From Siphonodentalium dalli (taxonomy: Eukaryota; Mollusca; Scaphopoda; Gadilida; Siphonodentaliidae): DNA of 64,000 nt. The notes under the pieces were generated by a model. That model had not been told where the DNA came from and did not search any database. It worked only from the letters and a program-made list of their open reading frames with translations. The stretch is from contig CP136066.1 in assembly GCA_032622095.1 (NCBI GenBank), positions 91,223,319 through 91,287,318 on the forward strand, read 5' to 3'. Below, one piece after another: positions 1-64,000 of the stretch. Position 1 is the first letter of the stretch. The number at the start of each line of letters is the position of its first letter. The translations under genes were made by a program, and so were the position numbers.

Positions 1-889
1 AATCTATGGAACCCAAGCAAATCAACATCCATTTCTTAAGTACATGTAGATCAGTGACAAATTAATAGAAAACAGGCGCCCTTTACCCTGTTGTTTGTGT
101 TGAGTCAGTGTATTTGAGACATGTTTACGTCTAGGTGTTGTGGAAATACGTTAATTACTTGCACTTTGCTCTTGTTGGCAATTTGATTGAAACCTTAATA
201 TATGTACAGTGACTGTGTTTACATAGAGATATAGATAATAGTTGTTATAGTTAACTGTTCTGAGTACGGTAGCGTACTAGTAAGGTTTTTCTCGTCGAGT
301 GAGATGTGGTGGATTCTTTTCACAAGTTGTTGGGCGAAAACCCATTATGAATGTCCTCATAGTAGGGAACATCCATGGATACCAAATTTCATTGAGATCC
401 AGGCACTACAGTTCAAATTATGACCTGAACAGACATCGGACGGATGAACATAAGGACGCACGCCCACTCCGACACACAGACGGACAGATGCAAAGGAGGA
501 TAGGTGCCCTCCCCCTCTTTTTTTAGTAAAAACTACCAACCATAATAATCTGTAATAAGGTATACTGCGGTGTGATATTAGAATTACCGTACTCAGTCAC
601 AAGGGCGCGATTTAAGCGGTATCGCATCGCTATTTGCGATACAATATACACGGTTTGACGATGCACTATCAGCCTGCTTCTCGCGAATTGCGATACATGA
701 TGTACTCCTTTCATGAACGCATGAATTGCTAAAATTCCTCAGCTCACTTTCCATGCATTTAATGTCATTATCAGTTTTGTAAATAAGCCATGGAAAGACT
801 TTCTGCCATGCTTAAACACTTTTTATTTTTACAACAGAAATGTTTGTATTGTAAACAGAATACCACATGGTCCCATCAACCACATTTGT
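1..889. other. no recognisable gene
   Basis: The stretch is AT-rich. Short open frames near 299-540 have no recognisable motif and no splice context. A short run of AC-rich and GGACGGA-like sequence around 435-490 may be the edge of a dispersed repeat. I see nothing else that I can support. Confidence 0.5.
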
Positions 890-1737
890 TAACAAGAGCT
901 ACGCTGGTCGGCAGGAACTGGTAAAAAAGGGGCATAACTCTGGTAAAAATTGGCGGACGGGACTCAAATTTGAACTTGACCTGTGTTTTGGTGGGAGAAA
1001 GTAATATACCAAATTATCATTGAATCCGATAAGCTCTAGTAAAGTTATCATTCGGACAACAAATTTCAGGGATTTTCTAAGTCAAATTACGTCAAATAAG
1101 GGGCATAACTCTGGTGAAAATTGGCGGACGGAACCCAAATTCGAACTTGAGCTGTCTTTTCTCCTGTCTTTTCTCCAAATTTGATTGAAATCGGTTCACT
1201 CTAACTAAAGTTATCATCCGGACAACAAATTTCAGGGATTTTCTAAGTCAAATTACGTCAAAAAAGGGGCCATAACTCTCGCAAAAATTATCGGATTAAA
1301 ACGAAATTCGGACTTGAGCTGTATTTTGATATATGTAATCCACAAAAAACGGGTTTTGCGTATAAACATTCCAAAATCGAGTTATCATCCGGAAACCAAA
1401 AAACATAAGAAAAACTGAATTTTCTGAGTCGAAAAAGGGGCATAACTCTGCCAAAAATGGTCGGACAGAACCCAAGTTCGAACTTGACCTGTATTTTGGT
1501 GGGAGAAAGTAATATACCAAATTTGGATTCATTCCGATAAACTATACTAAAGTTATCATCCGAACAACAAATTTCAAGGATTTTCTAAGTCAAAAAACGT
1601 TAAATAAGGGGCATAACTCCGGTGAAAATTGGCGGGCGGAACCCAAAAGTTATCATCCGGACAACAGGTTAACGGACGGACGGACGGACGCCCGGACGGA
1701 CAGACCAATACTATAATACGGCCTTTTTTTCAAAAGG
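890..1737 (+). repeat. 171-bp tandem repeat array ending in an ACGG microsatellite
   Basis: Five degenerate units begin at the phrase GGGGCATAACTC near 928, 1099, 1265, 1437 and 1609, giving a spacing of 166-172 bp. Each unit carries a conserved AAGTTATCATCCGGACAAC block. The array closes with an ACGG-type microsatellite (about 1675-1705) and a CTATAATACGGCC tail. Tandem cores next to ACGG microsatellites recall bivalve pearl-type non-autonomous elements; that family link is from memory. There is no coding content. Confidence 0.8.
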
Positions 1738-1800
1738 GCGTATAAAAATGCTTTCATTGGCTGTCAAGAAATGACCAACCAATCAGAATCAATTTAATAT

Positions 1801-1990
1801 GGATCCGGGCCCACTCGCCCCAGGCAGTTTTTGAGGCGAGCTGGCCCAGCTTTGAGGGGCGAGTTGGCCCGGGTATTACATTTGTATTAAAGTTGTAAAT
1901 AAGTTAATAAATATCAATATATTAATTTCTTAAGTTCAGATTATGATATATTTCAGAGTTATGTCCATCAATTTTGACATTTAGATGATA
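1801..1990 (+). repeat. dispersed GC-headed repeat, copy 1
   Basis: It starts with GGATCCGGGCCCACTCG, passes through GC-rich GCGAGCTGGCCC repeats, then an AT-rich tail ending TTTGACATTTAGAT. A second direct copy lies at 10681-10875, and a partial GC-rich block of the same GGCGAGCTGGCCC phrases lies at 2540-2620. The copies align over about 190 bp. The function is unknown. Confidence 0.75.
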
Positions 1991-2012
1991 TTCAACAACA
2001 TTCGTTCAATGA

Positions 2013-2201
2013 TCAGTAGCCGTCGACCTTGAAACCGACAGCCGGGTGGCATACACCCACAAAGCAAAGTGCATCCGAGAACTGTGGGATTCTTACACAG
2101 CCGATACTAGTACACCAGAACTGACCACAGGCGCATTCCTCAAGAAATGTGCGTCGTTATATTTGAAGAGGAATGCGTCGAGAGGAGCGGCGGCCAATTG
2201 A
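2013..2201 (+). pseudogene. possible orphan coding fragment, unknown
   Basis: One frame stays open for about 62 codons without a Met and ends at TGA 2199-2201. Its composition looks protein-like, mixed polar and hydrophobic with phrases such as KCIRELWDSYTA and GAFLKKCASLYLKRN, unlike the neighbouring AT-rich DNA. A possible acceptor (ATCAG) ends at 2016. I do not recognise the family. It could be a decayed exon, a transposon domain, or chance. Confidence 0.2.
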
Positions 2202-2448
2202 CTGTGGATAATTCATTCGCTGTAATTCGTCATATTCATTCATCATATTCATTCGTCATATTCATTCATCATATTCATTCCGTCATATTCGTTCGTCAAA
2301 TTTAGTCATCGTAATTTTTCATATTCATTCAAGTTCATGTTACTAGTATATATTAATAAATGTTCTTATGTTTTATTCTTGTTATCAGCGAAAATAATTA
2401 TCACTACTACCAAAATATCCCAATCTATCTCCCGACAACCCTTTGTCT

Positions 2449-2625
2449 TAGAGAGAGAGAGAGAGGGGGAGAAAAGGGGAGAGAGAAAGCAAGCAAAACA
2501 ACACCAAACAAACAACTTAAATAAGACATTATCCCTTGGGGCGAGCTGGCCCGGGTCGAGCTGGCTCGGGGCGAGCTGGCCCAGGTCGACTGGGCCCTGG
2601 GGCGAGCTGGCCCGTTTCCTTTAAT
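2449..2625 (+). repeat. GA-rich low-complexity tract plus GC-rich partial repeat
   Basis: A GA-rich purine run (about 2453-2492) is followed by a partial copy of the GGCGAGCTGGCCC block seen at 1801 and 10681. The open frame over it is simple-sequence translation, not a gene. Confidence 0.6.
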
Positions 2626-2983
2626 ATAGCATGGTCATGCTTGATGTGCATGAATACACGCCTTATCAAATAATAGAGTTATGCCTCTTGCTTTGTAAAT
2701 TATATCGACCTCAGACTGTTACGCTCTGTATTCTGCAAGCTGGCAATATGTGGACCGGATTGTGGGTTTTGCATGCATACTGGTGCCAGGGACGAAAATT
2801 CCTACTGGTATATATTTTAGTTCTAGCGCCTACTACTGTAATATGACAATACCTGCCATTGCCTAGCCTCTGCCCCCAGGATAGACTACGGTAAGAAAAT
2901 TAAACTAAAAAGTGAAAACAATCTGTAATTAAATTGTTATTTAATATTGTAAACTGGGCGTAATATTATAAACCTTTTATCAC

Positions 2984-3125
2984 AGCAGTGAGTTGATCTA
3001 TGTCATCTCAGCACATATCATTGAGGTGGGCAGATTGCCGGATCGGATTGGATCGAACTCGTTTGATCCGGCAATCTGCCCACCTCAACTCAACGTGATA
3101 CTATGACACGGATCAACACACTGTC
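2984..3125. mobile_element. palindromic MITE-like hairpin
   Basis: The arms meet around 3053. The inner arm GAGGTGGGCAGATTGCCGG (from 3022) is matched by its perfect reverse complement ending near 3087. The outer arms (GTTGATC and GTGTCAT segments) pair with about 75% identity to 3117-3125. It is a foldback MITE shape with no coding capacity. Confidence 0.75.
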
Positions 3126-3295
3126 TAGTCTGTTGTCATAATATGTATTTATCACTCTTCTGTTCTTCATTTGACAGCTCGCTGTCATTTACTGACAATT
3201 ATGATAGGCCTACGGCCCATGCAGGTGCGACCACGGCCGAGTAACTTAATTTATAACCCTGTGGATGTGTGGTGACTCCAGTAGCGTTCTTTAAC

Positions 3296-3319
3296 GTGCA
3301 CACACCGAGGTGTGTACAC
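3296..3319. repeat. short hairpin within a dispersed repeat fragment
   Basis: GTGCACACAC and GTGTGTACAC pair in 9 of 10 positions around a CGAG loop. The preceding phrase CAGTAGCGTTCTTTAACG looks like a dispersed repeat I have an impression of from invertebrate genomes, which I cannot confirm here. Confidence 0.35.
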
Positions 3320-3430
3320 GGGTCAGCCAGTAATGTCCACGACCGATCGGACAGCGTACTGCACCACGACAACATACCTGGACAAATGTTGTAATGGGGG
3401 AAATCGGCATTTTTGCATTCGGATCTTTAT

Positions 3431-4830
3431 CAGGTCGGGCACAGGTGCCAATAGTGGGGGGGGATAGTTGCAAAATCGTTCACTTTGTGATAGAAGCGCC
3501 AAACTTTCAGAGTTTGTTAAGTAGTTGGTGAGTATCACTAAACTGGCTGGTTCCAGATTTTGGAGGTCACCTTGACCTTCAATTTGACCTTGACCTTTTT
3601 GAAAATCTCAGTTTTTGGGTTGGGTGGTTTATGCCATCCTCTTCTTGTGAAAATCGCATCTTCTCACAGTTTTCTCAATACAGTTATAGTTGGGAGGTGA
3701 CTACGGTTCATTTGGGCCAAAACATATCTAAATTTTCATAAGATGGCCGCCAATATGGCCGCCGGAAGTTGAAAATGTGACAATTTTTCACAAATATCTT
3801 CTAGTTCAATGCATGCTGTTTGGAACTGGTTGAGTAATGCAACTTTATTTTGTGTTTTGTATATTAACCGATAATTGGAGCAATTAAATATGCAATTATT
3901 GTGGTCCTAGCCCCTTCCGATCCCTCAAAACTTCGATTTTACAGGATGCGGTATAAAATTTCACAAAAAATCACAATTGGGAATCTAGTCATATTTCAAC
4001 AAGAAATGAACATAACTTTGTAATGTAAGTGAGGCATATCATTACCTATGAATATTCCAAATCACTGGAACCAAAATTCTTACTTTGGCTCAAAATGGCT
4101 GCCAATATGGCCGCCAAAATATGGAAAATGGTAAATATTACACCAGCGTCTCCTGCAATCATTTGCAAGTTGTGGTTGATGTATAAAATTGGCAATTATG
4201 CATTCTATACATTGAATACTAACATGTCTGATGCACCATGGTTAATTGTTACTATTGTCACCACTGACATCGTCAAAAATATTGGACTTTTCTCTCAAAA
4301 ACTTGACATAAATATTGGCAAAAATTCACTTTTCAGGTTTGGACCATTTTTTCAGGTAAAATGTAACTATCTTTGGATTGAAAGGTTTTTATTGTTTTGG
4401 TCTATCTTAAATGTGTCTCACTACGGTGTTTATAGACCAAATTGCTCAAGATGGCTTCCAAAATGGCAACCAAATTTGTAAAATGTTAATTTTTTAAATA
4501 TATCCCGAACATTCTCTGCATTATCCGAAAATGTAGCAAAATGTGACTCACTTGGTTATTATACGTGTTAGTTAATTAACTGACAACTAAATGTTCTATT
4601 CTGGTTGTCCCACTTCCGTATGGGGCAAAATAAATTCATTTTAAAGTATGTAATTTTGCCGAGCACCTCTTTTGTGATTTTGGCCATAGTTATTGAAAGG
4701 AAATGGGCAGAACTTTGAGACAGAATTGAGATGGACCATAATATTTGGCTATTCTGGTCCATTATGCTAAGAAAATGTCAACTGAATACAGTGTGGATGC
4801 CAAGATCGTAGCCAGGGAGTTACTCTATGA
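3431..4830 (+). repeat. P1 left inverted arm
   Basis: It matches the reverse complement of 7161-8553 almost continuously: the CACCTTGACCTTCAATTTG block, the AAGATGGCCGCCAATATGG block and the AGCCAGGGAGTTACTC block all recur in mirrored order. The 150-codon open frame at 4029-4481 lies inside this arm and has no recognisable domain; its mirror in the right arm is broken, so it is not a gene. Confidence 0.85.
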
Positions 4831-6440
4831 TCATACGTGAGGTGAATAGGTATACAGTGAGTTATTGTATGTCATGACTTATGTGAATAGGTATACAATG
4901 AGTGACTATATGGTTATGAGTGGGTTGTCCATTGTAAGATATATGTATACAAGGAGATGTCATGGTCAGGTGTGAGGTGAATCGGTATGCATGGAGTGAC
5001 TGTATAGTGTATGATTGTGTATATCCAGGTGTGCCTGTATGGGCATTGGTGTGGTGTATGGATATAGCTACATGGTCATCTATGTGTTGATTATGTATAT
5101 ATGGAGTGACTCTAAGGGCATGGGTGTGATGTACATGTGTTGTCTGTATGATCATAAATGGGTGTGTTGGTAAATAGGGTGTGATTTGACTGTTACGGGT
5201 AATGTGTATAGGTATACATGGAATGACTGTACGGACATGATTGAATATGATTACCTGGAGTAAGCTTGGTGGACATTGTCGAGTGTGTGAGTATATAGGG
5301 AGCGTCTTTGTGGTAACGGGTGGGATGCATATTTATATATCTTATGGATGTATTATCATTGGTTGGTGTATAGGGATTAGCTCTATTATCATGGATGGCA
5401 TGTATGATTATACAGTGAATTGCTGAATTGTCATGTGTGAGGTGTATATGCAAGTATGGATTGTTTGGGTGGTTGTGTGTATATCTGGAAGGGCTGAATG
5501 GCCATTAGTGAGGTTTACTTGTATGCTTGGAGTGAATCTATGGTCTAGGGTGGGCTGTATATGTATATTGAGTGGTTATATGACTATGTGTGTCGATATA
5601 GGTATACAGGTAGTGAATGTATGGTCAATGGTGAGATGAGTACATGTATGTATACAAGTAGTGACAGTATGGTCATAAATATAATGGACATCTATACAGG
5701 GGGTGACTATTAAAATGGTCATGTGTCAGGCGTATGAGTATACCTGGTGTTCCTGTTTGGTGACTCGTGGCGGTATGGTCATATCAGTATACACATGTGT
5801 TGCTTTTTGTCATGGGCAAGGGATATGTGTATATAGCAAGTGGCTATATGGCCATGGATAAAGTGCATATGCATACATGGAGTGACTATACTGACATGGC
5901 TGGGATGTATTAGTATATATTGAGTGACTATGCGGCTATGGTGTGACAAATAGGGATACAGGGAGTGACATGGCCAATGTTGAGGTGAATATGTATGCAA
6001 GGATTGACCATGGTCGTGTATGAATGTTTTGAATAGGTACACACGGTGTGACTATATGGCCATAGGTCAGGTACCATTGGTGAAGGTATGTGTATGAAGC
6101 GAATGGCTATATGGCCATTGGTGAGGTGCATATGTATACCCGGAGTGACTTTATGGTCATTGTTGATGTATATATTGATTGTCTATTTGACCACGTGTTT
6201 GGAGAATATGTATACAGGGGATGACCTTATGGCCAATGGTGAACTGAATGGGTATACAAGGAATGACTATATAGTTATCGGTCATGTTTAGAAGTATCCC
6301 CGGTGTGCCTGTATCGTGACGCGTGGCTGTAAGGTCACCCGTGGTCATGGGTCAGGTGTACATTTATACAGTGGGTCACTATATTGTTATGTCTGTGGTG
6401 TTTATGTATATAAGTAATGACTGTGTGGTAATAGGTGGCC
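4831..6440 (+). repeat. minisatellite, forward half
   Basis: These are highly degenerate units of about 42-48 bp with the theme GGAGTGACTATATGGTCATG followed by a GTGAGGTG and GTATAC stretch, repeated roughly 35 times. Open frames across it on both strands encode only repetitive His/Tyr/Ile-rich translations and are not genes. Confidence 0.85.
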
Positions 6441-6554
6441 ATCGTTTTCCGTGTTTAACGCCCCCCCATGTTTTTAAACACCATCAAGATAGAGAACTCT
6501 CTGACATGACCTCTCCATTGATTAACATATCCTTGAGTTATTGTGTCACCCAAG

Positions 6555-7160
6555 GTACACATGTACAACCCACCCATTACCTCAGTCACTCCATATTTAC
6601 ATAAACACAACACAAATGACAACATAGTCACCCACTTTATACACGTACACCTGATCATACAGCCATACTTGGTTATACCCATACATACCACAAACGACGA
6701 TACAGCCACGAGTCACCATGTATGAACACCAGGTATACACATACACCTGACACATGGCCATATAGTCACTCTATGTATACATATTCACTGCATTCACGAT
6801 CATACGGTCACGCGTTGTATACCTATTCACCTCACCGTGGACTATACAGCCACTACATGTATACTTATTCGCATATCCATTACCATAGAGTAAATCCAGT
6901 TATACATATGCACATCACCAATGGTGAGCCCTTCCAGATATACCAATACCCGCACATACAACATCTCATAAGTTCCACACTTGCCATACTCATGATCATG
7001 CATCTACTACCCATACACCATCAATGATAACACATCCACAACATATATAAATATACAACCCGCCGTTGCCAACAGGGCACTCCCCATATACCCACACATC
7101 ATCCATGACCATACAATAACTCGCGGTATACCTATTATCCTCATCTACGATCATAGAGTA
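6555..7160 (-). repeat. minisatellite, reverse half
   Basis: This is the same 42-48-bp theme as 4831-6440 in the opposite orientation (CATGACCATATAGTCACTCC phrases). It is shorter, about 600 bp against 1.6 kb. The flip falls between about 6440 and 6555, in a short unrelated stretch containing a C7 run. Confidence 0.8.
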
Positions 7161-8553
7161 ACTCCCTGGCTGTCATCTTGGCTTCCACCCTGTATCCAGT
7201 TGATAAATTTTTATCATAATGGGCCAGACTATACCCACATCTCATGGTTCATCTCAGTTCCGTCTCAAAGTTCTGCCCATTTCCTTTCAATAATATGGCC
7301 ATAATCACAAAAGAGGTTATCCGCAAAATTCCATACTGCAACTTTAAAATGAATTTGTCATGCCCCATACGGAACTAGGATAAACATAATAGAACATAGT
7401 TGTCAGTTAATTAACTAACAGGTATAATAACCAAGTGAGTCACAATTTGCTACCTTTTCGGATAACGCAGAGAATAATTTTCTGGATATGTGTAAAAAAT
7501 TTACTTTTTACAAATTTGGTTGCCATTTTGGAAGCCATCTTGAGCAATTTAGTCTATAAACACCATAGTGTGACACATTTAAGATAGGTCAAAACAATAA
7601 ACACATTTGATACCAAAGGTAGTTGCATTTTATTTGAAAAAATGGTCGAACCTTGAAAAGTGATTTTTTGCCGATATATATGTCAAGTTTGTGAGAGAAA
7701 AATCCAATATACCTGGTGATGTCAGTGGTGACAATAGTAACAATGACACATGGTGTATCAGACATGTTAGTATTCAATGTATAGAATACAGATTAGCCAA
7801 TGTTATACATCAACCACAACTTGTAAGCAATTGCATGACACCCTGGTGCAATATTTACAATTTTCCATATTTTGGCGGCCATTTTGGCAGCCATTTTGAG
7901 CCAAGGTAAGATTTTTGGTTCCAGAGAATTGGAATATTTATAGGTAATGATATGCCTCACTTGCATTACAATTTTCTTTTCATTTCTAGTTGAAATATGA
8001 CTAGAATCCCAATTGTGATATTTTTGTAAAATTTTGTACCGCGTTCTGTAAAATCGAATTTTTGACGGATTGGAGGGGTTAGGGCCCCAATAATTGCATA
8101 TTTAATTGCTCCAATGATCGGTTAATATACAAAACACAAAATAAAGTTGCATTACTCAACCAGTTCCAAACAGCAGGAAATGAACTAGAAGATATTTGTG
8201 AAAAAATGTCATATTTTCAACTTCCGGCGGCCATATTGGCGGCTATCTTATGATAATTTAGATATGTTTTGGCCCAAATGAACCGTGGTCACCTCCCAAC
8301 TATAATTGTATTGATAAATCTGTGAGAAGATGCGATTTTCACAAGAAAAGGATAGCATAAACCACCCAACCCAAAAACTGAGATTTTCAAAAAGGTCAAG
8401 GTCAAATTGAAGGTCAAGGTGACCTCCAAAATCTGGAACCAGCCAGTTTAGTGATACTCACCAACCACTTAACAAATTCTGAAAGTTTGGCGCTTCTATC
8501 ACAAAGTGAACGATTTTTATGTTTTCCTGTAATTACCCCCCCCCCCCCACTAC
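7161..8553 (-). repeat. P1 right inverted arm
   Basis: Mirror of 3431-4830. It ends at a C14 run followed by ACTAC, where a separate element interrupts. The matching point in the left arm reads CACTATTGGCACC in reverse complement, which identifies the pre-insertion sequence. Confidence 0.85.
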
Positions 8554-9999
8554 AAATGAGCTAAATAGCTCATTTGAGCTCACATAGCTAAATCGAGCTA
8601 AATTTTTAATGTGATTTAAATCCATTTCCTCAGTTCAACACATGCATCAAATTATCGCATTGCGAATTTACATTCATTTAATAGTTAGACCCCATGTCAA
8701 GCTTCTCAGAAACTCCTTCCGTACAAGTAATTAAAACAGCAGTGGCGTGATCAAAGGCAATTTGATTAACACTTTTAGGAGAATGATTATTACTTCTTTT
8801 TGAACATACAAATTGTGTTTATAAAACTGCCGCTTCTGCATATTAATTTACCTGGAATATATTTCTGAAGGTTAAAGGCACGTGAGGCCTTAGTTGTCGA
8901 AAATATTCATACGTGTTCTAATCACCGTAAACAGAAAAACATTAAAACGCATACAGTTTCGTTCATATATACCATGACCATCACGTAAACAGCATGTTAT
9001 CATAAAGACCTAATATATTTTACCTAGGCAAGAGCCTGATTGTGTTACAGAAGACAGCACAATGCTACTGGCTAATCACACACAAATGGCATAAACGCTC
9101 TTTATTAGTTCCATATCAGGAATTCACCAACAAAGAACGCTCTTTATGTTTACCATCATAATATAAACAAACACCAGAAAAGTTACTTTTTATGCTTTTG
9201 TTTACATAACAATGGTCAAACATTTGACAATAACATACTGTTTATGCGATATTTCTTATTTGTATACGGACAAAGTCTGTCTACATTTTGATGTTCTTTC
9301 TGTTTGTGGCGGTTTTTGACGGGTGGAAATATTTTCACAGGATACCCACCGCCAAGGCCAACCGTACCTTTAAGGACACAAGGTTACAATGTCTTGTCCG
9401 ACTGGATAAACCATGGGCATAGATTTACGATATATCATTTGCCGAACGTACACTGATCTGCCATTAAGAGAAGAAAAAATACGGAAGCGCGAGTGGTCAG
9501 TACATTCATATTTTACACATCGGTTACTGTGTCTTCTATTGTGTCGATGTGGTGAAAGCGCGTGGCTTTCCGTATCTTCCAACCAGTGAAATTCAATTAA
9601 AATCATGCTTATAAACACATAGACGGAGCCTGTTTTGAGCAGCCAATCAGAACGTTTGTTTCATTTTATCTTAGGATAAGCTTAGACACAGCGGAGCGAA
9701 TCTGACACAGCACGATTTGCCGACTGAAAAGTCAATTTAAAACTATTTTCTCTCACGAATTTTAATGAAAACATATGGATAAATCCTTAAGCAAATGTCA
9801 CGTAAAAGATATCAAGACTGTTGTGAGTAGATGAGCACACGATGTATTTGTGAAGCTCAATACTAGGTTGGTCCAGTAGAAATAAATTCGCAATGCGATA
9901 ATTTGTTGCACGTGTTGAACTGAGGAAATGGACTTAAATCATATTAAAAATTTAGCTCGATTTAGCTATTTGAGCTCAAATGAACTATTTAGCTCATTT
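8554..9999. mobile_element. 1.45-kb element with 116-bp terminal inverted repeats, inserted in P1
   Basis: The left end 8554-8669 and the right end 9884-9999 are inverted repeats with about six differences in 116 bp (95%). The terminus AAATGAGCTAAATAGCTCAT is itself palindromic. It sits exactly where the P1 right arm is broken. No open frame of transposase size is present, so it is non-autonomous. No clear target duplication can be read. Confidence 0.85.
8872..9373. mobile_element. TTAA-flanked MITE, family A copy 1
   Basis: It begins TTAAAGGCAC and ends GTACCTTTAA, with TTAA at both edges (8872-8875 and 9370-9373). Internal phrases such as CGCTCTTTAT, TTTTGTTTACATAACAA and GGCGGTTTT recur in copies at 38074-38470 and 50463-50886. 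TTAA targets are typical of piggyBac-type elements; that assignment is inference. It is nested inside the 8554-9999 element, or forms its core. Confidence 0.7.
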
Positions 10000-10095
10000 G
10001 GCACCTGTGCCCGACCTGTTTATTCAGTGATCTCGAATGAGACTTTTCAGCCTGACAAACTTGGTATCTGACAAAGTTCTAATTTTTGTCAGCAT

Positions 10096-10168
10096 ACCCT
10101 GACCAGGTTGAGATCCCCGGTCCGCTAGCACGAGACACCAGTAAACTACCACTCGGCTACCGACTTCC
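10096..10168 (-). tRNA. tRNA-like, probably SINE-derived fragment
   Basis: On the minus strand GGTAGCCGAGTGGTAG resembles a pol III A box, and GGGATCTCAACC about 45 bp later is a weak B box with about three departures from GGTTCRANNCC. I could not fold a convincing four-arm tRNA. A decayed tRNA-derived SINE head is likelier than a functional tRNA. Confidence 0.3.
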
Positions 10169-10309
10169 CAATCCCATTTGCTTATAACTTTCAGCAAAAA
10201 CAAATTTCTCAATATAGCCTTCACCTGTAATTGAAATTGCTTGTGGCCAATGTGGGTGAAACTATTGAAGCTGTAACCTTGCAATTCCAGGAAGCTGAAC
10301 TTGGAAGTC

Positions 10310-10405
10310 AGATTGTTGTTGTTGTTGTTGTTGTTTCAAGTTGAAATTCAACTTCAAGACGACAACTCGGACAAGAGGTGACTGGCACTGGCACTGGCAG
10401 TGGCA
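10310..10405 (+). repeat. short microsatellites
   Basis: A TTG trinucleotide run (about 10314-10335) is followed by a CTGGCA-type hexamer run (about 10381-10406). Simple sequence only. Confidence 0.8.
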
Positions 10406-10680
10406 GTTTTATTGAACTTTAGTATAACTTCGACTCACCTGCAACAGTCTTCTGATGTTGTGTCCATTTCGATAACACGAAATTAAATACATGACATAAT
10501 TGAAATGTACTTTGCGAGTCGGGCCTCCATTACCCAGAATAACTAACCTAGTTAGCAAATCAATATTAATTTATAGGTCTCTGTGTCAAATGTCATAAGG
10601 GACGATGCTGAATGAAACGGTGGCTGGAGAAGTCGGCCCCGAGCGAAGTCGGCCCCATTCGAAGACGGATCCTACTAAAC

Positions 10681-10875
10681 GGATCCGGGCCCACTCGTCC
10701 CAGGGCCAACTCGGTCCAGGCAGTTTTTGGGGAGTGCTGGCCCAGTTTTCATGGCCGAGTTGGCCCGGGTATTAAATTTGTGTTAAGTTAATGTATATTA
10801 GATATTAATTTCTTAAGTTCAGATGATGATATATATTTCAGAGTTATGTCCATCAATTTTGACATTTAGATTACG
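10681..10875 (+). repeat. dispersed GC-headed repeat, copy 2
   Basis: Direct copy of 1801-1990, with the same GGATCCGGGCCCACTCG head and the same tail ending TTTGACATTTAGAT. It has small indels in the GC-rich part. It is preceded by AAGTCGGCCCC repeats at 10630-10660. Confidence 0.75.
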
Positions 10876-11480
10876 GTACCGTACTTTAGGCACGTTTGTT
10901 TGCAAAGATAATAGCCAGTAGGCCTATATTACATTATATTAGTCGGTTTGAACTATAAACCGGAGAATTCATAAATAACAATAATAAACTGTTTTCACAT
11001 TCTGAATATTAAAGATTCTCTTATTCTCTGAGTTCATCTCACTATCTTGGGAAACCCTTAGAAGTCGTACTGTGCCCATTCCTATCAAAAAAATTAAGGA
11101 AGCAGGTTGTTTACACAGTAACCAGTCGGCTAATCACACAGGTCTCACACCACTTCAGAAGGTGAGATGGCTGCAAAACGTGTGATAGATAATCACTTCC
11201 ACGTGCCGACCACATAAGAGTATATAAGCAGTGCAATGATTATCTGACATAATAATTTGTTTGTTATGCTTATGTTTCACCATCCTGTTACCTGTTACCT
11301 ATCTGGAGATTCTGCCTTCAAAGGCACACCGACGGTCTGTCGTGGTTATTCGTACAGTTGAATGATATTCATAAAAACCATCACCATTGTGTATATACAT
11401 AACATGTGTATATGTACATTTAAGATTGGCAGCATGCCGGTATATCAGTTCTAAGAAAACTTCTGGATAAAATATCAGTT
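10876..11480. other. unassigned stretch before the LINE 3' end
   Basis: No gene was recognised. A TATATAAG element lies near 11220 but no open frame follows on the plus strand. The last part (about 11400-11490) probably holds the minus-strand 3' untranslated end of the LINE; I cannot fix its boundary because no clear poly(A) or simple tail is visible. Confidence 0.4.
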
Positions 11481-11494
11481 AAAATCTGGGGGTG

Positions 11495-12050
11495 TCACCT
11501 CGTCTTCTTTGAAAACAGTTGAAGCTTATTATATCTCTCTCTATGTAGATTATATGTCAGTCTCCGTGAGTGGAAGTGTAAATCAGTAAGACCAGCTTTT
11601 GAAATATCGTTGGTAGCTGCACTGGGATCAATAATCAGCTGCAATAGACTGTGTTTAGTTATGGGGTTTCCAAGCTGGTGTTCTTTTAGTACTGCATCCT
11701 CAAGTTTCGAAAGGGCAGCACTGCGTGCTCCATATAATGCATTACAGTTAATAAGGAAGTGTTCCAACGTCTCAGGTGCTTTTCGACAGAGCTGACAAGT
11801 AGGGTCTACTTCATTCTTGTTGTACTTGGCATGGTTTGACTGGAGCGTGTAGGTACCGGTAACAATTTTTGCTTTGACAGGTATTCGTGTATAATCACGG
11901 CTACTGAGCTGACAAGTCTGAATAACTGGATGACAGGTTCGAGGGGGATAGACCTTAGAGAGATGGTTCAGTGAGGGATACAGGATAGCTTCATTGAGAA
12001 TAAGTTGTCGCCAATGCTTGTTCACCGCTTTTTGATTATCATCTTCGTAT
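11495..12050 (-). pseudogene. LINE C-terminal region with zinc knuckle
   Basis: The last part of the same LINE protein is in a different frame from the thumb region because of an indel near 12040-12055. It contains CQLCRKAPETLEHFLINC, the C-x2-C-x8-H-x4-C type knuckle seen at the C-terminus of several LINE clades. The TGA at 11495 is followed by a short 3' region. Confidence 0.85.
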
Positions 12051-13733
12051 GTAATTTTGGTGAAGGATTATGGAGCATATATAGAGGTTCTGGTAGGTTG
12101 TACATAAGAAGCAATTCTTTGATGGCGATAAACCAGCTATGACTGGTTGATGATTTACTGTCAAGTTGTCTTTGTGCCAACTGTCGTTCGCAGGATTTCT
12201 CAGGAAGTCGGCATATGTTGGTGAATAATCCAATTGCTTTCTTGTGAATTATAGCTTCGATAGGTAGTAGTCCTGATAAAATGTAGATAGCTGGTTTTGC
12301 AGCATTGTTCGGTAGAGATAGCAGTTGTCGTGCGAGTCGTCCCTGATGTAACTCCAGTTTATCCAGCTGTGTACCCGATGGTAATATAACCTCAAGTCCA
12401 TAAGAATAGAGTGGGGATATGTATGTGTTGAACAGAGCAAAGGCTGTTATTGGATCGACACCATTTTCACCATGGAGACCTGCTCCAATCAGTGCATATG
12501 CAGCTTTTGTAGCCCTCTTTATATTCTCATCCACTGCTGTCTGGGATTGATTATTCCATGTTCTTGTGATACCCATATGCGAAGTGCTCTCAACTGTTTA
12601 CATGTCAGCACCGTTAATGTTAAGTGGTGGATAAATTATTTCAGGCTGATTGGAGGTCTTTACTTGAAGGATGACTCTCTTTTTCTTTTGAAGTAGGTAG
12701 CCTTCCTTACGGCTATACTCGTAGCAGATGTCGACCAGATGTTGAAGTTTCAGTGGACAGTTACTGAGAAGAGTTACATCATCTGCACATGTTGGGGAGG
12801 TAACATTGGCTGGACCAATATATGTTGTGCAATCCGAAAGAGATAGACGGTACAGAAGGTCATTTATATATACTTTGTAGAGGTCAGCACTCAACACTTC
12901 ACCTTGACGTACCCCTTGGTGATTGATGAAGCGTTGTGAAAGTTGGTTCTGCCATTTAACAGCTGTAGTTGCATTATCATACAGTTTCTTAATCATCATC
13001 CATTCATGGTCTTCGACACCAATATAAAAGAGTTTCTTGAGAAGATTATCATGTACAACTACATCAAATGCAGATTTGGCATCCAGAAATGCTATATATG
13101 ATGGGCGATTGAGGTCTCTGTTATTGCGACACCATTCCTCCACAATCAGTGAACAGTTCATAGGCGATGAATGTTTTGTAAATCCGCGTTGGAGTGGATT
13201 CTGTGACTCTATAATCTTCTTGTTGATTCGAATTTTTAGTACAGCTTCGATGGTACGGCATAAGACAGGAGTTATTGTTATACCACGGTAGTTGCATGAG
13301 TGATGTTTATCTCCCTTGTTCTTGAAGATTGGATTTAGAGTACCTAGCGTTAGACATTCTGGCAGATCATCAGCTAGAACTAGGTGGTTGATGAGATTCC
13401 GTATAATGGTCAGCAGGTCACTGCCAGGAAAGTAAAGGTGTTCAGCTGAAATTCCATAGGGATCTAATGCTTTTCCCCTGTTTAGCATTTTTATTGCTTG
13501 GTGAACGTCATCGCATGTCACTGTATTGAAGAGTAATGTTGGAGCAATTTCGCAGAGCTGCTGAATACTGTATTTCTCTTTCTGTATGGATTTAATATAA
13601 TCAGCATCAATCTCGTTACTTGGTGATTCAGTTGCTAGTTTCTTAAAGTGGTTAAACCATCCCTCAAGTATGTTTTCACTGCCATAAATTTCTTCGCCAA
13701 CATGTAAATCTTCAATGAGGCAGTTTGATCGTT
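12022..13733 (-). pseudogene. LINE reverse transcriptase domain with in-frame stop
   Basis: The frame is open from the A10 tract. It begins with a linker containing GWFNHFKKLAT, a phrase usual before LINE reverse transcriptases. It then shows GKALDPYGISAEHL, NYRGITITPVLCRTIE, QRGFTKHSS, AFLDAKSAFD (catalytic Asp), HQGVRQGEVLSADLY and CADDVTLLS (the YADD-type box with Cys in place of Tyr/Phe). A TAA at 12598-12600 interrupts the thumb region, after which the same frame continues (MGITRTWNNQ, then PLYSYGLEVILPS) to 12022. The gene cannot make a full protein without readthrough. Confidence 0.9.
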
Positions 13734-15080
13734 TTTTTTTTGCTTGCGGATCAATCTATGGAATAGCTGGTTGTCAGTTGATCGTGCATTGATAATTTCT
13801 TCTTTCACCAGTGCTTTTGTTGTAGCTTTTTGCACTCTTATCTCCCGACGTAGGGCTTGAGTGGTTAGCTGCTTTTCAATCAACATATGGTTAGTGGAGT
13901 CAATTGGACGTCCTTGAGTTTTCCATTTAAAAAACGCTTGCTTTTTCTTTTGCACAGCATCAGTTATAGCTGGAGATAAGATTTTGAAGGATTTCCGCCG
14001 AGCCGAAACTTTTCTTCTTGGAGTAAGTTGATCAGATGCAGTAGACAGAGCATGGTGGATAAGTTCTATATATGTACCAGGATCAGTAGATAAAGTATTG
14101 CGATTGAGTTTGGAGAGTTCATCACTGACGGCTTGTTGGTACTTATCCTTATCAATTTTTCTCCATGGAATTCTTCTGGTAATTATAGGAGGATTTTCTT
14201 TCTTCTCGGTAATAGCAAGATTAACCTTCACTAACATCAGCACAGGATGATGGTCAGATACATTACCATTAAGATCTTGTAGACTGTCCACAGATATTAT
14301 ATCGTCTTCTTTTGATTTGTGTATCAGTATAAAGTCAATTAAAGAGGATCCATAACCATTGACGTTATTGAAAGTTTTTTCAGTTTGTGGTGACGTCATT
14401 CCATATTTCTCTATAAGCGCTGCTATACCATTAGAGCGTAATGAGTTATCATTTACATGAATATTTTCGTTGAAGTCGCCTCCAAGCATAATCTGGTGTG
14501 TGTTTGCAAAATTTCCCAAAATCACATCTAGCTGGGTGATGCATTCTAGATATTCAGTCACTGATTCCTTGTTGCCTTTGCATGGTAGGAAAACTGCTAT
14601 AATTAGAAGAGGGTCCATCGTTGAGAGCTCGATACATAATATCCTATTATTTCCTTCAGGCATTTCCTTTACTAGGGGATCAAGTTTCTCTTTCCACATG
14701 ATGGCTACACCACCCCGTCCTCTGGGCATTTGGATAGGTGGAATGGGATCACCTGTGTCAACAGCTTTACCAGTTGCATTAAATACATCAGAGATAGTTT
14801 GAAGTTCATGTAGTTGACAGTCATATAACCAGTGTTCTTGAATGAGAAGAATATCGGCCATACTTGCAAGATCAGGTAAAATAACGTCGCATGTATGAAT
14901 ATTCTTACAATTATACGTAATAACGGACAGTACTTCTTTATTTTCTTCTACCTTCTTGTTGCTATCAAAATTAATCAAATCCATTAGTTCCGCCCCTTCC
15001 AAATCCTCCCGGGTCATTCCCAAATCTCCAATAAATAAAATAAAAATCTGACATAAAAACCACAAAGATGTTACGAACAT
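13733..15080 (-). pseudogene. LINE endonuclease domain (EEP family)
   Basis: This is the N-terminal part of LINE ORF2. It nicks target DNA to prime reverse transcription. From the N-terminus I see SVITYNCKNI (about residue 52), LLIQEHWL (about 78), RGRGGVAIMW (about 120), GGDFNENI (about 200), IDFILIH (about 248) and SDHHPVL (about 275). These cover the expected catalytic Asn, Glu, Asp-x-Asn and terminal Asp-His of the exo/endonuclease/phosphatase fold. The first Met is at 15080, but a second Met about 21 codons later (MTREDLEGAE) may be the true start. The frame leaves the reverse transcriptase frame at the A10 tract and then ends spuriously at 13635. Confidence 0.9.
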
Positions 15081-15081
15081 G

Positions 15082-15565
15082 ACTTTTGGAACTTATTCCC
15101 TATTCCTTATTCCTTATTTTTTTAAATATCGCTTTCGACCGATTTGACGGCATGGTAGGTGCATGGGTGGCCGGCCCCAAATACCACCTAGAAACACCCC
15201 ACCATCACCCCGGGGGTGCCACACCGAGGGGGTGAAAATGGGGTATGGACCATTTTCGAGAACGGTAAGAATTTCGGCCGATTTGACGGCATGGGTGGGT
15301 GGCCGGCCCCAAATACCCCCTAGAAACACCCCGACCCCCCACCCATCACCCCGGGTGGTACCACCCCGAGGGGGTGAAAATGGGTAGGCCTATGGAGCAA
15401 TTTCGAGAACGGTAAGGATTTCGGCCGATTTGACGGCATGGGTGGGTGGCCGGCCCCAAATACCCCCTAGAAACACCTCGACCCCCACCCATCACCCGAG
15501 GGGGTGAAATGGGATATGGAGCAATTTCGAGAACGGTAAGGATTTCGGCCAATTTGACGGCATGG
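15082..15565 (-). repeat. 133-bp tandem repeat, about 3 units, minus orientation
   Basis: Units share GGTAAGGATTTCGGCC, GATTTGACGGCATG, GGCCGGCCCCAAATACC and CACCCCGAGGGGG phrases at about 130-bp intervals. The head, with repeated ATTCCTTATTCCTTATT, is inverted relative to 26935-26980. The same family lies in plus orientation at 25020-25500 and 26755-26940. Open frames here are Gly/Pro-rich artefacts. Confidence 0.85.
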
Positions 15566-16880
15566 GTGGGTCAAATACCAAAAAAATGAGACGAAAATAA
15601 GTATACCCACCAGCGCCCCTTAATTAATGTCCACACCGCGACGCTGTCAAAGGAAATAGAACATATGTCGGGAGAGTACCAAAGTGGCTCAAATAGTACA
15701 CATGTGGTGAAGAATCGTGCATAAAAACGAATGGACGCCTGACATAAACAGAAACTGAAAAAAATTGAAGAAAACATAAAAAAAATTCCACACCGAGACA
15801 TGTCCACATGCACCGCGACGCAGAATAACGTTAATTACACCCAGTCACAGACAAATTTCACGCTTAGAATATTTGGGTGGTTCTGCTGTAAAAGGGTCAA
15901 CACAATGTGCATACACATATAGTTCCTATTGGATCTGGGGTGAGTGAGGGGGTGAGTGGAGTGAGTGGGGGGGGGGGTGATCAACGGAACCTAACCAATG
16001 TTCTAACTGCGGGGCGATTTCCGGTTCGTGTGGTATAGCAACGGCGCCATTGACACAGTTTGGGCCATCGGAATATCTCAGTGACAATTCTATCTGATTG
16101 AGCGCACCGAGAAACCCCTAAATACCAAATTTCAGTTCGATATCTTGACACATGTGAGAGAAATCCATCGACAATGTTTCTACTGTAAATTCTCATTGCA
16201 ATTTGGCGAACCCCTTGAGGAACAGAGTTTGATTGACGTATGTTCACGTTGTCTACATCAGAGTTCCCCGGTCGTTTGGCGTCAAACCAAGTGTACGATG
16301 GACCAGGGCATGTCCGACTTGATAGGAATCGCTCTTTATGTGATCAAAATCTGTTTCCAATTATCATATCTGATTCGTTGACCTCTTAGAGAGTTTGAAC
16401 TCTAAGTCACGCCCACAAAGACATATCAATTTCCACCACGTATATTCAAATGGCTGTATCTCATAGACGTGTCAACGTGCGGAGCTGCGCGATACGTCGT
16501 TTGGACGGATACATCATCGGCTACTCCATGATGTACAAGCTGAATATATACTCATAACGATAATTCAACTATTAAAGGGCACATGTCAACAAAATGGCTC
16601 AATTTTGTTTGGTTTCCATTAATCCTGATATTCGAATTAAACACAAGTTTTGGAGAAAGAGCGAATTTGACAATGACGTCGTCCTGATTCAACCCAAAAA
16701 ACGTCATTGGCACATGCTGTAATGAACGACCTTGATTGACCTTGACCTTGCCCTATAGTTTTGCCAAATGCCATTTTCGTCGTGGTCACCATTATGTGTG
16801 CTACATACTGATACTAACATAAAATTCATCGGCATGTGACATATTTAATTTTTTCAGAATTTTCTGGACGAATTTGTTCA
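15566..16880. other. unassigned stretch
   Basis: No gene was recognised. There is a G10 run near 15967 and a short pair of CACCGCGACGC phrases near 15636 and 15812. Short open frames at 15981-16381 have no motif support. Confidence 0.4.
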
Positions 16881-16929
16881 TTTAAGGGAGAATCATCCAT
16901 TTACGCCCAATTTGCATGTGGCCGCTATA

Positions 16930-17100
16930 ATGGGCTATATAACCAGGGGGGGCAGGAAAAAATTTGCATACACAACGCTGAATTTTTTTTTTTGCAGCAC
17001 TTTGGACCCCCACCCCCCCCCCCCCCCCCCTCTTTGTGCAAAAAAAATATTTTTTTCCACTCATGGTTTTGGGACCCCCCCCCCCCCTTTCCAGTCACAT
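16930..17100 (+). repeat. homopolymer-rich tract (T, C and A runs)
   Basis: T12, C18, A8 and C13 runs lie close together. A similar C-rich pattern with GACCCCCC phrases lies at 18800-18885. Both look like decayed copies of one repeat with unstable poly-C. The overlapping open frames are low complexity. Confidence 0.7.
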
Positions 17101-17327
17101 TTGAATGAAATTTATCAAGCTGGAGAGCCATTATAGGCAAAAACATCAGGGTGTAGAATGTCCAGTGAAGGTGGCTATTGTTGAGAAACAGAGAATTGTT
17201 AAATTAGAATGAACATATATAATAATTATCAGTCATTCGTAATTTGACCATTCTGTTTTTTCAAGCATCATCCAACTTTGGTGTACTTTCGCCACCAGTT
17301 AAACTCAAATACTAATAATCTATAACT

Positions 17328-17645
17328 ATGAGCACAAGCAATACACTCATGAGATTAAAAACATTTATCATGAAAAACTCAACACAAACAGCTGACACAA
17401 CCAGTGAAACAACTTTAAAAAAATATTTTATCTAATTATTTATTCCAGATTTTGCACTGGACTTTGTGTAATGTGCATTTATCCATGAAATGCACTCGTG
17501 TTTACTTTATATATTTTTTAAAGTTGCTAGTTAAATTGAAGTTGTAAATACACAACACACCGGAAAATTATATGCTGCCCAGGTTGAGATGGGGTTTTCT
17601 AGATAAATGTTTTAAATCTCATATGAGTGTATTGCTTGTGCTGAG
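17328..17645. mobile_element. palindromic MITE, about 320 bp
   Basis: The outer arms AGCACAAGCAATACACTCAT (from 17331) and its reverse complement (17620-17645) pair, as do inner ATTAAAAACATTTAT and AACAACTTTAAAAAA segments. The centre is near 17465. Arms are about 75-80% identical. No coding content. Confidence 0.7.
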
Positions 17646-18775
17646 ACAGTTCAGCTCTTTTTGTTATGCAGTATTTCATAAAGTGTATGTCCTATATATT
17701 TCCATTGGAAGTGTGTCCTTATAAGTGTTTTGACTGGTGGTATTAATATAGTTTCCTATGAACGATCCACTCAGATCTTATTGGATTTAATGGAGGCAGA
17801 TGTAGCAGTGACTTTCTATGCAAAATGTATCAGATATATTCATTTTCATTTTATCATCGATGTCGTTCAACTAACATTTCTAAATTGAATTTTGAAAAAC
17901 GCTGAAGCTGATTGAAGAATTATTTAAGTTACTTTAAACTCAGGTGAGTTTCAATTATCGTTTTTCAAAGTGACTTACAAAATCTTTATCTAATCTGGAT
18001 TAAGAAATGAATGAGTTTAACAAGAAACTTTGGTTACATTTTCTGGTACAAAATTACCCAAGTATTTCAGACTAGACACTTATCAAACTGTTTCTTGCCT
18101 GTTTTACAATATGCAGTGTACGTGGTTAGATGGATCATTTTAATATTAACAATAGCTAAATGGTTGTAGAATAGCGCATATAAATAAATAATATCTCATT
18201 ATTTCACAAGTGAAAGACAGTCATGTTTTACTAAGAAAATGCTATTGAGACTGATAGAGATCCATGTGAATGTCTGTTCATTACTAATTGGGTATGTAAC
18301 ACTGTAGCACTTTTGTCTTTTATAGTATTAGTAACTTTGTGCCAGAAACATGCTTATAGATTAGAGAACAGGCATGTTCTACATTTATTTTACACATTAT
18401 TTCAGTTTCATATCAGACTTAATTGGAGAGTTGAATTTCAGTTTGATACCACAGATAGTGGTAATGTGATATTTTATTTTACTTACTGAAGTATATGTGG
18501 TTTATTTGTCTTTAGAGTTCATTATAATATATTTACATACCAAGTGGTTATCCAACCCAGGTGGGCCAGCGCAGTTAAAAATTTCACGAAGGTTTACTTA
18601 GTATTAGAAGGGACCAAATAATCAAAACATTCTGAGGCCAACCTGACCACAGATAACTGTACCTAGTATCTTGTGTGTACACTACAGGTGTTATTTAGAT
18701 CATAAACAATCATTATATAGTCTAAACAGCTTGTAATTAGGTCAAAAAATGGCAAAAGGAAAAAAATTGCAAGCA
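17646..18775. other. AT-rich unassigned stretch
   Basis: No open frame of note, no repeat I can match within the window, and no recognisable gene. It may be the least repetitive part of the region outside the host gene. Confidence 0.4.
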
Positions 18776-18779
18776 CCAG

Positions 18780-18890
18780 AAAACACCGGAAAAAACGTGT
18801 TTTCAGGAGCTGCGACCCCCCCCCCCCCCACCCCCCCCCCCCTCCGACCTTGTGTCGGAATTTTTTTGCACGACCCCCCCCCCCTGATAT
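18780..18890 (+). repeat. poly-C rich tract
   Basis: Three long C runs are separated by short spacers. They give rise to false Gly-rich frames on the minus strand. Confidence 0.7.
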
Positions 18891-19088
18891 AACCGAGTAT
18901 TTTTGACAATAATTTGCCCATAGGTTCGCAATAGGCGGAGTCACCCCCAAAACTGGCCACAAATAAGATAAATCTCCCAGAATCGGAAATTGTTTGACAG
19001 TAATTTGCCCATAAGGCGGCTATGGACGAATTCACATCAAGAGGGGCCATGACGCAATAACATAGGTATCTTACAATCGGGAGTTTTA

Positions 19089-21240
19089 GTCCAGGAGATA
19101 TTGGTCGACCTCTGCACCCCCCCCCCCCCAGGACTCAACTTCACCCCACTAATTTTCTTTCTTAAGGTCTCCTCTAATTTTTTTCACTTGTTAACAAGAA
19201 AAAAAAGTGGCCGCAGAGACTCCAGACAAGATGGCGTCCATCATGGCGGCCATTTTTTTTAAATGCACCAGGTCTCTTTGATCGCCGTTATAGTAAAGAT
19301 GATATCACATGCGGTCTTGTTTTCCGCTCGATTCGTTATGCTAATATACAACCCTTACAAGTTAGCCAAAAATCCGACACCAGAATCCAATATGGCGGCC
19401 AAGATGGCCGCCGAAATGTGAAAATATGCTATTTTTCTTACATGTTACCACCTTTCGTTTGTCTCTGTGGGAAAATGTTGGAATCTTTGCGTCATGTTAT
19501 ACATGTATCACATAGAGTAGTCATTGGCGACCACATGGGGACCATAATATATATTCATTGTGGGATATTTTTGTCCGATATCACGTTTTCCCAAATTCCG
19601 GTATAATAGGTCAAAGCCGAATCTACGTTAATAACGCGATGTAATGTTTCGAATCAATGAATGTTATTGCTATTATAACAACACCCATGCATATATATGT
19701 GCAGGAGATACTCAAGCTAGGATTCCTCTTATACCTGAATTGAGGAATATTTACCCAAATCAAAGATGGCGGCAAAAATGGCCACCAAAAATAAAAAATC
19801 GCCGAAAATCGCCGATTTTAACATAAGTGAGCATTATTGTCATGAAAACTCCACACCTGCTTACTATTGTGAGTTGGGAACATTTAGGCGTAGAACTTTC
19901 CTTGTACCATATCCAAATAAAAGTCCGCCAAATCCAAAATGGCGCCCACAATGGCGGACAGATTTTGAAAAATCACCGAAATTCCCTCATATTCACATCA
20001 TTGGGCATTATTGTCGAGACAACTCCATCCATGCGTATAGTTGAGTTGGAAATACTGAGGTGAAGTAATTACCTTACATCTCATGTAAGAAATGGTTTTC
20101 CAAATCGAAGATGGCGGCCAAAATGGCGACCGAAATTTGAAAACACGGCTACATTCCTTTACTTTCTTAGGATGGGCGCTATTGTTTCGCGATTTCTACC
20201 CACCATTACATGTTTATATGTATGAATTATTCATTAGGGTTTGGCAAGTGATACTCACAGTCAATATGGCGGCCAAACTGGCGGCCAGAAATTGAAAAGA
20301 AGCCGATATTATCACTTACTAATTTCAACTTTTTGTCATAATATCGATTTGTATAGACGAAACGGTACATAATATAAGCCATCTATTAGTTCCAATGTAA
20401 GTCGTAGCCTTTTGGAAGGATGAAAACCCACAATCGCGATGTGGCATTTCAAAATCCATTCTCCACTAAGGGCTCATACTGGCCGTAACCGTATATAGGT
20501 GCGCCGAATAGTTATATTATGACTTCCAAGAATCAAAACAACAGTACCTGAGCTTATTCTGAATTGCCACATTCAGCATTATCTAGACCCGTTTCCGTCT
20601 CTTCGTCAGATTAATCTATCTCACTCACAACAACAGTTTACTACACTTCTTTGTAGAAGGGTGCCACTAATCGAAATGTTTCAAACAATACATATGCCGG
20701 TGTGCAGCTCACGTGTTTTTATCGAAAGCTTGGAATTTTTAGCGAGCTTCATTCGTGGTATAGCTTATGGTATAATTGAGATGCTACATATGTGGTATAG
20801 GCGTCATCTTGTGTAATACACTAGAAAGGTATTCGTCGATGCGTATACTAGCTTTCAGAAGGACCTATCTATCTGCGTATTGTCAGCTTTGGTGACCTAA
20901 TGGGGATAACAACGTGTACACCTGGTGATCTTCCCAAACAGCCACTTCTCAATATATGGTTAATCAATTCACATACTCATCTAATGCACTGACGTACCCG
21001 GACAACTTCTGTATATGGCTTCGAATGTTGAAAGCCCGACATTTGACGGATGTATTTCTGCTAAGGCGTAAAAGACAATAATGCATAATATACCCAAACT
21101 CCTTGAACATGATCATAAGAATAAGCTTGTTGGCGTCAAGCAATCGTCTCACCGAACAGATCCATGCAGATGATAACAATACACACGGTGCTAGTTTGTG
21201 GGTATGTGTCATGATAGTCGAAATGAAATTGGACCATGAC
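19089..21240 (+). repeat. P2 left arm
   Basis: Inverted with 21960-24151. The outer 1.4 kb is well conserved, and the inner part (20560-21240) is more diverged but still alignable in blocks. It contains repeated AAAATGGCGGCC phrases at about 180-bp intervals, which produce weak open frames. Confidence 0.8.
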
Positions 21241-21244
21241 TGCA

Positions 21245-21955
21245 CCGCCCCTTATTTTGTTATGTTTTAGATTCAGACAGGATCTCATGTGTGGCTTTGC
21301 TTTCCTTGTATGCTAAGATTGTATGTTCCCATCCGTTTGGAAGCCGTTCTTAAACAACTGGACCAGGCGTGTGCCATTGGCTACTGCTGTATAAGCCCCA
21401 CCAAGACTGCGGTGTAGTCTTAAAGACGATACCTTTGATAGTTGGATGATATGTCATACTCACGCTGGGTGGTATGGTTCAAGAAAGTACAAATGCCATC
21501 AACAAAAGGGTGAAATGTTCAACGCGAAGAACATCCAAAGGAATGTTACGTTGATGAGCTCTTGCATTCAGTTCAACAAACGTTGGTACACCAAGTGATT
21601 TCACCATTGCGACCATTTTCCTGCATGAGACATTAACTACTATATTCTAAAGTTATATATATAAAGCTATATGATCATAAAGGTCGCGTTCCCCAACGTC
21701 CACAGCCATTGCCATCGAGACTATAAATTGTTCTTTAAATACATAGTGAAATAAATGCACTACAGTTCCTGGCATTTTCTTGAATAATACCACCCACATA
21801 CTGTCACTAACCCTGAGATAGGATAACAAAACACGCATACATTCATGCTATAAAGACATTATCCTTTAGTCCATCGGATTGTTTTGAGGGAGGCTAGCAT
21901 AGTATTACCCAGACAAAAATGTACGTAGTTGAATCAGAAAGGCTTCGAAACGGAT
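21245..21955 (-). pseudogene. P2 core with decayed minus-strand coding traces, unknown
   Basis: Minus-strand frames show protein-like stretches broken by stops, for example VKSLGVPTFVELNARAHQRN and PLDVLRVEHFTLLLMAFVL near 21480-21620, and FKKMPGTVVHLFHYVFKEQF at 21720-21800. No catalytic motif was recognised. This may be the remnant of whatever the element once encoded, or captured host sequence. Confidence 0.3.
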
Positions 21956-21959
21956 GTGG

Positions 21960-24151
21960 AAATACAATCTTACCACACCAATTAAAACCGACACGCATGA
22001 CATTCTATATCTTAAACATGCACCAGGTGTAGGGGTGGTGTATACCGTGGACCATTTCATTCCCACTATCATGGCGCATGTCCACAAACTAGCACCACGA
22101 GCATTGTTCTTCTCTGCTGGGAGATATTCGACGAGACAACTGCGGGGCGTCACACAGTTTGCTTCGGATCATGGTCAAGAAGTGTGGGTAGTCTGTACAT
22201 TATGGTCTTCTCCTTAGCAGATATACATATGTCCAAGGGAATGAGACAGCTAACAACCTTCGAAACACTGTCGAAGTTGTCCACATATGCCAATTCGTTC
22301 GCTGAATTTGTGAGTTGACGAACCATCTATTGAGAAGTGACTAGCTAACTGGTTCGCCAGGTGTACATGTCGTTATCCCCATGGGGTCCCGGGTATGAGA
22401 AACATACATAGAGATTACCTTCTGTAAGCTTGTATACTCATCGGTCATATGCCTTCCTAGTTCAAGATGACGCACAAATATCATATTTAGCAAATATTTA
22501 AAATCGTAAGCTAGACACCGGAAAATGAATTGTTTGAAACGTTATGATTAGAGGGACCCTACTCCCAGGAAGTGGTGAATACTTTGTCGGTGTGAGCGAC
22601 CTAGATTTATCAGACAAAGACTTGGAAGCTGGTCCAGATAATTATGGACGGGACGTGGCAAATCAGAATTTGTTATCAGGTAATTGTTCTGATATAACTA
22701 TTCGGAACACCTACATGTACACTTACGGCCATTATCGGCGCTAAGTGGAGAATGGATTTCGAAATGCCACATCGCGATATTAATTGTGGTTTTTCATCTT
22801 TCCAGAAGGATACGAGATATGTTATGCGTTTTGATACATTTAAGTTGAACTAGTAGATGGTGTATGTACAGTTTCGTCCATACATACCGATATTATGACA
22901 AAAAGTTGAAATTAATATGTGAAAATATCGATTTCTTTTCAATTTCTAGCCGCCAATTTAGCAGCGATCTTGGCTGTGAGTATCAATTGTCAAACCCTAA
23001 TGAATACTTCATGTCAATATTCCATATCAACATGTAATGGTCGATAGAAATCGCGAAACAATAACGCCCATCGTAAGAAAGTAAAGGAATGTAGACTTGT
23101 TTTCAAATTTTGGTCGCCATTTTGGCCGCCATCTTCGATTTGGAAAACAATTTCTTGCATGAGATGTAAGGTAATTACTTCACCTCAGTATTTCCAACTC
23201 AACTGTAAGCATGGGTGGAGTTGTCTCGACAATAATGCCCAATGATGTGAATATGAGGGAATTTCGGTGATTTTTCAAAATATGTCCGCCATTGTGGGCG
23301 CCATTTTGGATTTGGCGGACTTTTATTTGGATATGGTACAAGGAAAGTTCTTAGCCTAAATGTTTCCAACTCACAATAGTAAGCAGGTGTGGAGTTTTCA
23401 TGACAATAATGCTCACTTATGTTAAAACCGGCGATTTTCGGCGATTTTTTATTTCTGGTGGCCATTTTGGCCGCCATCTTGGATTTGGGTAAATATTCCT
23501 CAACTCAGGTACAAGAGGAATCCTAGCTTGAGTATCTCCTGCACATATATATGCATGGGTGTTGTTATAATAGCAATAACATTCATTGATTCGAAACATT
23601 ACATCGCGTTATTAACGTAGATTCGGCTGTGACCTATTATACCGGAATTTGGAAAAACGTGATATCGGACAAAACTATCCCGCAATGAATGTATATTATG
23701 GTCCCCATGTGTTCGCCAATGACTCCTCTATACGATAAATGTATAACATGACGCAAAGATGCCAACATTTTCCCACAGAGACAAACGAAAGGTGGTAACA
23801 TGTAAGAAAAATAGCATATTTTCACATTTCGGCGGCCATCTTGGCCGCCATATTGGATTCTGGTGTCGGATTTTTGGCTAACTTGTAAGGGTTGTATATT
23901 GGCATAACTAATCGAGCGGAAAAAAAGACCTCATGTGCTATCATCTTTACTATAATGGCGATCAAAGACACCTGGTGCATATAACAAAAATGGCCGCCAT
24001 GATGGACGCCATCTTGTCTGGAGTCTCTGCGGCCACTTTTTTTTCTTGTTAACAAGTGAAAAAAATTAGAGGAGACATTAAGAAAGAAAATTAGTGGGGT
24101 GAAGTTGAGTCCTGGGGGGGGGGTGCAGAGGTCGACCAATATCTCCTGGAC
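21960..24151 (-). repeat. P2 right arm
   Basis: Mirror of 19089-21240. A stretch near 22050-22150, read on the minus strand, gives NNARGASLWTCAMIVGMK. The left arm read on the plus strand gives NNTHGASLWVCVMIVEMK at 21174-21229. The two arms thus preserve a similar peptide. Confidence 0.8.
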
Positions 24152-24985
24152 TATTTGGCTTCATATTATGGCCCGTTTGCATATTTACAGACTCTACTTA
24201 CGCCCAATTTGCGGCCGGAAATAATGGGCTACCCGGGTACTCTTATTGCGGTGATTTGTAACAAAATGGGCCATAATTTAAATAGAATTGAACCGCACCT
24301 AGTGTGGCTATGACGAATTCATCACAAGAGTGGCCACCAATGGAATATATCTCCCACGATAGGCAATTTAACAATTTCGGGGTTAGTTTTGACTCTACTT
24401 CCGCCCAATTTGTGGCCTGGCATAATGAGCTACTTGCTGCCGATCCTGGCCAATCCGGCAAATATTTCGAATCGGTGGCTGAAGAAAAACTAGCTACCAA
24501 AAAAAATATATTGAAATAGAAACAGGGAACAGGGAACTAAAATATTTTAATCGGAGGCTGAATAAGGAACATGCATGGAGCAAGGAACTGAATGCATGGA
24601 CTTCCCACACACGAGAACGAAGCCACGTCCCTGGTCAAGACAAAAATATTCCCCAATCTCAGTCAGACACGGAGTCATCAAGTACAATTCTATTCACAAG
24701 AATAACGTCGGTCGTCGAAATTGATACATTGTCTGTGAACGTTGCAATGACGTCAAATACAGGAATCTATTTTTGCTACATCAAAGGACACCGGCCGCCC
24801 TTTGATCAGAACTTGATACAGGCTGCATCAGAATGCACGACTCTTAACGCCGCCACCCCCCCCCCCCCCGGTGTGTGAGGATGTGGTGTTTCTATGGGGT
24901 ATTTGGTGTGAGGGTTGGCGGGCGTTCTATAGGTGGTATTTGTGGCGGGCCGGAAGAGACATTTTTGCGGACAAGGAATCAGGAA
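24152..24985. other. unassigned stretch
   Basis: Contains short AACAGGGAAC and AAGGAAC phrases like the edge of the 133-bp repeat family, and a C11 run near 24857. No gene was recognised; the 71-codon frame at 24304 has no motif or splice support. Confidence 0.4.
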
Positions 24986-25019
24986 TAAAATAAATGGCTC
25001 AAACCCGATGTATCCCCCG

Positions 25020-25505
25020 GGGTGAGGGGTGATGTGCTTCTAGTTGGTATTTGGGGCGAGCCATCCACACATGCCGTCAAATTGGCCCAAATCCTTACCG
25101 TTCTCGAAAATGCTCCATACCTCATTTTTACCCCCTCGGGTGACATCCCCCCCGGGGTGATGGGTGGGGGTCGGGGTGTTTCTATGTGGTATTTGGGGCG
25201 GGCCACCACCAATGCCGTCAAATCGGTCGAAATCCTTAACGTTCTCGAAAATATATGGTCCATACCCCATTTTCACTCCTTCGGGGTGGCACCCCCGGGG
25301 GTGATGGTGGGGTCGGGGTATTTCTAGATGGTATTTTGGGCAGGCTACCCACACATGCCGTCAAATCTGTCGAAATCCTTACCGTTCTCGAAATGGTCCA
25401 TACCCCATTTTCACCCCCTCGGGTTGGCACCCCCCGGGGTGATGGGTGGGCGTCGGGTGTTTCTAGATGGTATTTGGGACCGGCCACCCACCCGGTGTCA
25501 GACCG
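25020..25505 (+). repeat. 133-bp tandem repeat, about 3.5 units, plus orientation
   Basis: Successive units contain TTTCTAGATGGTATTTGGG, CATGCCGTCAAATCGG, CCTTACCGTTCTCGAAA and a CCCCTCGGG block at about 130-bp spacing. Same family as 15082-15565 (opposite strand) and 26755-26940 (same strand). Confidence 0.85.
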
Positions 25506-25834
25506 GTTTTCCGAAGACCTATTACTACGAAGGCCCACAACTCCGAAGACCCGATTCTCCGACGGCCCACAACTCCGAAGACCCGATTCTCCGACGGCCC
25601 ATAACTCCGAAGATCCGATTCTCCGAAAGCCCATAACTCCGAAGGGCCGATTCTCCGAAGACCTATAACTCCGAAGAACTATAACTCCGAAGGGCCGATT
25701 CTCCGAAGACCTATAACTCCGAAGGCCCGATTCTCCGACGGCCCATAACTCCGAAGGTCCGATTCTCCGAAGGTCCGATTCTCCGAAGATTTTGTTTTAT
25801 CGGGGTATTATCGTTTACTAAATAGTGTACAGTC

Positions 25835-26026
25835 CAGTGGCGAAGCCAATGGGTCCCAAAATTCCCACTGCCCCCATTAAACCTCTACTTGCTATTTCAG
25901 ACAATATGGGCCCCTACCAAAACATGTCCAATGTCATGTAAACGCCCGGAAATCGTTCATGGGGCATCAAAATATTCAAACTTTTCCTACTGCCCCCACC
26001 TAAATGGGAATCCTGGCCCGCCACTG
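25835..26026 (+). mobile_element. hAT-like MITE, copy in P3 left arm
   Basis: The ends CAGTGGCGAAGCC and GGCCCGCCACTG form short terminal inverted repeats of the CAGTGGCG type common in hAT elements. It is an inverted, shorter relative of 26178-26463, sharing AACATGTCCAATGTCATGTA. Confidence 0.65.
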
Positions 26027-26177
26027 ACTATACACCAGATACTATAACGTTACGTTGGCCCATGAGATGCCAGAGTAAAATGTACAGGGGTGAACGGGGA
26101 AGAACTTGTCGCCCCTGTGCATGTTAGGCTACTCTGACATTCTTGCAGCGTTTCGTTATAATATACCCGGTGCACAC

Positions 26178-26463
26178 CAGTGGCGGAGCCAGGGTTCCCA
26201 TTTAGGGGTGCACATTAATTAGCATATGTGGGGGATATGTGGGGGATATATCATGCATATGATATGCCGAAAGCATATCACGAAGGCCTGATTTGGGGAG
26301 CGCATACATGGGAGGGGTCGCCCCAATCGTTGGTCCGGGGGCTCCCCTGGGCAGGAACACTGTGAATATTTGAATGCCTAGGAGGGATTTCCTGACGTTT
26401 ACATGACATTTGACATGTTTTTTGGGGGCGGTCTTCCCTAGGGCCCCATTGACCCCGCCACTG
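26178..26463 (-). mobile_element. hAT-like MITE, copy in P3 right arm
   Basis: The ends CAGTGGCGGAGCCAGG and GACCCCGCCACTG are inverted repeats of the hAT type. Its orientation opposes the copy at 25835-26026, as expected if both were carried in the P3 inverted duplication. Confidence 0.65.
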
Positions 26464-26754
26464 GACTGTACACTATTTAATAAGCGATAAAACATGATCT
26501 TCGGAGAATCGGATCTTCGGAGAATCGGACCTTCGGAGAATCGGCTCTTCGGAGTTATAGACCTTCGGAGTTATGGGCGTTCGGAGTTATAGGCCTTCGG
26601 AGTTATGGGCTTTCGGAGTTATGGGTCTTCGGAGTTATGGGATTTCGGAGAATCGGGACTTCGGAGCTATGGGCTTTCGGAGAATCGGGGCGTCGGAGAA
26701 TCTGACCTTCGGAGAATCGGACCTTCGGAGTTATGGGTCTTCGGAAAAACGCTA

Positions 26755-26980
26755 CGTAACCCACCCACCCATTCCGTCAAATCGGTCGAAATCCTTACCG
26801 TTCTCGAAAATGGACCATACCCCATGTTCACCCCCTCGGTGTGGCACCCCAGGGGTGATGGTGGAGGTCGGGGTGTTTCTAGGTGGTATTTGGGGCCGGC
26901 CACCCACACATGCCGTCAAATCGGTCGAAAGCGACATTTTTTAAAATAAGGAATAAGGAATAGGGAATAAGTTCTAAAAG
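26755..26980 (+). repeat. 133-bp family unit with terminal ATTCC-type tail
   Basis: One and a half units of the 133-bp repeat, ending in AATAAGGAATAAGGAATAGG and an AAGTTCTAAAAGTAATG tail that mirrors 15073-15125 by the LINE start. Confidence 0.8.
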
Positions 26981-27884
26981 TAATGTTCGTGTGTACCGTA
27001 CCATAATTCAGCATTTGTATTGGTGAGAGCTACCCCTTCATCGTTGTTAATGCTTTTCAAGTTTATCATTACAGGTTTCAGTTCTCCATAGCGAAGAAGA
27101 TAAAAAAAAGAGGGCTACACAATTTCTCACAAGAAAACCATAGTCAGAAATGGTAACGCCACCAAGATCATATTATTAGCCATAAATATAAATTATAATA
27201 TAATTATAATATAAAATATTATTCATTAGTTAGCGCTAATATAGGTGCTAACTAATGAATAATATTATTTGATTGACTTATTATATAACATCTTCATCTT
27301 ATTCACAACTTTAAGGAGTCCTTCTGGCACACGAGAATATTTATCGCCGTTTGATTTGCACCAAGTGAACTCGGCGCATATATAATTGATAGAACAGACC
27401 TCTATTATGCTGATCGTGTCGTTATTTGTTTAAAATACGTATCAATTGACATATACGCACCCCTTCCCTCATTAAAATCTACATATATCGCCCATTTTAG
27501 GGGACCTCCGCGAATTCGGGGACTTCCGCAAAGTGGTCTCCGCAAATAGGGAACTACTGCAAATCGTCGCACCCAATGCAATTTGTAAACAAATACGGTT
27601 GACATGCGTTTTAACGAGGTGAGGTTTAATTTTTTAAAAAGAAGCAATGCTACATATAAACTATTTGTCATGGACTCAGCCAGTGTGCCATATATCTGTG
27701 TAAACTAAGGTCGCTTTGCGTGGTAAAAGTGAAAAGTGAAAGTGGAAATTCGGAAAATCCTATTGAAAATGAAGTACAATTTTGGGAATTCCGCGGCAGA
27801 ATAAGAGAATCTATACTATTGAAAGTGAATGTACGATTCCTGGAATTCTATCAGATATCGCGACTCTGTTCGTTTTCGTGATCA
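26981..27884. other. unassigned stretch with a perfect hairpin
   Basis: A perfect 20-bp inverted repeat, AATATTATTCATTAGTTAGC at 27215-27234 and its complement at 27247-27266, surrounds a 12-base loop. It may be a small MITE. A short block of CGGGGACTTCCGC-like phrases lies near 27500-27560. No gene was recognised. Confidence 0.55.
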
Positions 27885-28453
27885 TCTATCTCATATATAT
27901 TTTGAAGACCTCTGTCTGTATGTTTGCATGTTTGTCGTATGTTTGTCATTTATACAAATCTACGATTCACGACCGATCGGGACGAAACTTGGTACGTGTG
28001 TGTAGTTTGACCAGGCGGTGGACCTTGTCGTATTGGCGAGCCCGTGCGGCGCCCGCTTCGCGCATGCGCAGACGAGATCTCGGAAACGGGTGGAGCTATC
28101 GACTTGAAATTTGCTATGTGAATGTATCATGCCCCGGATACGAATTGTATCGGGTCGCCGAGCCCGTGCGACGCCAGCTTCGCTCATGCGCAGACCAGAT
28201 CTCGGAAACGGGTGGAGCTATCGACTTGAAATTTGGTATGTGAATGTATCTTGCCCCGGATACGAATTTTATCGGGTCGCCGAGCCCGTGCGACGCCAGC
28301 TTCGCGCATGCGCAGACGAGATCTCGAAAACGGGTGGAGCTATCGATTTGAAATTTGGTTTTTGAATAGCCGGGACAACGTCAGGCTGGGTAGAGCTATC
28401 GACTTGAAATTTGGTTTTTGAATAGCCCGGACAACGTCGGGCTCATCGGCTAG
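27885..28453 (+). mobile_element. Helitron-like element H1
   Basis: Starts TCTATCTCATATATATTTTG. It contains two to three 122-bp core units (ACGGGTGGAGCTATCGACTT phrase). The 3' hairpin is AGCCCG (28424-28429) with CGGGCT (28438-28443), then CTAG at 28450-28453. Confidence 0.8.
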
Positions 28454-29581
28454 TCTATACTATATATTTTGAGACTTCGTATATATGTGTGTGTGTGTGT
28501 GTGTGTACTTCATAGAATCCAAAACGCGTGTACATATTGAGCTCAAACCTCCTATGTAAGTGTCAAATCCCACCGACACGACCGTGGTCGCGGTTTAGAG
28601 AAGCTCAGAGCACCCGTTCTCCAATCTCAAATCACCGCAAACGCACGGCGTGGGTTAATCAAGTGATTATTTAATGAGCGTTTGTTTTTGACGCATCTCT
28701 ATAAAGAGCGTCTGTTTGCCATTCAACGTTATTTGCATCTGCAGAGAGATATACGGAACATACATTAAATTTAAAAAACATTTGTTTCTGATCAACCCTG
28801 CGAGCACGGATGGCGCGCTTTGTTTTTACAGTATATAGTTATATACCGAAATCATCCCAGATAATCACGAATATAGCATCAGATTTCTCCCCAGATATAC
28901 CGTTATAAAGCTACTGGAATCTGCCAATCTACGGGAAATTCCAGGGAATGCCGATTGAGCTCAAACTTGCTACCCACGGGAAGTGTCATATATATGAGTG
29001 TGTCCTTTATAGACTCGAACCGATTGAGCTCAAACTTGCTAAATAAGAAAATAGCCCCCAAGCCGTAAATATCAACAACAACGATATTACTAAATACACG
29101 TTTTCGGCAATGTGAGAGTTTTCGGGGAGCCGTGATGCCAACAACAACCACCCGAAGCCCTGAATGCCAACAACAGATTCAATGCAATGTTATCTATTAT
29201 GCAGAGAGATTTCACGACATTACGACGGGTACGGCAGACTCAAAATATTATGCAGACAGATTTCCCGACGGGAAGCGTTTGTTTTAAATTCAATGCAATG
29301 TTATCGTAGAGAGATTTCACGAAACAAAGAATGCGTTGTCTGTCGTTCCTAGGAAGGGGGGATTTCTACGGGTAAATTTTTCCGCCAGAAACAAAAAAAT
29401 TAATTAAAACAATTTACAATTTAATTAAAACAATTTAAAATTAAAAAAAATTAACAATAAAAAAACAATTCAGAAACAAAATATATTAAATTTAAAAAAC
29501 ATTAAATTCATATTCAAAAATGTCATGTTTCTGAAACAAAGCCATGGGACGAATGCCGCCAGTGGCGGGCTAACCTGCTAG
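28454..29581 (+). mobile_element. Helitron-like element H2
   Basis: Starts TCTATACTATATATTTTG, then a TG microsatellite (about 28487-28505). It shares the GGTTAATCAAGTGATTATTT and GAGCGTTTGTTTTTGACGC blocks with H4 and H5. The 3' hairpin is CCGCC-AGT-GGCGG (29556-29568) with CTAG at 29578-29581. Confidence 0.8.
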
Positions 29582-30633
29582 TCTCTTCTATATATTTTGA
29601 GAACTCCTTGTATTCGAGAGATAGCCCACACCCTCCGGACCTCAATGATATGATCGTGAATGAGTATTGATATACCCCACTAAACTTTGACAAACACCAG
29701 TAATGGTGTGTAGATCATTTACATATCTCTCCTATATATTTTGATACAATCTATCTAATTTACATATCTCTCTTATATATTTATGTTTGTGTGTGTGTTG
29801 TACTTCATACAAATCTACGATTCTCGACCGATCGGGACGAAACTTGGTACGTGTGTGTAGTTTGACCAGGCGGTGGTCGTTGTCGTATTGGCGAGCCGTG
29901 CGACGCCCGTGCAGCGCATGCGCAGACGAGATATCGGAAACGGGTGGAGCTATCGACTTGAAATTTGCTATGTGAATGTATCTTGCGCCGGGTACAAATT
30001 TTATCGGGCCGCGGAGCCCGTGCGATGCCCGTGCAGCGCATGCGCAGACGAGATCTCGGAAACGGGTGGAGCTATCGACTTGAAATTTGCTATGTGAATG
30101 TATCTTGCGCCGGGTACAAATTTTATCGGGTCGCCGAGCCCGTGCGACGCCCGTGCAGCGCATGCGCAGACGAGATATCGGAAACGGGTGGAGCTATCGA
30201 CTTGAAATTTGCTATGTGAATGTATCTTGCGCCGGGTACAAATTTTATCGGGTCGCGGAGCCCGTGCGATGCCCGTGCAGCGCATGCGCAGACGAGATCT
30301 CGGAAACGGGTGGAGCTATCGACTTGAAATTTGCTATGTGAATGTATCTTGCGCCGGGTACAAATTTTATCGGGTCGCCGAGCCCGTGCGACGCCCGTGC
30401 AGCGCATGCGCAGACGAGATCTCGGAAACGGGTGGAGCTATCGACTTGAAATTTGGCATGTGAATGTATCTTGCGCCGGGTACAAATTTTCATGCGCAGA
30501 CCAGATCTCGGAAACTGGTGGAGCTACCGGGTACAAATTTTTCTTATTGAAACGCGTGGAGCTAAAAATTTAAAAAACATATATATAAATGTCATGTTTC
30601 GGACAAGCCGCCGGTGGCGGGCTAACCTGCTAG
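29582..30633 (+). mobile_element. Helitron-like element H3, with a nested second start
   Basis: Starts TCTTCTATATATTTTG. A second start-like sequence lies near 29767, so the element may be two, one inserted near the 5' end of the other. The body is five 122-bp core units (about 29880-30480), each with CGCATGCGCAGACGAGAT. The 3' hairpin is at 30608-30620 and CTAG at 30630-30633. Open frames on both strands across the array are repeat translations. Confidence 0.8.
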
Positions 30634-31683
30634 TCTATACTATATATTTTGAGACTTCGTATATATGTACTTCATAGAATCGAAAACGGTTCGCTCGATT
30701 GAGTTCAAACTTCCCATCTAAGGGTAAAAACCCAAGAACACCGTAGTTGTCGGGTTTTGGAGAAGCTCTGAGCACCCTTTATCCACTCCCAAATCACCGC
30801 AAAGGCACGGCGTGGGTTAATCAAGTGATTATTTAATGAGCGTTTGTTTTTGACGCATCTCTATAAAGAGCGTCTGTTTGCCATTCAACGTTATTTGCAT
30901 CTGCAGAGAGATATACGGAACATACATTACATTTAAAAAACATTTGTTTCTGACCAATACTGCGAGCACGGATGGCGCGCTTTGTTTTTACAGTATATAG
31001 TTATATACCGAAATCATCCCAGATAATCACGAATATAGCATCACATTTCTCCCCAGATATACCGTTATAAAGCTACTGGAATCTGCCCACGGCAATGTCG
31101 GCTTATATGACATATTTACTACACATGACAGCCGATTGACAATTGGTCTCTATATATGTACCAAAATTACGCCGCGTTGGTGACTGGGAAATTCCAGGGA
31201 ATGCCGATTGAGCTCAAACTTGCTACCTACGGGAAGTGTAATATATATGAGTGTGTCCTTTATAGACTCGAACCGATTGAGCTCAAACTTGCTAAATATT
31301 GACTGGGAAATTCCAGGGAATGCCGATTGAGCTCAAACTTGCTACCTACGGGAAGTGTCATATATATGTGTGTGTCCTTTATAGACTCGAACCGATTGAG
31401 CTCAAACTTGCTAAATACGGGAAGTGTCATGGACGGGTTCATTGAAAAACAAAAAAAAATCGGGTAAAATTGAAAAACAAAATTAAAAAGGCACAATTAA
31501 CTCCTTGAAAAACCAAACAAAATCGGGTAAAATTTAAAAACAAAAAAATTAAAAAGGCACAATTAACTCATTGAAAAACAAACAAATTAACTCATGCAGC
31601 ACAAGTGTCTCGGAACCTGTTGCAATTGCTTTTTCGAACAAAGCCATGGGACGAATGCCGCCAGTGGCGGGCTAACCTGCTAG
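30634..31683 (+). mobile_element. Helitron-like element H4
   Basis: Nearly the same body as H2 (ATTGAGTTCAAACTTCCCAT, CACGGCGTGGGTTAATCAAG). It contains duplicated CCGATTGAGCTCAAACTTGC blocks near 31205-31415. The 3' hairpin is at 31658-31670 and CTAG at 31680-31683. Confidence 0.8.
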
Positions 31684-32793
31684 TACTATATATTTTGATA
31701 CTTCCGTATATATGTGTGTGTGTGTGTGTGTACTTTATAGAATCGAAAACGGCTGGCTCGATTGAGTTCAAACTTCCCATCTAAGGGTAAAAATCCACGA
31801 ACACCGTAGTTGTCGCGTTTTGGAGAAGCTCTGAGCACCCTTTATCCACTCCCAAATCACCGCAAAGGCACGGCGGGGGTTAATCAAGTGATAATTTAAT
31901 GAGCGTTTGTTTTTGACGCATCGCTATAAATAGCGTCTGTTTACCATTCAACGTTATTAGCATCTGCAGAGAGATATACGGGAACATTGAGTGGTTTCCT
32001 ATGCGGGGAGATTTATTGGATGCCATAGTACTCTTACAACATCATTGTTATAGTATGTATGACACTTAGGTCAGGGCTTAGGGGGCGGTAGTTATAGGCA
32101 TAATGCTTCTCAGAAATCCCGGTTACAAACCAACCGGTTACAAACAAACGCAACGTTATCGCTCGAAATTTATTATGCAGAGAGATATACGGGAACAAGT
32201 GCTTTCCTATTTTTAGAACGCAACACATGGGGTTCACGACGGGATTAATTGACTGTCCGCTCTTTGTGAGGATGGGGTTCACGACGGGATTAACTTTGCG
32301 GGGACTATTGACAATCTCGTAAGGGTGGACAACCTCTGTCAGGGGCTGCTCAATGGCCACGGGCAGGTTAAAAAAAATCATACCTCTTCTGGGTCTGGGC
32401 GTGTATAGACATGAGCGTGTTGTGTTCCTAAGAACGCGGAGCGTGTTGTGTTCCTAAGAACGCGGATCGGGTAAGTTTTTCCGCCCTAGGTGAGCTCAAA
32501 CTTTGTATATAAGTGTAAAAACACACGGGGATCCTCGACGTCGCATTGTGTGAAACATTCTTATGTCTGTCGTTCCTAGGAATTTTTCATCGGGTCAGTC
32601 TTAACCTTCAAACGGGTACCCACAAATTATATATTGGACCCCGACACGACCTTGACCTTGAAAATGATCAATTCAAGGTCAAATCGGGTAAAATATTGAA
32701 AAACCCAATATTAACTCATTGAAAAACACAAACAAAACATAAAACATTGCCATGTTTCTGACCAAGCACGCCAGTGGCGGGCTAACCTGCTAG
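31684..32793 (+). mobile_element. Helitron-like element H5
   Basis: Begins TACTATATATTTTG, so the first bases of the usual TCTAC start are lost. It shares the H2/H4 body, then a TCAAGGTCA-containing 3' part like H6. The 3' hairpin ends near 32781 and CTAG is at 32790-32793. Confidence 0.75.
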
Positions 32794-32816
32794 TCTATTA
32801 TATATTTTGGAAGATT

Positions 32817-32847
<31 letters not shown>

Positions 32848-33529
32848 AATCGATGAACTCGAAAACGGCCGACCCGATTTCGATGAAACTTGTGGGGGTA
32901 TGTGGGGGTATCTTCGGCCGGGGAGTGACATATGCCTATTAATTTGCCCGTGCGACGTGACCTTGACCTTGAAATCGGGTAATTTCAAGGTCAAACGCCC
33001 GAATATCACGGGAGTTCGATGAAACTTGGTATGTGGGGATGCCATCGGCCGGGGAGTGGCATAAACCTATCAATTTGCCCGTGCGACGTGATCTTGACTT
33101 TGAAATCGGGTCATTTCAAGGTCAAACGCCCGAATATCACGGGATTTCGATGAAACTTGGTATGTGGGGGTACTTTCGTATGGGGAGTCTCATAAGCCTA
33201 TTCATTTGCCCGTGCGACGTGACCTTGAAATCGGGTCAATTCAAGGTCAAATCGGCAATTTTGATGGAATTTCGACAAAATGTTATACATAGGGTTACTT
33301 TTGTCCATGAGTGTTTTGGGCGGGTCCAATCGTGACACCGACCTGACCTTGACCTTCAAAATGATCTATTCAAGGTCAAATCGGGTAAAACCGGATGGAT
33401 TTCGACGGGCACGTTTGTCGGGTACTTTTGTCCGGGCAGTGTTTTGGACTGGTCAAACCGTGACCCCACTTGACCTTCAAAATGGACAATTCAAGGTCAA
33501 AGCCCGGACGAAGTCGGGTCACCTTCTAG
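32794..33529 (+). mobile_element. Helitron-like element H6
   Basis: Starts TCTATTATATATTTTGG, with a long TG run (about 32818-32847). Three to four units of about 130 bp carry TTTCGATGAAACTTGGTATG and paired TTGACCTTGAAAT / ATTTCAAGGTCAA blocks. The terminal hairpin CCCG..CGGG (33503-33518) is followed by CTAG 33526-33529. Confidence 0.8.
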
Positions 33530-33758
33530 TAGGTTATATAAGGTCTATATGACCACGAAAACGAGTCGATACATCCATCGATACAAACCCATTGTGTATA
33601 CGATACAATTTTGACTTGATGAACAGAAAATAAAAGATCGCGGTTACTCCAACAGAACTTGCAGGCATCCGCACTCCAATTAAAATTACCCATAATTCAT
33701 TCACTACACCAGGGGCTCCCAATGGGTTATACATTATTTTCAGGCTATCAGATTATTT

Positions 33759-33925
33759 ATATTTTCAAGAACATATTATTACACCGGTGACTTTAAGTTT
33801 ACAATTTCAGCCTGTCCTGACTCTATCGGTACGATTGAGTCATATTTTCAAGAACATATTATGTACACCGGTGGCGTTAACTTTACAATTTCAGCATCTA
33901 CGTGATTCTATTGGTACGATTGAGT
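33759..33925 (+). repeat. 83-bp tandem duplication
   Basis: Two adjacent copies (33759-33840 and 33842-33925) share ATTTTCAAGAACATATTA, ACACCGGTG, TTTACAATTTCAGC and GGTACGATTGAGT with small substitutions. Confidence 0.8.
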
Positions 33926-34229
33926 AAGGTACAAAACAAAAATCTCCCACAGTGCATTCGTCCAGTCGACCACAGAAAATCCAAATCTCCAAAACAACTT
34001 ACACCACCTTGTGGCGTAATAAAGAGTAATCTCTAATATTGCTAAACCTTCATATTGTTAAATAAACATAAATGTCATTGTGTGTTCTTATTCACACTAC
34101 TTGCCGTTTTTATTATTATTTATTTTATTTGTGATTGGCATATCTTAATATCACAAATTTTCTAAAATCAGTATTATTCAAGTTGGCATTATAATTTATA
34201 TATGAACGACAATAAACGAAATTGAAATT

Positions 34230-34436
34230 TCAAACTACATCTTTTACCGGGCTCGGCTCGGACTCGGACTACAGCCTTTGGTGTGTACTATTTTTCACCA
34301 TCTGGAATTAATCGGCCAACATCGGTGATTTCCGTACGCAAAATCAATTTCTGCCAAGAACGATAATCCGAGAACTTGCGATTGCACCTGCAATATTTGG
34401 CGGCCTAGCAAAAATTGTTTGCAACCATTTCAAAAT
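34230..34436 (+). promoter_or_regulatory. putative 5' untranslated and promoter region of the host gene
   Basis: This is the sequence just upstream of the exon 1 start codon. It is more GC-balanced than its surroundings, with repeated CTCGG phrases (about 34249-34270), and has no repeat match elsewhere in the window. No TATA box at a useful distance was seen. The call rests only on position. Confidence 0.3.
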
Positions 34437-34738
34437 ATGGCGTCTACGAGCGAAGACGAAGATTGTCCAAAGGACAAAACGCAAACAAAACTATCAGTAA
34501 CGGATCGATCAGGGCGACCGAAGCTATCCACTGAATCGAAGATTGGGCGACCGAGGCTGTCCCCTGAATCAAAGATTAAGTCATCATTTGAACGAGCGGA
34601 GAAGAGAAGGGTTGCGGACCATAACCGTATTCGGTTAAATCAGGAGATCGGGAGATGGCGTGAGGCAGGGAGAATTTGTAAAATTCCAAAATCACAGAGA
34701 AATTCAGATCAGATGATCGCAACAATTCTCCTGGACAA
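34437..34738 (+). CDS. host gene exon 1: basic helical N-terminal region
   Basis: First of three exons of one predicted gene (with 46038-46196 and 49024-50254). The start chosen is ATG 34437 (MASTSEDEDCP); an in-frame ATG at 34419 is also possible. The exon encodes 100 codons plus two bases and ends at a strong donor, ACAA|GTAAGTA. The protein begins acidic, then has two similar RPKLSTESKI / RPRLSPESKI motifs (AT-hook-like but without a proper RGRP core). A charged helical stretch follows: ERAEKRRVADHNRIRLNQ, then RWREAGRICKIPKSQRNSDQ and MIATILLDK. The last part superficially resembles a bHLH domain (basic HN..R then helix-loop-helix), but equally a W-R..SD...LL helical module of zinc-finger proteins. 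A nuclear DNA-associated role is inferred; the gene is not named. Confidence 0.65.
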
Positions 34739-34789
34739 GTAAGTACCGGTAGCCTACATACATACAGTATTATATAGACAGTATTATTA

Positions 34790-35460
34790 TGCCCCCCCCC
34801 CCCCCCACACAACGAAGTTTGTGCCCCCCCCCCCCACACAAAACGAAGTTTGTGGGGGGAGGGTATACTGGAATAGCTTGTATGTCATCCGTCCGTCCGT
34901 CTGTCGTCCGTCTGTGGACGCAAATTTGTCCGGAATTTTTCTCAGTCGTTTTTTTTTTATCATTTTCGGTTAAACTTGGCACAGACATAAACCACCTTGG
35001 GAACCTTTGATTAAGACGTCTGTCAGACTTTTGTTTCGTGGAGTTATCCCCCCTTTTCTACATAATTTTTTTTTGCAACATGTATAATTTTGTCCGAGCT
35101 TTTATTCCTACATTTTTTGGTCAATTTTGTTTAAACTTGGCACAGCTATTTGGTACCATATGGGAACCAATGCCCCTGCGATTATGATGTCTGTCCAACT
35201 ATTTTTTGGGGAGTTATGTTTTCGACTTAGAATTTTTTTTGCAACATGCATAATTTTGTCCGAGCTTTTATTCCTACAGTTTTAAGTCAATGTTTTTGAA
35301 ACTTGGCACAGATATTTAGTAACATGGGAACCTGTGCACCTGCGATTATGATGTCTGTCAGACTTTTGTTTCGTGGAGTTATCCCCCCTTTTCTACATAA
35401 TTTTTTTTCGCAGCATGCATAATTTTGTCTGAGCTTTTATTCCTAAATTTTTCGGTCAAT
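34790..35460 (+). repeat. core-repeat element with CCGT microsatellite, about 165-bp units
   Basis: Opens with a poly-C tract and a hairpin (CACACAAAACGAAGTTTGTG, 34837-34856), then a CCGTCCGTCCGTCTGTC microsatellite (about 34889-34920). Three units follow, marked by AAACTTGGCACAG at about 34972, 35132 and 35298. It lies at the start of intron 1. Architecture matches the pearl-like elements elsewhere in the window. Confidence 0.75.
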
Positions 35461-35489
35461 AGGTTTAGGATTAGGGTTAGGGGTTAGGC
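35461..35489 (+). repeat. short interstitial telomere-like sequence
   Basis: GGATTAGGGTTAGGGGTTAG contains about four degenerate TTAGGG units. It is too short to call a telomere fusion and could be chance in a G-rich region. Confidence 0.5.
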
Positions 35490-35696
35490 GTGTGCACCAT
35501 ATTAATACGAAGGTACCGGTATACAGTTGTTTATTGTGGTGCATACCCGGTATGTTTCTTGTGAGTATTTGGCAGGTTAGCAAAATTGGGGGGGGGGGGG
35601 GGCTGTGGGGAGTCATCACTCAATCAATTGTGCTTAAGCTCAAATACCACATACTGTGCTTAAGCACAACTGGGGGATTTATGCTTAATATAATGA

Positions 35697-36332
35697 ATTG
35701 CGCTTAAGCAGACTTTCATTTTTGAGGCGCGCGATCGCTCTTGCGCACCATCGTACGGCTAAAACTGAAAACCAGCGAGCGATCGATTGCGCACCTAGGC
35801 CAAATACAGAGAGCGAACCTGATAACGCTATTATCAGTGTCTACCCAGACGAGGTCACACGGTGTGACGTGTCAAATGTACTATCTGTCTGAGACTGAAT
35901 GAATCGAAGCTAAAAATATATTTCTATGTACCGGTATGGCTTATGACGTCACATAAATTCCTCGAAAATCAAAGCGAGACCACGTGGCCGGGAGATGTTG
36001 ATATTTATTCTGTCAGCTTGGAATCTGAGTATTAAATTGATTCCTTATTAATAATTATGAATTACATTTAATATAGGAGCATGTACTAGAATATAAAACA
36101 TAGTGTGTAACATTCACTTGTGCTTATGGATAGTGGATTAAGCAGTGTTAAACTATCAAAGAGATTCACTGGACATCGATCGTGAGTAAACAAATTCAAT
36201 TTACGCGGCATTTATGAATGTATTTCCGCTGTTTATTTTATCTCGATAGAAACCGCGCGCCTGGCCAAAACCCAGCGAGCGGGACTCTGCGCGCCTACAT
36301 TTTCTAAAAATGAAAGTCTGGCTTAAGTCGCA
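35697..36332. mobile_element. element with about 35-bp inverted ends
   Basis: The left end GCTTAAGCAGACTTTCATTTTT plus GGCGCGCG is mirrored at 36283-36332 (CGCGCC, then AAAAATGAAAGTCTGGCTTAAG, one base differing). Both ends also hold CCAGCGAGCG phrases. No transposase frame. Non-autonomous DNA element in intron 1. Confidence 0.65.
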
Positions 36333-36627
36333 TTCTCAGCTAAATGAGCCCAATATGCAATTTTCGTGTCACTGTTGATTTTCAAAAAGAAAACGGGTGA
36401 CATATTTGATATACTATCCTAAGTTTTACAACATACGTTGATATAAAATGAATAAATAGCACTACTCGCTCAAAATTCCACTTCCCGCGCGTCGACGTTA
36501 CTTCATGCCGTCTATATGGACCCAAAACACCCTGTCGCAAGCTGTACCATATGTGAAACGTCGTCGCCGGCAGAACGTGATATCGCCGATTTAAACCACA
36601 AGACCAGTGCGCTAGCACACATGCATA

Positions 36628-36839
36628 CAGTAATGCCCTAAGTAATCGACCCCTTAACCACAGCAGAATCATGGGTAACTTTTCAGGATTTAGTCGGAAA
36701 TATGGCTTGTTGCCATTCATCGGAAAGCTCTCGGGAGTGCTTTCCGATGAATGGCAACAAGCCATATTTCCGACTAAATCCTGAAAAGTTACCCATAATT
36801 CTGCTGTGGTTAAGGGGTCGATTAATTATAGCATAACTG
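36628..36839. mobile_element. mariner-like palindromic MITE, copy 1
   Basis: Nearly perfect palindrome. The ends CAGTAATGCC and GCATAACTG lie between TA dinucleotides (36626-36627 and 36840-36841). The arms are about 95 bp and include CCTTAACCACAGCAGAAT and GGCTTGTTGCCATTC. Other copies at 37788-37980 and 54588-54783. TA targets and short TIRs suggest Tc1/mariner. Confidence 0.85.
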
Positions 36840-36841
36840 TA

Positions 36842-37787
36842 GTTCCTGCTGAACTCGGGATAATTACCACAGTTCTATGACATCAGGAGTGGGTGTCGCA
36901 AAATTATGTGACAGAATATGTTACCGACGAAATAACTCTCATACATGGCTCTTGAAATTGTTTTTACATCATGCAATACTCAGTAAAAGTTAACTTATAG
37001 GCCGCACATGATATATGTAAAGCCCGTTCCATTAAGTTTGCCGCGTAGTGTTGGAGGAATTCCATAAGTAGTGCCACTTTAGAAGGGTACAGAAATTTTG
37101 TGGCAGATACATTACCTAGCTTTTACCCTGCATCTGGTTGGGAGTCGTTTCTTTATTCATACTCAGTTGTTTGCATATTGCTTATAATTTATTATACACA
37201 TCGAGTATTAGGAACGGTTGCAGATTTTTATGATTTCCCTGTGAAATAATTGTTTGATTCCGACAGAATACGTTACTGACAGAATACGTTACCTATTTAT
37301 ATTTCTGTTAATCATCCACTGTAGCAATCTATGCCAAAGTCGTTTATGAATTCACAAGAATCGTGTAAATATTTGGTGTTTTAACAGCGTCACTATCCAT
37401 GAGAAGGGATGATGATGCTGGGAGAGCTTACTCTTGTAGGCATACTTCGCTCATATCAGTAGGCTACCGTATAATATTATGTAATATGGCAATATTGAGC
37501 ATGGATTGGACAAGCTTCATCGATAATGGTCGAACTATCAGCAGCAGTTGGTCTGTAGGCCTATATGAGCTCAATATTGGGGTAGCTTGTGGCATTTTTC
37601 CATAATGCATTTGCAAAGTAAGGGTTAATAACAGTGCACGAGAGATTAAAGCAGCCTAGTTAGCAGACACACCCGTTGTTGGTACTCAATCTATAGTATT
37701 TTGAAAGAGAATATCCACGTAGACCTGAGAAACAGATTTAAATAATCAAGTGTCATTGTGAATCTGTCGGTTCATTGTTACTATAAA
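36842..37787 (+). other. intron 1 sequence, nothing recognised
   Basis: No repeat match and no exon I can support. The 68-codon frame at 37399-37605 lacks splice signals that would join the flanking exons in phase. Confidence 0.4.
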
Positions 37788-37980
37788 CAGTCCTTAACCA
37801 CAGCAGAATTATGGGTAACTTTTCAGGATTTAGTTGGAAATATGGCTTGTTGCCATTCAACGAAAAGCTCTCATTGAGAGCTTTCCGATGAATGGCAACA
37901 AGCCATATTTCTGACTAAATCCTGAAAAGTTACCCATAATTCTGCTGTGGTTAAGGAGTCGATTATTTAGACCATTACTG
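37788..37980. mobile_element. mariner-like palindromic MITE, copy 2
   Basis: Same arms as copy 1. The right end ...CCATTACTG abuts TA at 37981; the left end is shortened, reading CAGTCCTTAACC directly. Confidence 0.8.
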
Positions 37981-38073
37981 TACCAATGGTTGTGTTTATT
38001 TTATAGGTGAACGGAATTTTTGTTATCGGCAGTTATATATTCGATCATATGTGCATATAAATTTATATAGACT

Positions 38074-38470
38074 GATGGCCTTCGCGGTGGGTATTGCTGT
38101 TAAGATAGTCACATCCATTAAAACCGCCAACAGAAAGAATATTAAAATATAGACAGATTTTGTTCTTATACCAATCATAAATATCGCGTAAATGGTATGT
38201 TAGTGTCAAGTTTGTATGCTTTGTTATGTAAACAAAAGCCATGTATACGCTTTGTTATGTAAACAAAAGCCAAAAATGTTACAGAACCTGGCTTTCATTT
38301 ACATTACACAGCGTACGGACTTGACAATAACACACCATTTACGCAATATTTATATCTGGTATAAGAACTAAAGATGTCTATATTTTAATATTCTTTCTGT
38401 TTATGGCGGTTTTAACGGGTGTGACTATTTTAACAGCAATACCCACCGCGAAGGCCATCCATGCCTTTAA
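38074..38470. mobile_element. TTAA MITE, family A copy 2
   Basis: Matches 8872-9373 with GGCGGTTTTAACGGGTG, ATTCTTTCTGTTTATGG and a right end ATGCCTTTAA (TTAA 38467-38470). The left end GGCCTTCGCGGTGGG mirrors the right, but its TTAA is lost. The middle is a quasi-palindrome with AACAAAAGCCA repeats. Confidence 0.7.
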
Positions 38471-38589
38471 GTTGCATGTCATGACTGGGGGAATGAGATG
38501 GTGGTATGAATTGCATATATACGGCACTCTTATTTCAATAATTTGATTATCAGTATCAGGTCAGAAAAAAGTATGACGCATGTGACATG

Positions 38590-39085
38590 TGAGATACTGT
38601 TTTGAACTTATGATATGTGTCATGCCATCACGATTGACCAAACATGTGTATATACTTTATATATATGTTTTATAGATTGACAATATATGTGGTCAATCGT
38701 GACAGCGTGACACAATCATATATATCATAAGTTCAAAACAGTATCTCACATGATCCATATATTTTGGAATGTTCGTCAGCTTCACTAGCCTTCATGTCTG
38801 ACACACCAGGAGTGGTTTATTGGGAAATGCTTGTTGTTTATTTCTTGGGAAGGTGTGTATTGATTACAATAATGTGATACATTGATGGTAAGAGCTCTTA
38901 GAGCTCAGTTGGAAAATGTGATGACCCCCCCCCCCCCCCCCCAGACATGAAGGCTAGTGAAGCTGACGAACATTCCAAAATATATGGATCATGTGAGATA
39001 CTATTTTGAACTTATGATATATATGTTGAAAACAAATATGATTGTGTCACGCTGTCACGATTGACCACATATATTGTCAATATAT
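38590..39085. repeat. three alternating inverted copies of one segment
   Basis: The segment carrying GTGAGATACTGTTTTGAACT occurs forward (38598-38660), reversed (38676-38800) and forward again (38945-39085). The second and third copies also share GACATGAAGGCTAGTGAAGC and flank a spacer with a C18 run (38926-38943). Confidence 0.75.
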
Positions 39086-39300
39086 AAAGAGATAGAGTTA
39101 TTCCCCTTCCATTGAGTATAATAGACTTTATAGTACAGTCCGGATCAAAATTAAATACAGGACACACCTTGGTACCTCGACAAAAACAACATGTTCCCAG
39201 TTTATTCGACCGGATCAGTTAATAATACAATGTTTTGGAGCTTCCTCTTTCAAATGGTATACAACATGGAATATGTTGTATATAATGTGATCTGGTGATT
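39085..39300 (+). repeat. dispersed repeat, inverted with 44035-44255
   Basis: ATACAATGTTTTGGAGCTTC, CTCTTTCAAATGGTAT and GAGTTATTCCCCTTCCATTG recur in reverse complement at 44035-44255. The pair could mark the ends of one 5.1-kb insertion or be two independent copies. Confidence 0.65.
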
Positions 39301-39918
39301 CGAAAATTAAGTGGGCCTTTAAACCTGGGAAAAAGAACTATTTTCATATCAGCATCCCTGTCCTAAAAGTGGTGTCTCATTCCTGGAGCTTTGGTGTCTC
39401 AGTCCTCGAGCTCTAGTGTTTTTTATTAAATCAGCATAGATCTCTTGCACAGATCTATAGTATTTCCATGGTCATATAGTGCGAATGTGGTGTCACTGTT
39501 GTCTTCTTTTCCTCATATGGTGTGCCAGTGTAGTTATAAACGTTATAAACAGCGCTTTCATATTTTAGTTTGCTTCAGAAAGGTGTGACAAATATGCGTC
39601 GTTATTTTTGTTTGTTTTTGTATATTTCTAAGTGGTATATAAAGCAAATAAATACTCAATTGCTCTTCTCAGTCTTCTGTGTGGTAATAGATGAAGTACA
39701 TGTAATTTCAGAAGAGCATTAATATGCCAGAGTGAACACAGATGATGTCATTTATGTGAGTGAAAGCTGTAGAACTAGTCAATTTGAACATGAACTTGGT
39801 CACATTGAAATTGGCAAAAACAATCAGGAAAAGTCTGAAATGGCATGATGATATACTCAATATACATGTATGGGGTATGCACCAGGCAACAGCTCATCTC
39901 CTGTTTAATTTAAGTTTT

Positions 39919-40460
39919 TAGCTCACCTGAGACGAAGTCTCCGGTGGAGCTATAGTCATCACTCCTCGTCCGTTGTACCGTCCGTCCGTCAACAATTTTT
40001 TAAACATCTTCTCCTCTGAAACCATCATACCGAATTGGTTCATATTTGGTGTGGATGTTCCCTAGTTGAATCACATTCAGATTTGTTCAAATGAGGTCAC
40101 TGGGTGAAATAGTTGTGAAAGCAGGGCCATAACTCTATTCCTCCATAGTAATTCTTAGAACAACTTCTTTTACTGAACTATAAGGCCGTATGGATTCATA
40201 TTTGGTGTGGATGTTCCCTAGTTGACTCAAATTCAGATTTGTTAAAATGAGGTCACCATGTTGATTATTTGAGAAACCAGGGCCATAACTCTATTCCTCC
40301 ATAGTAATTCTTAGAATGACTTCTTCTTTTGAACCATTTGACCGATTTAGCTTACATTTGGTATGGAGAGTCCCTGTGTGACTGGGGTTCAGATTTGTTC
40401 AAATGGGGTCACTGGGTCAAATAGGGGCAGAGCCAGGGCCCAGGGACATAATTCTTTAAT
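39919..40460 (+). mobile_element. hairpin-start core-repeat element, family TAGCTCACC, copy 1
   Basis: Begins after a T run with hairpin arms TAGCTCACCTGAGAC and GTCTCCGGTGGAGCTA around GAA (39919-39952). Then CCGTCCGTC, then units with TTCATATTTGGTGTGGATG and CAGATTTGTTCAAATGAGG at about 180-bp intervals. Other copies at 44335, 54920 and 59507. Lies in intron 1. Confidence 0.8.
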
Positions 40461-40560
40461 TTTTTTTTATTTAAATCCATGTTTTAAATCCTTGCCCCCT
40501 CTTATCTGGCAGAAAGCTCAAGCGTTTTGATCGCATGAGCATTATTTTAACGCCAACAGT

Positions 40561-40625
40561 CATTCTTTTTTAAGAATGCCCGTGGGCATTATTTTTTAAG
40601 AATGCCCGTGGGCATTATTTTTTAC
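40561..40625 (+). repeat. 27-bp tandem repeat, two units
   Basis: AAGAATGCCCGTGGGCATTA is repeated after a T-rich spacer. Each unit contains the small palindrome ATGCCCGTGGGCAT. Confidence 0.8.
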
Positions 40626-40715
40626 GAATACGCGAGGGATTAAATCGACTGAGGGACGTCATAGAGTGGCTCCTCCCCCAATCATGTATGTTGAGTCAAG
40701 AGCCTATCGGCAAGC

Positions 40716-40911
40716 TTAAAGGTACTTAATCCGATCGGGCCCTCATAAGTTACTATTTCTTTGGCTTCGGGGATAAAATGGTTGATTCGAGACGAGTAAG
40801 TCTACCTATCAACGCTCATAGTGATCAGATTGTTTTTTGAAGTTTTGTTATTTCAATTGTTTCTGGCCCAGTACTTGATCGGATTACTTGATCGGATTGA
40901 ATACCTCTAAT
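40716..40911. mobile_element. TTAA MITE, family B copy 1 (short)
   Basis: Starts TTAAAGGTACTTAATCCGAT and ends GATCGGATTGAATACCTC, an inverted pair. Internal TTGGCTTCGGGG and GTGATCAGAT phrases are shared with the full copy at 52611-53030. Confidence 0.7.
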
Positions 40912-43160
40912 TTGTCTGAGCTAATTAAAACTGACAAATATTTAGCGATTTTGATTTTATATTGCCAAAAACTAAAATAAAATTTCTTCAAACTTTGATA
41001 CAAAAACACCAACAGCTATTTGGACTTACTATTTAGAAAAGTCCACAGGCAGGCTAAAACACACATATATAACATCTAAATACGTCCCTAAGTCGGTCAA
41101 ATAAACACAAAACCGTTTAACACAGATTTTAACTATATATACCTGTTCCGTAATAACATTGTATTTTATAGCAGGTAAAGGTCCCAACTCGAGTTTGCAT
41201 GGTTTGGGGGACTTGAATTAATCGATTGTACTATAATGCGTCGCTTGGAATTTCATTGATGTTGGCTCACAAAGCTACACAAATCTTGCAACCTCGAGCT
41301 GGGGATTTATTTTCAAGGAACAGTATTAACACATAAATATATTCCCTGCGTGGTTTGTTCAATCTTCAACCCCGTCAGAAGATAATAGAAAAGGTTCACA
41401 GGGGTTGAACATATGGAAAATGATATATACAGGGGTATATAGCCAGAGTAAAGATTCATGGTATGATCAAACATGTGGGCCGAACTTGAACATTCTAGGG
41501 TGAACATACGTAAGGCGTTCGCATTGGTCTGTAAAATCATTATCACCAAGAGAAAATGTTGAACAATGGATTGGTTTTATTCTTGTGTTGATTGTCGATA
41601 AGACATGGATAAAGTGATCATGCGTTTTTTTTTACTTTTCTTGAAGCACGAGTCGTTTTACAATCGATACAATCTATTTGGTAAATGGTCAACAGAACCG
41701 AGATTAAGCAATATTTGGCGATAACATGACTAGCAATGTTACAGTACTGTTCACATAAGTATGCAAAATGCATGGAAAGTGTCGTTGTTGAACATCAGCG
41801 ATCCAGTTAAAACGAGGTTTTGGTGTTTGAAAAAAAATTGTGTGCACATTTACTCACTGCGAAAACCCCATGTTTAATGCTGGCATACAACATTCCATTA
41901 TCAACTGAATTTAAAAACAAAACAAAACAAATCGAGGCCTGAGTTTTCATGGAGTTAGACTTTTTTTTATAGATGCTAGGATTTTACAGATTTCAGGCTC
42001 ATGTCTCAAATTGTTTCATGATTCCCCACAATTGGTACAGTTAATAAATTCCAAACCACGGGGTGGGAGCAAATGAAATTACACGACATTGCGAGCTCGG
42101 TCTGGTTAAAAGGGGCGGGATGCAGCCGAAAAATCACAGGAGCCCTCTAGCCACGTCGCTGATGACTAATCAACTATATATTGGAACGACATATAATCAC
42201 TATTTACGCGATTGTATGCCGTTTCGAAGAAAAGATAATACATGCTATACATTTGCGCACTAACCATTTGTTAACTTCTGTGGGTGATACTTAAAGGTAC
42301 ATGTAAGGTCATCGTGGTGAGTGAATATTTGGAAATCACACGTTGGGAAATTGCTAACAACGGGGGTGGCCCATGTCGTTTAAGAATTGTCCAATAACTG
42401 GAAATGTTATGATACTTTTCAGGTTGAAACATCATGAAAGGGGTTGGTGTGCGAAATTAAATTGTCATGTTGTTCTGAGTCACGTCTAGCCACGCCCATG
42501 TGTATAAACCACAGGATGATACTTAAAATTCAAGCAAGTACATCATGTAGGTTTCTTTCTGATAATAATTGGAAATTCAAAATACCCCATGCAATTGAAC
42601 ACTATAATACTTCTATGCATGCATATTCTACACAAGACAACAATGAGAAAGAATCAGTAAACCCGTTTATGCAAGCTTCTTGTGTGCGTTCGATTTATTA
42701 ATAATGAGACAGTTTTACCAGGTATCGTGTTGTTGGCGCCAGGATATTCGAAAAATCACATTGTATAAAGAGCGTTTTTACATCATTACCATTATTTTTC
42801 ATGTTTTATTTCCTGATAAATTATTATGGAATGTTAACGTATTTGATGTCGAATTAGATGAGGCATCTTTAAATCAAGAAAGAAAAAAAAATAAACAAAC
42901 ACAATTGGATAGTAATATATTGCTCACATATACAGTGTCCGAATCCATGGCGCAACGACAAACTTCGGAAGAAACGTCCCTCAACTGGCGAGTCCTAATT
43001 CGAATTAAATAATAATTGAAATGTGTTGCTTTTCGGCGTGGACAACACGGACATCACAAACTGTCCGTGCTGAACTGTAGGCGTGTACTCTGGTAATCAA
43101 GGCAGAGATGTGGGTCAGACAAAATGGATAGTTGGCTCCAATGACAATTCAATGAGTGGG
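40912..43160 (+). other. intron 1 sequence, nothing certain
   Basis: No transposon structure was recognised apart from a TTAAAGGTAC phrase near 42291, which resembles the MITE family ends. Open frames at 42444-43012 have no motif and no phase-compatible splice sites that I can defend. Confidence 0.4.
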
Positions 43161-43164
43161 TTTT

Positions 43165-43275
43165 AAGTCAGATAATATTCTCAGCGTCGGGAATTCGGTA
43201 AAGAATAGACTCGGACAAGCCCTCGTCTATTCTTTTACCGAATTCCCTCTGCTTCGAACATTATCCTTTACTTAA
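43165..43275. mobile_element. foldback hairpin
   Basis: GGGAATTCGGTAAAGAATAG and GTCTATTCTTTTACCGAATT face each other around 43218. The pairing extends outwards with ATAATATTCTCAGC against GCTTCGAACATTATC. A MITE-like palindrome of about 110 bp. Confidence 0.75.
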
Positions 43276-43435
43276 CTTTTATCTCAATATCCACATTTAT
43301 CAGGCTGGGAGAGAATGAGGTGTTTGAATGAAATTTAATCCTATGTGTTTACAGCAATCTCAAATACAACTCTAACTGTTTGACAGTTTACACATTTTAT
43401 AATAGTATTAACCATTTCATTACCAGAGCTATGCT

Positions 43436-44030
43436 GGTACAGCAAAAAGACTCTGCGCCAGTGTATTCTCCTATATATAAGAGAATACACTGGGGATCAA
43501 GGAAATATTGTTAGGCCAATTTTGTCAGACATCCAAATAAATCAGACATGTCCTATTCTCGCAGGGATGTCCCCACATATGTTTGGGGAGGGGGCAAATT
43601 TCTCAGATTTGTTCATTGAGATGTAATTTTTTTTCCAAAACCAATTATGTATACTAAAATAAAATGAATATAAAATAATAGACCATTGATCAAGAGAAAT
43701 GAGCTCCTAGTTTTAATATTTGTCCAATATTTATTATTTTATAACAAGGTACTAGTATCATGCCAGTGCATTGTCTTATATATATGTGAGTGTCCCATAG
43801 GTAGCCTCACCTAAGAGAATGCACTGGCTCTCAAGGTTAAGGAAATATTGTTAGGCAAATGTAGACAAGCATCCAAATAATTCACAGATGTCCTATTCTT
43901 GCAGGGATGTCCCCATGGGTTGAGGGGGTGGAATTAGCAGATTTGTTAAATGAGATGTAATTTGTTTTCTCAAAATTAATTATTTAGACTAAAATGAATA
44001 TAAAATAGTAAATTACTTAATTTTTTAACC
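43436..44030 (+). repeat. tandem duplication of about 300 bp, each with a hairpin
   Basis: Two copies begin with hairpins CCAGTGTATTCTC..GAGAATACACTGG (43458-43493) and GCCAGTGCATT..AATGCACTGGC (43762-43828). They continue with AAGGAAATATTGTTAGG, GATGTCCTATTCT and GCAGGGATGTCCCCA. The hairpins are related to those at 52089-52157 and 52237-52305. Confidence 0.75.
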
Positions 44031-44034
44031 CCCC

Positions 44035-44255
44035 AGATTACATTATATAAAATATATGCCATATTATATACCATTTGAAAGAGGAAGCTCCAAAACATTG
44101 TATTATCAACTTTTCTAGTATAATAAACTGTGGACATGTTGTTTTTATTGAGTTGCCAAAGAGTTTTGTCATCTAGATTGCAGTAAAAAGCTAAATTATT
44201 TTCAATGCAGGGGGAATAACTCTATATATATAAAGATGGAGTTCTTCCCCTTCCA
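44035..44255 (-). repeat. dispersed repeat, inverted with 39085-39300
   Basis: Reverse complement of the 39085-39300 block over about 200 bp, with ATACCATTTGAAAGAGGAAG and GGGGGAATAACTC. Confidence 0.65.
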
Positions 44256-44334
44256 TTGAAAAGTTTGAATTCTGTTGCATTCTGGGATCCAAAGGGGGGG
44301 GGGAGTCATTCTATAATTTCAGTAGTTTTTGGCT

Positions 44335-44720
44335 CACCTGAGACGAAGTACTCGTCCGTCCGTCAACAATTCTTTAAACTTCTCCTCTGGAACCATAAGA
44401 CCGTATGGGTTCATATTTGGTGTGGATATTGCCTTGGTGACTCACATTCAGATTTGTTCAAATGAGGTCACTGGGTCAAATGTGGGCAGGGACATAACTC
44501 CAAAAAATATTAAACATTGCAAGTGAAGTCTGACATTTTATAAACATTTCGTGGAGATCTGCTAGAGGTCATTAATTCCCAATTACAACATCAATCTATT
44601 ACCTTGGGTGACAGATTTGTGAAAATGGTATTACAAAGTCGAATAAGGGCATTGCCAGAGACATAACTATTTCACAACATATTAATTCTTAAAATATGTA
44701 TGGAAGAACCAAGAACTAGT
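44335..44720 (+). mobile_element. hairpin-start core-repeat element, family TAGCTCACC, copy 2 (degraded)
   Basis: GGCTCACCTGAGACGAAGTA is followed by CGTCCGTCCGTCAAC and TTCATATTTGGTGTGGAT. The 5' hairpin has lost its right arm. Later units are diverged. Confidence 0.7.
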
Positions 44721-45317
44721 TGGCTTATTTAGCATGGAATGTTCTTGTTTGACTGCAATACAGATATTTTTAATGGGGTAACCTGGAAAAATAGGGGCCA
44801 AGCGAAGGACAGTTTCCTTCTTAATATGCTTCCTTCACAAGGACCATCAGGTCTATTTTATAAAAAGGCGCTTGTGAGATTGGAAATTTCCATGTGTAAT
44901 TCCAACCTAAGACTTGGGAGTCTTGAGCCTAGTCGGGAGGGGACTTGTTGGTGGGGGGGGGGGGGGGGTGATCAGTAGTGTACAGTTGGTAATTTGGCCA
45001 CATATCCTGTTTAGATCTACTTTTAAAGTGATTATGAAAAGTTCCAACTATTGTGGTCTCCAGAGTCCCAGTCTTATCAGTCTTTGCAGTCTGGTGAGCG
45101 ACCCCACAGTCATTGACTGTCTTGTTAAAGTAAATTGGGACTTCAGGTTTAGCCGTAATTATTGAAATGGATGTCAAATTCCTGGTAGTTCTTCTCTTCT
45201 CACATTTCGCTCACATCGAATAATGAACGTGGTTCTACTTCTATTTTAAGACAATACATTGATTGTTTCTATACCTGTATTGCCTTACATGGGTCTGTTG
45301 TATTTCTCAATGTGGTG

Positions 45318-46155
45318 AAGATAACCTGGCATTAAGGAAACTTTTTACGATATATACATAACATCATTCAACATGGTGCGAAACAGTTTCCATAATTACA
45401 TGTTGCTTTACAACCTCCAAGTTGAAAAACAACCGACATAGAAAGAAATGTTCTGCATATATTTTGAGACTATAATTTTCAAAGTACATGTAGTTGCAAC
45501 TCTGCTTTTTTTGTACTCTTTACTACTAGTACTGATAGTGTAATGATCAATGAGGTCAAAATTTAATAAAATACAAAAGCACAAAGTACAGTCATGTTAT
45601 TTTTCTTTTCTTACAGATTCTTTGCGAGCAAATCTTCTAGTCCCGAGCCTGCTGAGCCTGGTATAAGCTCTGACATTCGTACTATTATAACATCAACTCC
45701 ACGATTATCTGCTACCGCTATTACACATGCTGTGTGCAAGATAACCTGGCATTAAGGATACTTTTTACGATATATACATAACATCATTCAACATGGTGCG
45801 AAACAGTTTCCATAATTACATGTTGCTTTACAACCTCCAAGTTGAAAAACAACCGACATAGAAAGAAATGTTCTGCATATATTTTGAGACTATAATTTTC
45901 AAAGTACATGTAGTTGCAACTCTGCTTTTTTTTTTACTCTTTACTACTAGTACTGATAGTGTAATGATCAATGTGGTCAAAATTTTATAAAATACAAAAG
46001 CACAAAGTACAGTCATGTTATTTTTCTTTTCTTACAGATTCTTTGCGAGCAAATCTTCTAGTCCCGAGCCTGCTGAGCCTGGTATAAGCTCTGACATTCG
46101 TACTATTATAACATCAACTCCACGATTATCTGCTACCACTATTGCACATGCTGTG
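45318..46155 (+). repeat. recent tandem duplication of about 420 bp including part of exon 2
   Basis: Copy 1 (45318-45737) and copy 2 (45738-46155) are almost identical with an offset of 420-421 bp. Both contain AAGATAACCTGGCATTAAGG, the intron tail TTTCTTTTCTTACAG and the first 118 bases of exon 2. Differences are a handful of substitutions and one T-run length change, so the event is young. Confidence 0.9.
45617..45734 (+). pseudogene. truncated duplicate of host gene exon 2
   Basis: The acceptor TTACAG| is intact and the frame matches exon 2 (FFASKSSSPEPAEPG and onward), but the copy breaks off at GCTGTG and has no GT donor. If used as a terminal exon it would add KITWH-type residues and stop at TAA 45754-45756. 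Otherwise it is skipped or competes with the real exon 2. Confidence 0.75.
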
Positions 46156-46196
46156 CACACCAATGATTCTTCCGGCATATCGAGTGGAGGATCAAG
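46038..46196 (+). CDS. host gene exon 2: Ser/Pro-rich linker
   Basis: The acceptor is CTTTTCTTACAG| and the donor TCAAG|GTAATT. The length is 159 bases: one base completing the exon 1 codon, 52 codons, then two bases carried to exon 3. Joined to exon 1, it continues ILLDK-FFASKSSSPEPAEPG. It encodes a Ser/Thr/Pro-rich, probably disordered linker ending SSGISSGGS-R. The phases agree with both neighbours, the main reason for trusting this exon. Confidence 0.7.
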
Positions 46197-46237
46197 GTAA
46201 TTTGTTAATGTTGTTACATGCTGGTAGCATGATATGG

Positions 46238-46250
46238 GGGGGGGGGGGGG
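46238..46250 (+). repeat. poly-G run in intron 2
   Basis: A G12-G13 run 40 bases after the donor, like other G/C runs in the window. Confidence 0.7.
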
Positions 46251-46466
46251 TCATCACTCGTCCCAGTAAATCCTGGTGACAGTACTCGACATTTCAAAAT
46301 TTCAAGTGTGGAGTAACTAGGTCTAGGTTTCAGGTTTCAGATAATTATCTTTGAATGGGAAATGTTTGAAATAATTGTGATATAAATTTTCCAACTGATA
46401 TTTCTAAGGTAAATTATTTGTGTTTCTAGTTCCAAGAGATAATCAATTCAGCTTCACATATATTTA

Positions 46467-46539
46467 AACCCCCACTCTTGAATATACCCCCACTCTTGAA
46501 TATACCCCCACTCTTGAATATACCCCCACTCTTGAACAG
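46467..46539 (+). repeat. 18-bp tandem repeat, four units
   Basis: CCCCCACTCTTGAATATA is repeated four times with no or few differences. Confidence 0.9.
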
Positions 46540-46567
46540 AATGGGGCCCATTATGTGGTATATACTG

Positions 46568-46953
46568 CAAGCCTGAGTTTAGTGTGCCTGTCATTTTCAG
46601 CATGAGGTCCCCAGAGGGTGAATTTAGTGACGCTTTCCGCACACTGAGCTAGCATCCCCAAATTCACCCTCTTTAGACCTCATTTTTCATGGCCTCATCT
46701 GCTATGGGAGACATAGACACAGATTGAAGTTCCCAAATGGTGAATATTGTGATATACACCCATTGGGAACCTCGATTATGCAATGCGTCGTCTGCCAATT
46801 TGAGGATAGAGAAACTAAACTAAAAAAGAAATACATGTAGTTTCTTTGTGAAGAAGTTTCTATAGAAATTTGATAATAAAGAAACTTTCCAGAGAAGATG
46901 AGCCCTAAGCAGACCTCATTCTGCAAATGGCAGGCACACTAAACTCAGGCTTG
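46568..46953. mobile_element. hAT-like MITE, family E copy 1
   Basis: Termini CAAGCCTGAGTTTAGTGTGC and its mirror form 33-bp inverted repeats with two mismatches. The 8 bases outside, ATATACTG and GTATATTG, agree in 6 of 8, consistent with an aged hAT target duplication. Internal GAGGTCCCCAGAGGGTGAAT is shared with copies at 51684, 56638 and 57871. Lies in intron 2. Confidence 0.75.
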
Positions 46954-46984
46954 GTATATTGGATTGACCTCATCCATACGTCAT

Positions 46985-47870
46985 TCCGTCTGGACATCTA
47001 CCTGTATCCCTCCGTTTTTCCATACGTCTGTCCGGTCAGATCTATCAAACACCAATTTGTCAGATCTGAATGAAATATGGTATGGATGTTCACTACTATG
47101 AGGGCATTCAACGGAGTGTTCAATCGTTTTTTCCTGAATTTCAGTTTTAGAGTTATTCATCTTTGTTTATCTGTAAATATATTTTTTTTGTCCATCCGAG
47201 CAGTTATCTCCACCACCGTTTGACGAATCTCATTGAAATTTGATATGGATGTTCACTACTATGAGGGTATTCAACAGAGTGTTCAATCGGTTTTTCCGGA
47301 TTTGCCATTCAAGAGTTATTCATCTTTGTTTATCTGGAAATGTTGTTTTTTGTTTGTACGAGCAGATCTTTATCACCACCAGTTGACAAATCGCAATGAA
47401 GTTTGGTATGGATGAGGGAAATCAATTGAGTGTTCAATCATTTTATCGAGTGTTCAATCGTTTTTTTCCAGTTTTACATTCTAGACTTATTCATCTTTGT
47501 AGATTTGGATGTGTTGGTTTTTTGTCCGTATCTCCACCACCAATTGATGGATTTCAATGAAGTTTGGTATGGATGTTCACTAATATGACAGCAATCAGGG
47601 CTCAAATTACTAGTTACTGGATTAGCATCGCAATATGCAATGCAGTTTCCAATTTCTTCTAACCAAATTGCAATGAAAAAAATGTATTGGTAGGGAATGC
47701 TATACAAAATCTGTGCAGTGCTGAAAAATGCAAAAAATTAATCACCCCCTGATGTCAATCAATTGAGTGTTCAATCATCTTGTTCATGTAATCCATTTTA
47801 CAGTTATCTATCTGTTTATATGAAAATGATGGGTGTTTTTACCCATCCAAGCAGATATCTCGCCCATACT
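46985..47870 (+). repeat. tandem core repeat, about 155-165 bp units
   Basis: Units share TGGTATGGATGTTCACTACTA, GAGTGTTCAATCG and AGAGTTATTCATCTTTGTTT at about 47085, 47245, 47405 and 47565, with a 150-bp interruption near 47590-47760. Located in intron 2. Confidence 0.75.
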
Positions 47871-48109
47871 TTGTTTCATATTGAATTAAATTTATTAGCT
47901 CACAATAATAATTAACATTTTGCTAAATACTAGTATTATTGATGATATAACAAGATGGGAATGGGAAACAGGTGCAATCAAAAAGGAAGAGTGTATGTTG
48001 GTGATAAGCTCAGTATTTAGTTTCACCATAGTCATAGGCTTTGGTAGGCTAACGATGTACATGTATATGATTGTCCCCCAAATATTTTTTTTGGGACTAT
48101 TAAAATAAC

Positions 48110-48330
48110 CGGCTTCTGTCTGTCCGTCCCTCTTACCCTCTGTCCATTTTATTTTGGGCTATCGGATCAAAATCAGATTTGGTATCTTTGTTTATCAGCT
48201 CAAAACACAGGTCAAGTTCGAATATGGGTTCAGCCAGCGCAATTTTGCCGGAGTTATGACCCCTTATCGAATCAGGATCGCCTTAGCGCTATTTATCAAA
48301 TATTACCAAACAGGTTGGACAAAGTGCATA
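48110..48330 (-). repeat. fragment related to the 890-1737 repeat, inverted
   Basis: Contains GGAGTTATGACCCCTTAT and CACAGGTCAAGTTCGAATAT, which read in reverse complement resemble the GGGGCATAACTC and AACTTGACCTGT phrases of the first array. CTGTCTGTCCGTCC lies at its edge. Confidence 0.55.
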
Positions 48331-49023
48331 CACAACAATGGGTATGTAATAAAGTCATGTGACCAGTTTCAGGATATCCCAGTGAGTTTTTCCCTGGAGC
48401 TTATTCACAATTTATTTCCTTACCCGCACACTCTATCACCAAGATATAATGGTATCTCAACACCTCAACCAGTGGATTTTTTTCCACCCCTTCATATGTG
48501 TAACTCCAACCACATGAGAAATATGGGTAAGGCCAACAATAAAAACCTCTTTGTTTCCGATACCCTGCCTGGCTGATATTTTCTTGCCTGCCTCAATTTT
48601 TGTTTTTCAATTTTCTCCAGAAGGCTAGTCTATAGTTACCTGTTAAGAGTGTCAATGTGAATATTTATCGTTTTTCTCAATCCCAAAAGAAAAACAAGTT
48701 GGTTATTAAGTTCAATGTTGGTAGAGATCTTACTGCAGAGTGAATGAATTGAAGGGACAGCATGTTTTTATCAAATGCTTGGCTCATATTCAATACACAT
48801 TGATCTACCATATTCCATGGGACCGTGACTACATTATTATATCGCTAACAGCTGTAAGGTTTTAAAGAAAAACAAATCCCTAGCTGCCTGTCTGGAAAAT
48901 TATCCCAATGTTATTGGAAACAGAGAAGTTTTTTGTTTTGGCCTAAGAAGGGCTTTTAGTAAAATATTTATCTTCTGGATAAAGTTACATGTGTGACTCA
49001 TGTGAATACCATCTTATTTTCAG

Positions 49024-50254
49024 AGGCTGTGCATTGAAAGATGATGTGATGCCATGGAAGTCGGAGGGCACTATGTTTATGGATGCTGACAACTCAGTTA
49101 AACTCATGGTCGCACCCAAGTTAGAATCTCAGTATAACACGTCCGACAACAAAACAATGTTAAGCATTGGGCAGAATGAAATATGTGATACCCAAAGTGA
49201 AGGACGACTACTTGATAGTAACACACTCACAGATACCTGTGAACCACCTGAATTTGTGTGCGGTATGTGCTTTGATGAATACGATGATGGTGGTTCTCTT
49301 GTAGATCACATTGAGACACATCACACAGTGATGAATCCCAGCCTGTTACAACCTCATCTTGTTGATTTGCCAAATTTTGATGCAGATAACAATATGAATT
49401 CAGAACAGCAGCATTCGCAGGGCACGAACAATACCGGTAAGTCATTTATAGATGACAAATGCTCTTACAATAGTGTGGAATTACATAAAACAATCAGCGC
49501 AGAAAGTATCAAATCTGAACAAAACACTGGGACACAAACTTTAAATCCAAGTGATGATTCCGATGGAGCGAGTGATGGCGAATGTGAACTTTCTGATGGA
49601 GATTCCAACAAAACAAGTGGTGTACAATCTATAGCAACTGACAATTCAAACACACAAGTTCAGGATACACTGCAGGTGGATCTAGTCTCAGGTAACAAGA
49701 ATACCAATTCATGTTGCATATGTGGATATAGTTTTTCACGATCTTATATAAATTCCAAAGGGAACGTTGACTCTTGTGGTAAGAGTAAATGCAGATTGAA
49801 ACCAAATTTGTTAGAATTTTACAATCGGTTGTGTGTTCACAGAATTCTTGGAGTTACGAGAACCTTTTTCCACCCTGATTACAGCATTTGTACTTCTTGT
49901 CATCGTTGCGTGCTGCGAGTCGATAGACATCGCTCTACCTTGAATGAAGTAGAAAATGAACTGAGGGAAAGGCTCAAGGCACGCCATACTGATAAGAATA
50001 CAGATGCGGCATGGGTCATACGAAAACGCTCAAAAAAATTAAAGCTTGCTGAAAAGCAAGCACAGGAGAGCAAGGAAAGAATGTTTACAGTGCTGCCAAT
50101 ACCGAATAATTATAAGACGCTGGCACCAAAAGGAACCCCTCCCACACCAGCTCCATTTGTCAGAAAAGATCCAGCTAAATTTATACGAGTATCGATCAAC
50201 CCTGGCCACCCAATTCTCCCAAAAAACTTGTCTAGTCTACCTAATTCAACTTGA
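49024..50254 (+). CDS. host gene exon 3: C2H2 finger and Cys-rich cluster
   Basis: The acceptor is CATCTTATTTTCAG|. The first base completes the split Arg codon from exon 2, then 409 codons run to TGA 50252-50254. Together the three exons give 563 residues. Early in the exon is a C2H2 finger (FVCGMCFDEYDDGG..DHIETHH: C-x2-C-x12-H-x3-H). A long acidic, Asn/Ser-rich disordered stretch follows, then a Cys-rich cluster (CCICGYSFSRS, CGKSKC, CVHRILGV, FHPDYSICTSCHRC) that could bind one or two zincs in a ZAD-like or treble-clef manner. Next comes a basic helix (NELRERLKARH, IRKRSKKLKLAEKQAQE) and a Pro-rich tail. Likely a nuclear DNA- or RNA-binding protein; family not identified. Confidence 0.75.
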
Positions 50255-50462
50255 TACTAGAGTGGGATCAGGTCTTTATTCTGACTGTTCAGTATTCTAA
50301 ATTTTTCTTCAAAAGTATCAAAATTTTCTTTAGGCACCTGCATGGGTTAAGAACCCATCCTACAACTTTATTCACCATAATGAATTTTATTTTTTAATTG
50401 TGTTGCTCCGTCTATGATCATGATGACTTAATTAGATAACAAGCATGTTGTGCTGAAAATAG

Positions 50463-50886
50463 TTAAAGGCACGGGTGGCGTTCATTGCAGAAATATTCAT
50501 ATTTGTTCAAATCGCCATCAACAGAAGGAATAATAAAATATATACAGTTTTGTTCATATGCCAAACATAATCAGCACTTAAATAGAATATTGTCGTCGTG
50601 CTCGTGTTACAGAAGTTGTGCTTCTGTTTACATAATACAGCGCAATTCTATTGGTTAATCACACACAAATTATATAAACGCTCTTTATTATTTCCATATC
50701 AGGAAAACAGTAACAAATAACGCTCTTTATGTTTACCATATCCGGATCTAAACAAAAGCCAGGTAACATAACGTTTTTTCCTTTTGTTTACATAACAAAG
50801 GAAAAAAAGTTACAATAACATACTGTTTATGCCATATTTCGGATTAGTATAACATACCCGCACGCCAATGCTGCCCATATCTTTAA
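50463..50886. mobile_element. TTAA MITE, family A copy 3
   Basis: TTAAAGGCACGGGTGGCG at the left, and a right end with CTTTAA (TTAA 50883-50886). It shares AATCACACACAAATTATATA-type and CGCTCTTTATGTTTACCAT phrases with copy 1. Lies 210 bp after the host gene stop codon. Confidence 0.75.
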
Positions 50887-50938
50887 TGGTAGAGTATTTT
50901 GTTTTGCTTTGTCCTTAGTCTCATTCTGTTTCACTTTT

Positions 50939-51480
50939 TAGCTCATCTTGACAAAGTCAAGCTTGGGCTATTGCCATGGGTTGGCATCTGTCGTCTGTCC
51001 GAACTTGCATCCATCGTGGCGTCCATGCATCCGTCAACAATTTCGTTTGCACACCCTACACGCCACATTCCTTATCCAATCGTCACCAAAATTCATGTTC
51101 GGGGTGACCTCTAGATGGGAGCCATCAATATTTACTAAAATTCATTGAAAAACATGGGCACCAGCAGCCATCTTGGGTTTCAAATTTGATTCCATTGGGA
51201 CACCCTGCAGTCCGCATTTATCGGAGAAATGTTTTGAAACTTTACAGGCATGTTTAGGATCACCTCTAGATGGGAGCTATAAAATTGGAATTTTTTTTGG
51301 TGAAAAATATGGACAGCGGCTGCCATCTTGGATTTTACTCTTTGCATGACTAAATTCTTTGGCACACTCTACAGGCCTCATCCCTCATCCGATCATCACA
51401 AAATTCATTGAAATACATGGCCATCAGCAGGCATCTTGGATTTTACTCTTTGCATGACTAAATCGTACATGCTACATCCC
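50939..51480 (+). mobile_element. hairpin-start core-repeat element, family TAGCTCATCTTGAC
   Basis: Begins with arms TAGCTCATCTTGAC and GTCAAGCTTGGGCTA around AAA (50939-50970), then ATTGCCATGGGTTGGC and CGTCAACAATTTCG. Core units carry GCCATCTTGGATTTTACTC and TTTGCATGACTAAAT. The 3' end is not clear. Confidence 0.75.
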
Positions 51481-51683
51481 AAAATATCGCCACAGTGTTG
51501 AGTATTTTGCTCATTGCTCACTATTTACGCGCTGTTTATAAACAAACGCTCCACTCACACCAAGTGTGTTTTGTGGATACTATGTGTTTTGTGGATACTA
51601 ATTTAAATTTAATTTAAAATTCAGTCAGGCTAGCAAAAACTCCATTGGATTCTGTCCAGAAGTTATTATATGGACATGTGCCG

Positions 51684-52508
51684 TCCAGGCCTCAAAAATG
51701 GTGCCAGACATTTGCAGAATGAGGTTCCCAGAGGGTGAATTTAGTTATGCTACCCCGCACAGTGGGCTTGGTCACCAATTTCATCCTCTGGGGACCTCAT
51801 TCTGCATGGCGTCAGCTGCTATGGGAGACCTAGACCTAGACTCAAGATTTAAGTTTCCAGAAGATGGTGATATGCACTCATTGGGCACCTTGATTATGCA
51901 TTATCGTCAGACATTTTGTGGAAAGAAAAACTTAATTAACCCTTTACCCAACAAACCGACCAAAACCGGTCAAATAAAGCTTCAACAGCCTAAAATATCT
52001 TCGGTCTGTCTCAATAGAACCATACAAATATGGGTATCATTGGAACCGGCTCCTTGACCACATTGTGATAGTAACAGTTATGCCCTGTGCCAATGCATTC
52101 TCTTATATATGCGAGTCGACCATAGGTCGCCTCGCATATATAAGAGAATGCATTGGCCTAAAAAAAATCTTTTTTTAACACTTTTTACCATTTTTTCTTA
52201 TATTCTTTAACAATTTTATAATTTTTAATGTGTTAAGCCAATGCATTCTCTTATATATGTGAGGCGACCTATGGTCGACTCGCATATATAAGAGAATGCA
52301 TTGGCACAGGGCCCTTCTGTTGGGTAAAGGGTTAAAAAAGAAAGAGAAACTTTCTCAAGAAACTAAAACACTTGTTAATTGATAATAATGATACTTTCAA
52401 GAGAAGATGGGGCCTAAGAAGAATGAGGTTCCCTGCAGAATAGCATCACTAAATTCATCCTCTGGGGACCTCATTCTGCAAATGTCAGACACACTATTTC
52501 CAGGCTTG
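51684..52508. mobile_element. hAT-like MITE, family E copy 2, split by a TTAA MITE
   Basis: Left CCAGACATTTGCAGAATGAG and right CTCATTCTGCAAATGTCAGA are inverted, as in copy 1. The body matches 46568-46953, but is interrupted at 51936-52335 by an unrelated TTAA-flanked element. Confidence 0.7.
51936..52335. mobile_element. piggyBac-like TTAA MITE, 400 bp, palindromic
   Basis: Perfect ends TTAACCCTTTACCCAACA and TGTTGGGTAAAGGGTTAA, with TTAA at both edges. CCC at the terminus plus a TTAA target is the piggyBac pattern. Each half holds its own hairpin (52089-52157 and 52237-52305, arms with CCAATGCATTCTCTTATATA), and the halves mirror each other through GTGCCAATGC / GCATTGGCAC. Confidence 0.85.
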
Positions 52509-52610
52509 GTCATATGGTCAAATGCAAGTTTGGCCTGGGTATATCATAAATGTTGTGTTTCACCATTTCACCAGATGTCTCTATAATAAATGATATACAT
52601 GTACCCAAAC

Positions 52611-53030
52611 TTAAAGGTACTCAATCCGATTAAGCAGCCCTCAATTACTATTTATTTGGCTTCGGGGTTAAATAATATTTGAATCGAGTCGAGGAACCCA
52701 TCCATCAAAGCTCAGAGTGATCAGATATCAATTTTTAAAATCTATTATTTTTCACTACCTGGAATATTTAGTGGCCCAGTAAAAGTTGACGGGAAGACCA
52801 AATAGCGGATGAAGATAGATAACTCTAAAATCAAGTGGCTTTTTGTGTCAAATATTTGACAAACCAGCAAAATTTTATTGCACAAAATGTTGATAAATAG
52901 CAGGTTTTAGACAATTTTATACTAGAGTTGACTGTGGTTAGCATTATTTTTTGGCAATTAATCGATTCTGATAACTGAAGCGGCATTTAAAAAAAAATGT
53001 TGTTGTTGGAATCGGATTGAGCACCTTTAA
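52611..53030. mobile_element. TTAA MITE, family B copy 2 (full length)
   Basis: Ends TTAAAGGTACTCAATCCGAT and ATCGGATTGAGCACCTTTAA are inverted with one mismatch and carry TTAA. 420 bp, no coding frame. Short relative at 40716. Confidence 0.85.
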
Positions 53031-53284
53031 CACCTGTCAGTAATAGCTGACCTTTGGACAGATTTAAAATTGAATATGAAACCTTGATTCAGTGTTTAAA
53101 ATACTATTGTACTGGTATTGCTATTCAATAGTTTACAGTACTTTGGGTTTTTCGAAAGAAAGGTCCTACATTTTCTAAGTGCTTTCATAAAAAATAATTA
53201 TTTTGATACATTCCGAGTAACTCACCTTTTATATAAAGAACTCCACACCTCACTTCTGTACTTATTCATTGAATAATGTATCAA

Positions 53285-53365
53285 GTTATAATAAATAAAT
53301 AATCATTATCATAGCCGTAGACTATTTAAAGGTGTCTATGGCTATGATTAATTATATTTATTACA
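53285..53365. repeat. foldback around TATTTAAAG
   Basis: ATCATTATCATAGCCGTAGAC pairs with GTGTCTATGGCTATGATTAA, extended by AT-rich arms. The GTCTATGGCTATGATTA phrase recurs at 53817-53835. Confidence 0.65.
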
Positions 53366-53593
53366 CTCCTATGCGTGATTTCCATTTAAAACGCTGACAT
53401 TTAAATATGGTAATGTCACTAGTGAATTATGTCATTTTTCGTTACGTCATTTAGGTTACGTCGCTTACTGATCTTGACTGAAATTTTGGTGATTAATCTA
53501 TCTCCACATTGGGACTTTGATGCATTAATTATGTTTGTTTTTATCATATTTGGTGAACCAAATTGATGCAGAAGTGTAATAAATAGTCTTAAT

Positions 53594-53753
53594 AGAGTAA
53601 TCAATTAGTTCCCAGAATTACGTTAAATAATTCACTCGAGGTGAGAGACGTTTAGGTAAGAAACTTGTGCGCTAATGCACACTCGTTTCTTACCGACGTC
53701 TCTCGCCTCTCATGAATTATTTGACGTAATTCTCGGAACCAATTGATTACTCT
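53594..53753. mobile_element. long hairpin MITE, arms about 70 bp
   Basis: AGAGTAATCAATTAGTTCCC at the left is mirrored by GAACCAATTGATTACTCT at the right. The inner arms TTAGGTAAGAAAC and GTTTCTTACCGA surround about 20 bases. Arm identity is about 85-90%. Confidence 0.8.
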
Positions 53754-54186
53754 CTACATAACTCAACACATTATACACAATTACAGAATACTATTTAATT
53801 TTACAAAAGGGTGCATGTCTATGGCTATGATTATTTATATATATTTACATACTAAGTGTGATCATTACTAAATCCAGCATTCCGATTGGTCGGCGCCCAC
53901 GTGGCTAGTTGCAATTATTTTCTCGGTGAACGCGCAACAGCTCATAACTGCAGCCTCATAATTACATCGACACGTCATCAGTTTCGGAAAGAAGAACGCG
54001 TAATGTAATGGGCGCATTTGGACTCGCGCAGGATTGACTTAATACATCATCGGGTTTCAATATAAAGAGAAATTGTTCCTGTTAACTTTTGCCAAGGGTG
54101 CTATGGGATATTTTGGGCTTGTTTTGTCATGATATACTTTTCCGATTTAAATACATTTACAAAAGTGGCTTTTTCGCTATATGTAT

Positions 54187-54353
54187 ATAAATATAAGGAT
54201 TAACTGTCATTTAGACTGTTTTTATGGTGATGTAACCGTGAGGTAAGTGGTCATAACTTGTATTTAAAACCCTTCGGGTTTTACACAAGTTATGACCACT
54301 TACCTCACAGTTACATCTCCATAAAAACAGTCCACATGACAGTTAATACTTAT
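54187..54353. mobile_element. long hairpin MITE, arms about 75 bp
   Basis: GAGGTAAGTGGTCATAACTT and its complement flank a loop that itself folds as AAAACCC-TTC-GGGTTTT. The outer arms include ATTAACTGTCAT and ATGACAGTTAAT. Confidence 0.85.
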
Positions 54354-54465
54354 ATAACTCGATACATTATACACAATTACAGAATACAATTTAATTTTAC
54401 AAAATTATTTATCAGGGACAGCATAAGAATCGTCTACCTGCCATCCCCATGGATCAATAGCAGTG

Positions 54466-54845
54466 CATATACAAAAAATACTGTTAATGTTTTATCCAAG
54501 TTGGTCTTATTATGGAAGTGTATATACATGTGCAATAATATTGTTAATGTGTTTATCCCAGTTGGTCTTGTTATGGCAGTGTATATACAGTAATGCCGAA
54601 AATAATCGACTCCTTAACCACAGCAGAATTATGGGTAACTTTTCAGAAACTTTTTTAGTCGGAAATATGGCTTGTTGCCATTCGTCGGAAAGCTCTCACT
54701 ACAAGCCATATTTTGGACTAATTCCTGAAAATTTACCCATAATTCTGCTGTGGTTAAGGAGTCGATTATTTGGGGCATTACTGTACATTTACAATAATAC
54801 TGTTAATGTGTTTATCCAAGTTTGTCTTGTTATGTATGGTACATG
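54466..54845 (+). repeat. 60-bp tandem repeat, three units, interrupted by a MITE
   Basis: ATACTGTTAATGT and TTTATCCAAGTTGGTCTTGT recur at about 54478, 54538 and 54796. The second and third units are separated by the mariner-like palindrome at 54588-54783. Confidence 0.8.
54588..54783. mobile_element. mariner-like palindromic MITE, copy 3
   Basis: CAGTAATGCC and GGCATTACTG ends sit between TA dinucleotides (54586-54587 and 54784-54785). Arms as in 36628-36839 but with a shorter centre. It interrupts a tandem repeat, which confirms the insertion boundaries. Confidence 0.85.
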
Positions 54846-54919
54846 TGTAGTGCAAAAATTAATATATTAAACGTTTGTCTCTGAAGAAGAATAATGTATT
54901 TCATTCATCACTCGATTTT

Positions 54920-55300
54920 TAGCTCACCTGAGATGAAGTCTCCGGTGGAGCTATAGTCATCACTCCTCGTCTGTCCATCCGTCCATCAACAATTCTTTAA
55001 ACATCTTCTTCTCCCAATCCATAAGACCGATTGGGTTCATATTTGCTGTGGATGTTCCCTAGGTGACTAACATTCAGATTTGTTCAAATGAGGTCACTGG
55101 GTCAAATAGTTGCAAAGACAGGGCCATAACTCTTTCCCTCCATAGTATTTCTTAAAATTACTTCTTCTCTTGTATTATCGTGTCGAATGGGTTCATATTT
55201 TGTACGAAGGGTCCTTGGGTGACTGGGGTTCAGATTTGTTCAAATGAGGTCACTGGATCAAATGTGGGCAGAGCCAGGGACATAACTAAAAAAAAAAAAA
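54920..55300 (+). mobile_element. hairpin-start core-repeat element, family TAGCTCACC, copy 3
   Basis: TAGCTCACCTGAGATGAAGT then CTCCGGTGGAGCTATAG. The body has GGGTTCATATTTGCTGTGG and CAGATTTGTTCAAATGAGG units. Ends at an A14 run. Confidence 0.8.
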
Positions 55301-55440
55301 AATTCAGATTTAACTCCTTGCTCAATTTAAACACACAAAAGTTTTTATTATTAAAATCATGTTATTAAATTTGAAAAACTCTTCACCATTTTAACATCCT
55401 CAGAGTTATGAAACTTTAATCTTTAATGAAATCACAGAAA

Positions 55441-56362
55441 CCACACCGTATTACCGATCCGGATTACCACCGGTCACGATGCGGATCACTACCGGCTGTT
55501 TTGACAAAAGCGTGCCACGTGGCATCATTGTAGTTGGATCATTTTCGCCCTACATTCTGTGGAAGGTGTGAATTTTTTCTCCCTTCGTGTATAGGAGTAA
55601 CTGGGCTAGCGGAGGACGCCGATAAATCTGATAAGTATACAATATATGTTCACTTATTCTTATATTTGTAACGCATGTTTACCATTGTGTTTCATTATTT
55701 CGAGCAGTAGCTGATATGGATGGTTCATGTTTTATTTCTTTATGCGGTATTCTCGTGGTACGAAAAGATAGACCATTTACTAAGTCATTCGCCTAATGTA
55801 CACGTTTGTATGTTCGATTTGTGGCCATCTGGGACGTTTTGAACATAGATACCCATGAAATGAACGGGTACGGATCTGTACCGGCAGGTGATGCGGATGT
55901 GTACACAAAATAGTGAACGGTGCCGATCCGCATCCTGTTTTTTGGAACCCATGAGTATGGAAATCGATACTACGCGTTTAATTTACATTCAACTTGACAA
56001 ACCATATTGCCATTTTGTACAGTTATGGACATTCTTGTATACGCAACAGAAATAAGAGAAAATTCCATGCATTTGCATCATGTATTGTGCCAATGAAGAT
56101 AAATAATGGGCCACGTGCAACTAGATCCTAGTAACATATGCTACCTCTAAGGTTATCGTAGGCGATTATTTTATATTTTCTTGGCGTGGCCATTTTCTAA
56201 TGTATGTAAGAAAGACGGCGGCAACAAACTTTGTGTGGGTTACATTCAGATATATAATATAATTAACGTTTTAGTCGACCTACCGTTACACAAATTGCCA
56301 CTTTCAGCCGGTAGTGATCCGCATCGTGACCGGTGGTAATCCGGATCGGTAATACGGTGTGG
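55441..56362. mobile_element. 922-bp element with perfect 58-bp terminal inverted repeats
   Basis: Left 55441-55498 and right 56305-56362 are perfect reverse complements over 58 bases, beginning CCACACCGTATTACCGATCC. Flanks read GAAA and AAAC, so a 3-base AAA target duplication is possible. The interior has related GTACCGGCAGGTGATGCGG phrases but no transposase frame. Identical ends imply recent mobilisation by an enzyme encoded elsewhere. Confidence 0.9.
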
Positions 56363-56637
56363 AAACTTTCCATCACCCCTCCCCCACACATGACCCAGCC
56401 CCCCCCCACCCTGCCCACAACCAAAGCCCCTTCACCCCATATCATATCACAACTTACCTCTCACCAGAAGCAGTTATTACTAGTATACCTGCCAGAAGAC
56501 TCAGTCTGGTGGCTTCAGAAAGACAAAGTCAGGTCATTATTAAATTGAGATCAGAATGACAGATTAGAGATTAGAATGTTGTTGGCCAGGTTTGTGTAAA
56601 CAACACTAGCACTGGTGCTTGTTATAATCAAATTAAA

Positions 56638-56756
56638 ATTTAGTGTGTCTGACATTTGCAGAATGAGGTCCCCAGAGGGTGAATTTAGTGTTGCTACCCT
56701 GTACAGCAGGCTAGAATCACCAAATACACCATCCAGGGACCTCATTCTGCTTAGAA
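56638..56756. mobile_element. hAT-like MITE, family E copy 3 (short)
   Basis: GCAGAATGAGGTCCCCAGAG and GGGACCTCATTCTGC are inverted around GTGTTGCTACCC..GGCTAGAATCACC. The outer ends are partly lost. Confidence 0.7.
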
Positions 56757-56925
56757 ATCATCTTCTGGGAAGCATCTTGAGTATCAAATTGATATTTTGT
56801 TTTAGTTACTTTTTGACTTTTTCCCTTCTGATTAGTTTCTATGTCCCCTAATTTGCAGAAGATTAAATGCATAATTGAGGTGCTCAATGGATATGGCAAG
56901 CCGTTTTCACATTTTCGATTGATTT

Positions 56926-57052
56926 GGACTTAAGTCCAATAATTGGACTTAAGTGCAATTAATTGGACTTAAGTCCAATTCATTTGGACTTAATTCCAAA
57001 TCAATTCGCTAATTGGACTTAAGTCCAATTCATTTGGACTTAAGTCCAATTA
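56926..57052. repeat. array of the palindrome AATTGGACTTAAGTCCAATT
   Basis: About six full or half copies of GGACTTAAGTCC, each perfectly self-complementary, are spaced 18-25 bp apart with small ATT spacers. Confidence 0.85.
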
Positions 57053-58475
57053 TTGGCAGCCATCTTGGATTTTACTCTTTGCATGACTAAATCCTTTGGC
57101 GCAGGCTACAGGTCGTAGTTTTGATCAGAACTTCATGAAATTTGTCATGGATGTTAACAATGACATGTAGATGGGAACGAGTGATTTTGGGGTTGTTCGG
57201 CCAAAAAACATGGCCACCAGCAGCCATCTTGGATTTTACTCTTTGCATGACTAAATCCTTTGGCGCGGGCTACAGGTCGTACCTATGGTCTGATCTTTAT
57301 GAATTTTGTCATGAATGTTGACATTGACATGTAGATGGGAACGAGTGATTTTGGTGTCGTTCCGCCAAAAAACATGGCCGCCAGCAGCCATCTTGGATTT
57401 TACTCTTTGCATGACTAAATCCTTTGGCACGGGTTACAGGTCGTACCTTTGGTCTGACCTTTATGAAATTTGTCATGAATATTGATATTGACATGTATAT
57501 GGGAACGAGTCATTTTGGGGGTCATACGGCCAAAAAACATGGCCGCTGGCAGCCATCTTGGATTTCAAAATTCAATCCATTGGCACGGGCTACAGGTCGT
57601 ACTGTTTGTCTGATCATCATGATATTTATCATGGATGTTAATATTAACATGTAGATGGGAATGAGTCATTTTGGGGTCGTTTGGCTTAAAAAACATGTCC
57701 GCCAGCAGCATATTGGATTTTACTCTTTGCATGAATAATCCTTTGGTGCGGGCTACAGGTCGTAGCTTTGGTCGGAACTTCATGAAATTTGTCATGTATG
57801 TTAACAATGACATGTAGATGGGGAAACGAGTCATTTTGGGGTCGTTCAGCCGAAAAACATGGCCGCCAGCCAAGTCTTGAAATAGGGTGTCTGTCATTTG
57901 CAGAATGAGGTCCCCAGAGGGTGAATTTAGTGATGCTACCATGCATAGCGGGCTAGCATCACCAAATTCACCATCTGGGGACCTCATTCTGCTTACACCT
58001 CAGCAGAATGAGGTTCCCAGAGGGTGAATTTGGTGATGCTAGCCCGCTATGCGGGTAGCATCACTAAATTCACCCTCTGGGGACCTCATTCTGCAAATGA
58101 CAGACACCCTATTTCAAGGCTTGCCGCCAGCAGCCATCTTGGATTTTACTCTTTGCATGACTAAATCCATTGGCATAGGCTACAGGTCATACCTTTGATC
58201 AGATCATTATGAGATTTGTAAAGGCTGTAGATGGGAACAAGTCATTTTGGGGTAATTCGGAAAAAAACATGGCTGCCGGTGGCCATTTTAGAATTTACTC
58301 TTTGCATAAATAAATCATTTGGCACACCATAATCACCACATCCCTGATCCGATCATTATGAATGTTGATATTGACATGTACATCTAGTCTTACTTAGATA
58401 TTTCAATTAGCACTTTTCCTATTCCTCCATTTATACTGTCGACCATTAAATTATTCCCCTACCTAAGTTGAGCTA
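57053..58475 (+). mobile_element. core-repeat element (about 165-bp units), 5' truncated, 3' end intact
   Basis: Six or more units with GCCATCTTGGATTTTACTC, CTACAGGTCGTA, TTTGTCATGAATGTTG and ACATGTAGATGGGAACGAG. The 3' end TAAGTTGAGCTA lies at 58464-58475, the same terminus as the full element at 60143-62577. It is interrupted by the MITE at 57871-58123. Confidence 0.8.
57871..58123. mobile_element. hAT-like MITE, family E copy 4, with 8-bp target duplication
   Basis: Ends CAAGTCTTGAAATAGGGTGT and ACACCCTATTTCAAGGCTTG. The interior is a palindrome of palindromes: two GAGGTCCCCAGAGGGTGAAT hairpins back to back. CCGCCAGC flanks it on both sides (57863-57870 and 58124-58131), while uninterrupted monomers elsewhere carry that sequence once. 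Confidence 0.9.
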
Positions 58476-59490
58476 CAGTGTCATTGACACTTTCATTATT
58501 CCATCATATAAGTATTTTGTGTTGGATGTACTTGCGAGTATTGACACATATGAATGTACATTTATGAAATTGACAACTTCCCAATAGCTTTCAGGGCAGA
58601 TCGTAACGACATTAACATCGCGTGTGAATTTTGAATATGCCAAACATCAGAAGGGGGTAACATAATTCTATGACATATTTGGTTGACATAGCATGGACCG
58701 ATATTGGCGATTTAACCACGAAAATTATGGTCAATAAAGGGTGATTCTCAAAAGCATAATGGCCTAGGTGGATACCAAGTTACTAAAAATATACATAATT
58801 GTGAAAGAAAGCACTCGTGAGATGCGATGACTAAATGCAACATCGTGCGTGCGAATGGGAGCCATCAATTTTTTTCCAAAATTTCAAGTACAAATGTTCA
58901 AGAGTCTTTTAAACACTTTTTAATCTGGTACTTTTACTAATATGCCTGCACTTTACCAAGGTGATATCAGACTACTTTACCATGTTAGTACCAGGGTACT
59001 TTACCATGGTAGCACCAGAGAACTTTATTAGTACTACATCTACTATGGTAACTTTTAGAATCCTTAAAATTTGAGGCATCATGTTGGAGGTCATAAATGA
59101 CACGTGTGATTACATATAAGGTGTTAAGCTCTTCTTGGCTGAACAATAACAATATTCTTGCCCCATTTTGTTATCTTTTCACACCGGGTACAATTGTTTT
59201 GCATGCTGATTAACTGACGAAATATGATTTTCTTCTCGCAAAAAGAGACAGAAAACACCTCAGCTGCATTATGTGCTATTGTGAAATAGAGTTATCTCTA
59301 ATGGTAGTACCGTAATACAACCATATTGTGATAGTACCATGGTAGTACCATGGTGCTTATTATATGCGTTGCTTCCAGTCAGTGATGGATTTTATGAATA
59401 ACTCAGTTCAACATTCCCTGGTATTAATGTTATGTGTCGCTATTACAGCTAATAACATATCCTGTGATTTCGAATGAGGTGAGTTAATGC
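58476..59490. other. unassigned stretch with TACCATGGTA motifs
   Basis: No gene was recognised. Clusters of GGTAGTACC / TACCATGGTA palindromic phrases occur at 58965-59050 and 59295-59355 and suggest a decayed inverted repeat. Confidence 0.4.
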
Positions 59491-59506
59491 CATGCTGTAC
59501 CTGTTT

Positions 59507-59880
59507 TGCTCACCTGAAATAAAGTCTATAGTCATCACTCCTCGTCCGTCCATTTGTCCATCCATCCATCGAGCCATCTGTCCATCCATAAAGAATTGTC
59601 TTCTTCTCCAGTACCATAAGACTGAATGGGTTCATAATTGGTGCGGATGTTCCCTGGGTGACTCACAATCAGATTTGTTAAAATGAGGTCACCAAGTCAA
59701 ATATAGTCACTGTTGCAAAGCTAGGGCCATAACTCTTTCCCTCCACAGTAATTCTTAAAATGACTTCTCATGAACCATCGAACCTATTTAGCTTATATTT
59801 GGCATGGAGGGTCCTTGTGTGACTGGGGTTCAGATTTGTTCAAATGGGGTCACTAGGTCAAATATGGGCAGAACTATTTT
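59507..59880 (+). mobile_element. hairpin-start core-repeat element, family TAGCTCACC, copy 4
   Basis: TTGCTCACCTGAAATAAAGT then CATCACTCCTCGTCCGTCC and two core units. The hairpin is decayed. Confidence 0.7.
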
Positions 59881-60142
59881 TCTGGAGGAAAAATCACCTT
59901 AAGCAACATAATGTCTGAAAAGATGAATCAGTATCAGATCATTGCAAACGTGGTTAAATAATATTTCTGCTGTTTTTGGGCCTTCACACAATACAAAAAC
60001 AGTTCTTAAAATTGCCACCAAAAAACTAAGATATCCAATGAATTATGTTTGATTTATTTACTCGCAGAGAGTAATGATTTCAGATGGTTGACTGAGCGCA
60101 TACACTAGCTGGGTTCATAAGGTCAATAATGCAGTGTGTTTT

Positions 60143-62577
60143 TAGCTCAACTTACTTTTGTAAGTTTGAGCTATTGCCATGGCTTGGCGTCCGTCGTCCG
60201 TGTGTGCGTGTGTCCGTCAACAATTTCCTTTGGCGCGGGCTACAGGTCGTACCTTTGGTCTGATCTTTATGAAATTTTGCATGAATGTTGACATTGATAT
60301 GTAGATGGGAACGAGTCATTTTGGGGTCATTCGGCCAAAAAACATGGCCGCTGGTGGCCATCTTGGATTTCAAAATTCAATCCATTGGCGCGGGCTACAG
60401 GTCGTACTGTTCGTTTGATCATCATGAAATTTGTCATGGATGTTAATATTGACATGTAGATGGGAACGAGTCATTTTGGGGTCGTTTGGCCAAAAAACAT
60501 GGCCGTCAGCAGCCATCTTGGATTTTACTCTTTGCATGACTAAATCATTTGGCGCAGGCTACAGGTCGGTAGTTTTGATCGGAACTTCATGAAATTTGTC
60601 ATGGATGTTAACAATGACATGTAGATGGTAACGATTGATTTTGGGGTTGTTCGGCCAAAAAACATGGCCGCCGGCAGCCATCTTGGATTTTACTCTTTGC
60701 ATGAATAAATCCTTTGGCGCGGGCTACAGGTTGTACCTTTGGTCTGATCTTTATGAAATTTGTCATGAATGTTGACATTGACATGTAGATGGGAACGAGT
60801 CATTTTGGGGTCATTCGGCCAAAAAACATGGCCGCTGGTGGCCATTTTGGATTTCAAAATTCAATCCATTGGCGCGGGCTACAGGTCGTGCTCTTCGTCT
60901 GATCATCATGAAATTTGTCATGGATGTTAATATTGACATGTAGATGGGAACGAGTGATTTTGGGGTCATTCAGCCAAAAAACATGGCCGCCAGCAGCCAT
61001 CTTGGATTTTACTCTTTACATGACTAAATTCTTTGGCGCAGGCTACATGTTGTAGCTTTGGTCAGAACTTCATGAAATTTGTCATGAATGTTAACAATGA
61101 CATTTAGATGGGAACGAGTGATTTTGGGGTCGTTCGGCCAAAAAACATGGCCGCCAGCAGCCATCTTGGATTTTACTCTTTGCATGACTAAATCCTTTGG
61201 CGCGGGTTACAGGTCGTACCTTTGGTCTGACCTTTATGAAATTTGTCATGAATATTGATATTGACATGTATATGGGAACGAGTCATTTTGGGGTCATACG
61301 GCCAAAAAACATGGCCGCTGGCAGCCATCTTGGATTTTACTCTTTGCATGACTAAATCCTTTGGCACAGGCTACAGGTCGTAGTTTTGATCAGAACTTCA
61401 TGAAATTTGTCATGGATGTTAACAATGACGTGTAGATGGGAACGAGTGATTTTGGGGTTGTTCGGCCAAAAAACATGGCCGCCAGCAGCCATCGTGTATT
61501 TTACTCTTTGCATGACTAAATCCTTTGGCGCGGGCTACAGGTACGTCGTACCTATGGTCTGATCTTTATGAATTTTGTCATGAATGTTGACATTGACATG
61601 TAGATGGAACGAGTCATTTTGGGGTCATTCGGCCAAAAAACATGGCCGCTGGTGGCCATTTTGGATTTCAAAATTCAATCCATTGGCTCGGGCTACAGGT
61701 CGTGCTGTTCGTCATGAATGTTAACAATGACATGCAGATGGGAACGAGTGATTTTGGGGTTGTTCGGCCAAAAAACATGGCCGCCAGCAGCCATCATGTA
61801 TTTTACTCTTTGCATGACTAAATCCTTTGGCGCGGGCTACAGGTACGTCGTACCTATGGTCTGATCTTTATGAATTTTGTCATGGATGTTAATATTGACA
61901 TGTAGATGGGAACGAGTGATTTTGGGGTCGTTCGGCCAAAAAACATGGCCGCCAGCAGCTATCTTTGATTTTACTCTTTACATGACTAAATCCTTTGGCG
62001 CGGGCTGCAGGTCGTAGCTTTAGTTGGATCTTCACGAAATTTGTCATGGATGTTAACAATGACATGTAGATGGGAACAAGTCCTTTTGAGGTTATTCAGC
62101 CAAAAAACATGGCCGCTGGAGGCCATCTTGGATTTAAAAATTAAATCCATTGGTGCGGGCTACAGGTCGTACTATTCGACTGATAATCATGAAATTTGTC
62201 ATGGATGTTAATATTGAAATGTAGATGGGAACGAGTCATTTTGTGGTCGTTCGGCCAAAAAACATGGCCGCCAGCAGCCATCTTGGATTTGACTCTTTAC
62301 ATGACTAAATCCTTTGGCTCGGGCTGCAGTTCGTAGCTTTAGTCGGATCTTCATGAAATTTGTCATGGATATTAACAATGACATGTAGATGGGAACGAGT
62401 CATTTTGAGGTCATTCAGCCAAAAAACATGGCCACCAGCAGCCATCTTGGATTTTACTCTTTGCATGACTAAATCCTTTGGCACAGCTACATGTAGGTTA
62501 GACATTTCAATTAGCACCTTTCCTATTCATCCATTTACTGTCAACCATTAAATTATTCCCTTACCTAAGTTGAGCTA
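60143..62577 (+). mobile_element. complete hairpin-start core-repeat element, about 2.43 kb
   Basis: The 5' TAGCTCAACTTA (60143-60154) and 3' TAAGTTGAGCTA (62566-62577) are perfect 12-bp terminal inverted repeats. The 5' end also folds with GTAAGTTTGAGCTA (60160-60173). After ATTGCCATGGCTTGGCG and CCGTCGTCCGTG come about 14 units of about 163 bp (GGCGCGGGCTACAGGTCGTA). The last 90 bp matches 58386-58475. No coding frame; open frames are repeat translations. Confidence 0.85.
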
Positions 62578-62599
62578 CAGTGTCATTGACACTTTCATT

Positions 62600-63500
62600 T
62601 TATAAATATTTGTATATCTACAAAAAAAAGTTGTTTTTTATTTTTTCAACCCACTTTTTTTTTTACATAATTACAACGTATTTCTCATAGTGTGAGGGTG
62701 AACAGGTGTTGTTATAGTACTATAACATACATTTGTTATAGATGAGAATGATTTTCCCCTTCAAATTGATAATTTGAAATTGAGATATTTTGAAAATTCT
62801 AGAATGGGGTGCATCCTTGAGATGAGTGAAGTATCCAATGATGTTACTCGCATTCTCCGTTCTATAGAGTTGTTCATCTTCGTTCGTCAGGAAATCGCGA
62901 CCTGATTTCCATTCTGTCCTAAGTGCATTTTTTGTGTTTCCGAGTAAATCGATTTTTAAATTTCAAAGTTCTGGCAATTGGTTGTTATTAGACTTATGGT
63001 GGATATCCTGGTATCTGCCGAGAAATCAGTATTCATTCTGCCAATAACCATCAACTTCGATAAGGAGATGCTCTTTCTTATATGATATTTCGACCAGTTT
63101 CGGGAGGTGGGTGCGATTTTTTGCATTTAGCACAATATGGACTCAGTCTTAGTAGAATATTTTTCGTGGGACACTATGGAAACGGAATTTTTTTCAGGAC
63201 CGGTCTGTTCCAAGTGGTGATTATAAAAGAGATAATACGCACTTGGGACAACATGAAGAAATAATTAGTCTCAATTTACCGTATAACATGATATAATTAG
63301 ATATTACAATGTGAGCAGAGTGTGATATGTGCGCTCTTTGGAACAGTTAGCCAGCACATCGACATAGCAACAAGCATTTTGAATTGGTGTTTTATGGAAA
63401 GTACGCGACTCTTGATGATATATTGCATACGTAATGTTGATATGGCTTCATGGAATGTACTCTTCGTTAATGTTACATTGCGAATTTGACGCGTATATAT
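62600..63500. other. unassigned stretch
   Basis: T- and A-rich start, then unique-looking sequence with no gene or repeat that I can support. The 60-codon frame at 63082-63264 has no motif. Confidence 0.4.
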
Positions 63501-63502
63501 TA

Positions 63503-64000
63503 GTCCAGGAGATATTGGTCGACATATGCACCCCCAGGACTCAACTTCACCCCACTAATTTTCTTTCTTAATGTCTCCTCTAATTTGTTTCGGTTGTTAA
63601 CAAGAAAAAAAGTGGCCGCAGAGACTCCAGACAAGATGGCGTCCATCGTGGCGGCCATTTTGTTTATATGCATCAGGTCTCTTTGATCGCCGTTATAGTA
63701 AAGATGATATAAAAAGCGGTCTTGTTTTCCGCTCGGTTCGTTATGCTAATATACAACCCTCACAAATTAGCCAAAAGTCCGACACCAGAATCCAATATGG
63801 CGGCCAAGATGGCCGCCGAAATGTGAATATATGCTATTTTTCTTACATTTTACCACCTTTCGTTTGTCTCTATTGGGCAAATATTGTCATCTTGGCGTGA
63901 ATTTATACATTTATCGTATAGAAGAGTCATTGACGAACACAATGGGATCATACTATATATTCATAGCGGGATATTTTTGTCCAATAACACGTTTCCCAAA
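63503..64000 (+). mobile_element. P2-family element, 5' end, cut by the window edge
   Basis: Starts TA|GTCCAGGAGATATTGG (63501-63502 TA) and follows the P2 left arm (19089 onward) through GTTAACAAGAAAAAAAGTGG, AAGATGGCGTCCATCGTGG and ATGGCGGCCAAGATGGCC. The poly-C run of P2 is only C5 here. Its far end is outside the window. Confidence 0.85.

Follow-up and report, generated by a model that had tools for sequence, protein, structure and literature searches.

A mixed stack of non-autonomous Helitrons in the scaphopod Siphonodentalium dalli that very probably grew towards 5' by insertion at the 5' ends of resident elements

The window analysed here is a stretch of 64,000 nucleotides from the genome of the scaphopod Siphonodentalium dalli (GCA_032622095.1, contig CP136066.1, positions 91,223,319 to 91,287,318 of the forward strand). 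Positions 27885..33529 of it are occupied by six non-autonomous canonical Helitrons, H1 to H6, which lie end to end in the same orientation (+) (Table 1). A first-pass annotation, made from the letters alone, had described a stack of six Helitron-like elements at this place; the stack does exist, and the identity of its members as non-autonomous canonical Helitrons is supported. The stacking of distinct subfamilies, seen in the same annotation, is supported too, and the annotation had correctly given A (27884) and T (33530) as the outer flanks and two types of 3' hairpin, CCCG..CGGG in H1 and H6 and (C)CGCC..GGCG(G) in H2-H5. H3 combines H1-like 122-bp repeats with an H2-type 3' end.

Table 1. 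Features of the Helitron array and its borders; positions are those of the window.
Feature	Position	Strand	Remark
5' host flank	27870..27884	+	last base A = target A^T
Inverted repeat arm TCGTTTTCGTG	within 27870..27884	+	partner arm at 33554-33564
Surplus TCTA	27885..27888	+	outside H1; probably the displaced 5' tetranucleotide of H5
H1	27889..28453	+	565 bp, non-autonomous Helitron, CCCG..CGGG hairpin, CTAG end
H2	28454..29581	+	1128 bp, TC...CTAG
H3	29582..30633	+	1052 bp, TC...CTAG
Two 5'-end-like motifs inside H3	29726..29779	+	TCTCTCCTATATATTTTG at 29726, a similar one near 29767
H4	30634..31683	+	1050 bp, TC...CTAG; immediately 5' of H5
H5	31684..32793	+	1110 bp, without TCTA, begins TACTATATATTTTG right after the CTAG of H4
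H6	32794..33529	+	736 bp, TCTATTATATATTTTGG...CTAG; 3'-most member
3' host flank TAGGTTATATAA	33530..33541	+	T and TATA-like stretch, target-site type

The class of the elements can be read from their ends. The 5' terminus TC is present in H1 (at 27889), H2, H3, H4 and H6, H5 having lost TCTA, and all six elements end in CTAG, which agrees with the 3' consensus CTRR. A short hairpin situated some 10 nt from the 3' end has a stem that folds in H1, H3 and H6; in H2, H4 and H5 the inverted repeat CGCC..GGCG was recognised by eye, and the lowest-energy fold of the last 50 nt pairs otherwise. The array is inserted between A and T with no target duplication, as are copies in host DNA, and this insertion at A^T rather than TT ruled out the Helentron / HINE (DINE-1 type) group. 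The genome contains at least 151 matches to PF14214, and among the matches listed more than a dozen frames exceed 1,600 aa. Upstream of one of the matches, at C1:13743912, stands a 5' end of the H1 type (219 bp, 96.8% to H1), and RepHel elements with this kind of 5' end may supply the enzyme.

Four of the junctions between members (28453/28454, 29581/29582, 30633/30634 and 32793/32794) are exact CTAG/TC joints, just as had been annotated. The fifth, 31683/31684, is indeed defective; it had been described as short of TC only, whereas the whole TCTA is absent from H5. The first element had been placed from 27885 on, but H1 starts at 27889 and the TCTA at 27885-27888 is surplus before it. We set this start because H1 copies abut previous elements there and because most H1-type 5' ends do without TCTA: at no fewer than nine places an H1-type 3' end is followed, without any base between, by query position 1 (= 27889) of the next copy, and 13 of the 18 H1-type 5' ends in the fetched loci begin TCTCA with no TCTA before it, the other five, window included, having one. 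The TCTA absent from H5 is found in front of H1, on the 5' side of the H1-H4 block, and this location fits an entry of H1-H4 into the 5' end of H5 at TCTA^TACTATATATTTTG. It is what would be expected if H1-H4 had inserted into H5's own 5' end, with H5's TCTA now preceding H1.

The same footprint was counted throughout the genome, on both strands, the listed places all being on contig C1. The 2.23-Gb genome contains 2,513 occurrences of the 22-mer CTAGTCTATACTATATATTTTG, far more than chance would give, and 0 of its reversed control. Junctions lacking exactly TCTA number 2,160, and 2,215 5' ends match the extra-TCTA pattern (reversed controls 0 for both); the missing and the extra TCTA are thus near-equal in number. 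Among 96 H2-type junctions in the fetched loci, 42 lead with TAC and 41 with the full TCTATAC, and none with CTATAC, TATAC, ATAC or AC, which argues for one truncation.

In host DNA, insertions have A as the 5' flank in 19 of 20 cases and T as the 3' flank in all 14, and TATA[AT] stands within 13 nt in 13/14 of the 3' host flanks vs 4/20 of the 5' flanks (Fisher 6e-5). The target is therefore A^T with a TATA-like stretch on its 3' side. The flank rows behind these counts were chosen by eye. From 19 rows of 3' flanks, five mutated or non-host ones were left out (L037, L055, L060, L079, and L076 at 306), one duplicate (L012/L013) was removed and L065 was added, giving 14; from 28 rows of 5' flanks, eight were left out (L051 at 1297, L006 at 3731, L057, L058, L020, L016 at 411, L076 and one of L012/L013), giving 20, and displaced TCTA units were removed. 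In the portion of the Helraiser study cited here, the AT-rich preference is strongest towards the 3'-end flank (PMC4778049). The T and TATA-like stretch found directly 3' of host inserts (13/14) is also present at the elements' own 5' end, and this target-like end, shared with host sites, suggests that stacks grow at the residents' 5' ends.

The stacked elements, non-autonomous Helitrons of the canonical, A^T-inserting kind, thus with high probability accumulated towards 5' by insertion at the residents' 5' ends. Integration would prefer A^T with about 11 nt of AT-rich, TATA-like sequence on the 3' side, and the elements' 5' terminus, host A^TCTA^TACTATATATTTTG, would present two such sites, so that residents become targets for newcomers. 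By entry at TCTA^TAC the resident would lose its TCTA and the newcomer would have that TCTA in front, and entry at host A^TC or at displaced-TCTA^TC would give a clean CTAG/TC junction. In the window, H6, which we read as an early arrival, and H5 would have come first, followed by H1-H4 into the 5' end of H5; the TCTA of H5 would stand before H1 because of this entry. The clean junctions were probably made from the 5' side likewise, and H1-H4 may have arrived successively rather than as a block. Clean junctions alone do not discriminate 5' from 3' insertion. A more speculative idea, which we find slightly harder to accept than to doubt, is that the 5' terminus preserves the target which the family prefers (A^T and TATA-like), as a self-renewing landing pad that acts as a 5'-ward ratchet sparing host genes; if true, every insertion would bring a fresh target with it, at the 5' end of the new copy.

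The displaced TCTA lies upstream of the resident that lacks it. For 65 of 100 listed TCTA-lacking junctions, the same strand carries an extra-TCTA end no more than 6 kb away, the nearest one being upstream in 56 and downstream in 9, and for the other 35 (23 of 63 clusters) there is none within 6 kb by the exact extra-TCTA pattern. None of the 100 has such an end on the opposite strand. Within 1.6 kb the figures are 31 upstream vs 4 downstream, in comparison to 6 and 6 of 100 in the clean-junction control. Counted by cluster (n=63), 38 are upstream and 1 downstream, with 1 tie and 23 without an extra-TCTA end (p = 1.5e-10); some of the C1 places in these direction and cluster counts had already been seen beforehand. 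Bracket order in the fetched loci gave 24 matches reading 5' to 3' vs 8 reading 3' to 5' (mean 14.6 and maximum 23 in 10,000 shuffles), with two doubtful TAA junctions removed and with the idea-forming loci L001-L030 and the window included; in the 36 loci outside the idea-forming set the signal was weaker, 7 vs 0, equalled by 102 of 10,000 shuffles. Twelve TCTA-lacking places were sampled in list order, loosely passing over clusters that were partly covered. There are counter-examples: L077 is TCTA-lacking, yet its 5' edge towards the host is clean, at L065 an extra TCTA borders the host but no member is TCTA-lacking, and in the L016/L019 array two TCTA-lacking members are unmatched. In individual cases an extra TCTA might come from the host sequence or from slippage.

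Whole-element matches elsewhere in the genome were found for H1, H2 and H5. Among the matches listed, H2 has 42 others at 98-99%, running from position 1, 2 or 5 (six from 5) to 1127/1128. For H3, three solo copies in ordinary DNA (L012, L014, L018) start A/TC and end CTAG/T, so the annotated boundaries hold there. Growth towards 5' predicts that H1 is the youngest member; the best other copies among the matches listed have identities of 96% for H1, 99% for H2, 100% for H3 and 94% for H5. Since these are not monotonic, as compared for these four alone, an age gradient along the array was dropped as support.

The first-pass annotation had offered two origins, preferential insertion at the residents' 3' end and rolling-circle read-through, and neither suits the window. 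Newcomers entering at CTAG^T would leave the same clean CTAG/TC junction, and after one entry at TCTA^TAC, later entries at CTAG^TAC are possible in principle. However, this requires G^T, while host sites are A^T (5' flanks ending in A in 19/20), and it cannot yield TCTA-lacking junctions with TCTA upstream, whereas the displaced TCTA is on the 5' side (56 vs 9); we consider it very improbable. Head-to-tail concatemers that integrate as one block would result if rolling-circle replication ran on beyond the 3' terminator or took place on a circle, and elsewhere in the genome near-identical runs are seen: of the 77 adjacent pairs in the fetched loci, 10 have similarities of 0.97-1.0, vs 2.3% of random pairs above 0.9 (two of the loci, L029 and L030, resemble copies of one array), and some runs have exact 1125- and 1140-bp spacing. 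This excess shows tandem amplification to be a second process in the genome. However, 67/77 pairs are at 0.9 or less, and in the window the five adjacent pairs reach at most 0.22 (longest single alignment). A plain concatemer was rejected for the window array on account of this dissimilarity, and as concatemers also leave the TCTA loss in the downstream member and the TCTA before the block unexplained, such an origin is unlikely.

The displaced TCTA at the outer edge of the whole H1-H4 block would also be produced if these four had entered the 5' end of H5 as one composite, starting at the 5' end of H1 and stopping at the 3' end of H4, and in several fetched arrays a block of more than one element is bracketed by an extra TCTA and a resident without TCTA. 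Against this, a near-identical H3 on contig C3 (L002; 100% as listed, rounded, and 0.996 by pairwise comparison) has neighbours that differ from those in the window, which means that H3 moved without the H1-H4 block, and the best-copy identities of H1, H2 and H3 are unequal; a joint entry seems rather doubtful. Whole-unit tandem duplication is visible in some arrays, e.g., L055/L056, and unequal crossing-over, assembly error or TCTA microsatellite slippage might be invoked for the window as well. Such causes are hardly credible, given thousands of exact junctions on both genome strands and a 5' direction (38 clusters to 1) which slippage does not give.

Tandem Helitron arrays are known in bats, Bombyx, maize, rice and Daphnia, and in the portions of these accounts considered here the cause, where named, is read-through or rolling-circle replication (PMC5876387, PMC4067079, PMC5148889, PMC2884549). 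The window array differs from them as a mixed stack with a displaced-prefix footprint, from which the order of events can be read and which indicates 5' insertion. As excerpted from PMC5148889, one Fusarium FoHeli4 lies 2 bp upstream of the partial 5' end of another and FoHeli has multiple 5' termini, a self-insertion near a resident 5' end like the one we propose; for a Metarhizium triple, insertion into the 5' end twice and rolling-circle replication are both discussed. FoHeli, however, has Helitron2-like ends and offers single undecided cases there, whereas the present elements are canonical A^T Helitrons, with thousands of junctions and a test of direction. The truncated centromeric plant Helitrons of Xiong et al. 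(2016), as described in part of PMC12628747, likewise form tandem arrays, many of which combine several 5' ends with one 3' end and for which truncated circles serve as the model; unlike in these, every member of the window array has a 3' hairpin and a CTAG of its own. Drosophila TE dimers (McGurk and Barbash), in the description of the same source, are tandem dimers from target preference and not from replication, while here the Helitron 5' terminus itself would be the target.

Tandem Helitrons are thus already known, and the four-base TCTA footprint looks like a new variant. The origin of such arrays has been left open, e.g., in the part of PMC5148889 used here, between 5'-end insertion and rolling-circle replication for one case. 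The four-base footprint reveals the order and direction of insertion events, and since it is counted in thousands, the question of array origin becomes testable by counting. A general rule is suggested, by which a terminus resembling the target leads to self-stacking arrays, as well as a way in which dispersed Helitrons could turn into satellite-like arrays.

The genome that holds the window (C6:91223319–91287318) comprises 2.23 Gb in nine contigs. Six Helitron-like elements (H1–H6) are present in the window sequence, head-to-tail and in one orientation, with a host A on one outer side and a T on the other, and four exact CTAG|TC junctions could be counted, all as described in the first-pass annotation. 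At the fifth junction (H4|H5) the start of H5 is indeed incomplete; however, the missing part is not only TC, as had been supposed, since H5 begins TACTATATATTTTG, without TCTA. With 565–1128 bp, H1–H6 leave no room for a Rep/helicase gene, and from this length we take them as non-autonomous; open frames of 110 aa or more overlap them in the window. The 5' start of H1 follows as 27889, because at no fewer than 9 genome sites an H1-type 3' end (one of two end types) abuts query position 1 with zero spare bases, and because 13 of the 18 H1-type 5' ends in loci fetched from the genome have no TCTA ahead of TCTCA. H3 is a chimera of 122-bp H1-like repeats and the 3' end of H2-type; two more 5'-end-like motifs inside it, near 29726 and 29767, are perhaps fossils of former 5' stacking.

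Features of the window
Feature	Position	Strand	Length	Remark
Non-LTR retrotransposon remnant	11495–15092	minus		reverse transcriptase (PF00078) and endonuclease (PF03372) matches
Short repeat, two arrays	25503–25788; 26496–26745			CTTCGGAG / CTCCGAAG; opposite orientations, ~0.7 kb apart
Imperfect inverted repeat	27870–27880; 33554–33564			TCGTTTTCGTG / CACGAAAACGA; encloses the array
Array H1–H6	27885–33529
H1			565 bp
H2			1128 bp
H3	29582–30633		1052 bp
H4			1050 bp
H5			1110 bp
H6			736 bp
Related 164-bp tandem repeat, two long arrays	57056–57870; 60226–62482

The array members are real repeats. Genome searches rank the best-scoring candidates only, so that the match counts for array members refer to matches listed and are lower bounds. 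H1 (query from 27889) gave at least 40 further near-full-length matches, at least 35 of them over 1–565, at up to 96% identity, and H2 at least 42 further matches at 98–99% reaching position 1127 or 1128. Among the matches listed, H3 has a copy on contig C3 at 100% and others at 95–99%, while H5 matches span 1–1110 at up to 94%. The listed H2 matches start at position 1 or 2 in 36 cases and at position 5 in 6, and at least one of the latter (C1:94048021) is a TCTA-lacking junction. On C9:97165158–97187661, four H1 copies spaced 6.5–8.5 kb and one directly adjoining copy form what is perhaps a larger repeated unit.

The window holds one TCTA-lacking element and one surplus TCTA, the latter at the 5' edge of the H1–H4 block that precedes the former. 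Insertion of the block between A and T in the H5 terminus (TCTA^TACTATATATTTTG) would leave the displaced TCTA before the block, with host DNA neither duplicated nor lost. Genome-wide, the TCTA-lacking junction CTAGTACTATATATTTTGA occurs 2,160 times and the extra-TCTA pattern TCTATCTN{1,5}TATATATTTTGA 2,215 times, a striking near-equality, though tandem amplification inflates both counts, and the latter pattern fails to catch certain prefixes (TCTTCTA; GG-type ends) and perhaps includes some unrelated sequence. The clean junction CTAGTCTATACTATATATTTTG occurs 2,513 times against 4,878 occurrences of TCTATACTATATATTTTG, therefore 52% of intact ends of the TCTATACTATATATTTTG type lie directly behind CTAG; reversed-sequence controls of all four patterns gave 0 each in the whole genome. 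Residents show only one truncation length at the 5' end, the loss of TCTA: the fetched loci contain 96 H2-type leads, of which 42 begin TAC and 41 TCTATAC, the remainder being extra prefixes or variants (including two TAT), and CTATAC, TATAC, ATAC and AC were found in none. Many of these loci were picked at such junctions, which biases the proportions; the absence of other lengths is what counts. Junctions with CTAG devoid of its G, CTGCTA|TCTATAC and CTGCTAA|TCTATAC, occur in L065 at 2653 and L062 at 1937. Several elements (L003, L004, L051/L052, L067, L009) begin right behind CTGCCAA, at one position inside H2-type elements (CTGCCAA^TCTA), which points either to another insertion hot spot or to the spread of a single composite.

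If newcomers enter the residents' 5' end, the displaced TCTA should lie upstream. For each pattern, the first 100 places listed are all on C1. For the 100 TCTA-lacking ones, the nearest same-strand extra-TCTA place within 6 kb was upstream in 56, downstream in 9 and absent in 35 (31 vs 4 within 1.6 kb). The first 100 clean junctions, used as control, gave 6 vs 6 within 1.6 kb and 20 vs 10 within 6 kb, the latter partly expected because clean junctions sit within such blocks. When same-strand places separated by under 20 kb were grouped, the resulting 63 clusters gave 38 up, 1 down, 1 tie and 23 without. The 5'-direction idea was derived from L001–L030 and the window; some C1 places were known beforehand (L031–L060 and later loci), most were not. 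We followed twelve TCTA-lacking places, in the order listed, 1.45 kb upstream. In 4 of them the neighbour's 5' boundary carried an extra TCTA (3 against host DNA); in 1 (L077) it met host DNA cleanly, in 2 it was ambiguous, and in the other 5 it lay beyond 1.45 kb or was stacked again. By coordinates, 7 of these 12 have an extra-TCTA end within 6 kb upstream and 0 downstream. In L061 and L062, covered from host edge to host edge, extra and lacking TCTA balance (1/1 and 2/2), and both also contain other junction kinds. When every extra TCTA was paired, 5' to 3' within each fetched locus, with one later TCTA-lacking resident, 25 forward matches stood against 8 reverse (maximum 24 in 10,000 shuffles), or 24 against 8 (shuffle maximum 23) minus two doubtful TAA junctions, one of which is host sequence. 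Again minus these two junctions, the 36 loci sharing no array with L001–L030 or the window gave 7 vs 0, a result attained by 102 of the 10,000 shuffles.

Helitrons in tandem have been described from several groups; where the reports name a cause, it is read-through, circles or rolling-circle replication (PMC5876387, PMC4067079, PMC12628747). Another report treats such arrays as a group characteristic (PMC2884549), and for one case 5'-end insertion and rolling-circle replication are both stated and neither chosen (PMC5148889). The accessible part of the open-licence literature yielded no description of a displaced-prefix footprint. Insertion at a resident's 3' end would be at G^T; because insertion is A^T, not G^T, we ascribe the clean junctions as well to the 5' side, by this target and not junction by junction. 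Homogeneous runs, e.g., at C1:5786894–5789144 with 1,125-bp spacing, call for a second process in addition to 5' entry. H1–H4 may have entered one by one or as a block. Single element types form satellite-like, homogeneous head-to-tail runs at C1:5785394–5790665 and C3:210688708–210696967.

In rows chosen by eye, all 14 3' host flanks begin with T and 19 of 20 5' host flanks end in A; AT content of the 3' flanks is 0.86–1.0 at +1 to +11, dropping to 0.29 at +13, and 13 of 14 3' flanks have TATA[AT] no more than 13 nt away, vs 4 of 20 5' flanks. The resident terminus past TCTA, TACTATATATTTTG, shares the make-up of the 3' host flanks. The TCTA footprint agrees with the AT-rich preference of Helraiser, which is reported to be strongest towards the 3'-end flank, an AT-rich region close to the left-end cleavage site being remarked on as well (PMC4778049).

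A candidate autonomous partner was sought through the Helitron_like_N family (PF14214), found at no fewer than 151 places in the genome and in 0 of 14 control genomes. At C1:13743912 the match lies within a 1,614-aa open frame, on the same strand as an H1-type 5' end 96.8% identical to H1 over 219 bp. An ATG 2.2 kb past this end reads, by eye, MPPKKRKLIGR, and the search between the two gave no further 3' end motif; we infer that this ATG opens the frame, the sequence read being that up to 13741301 and from 13745899 on. TCTATCTTCTA also stands in front of the candidate's H1-type 5' end, and at the next TCTA-lacking junction downstream an H3-type element precedes the junction.

The array sits inside an inverted repeat; without it, the locus would read as a palindrome around an AT-rich loop, and a host element or hairpin target there is possible. 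The two arrays at 25503–25788 and 26496–26745 appear to share one short repeat.
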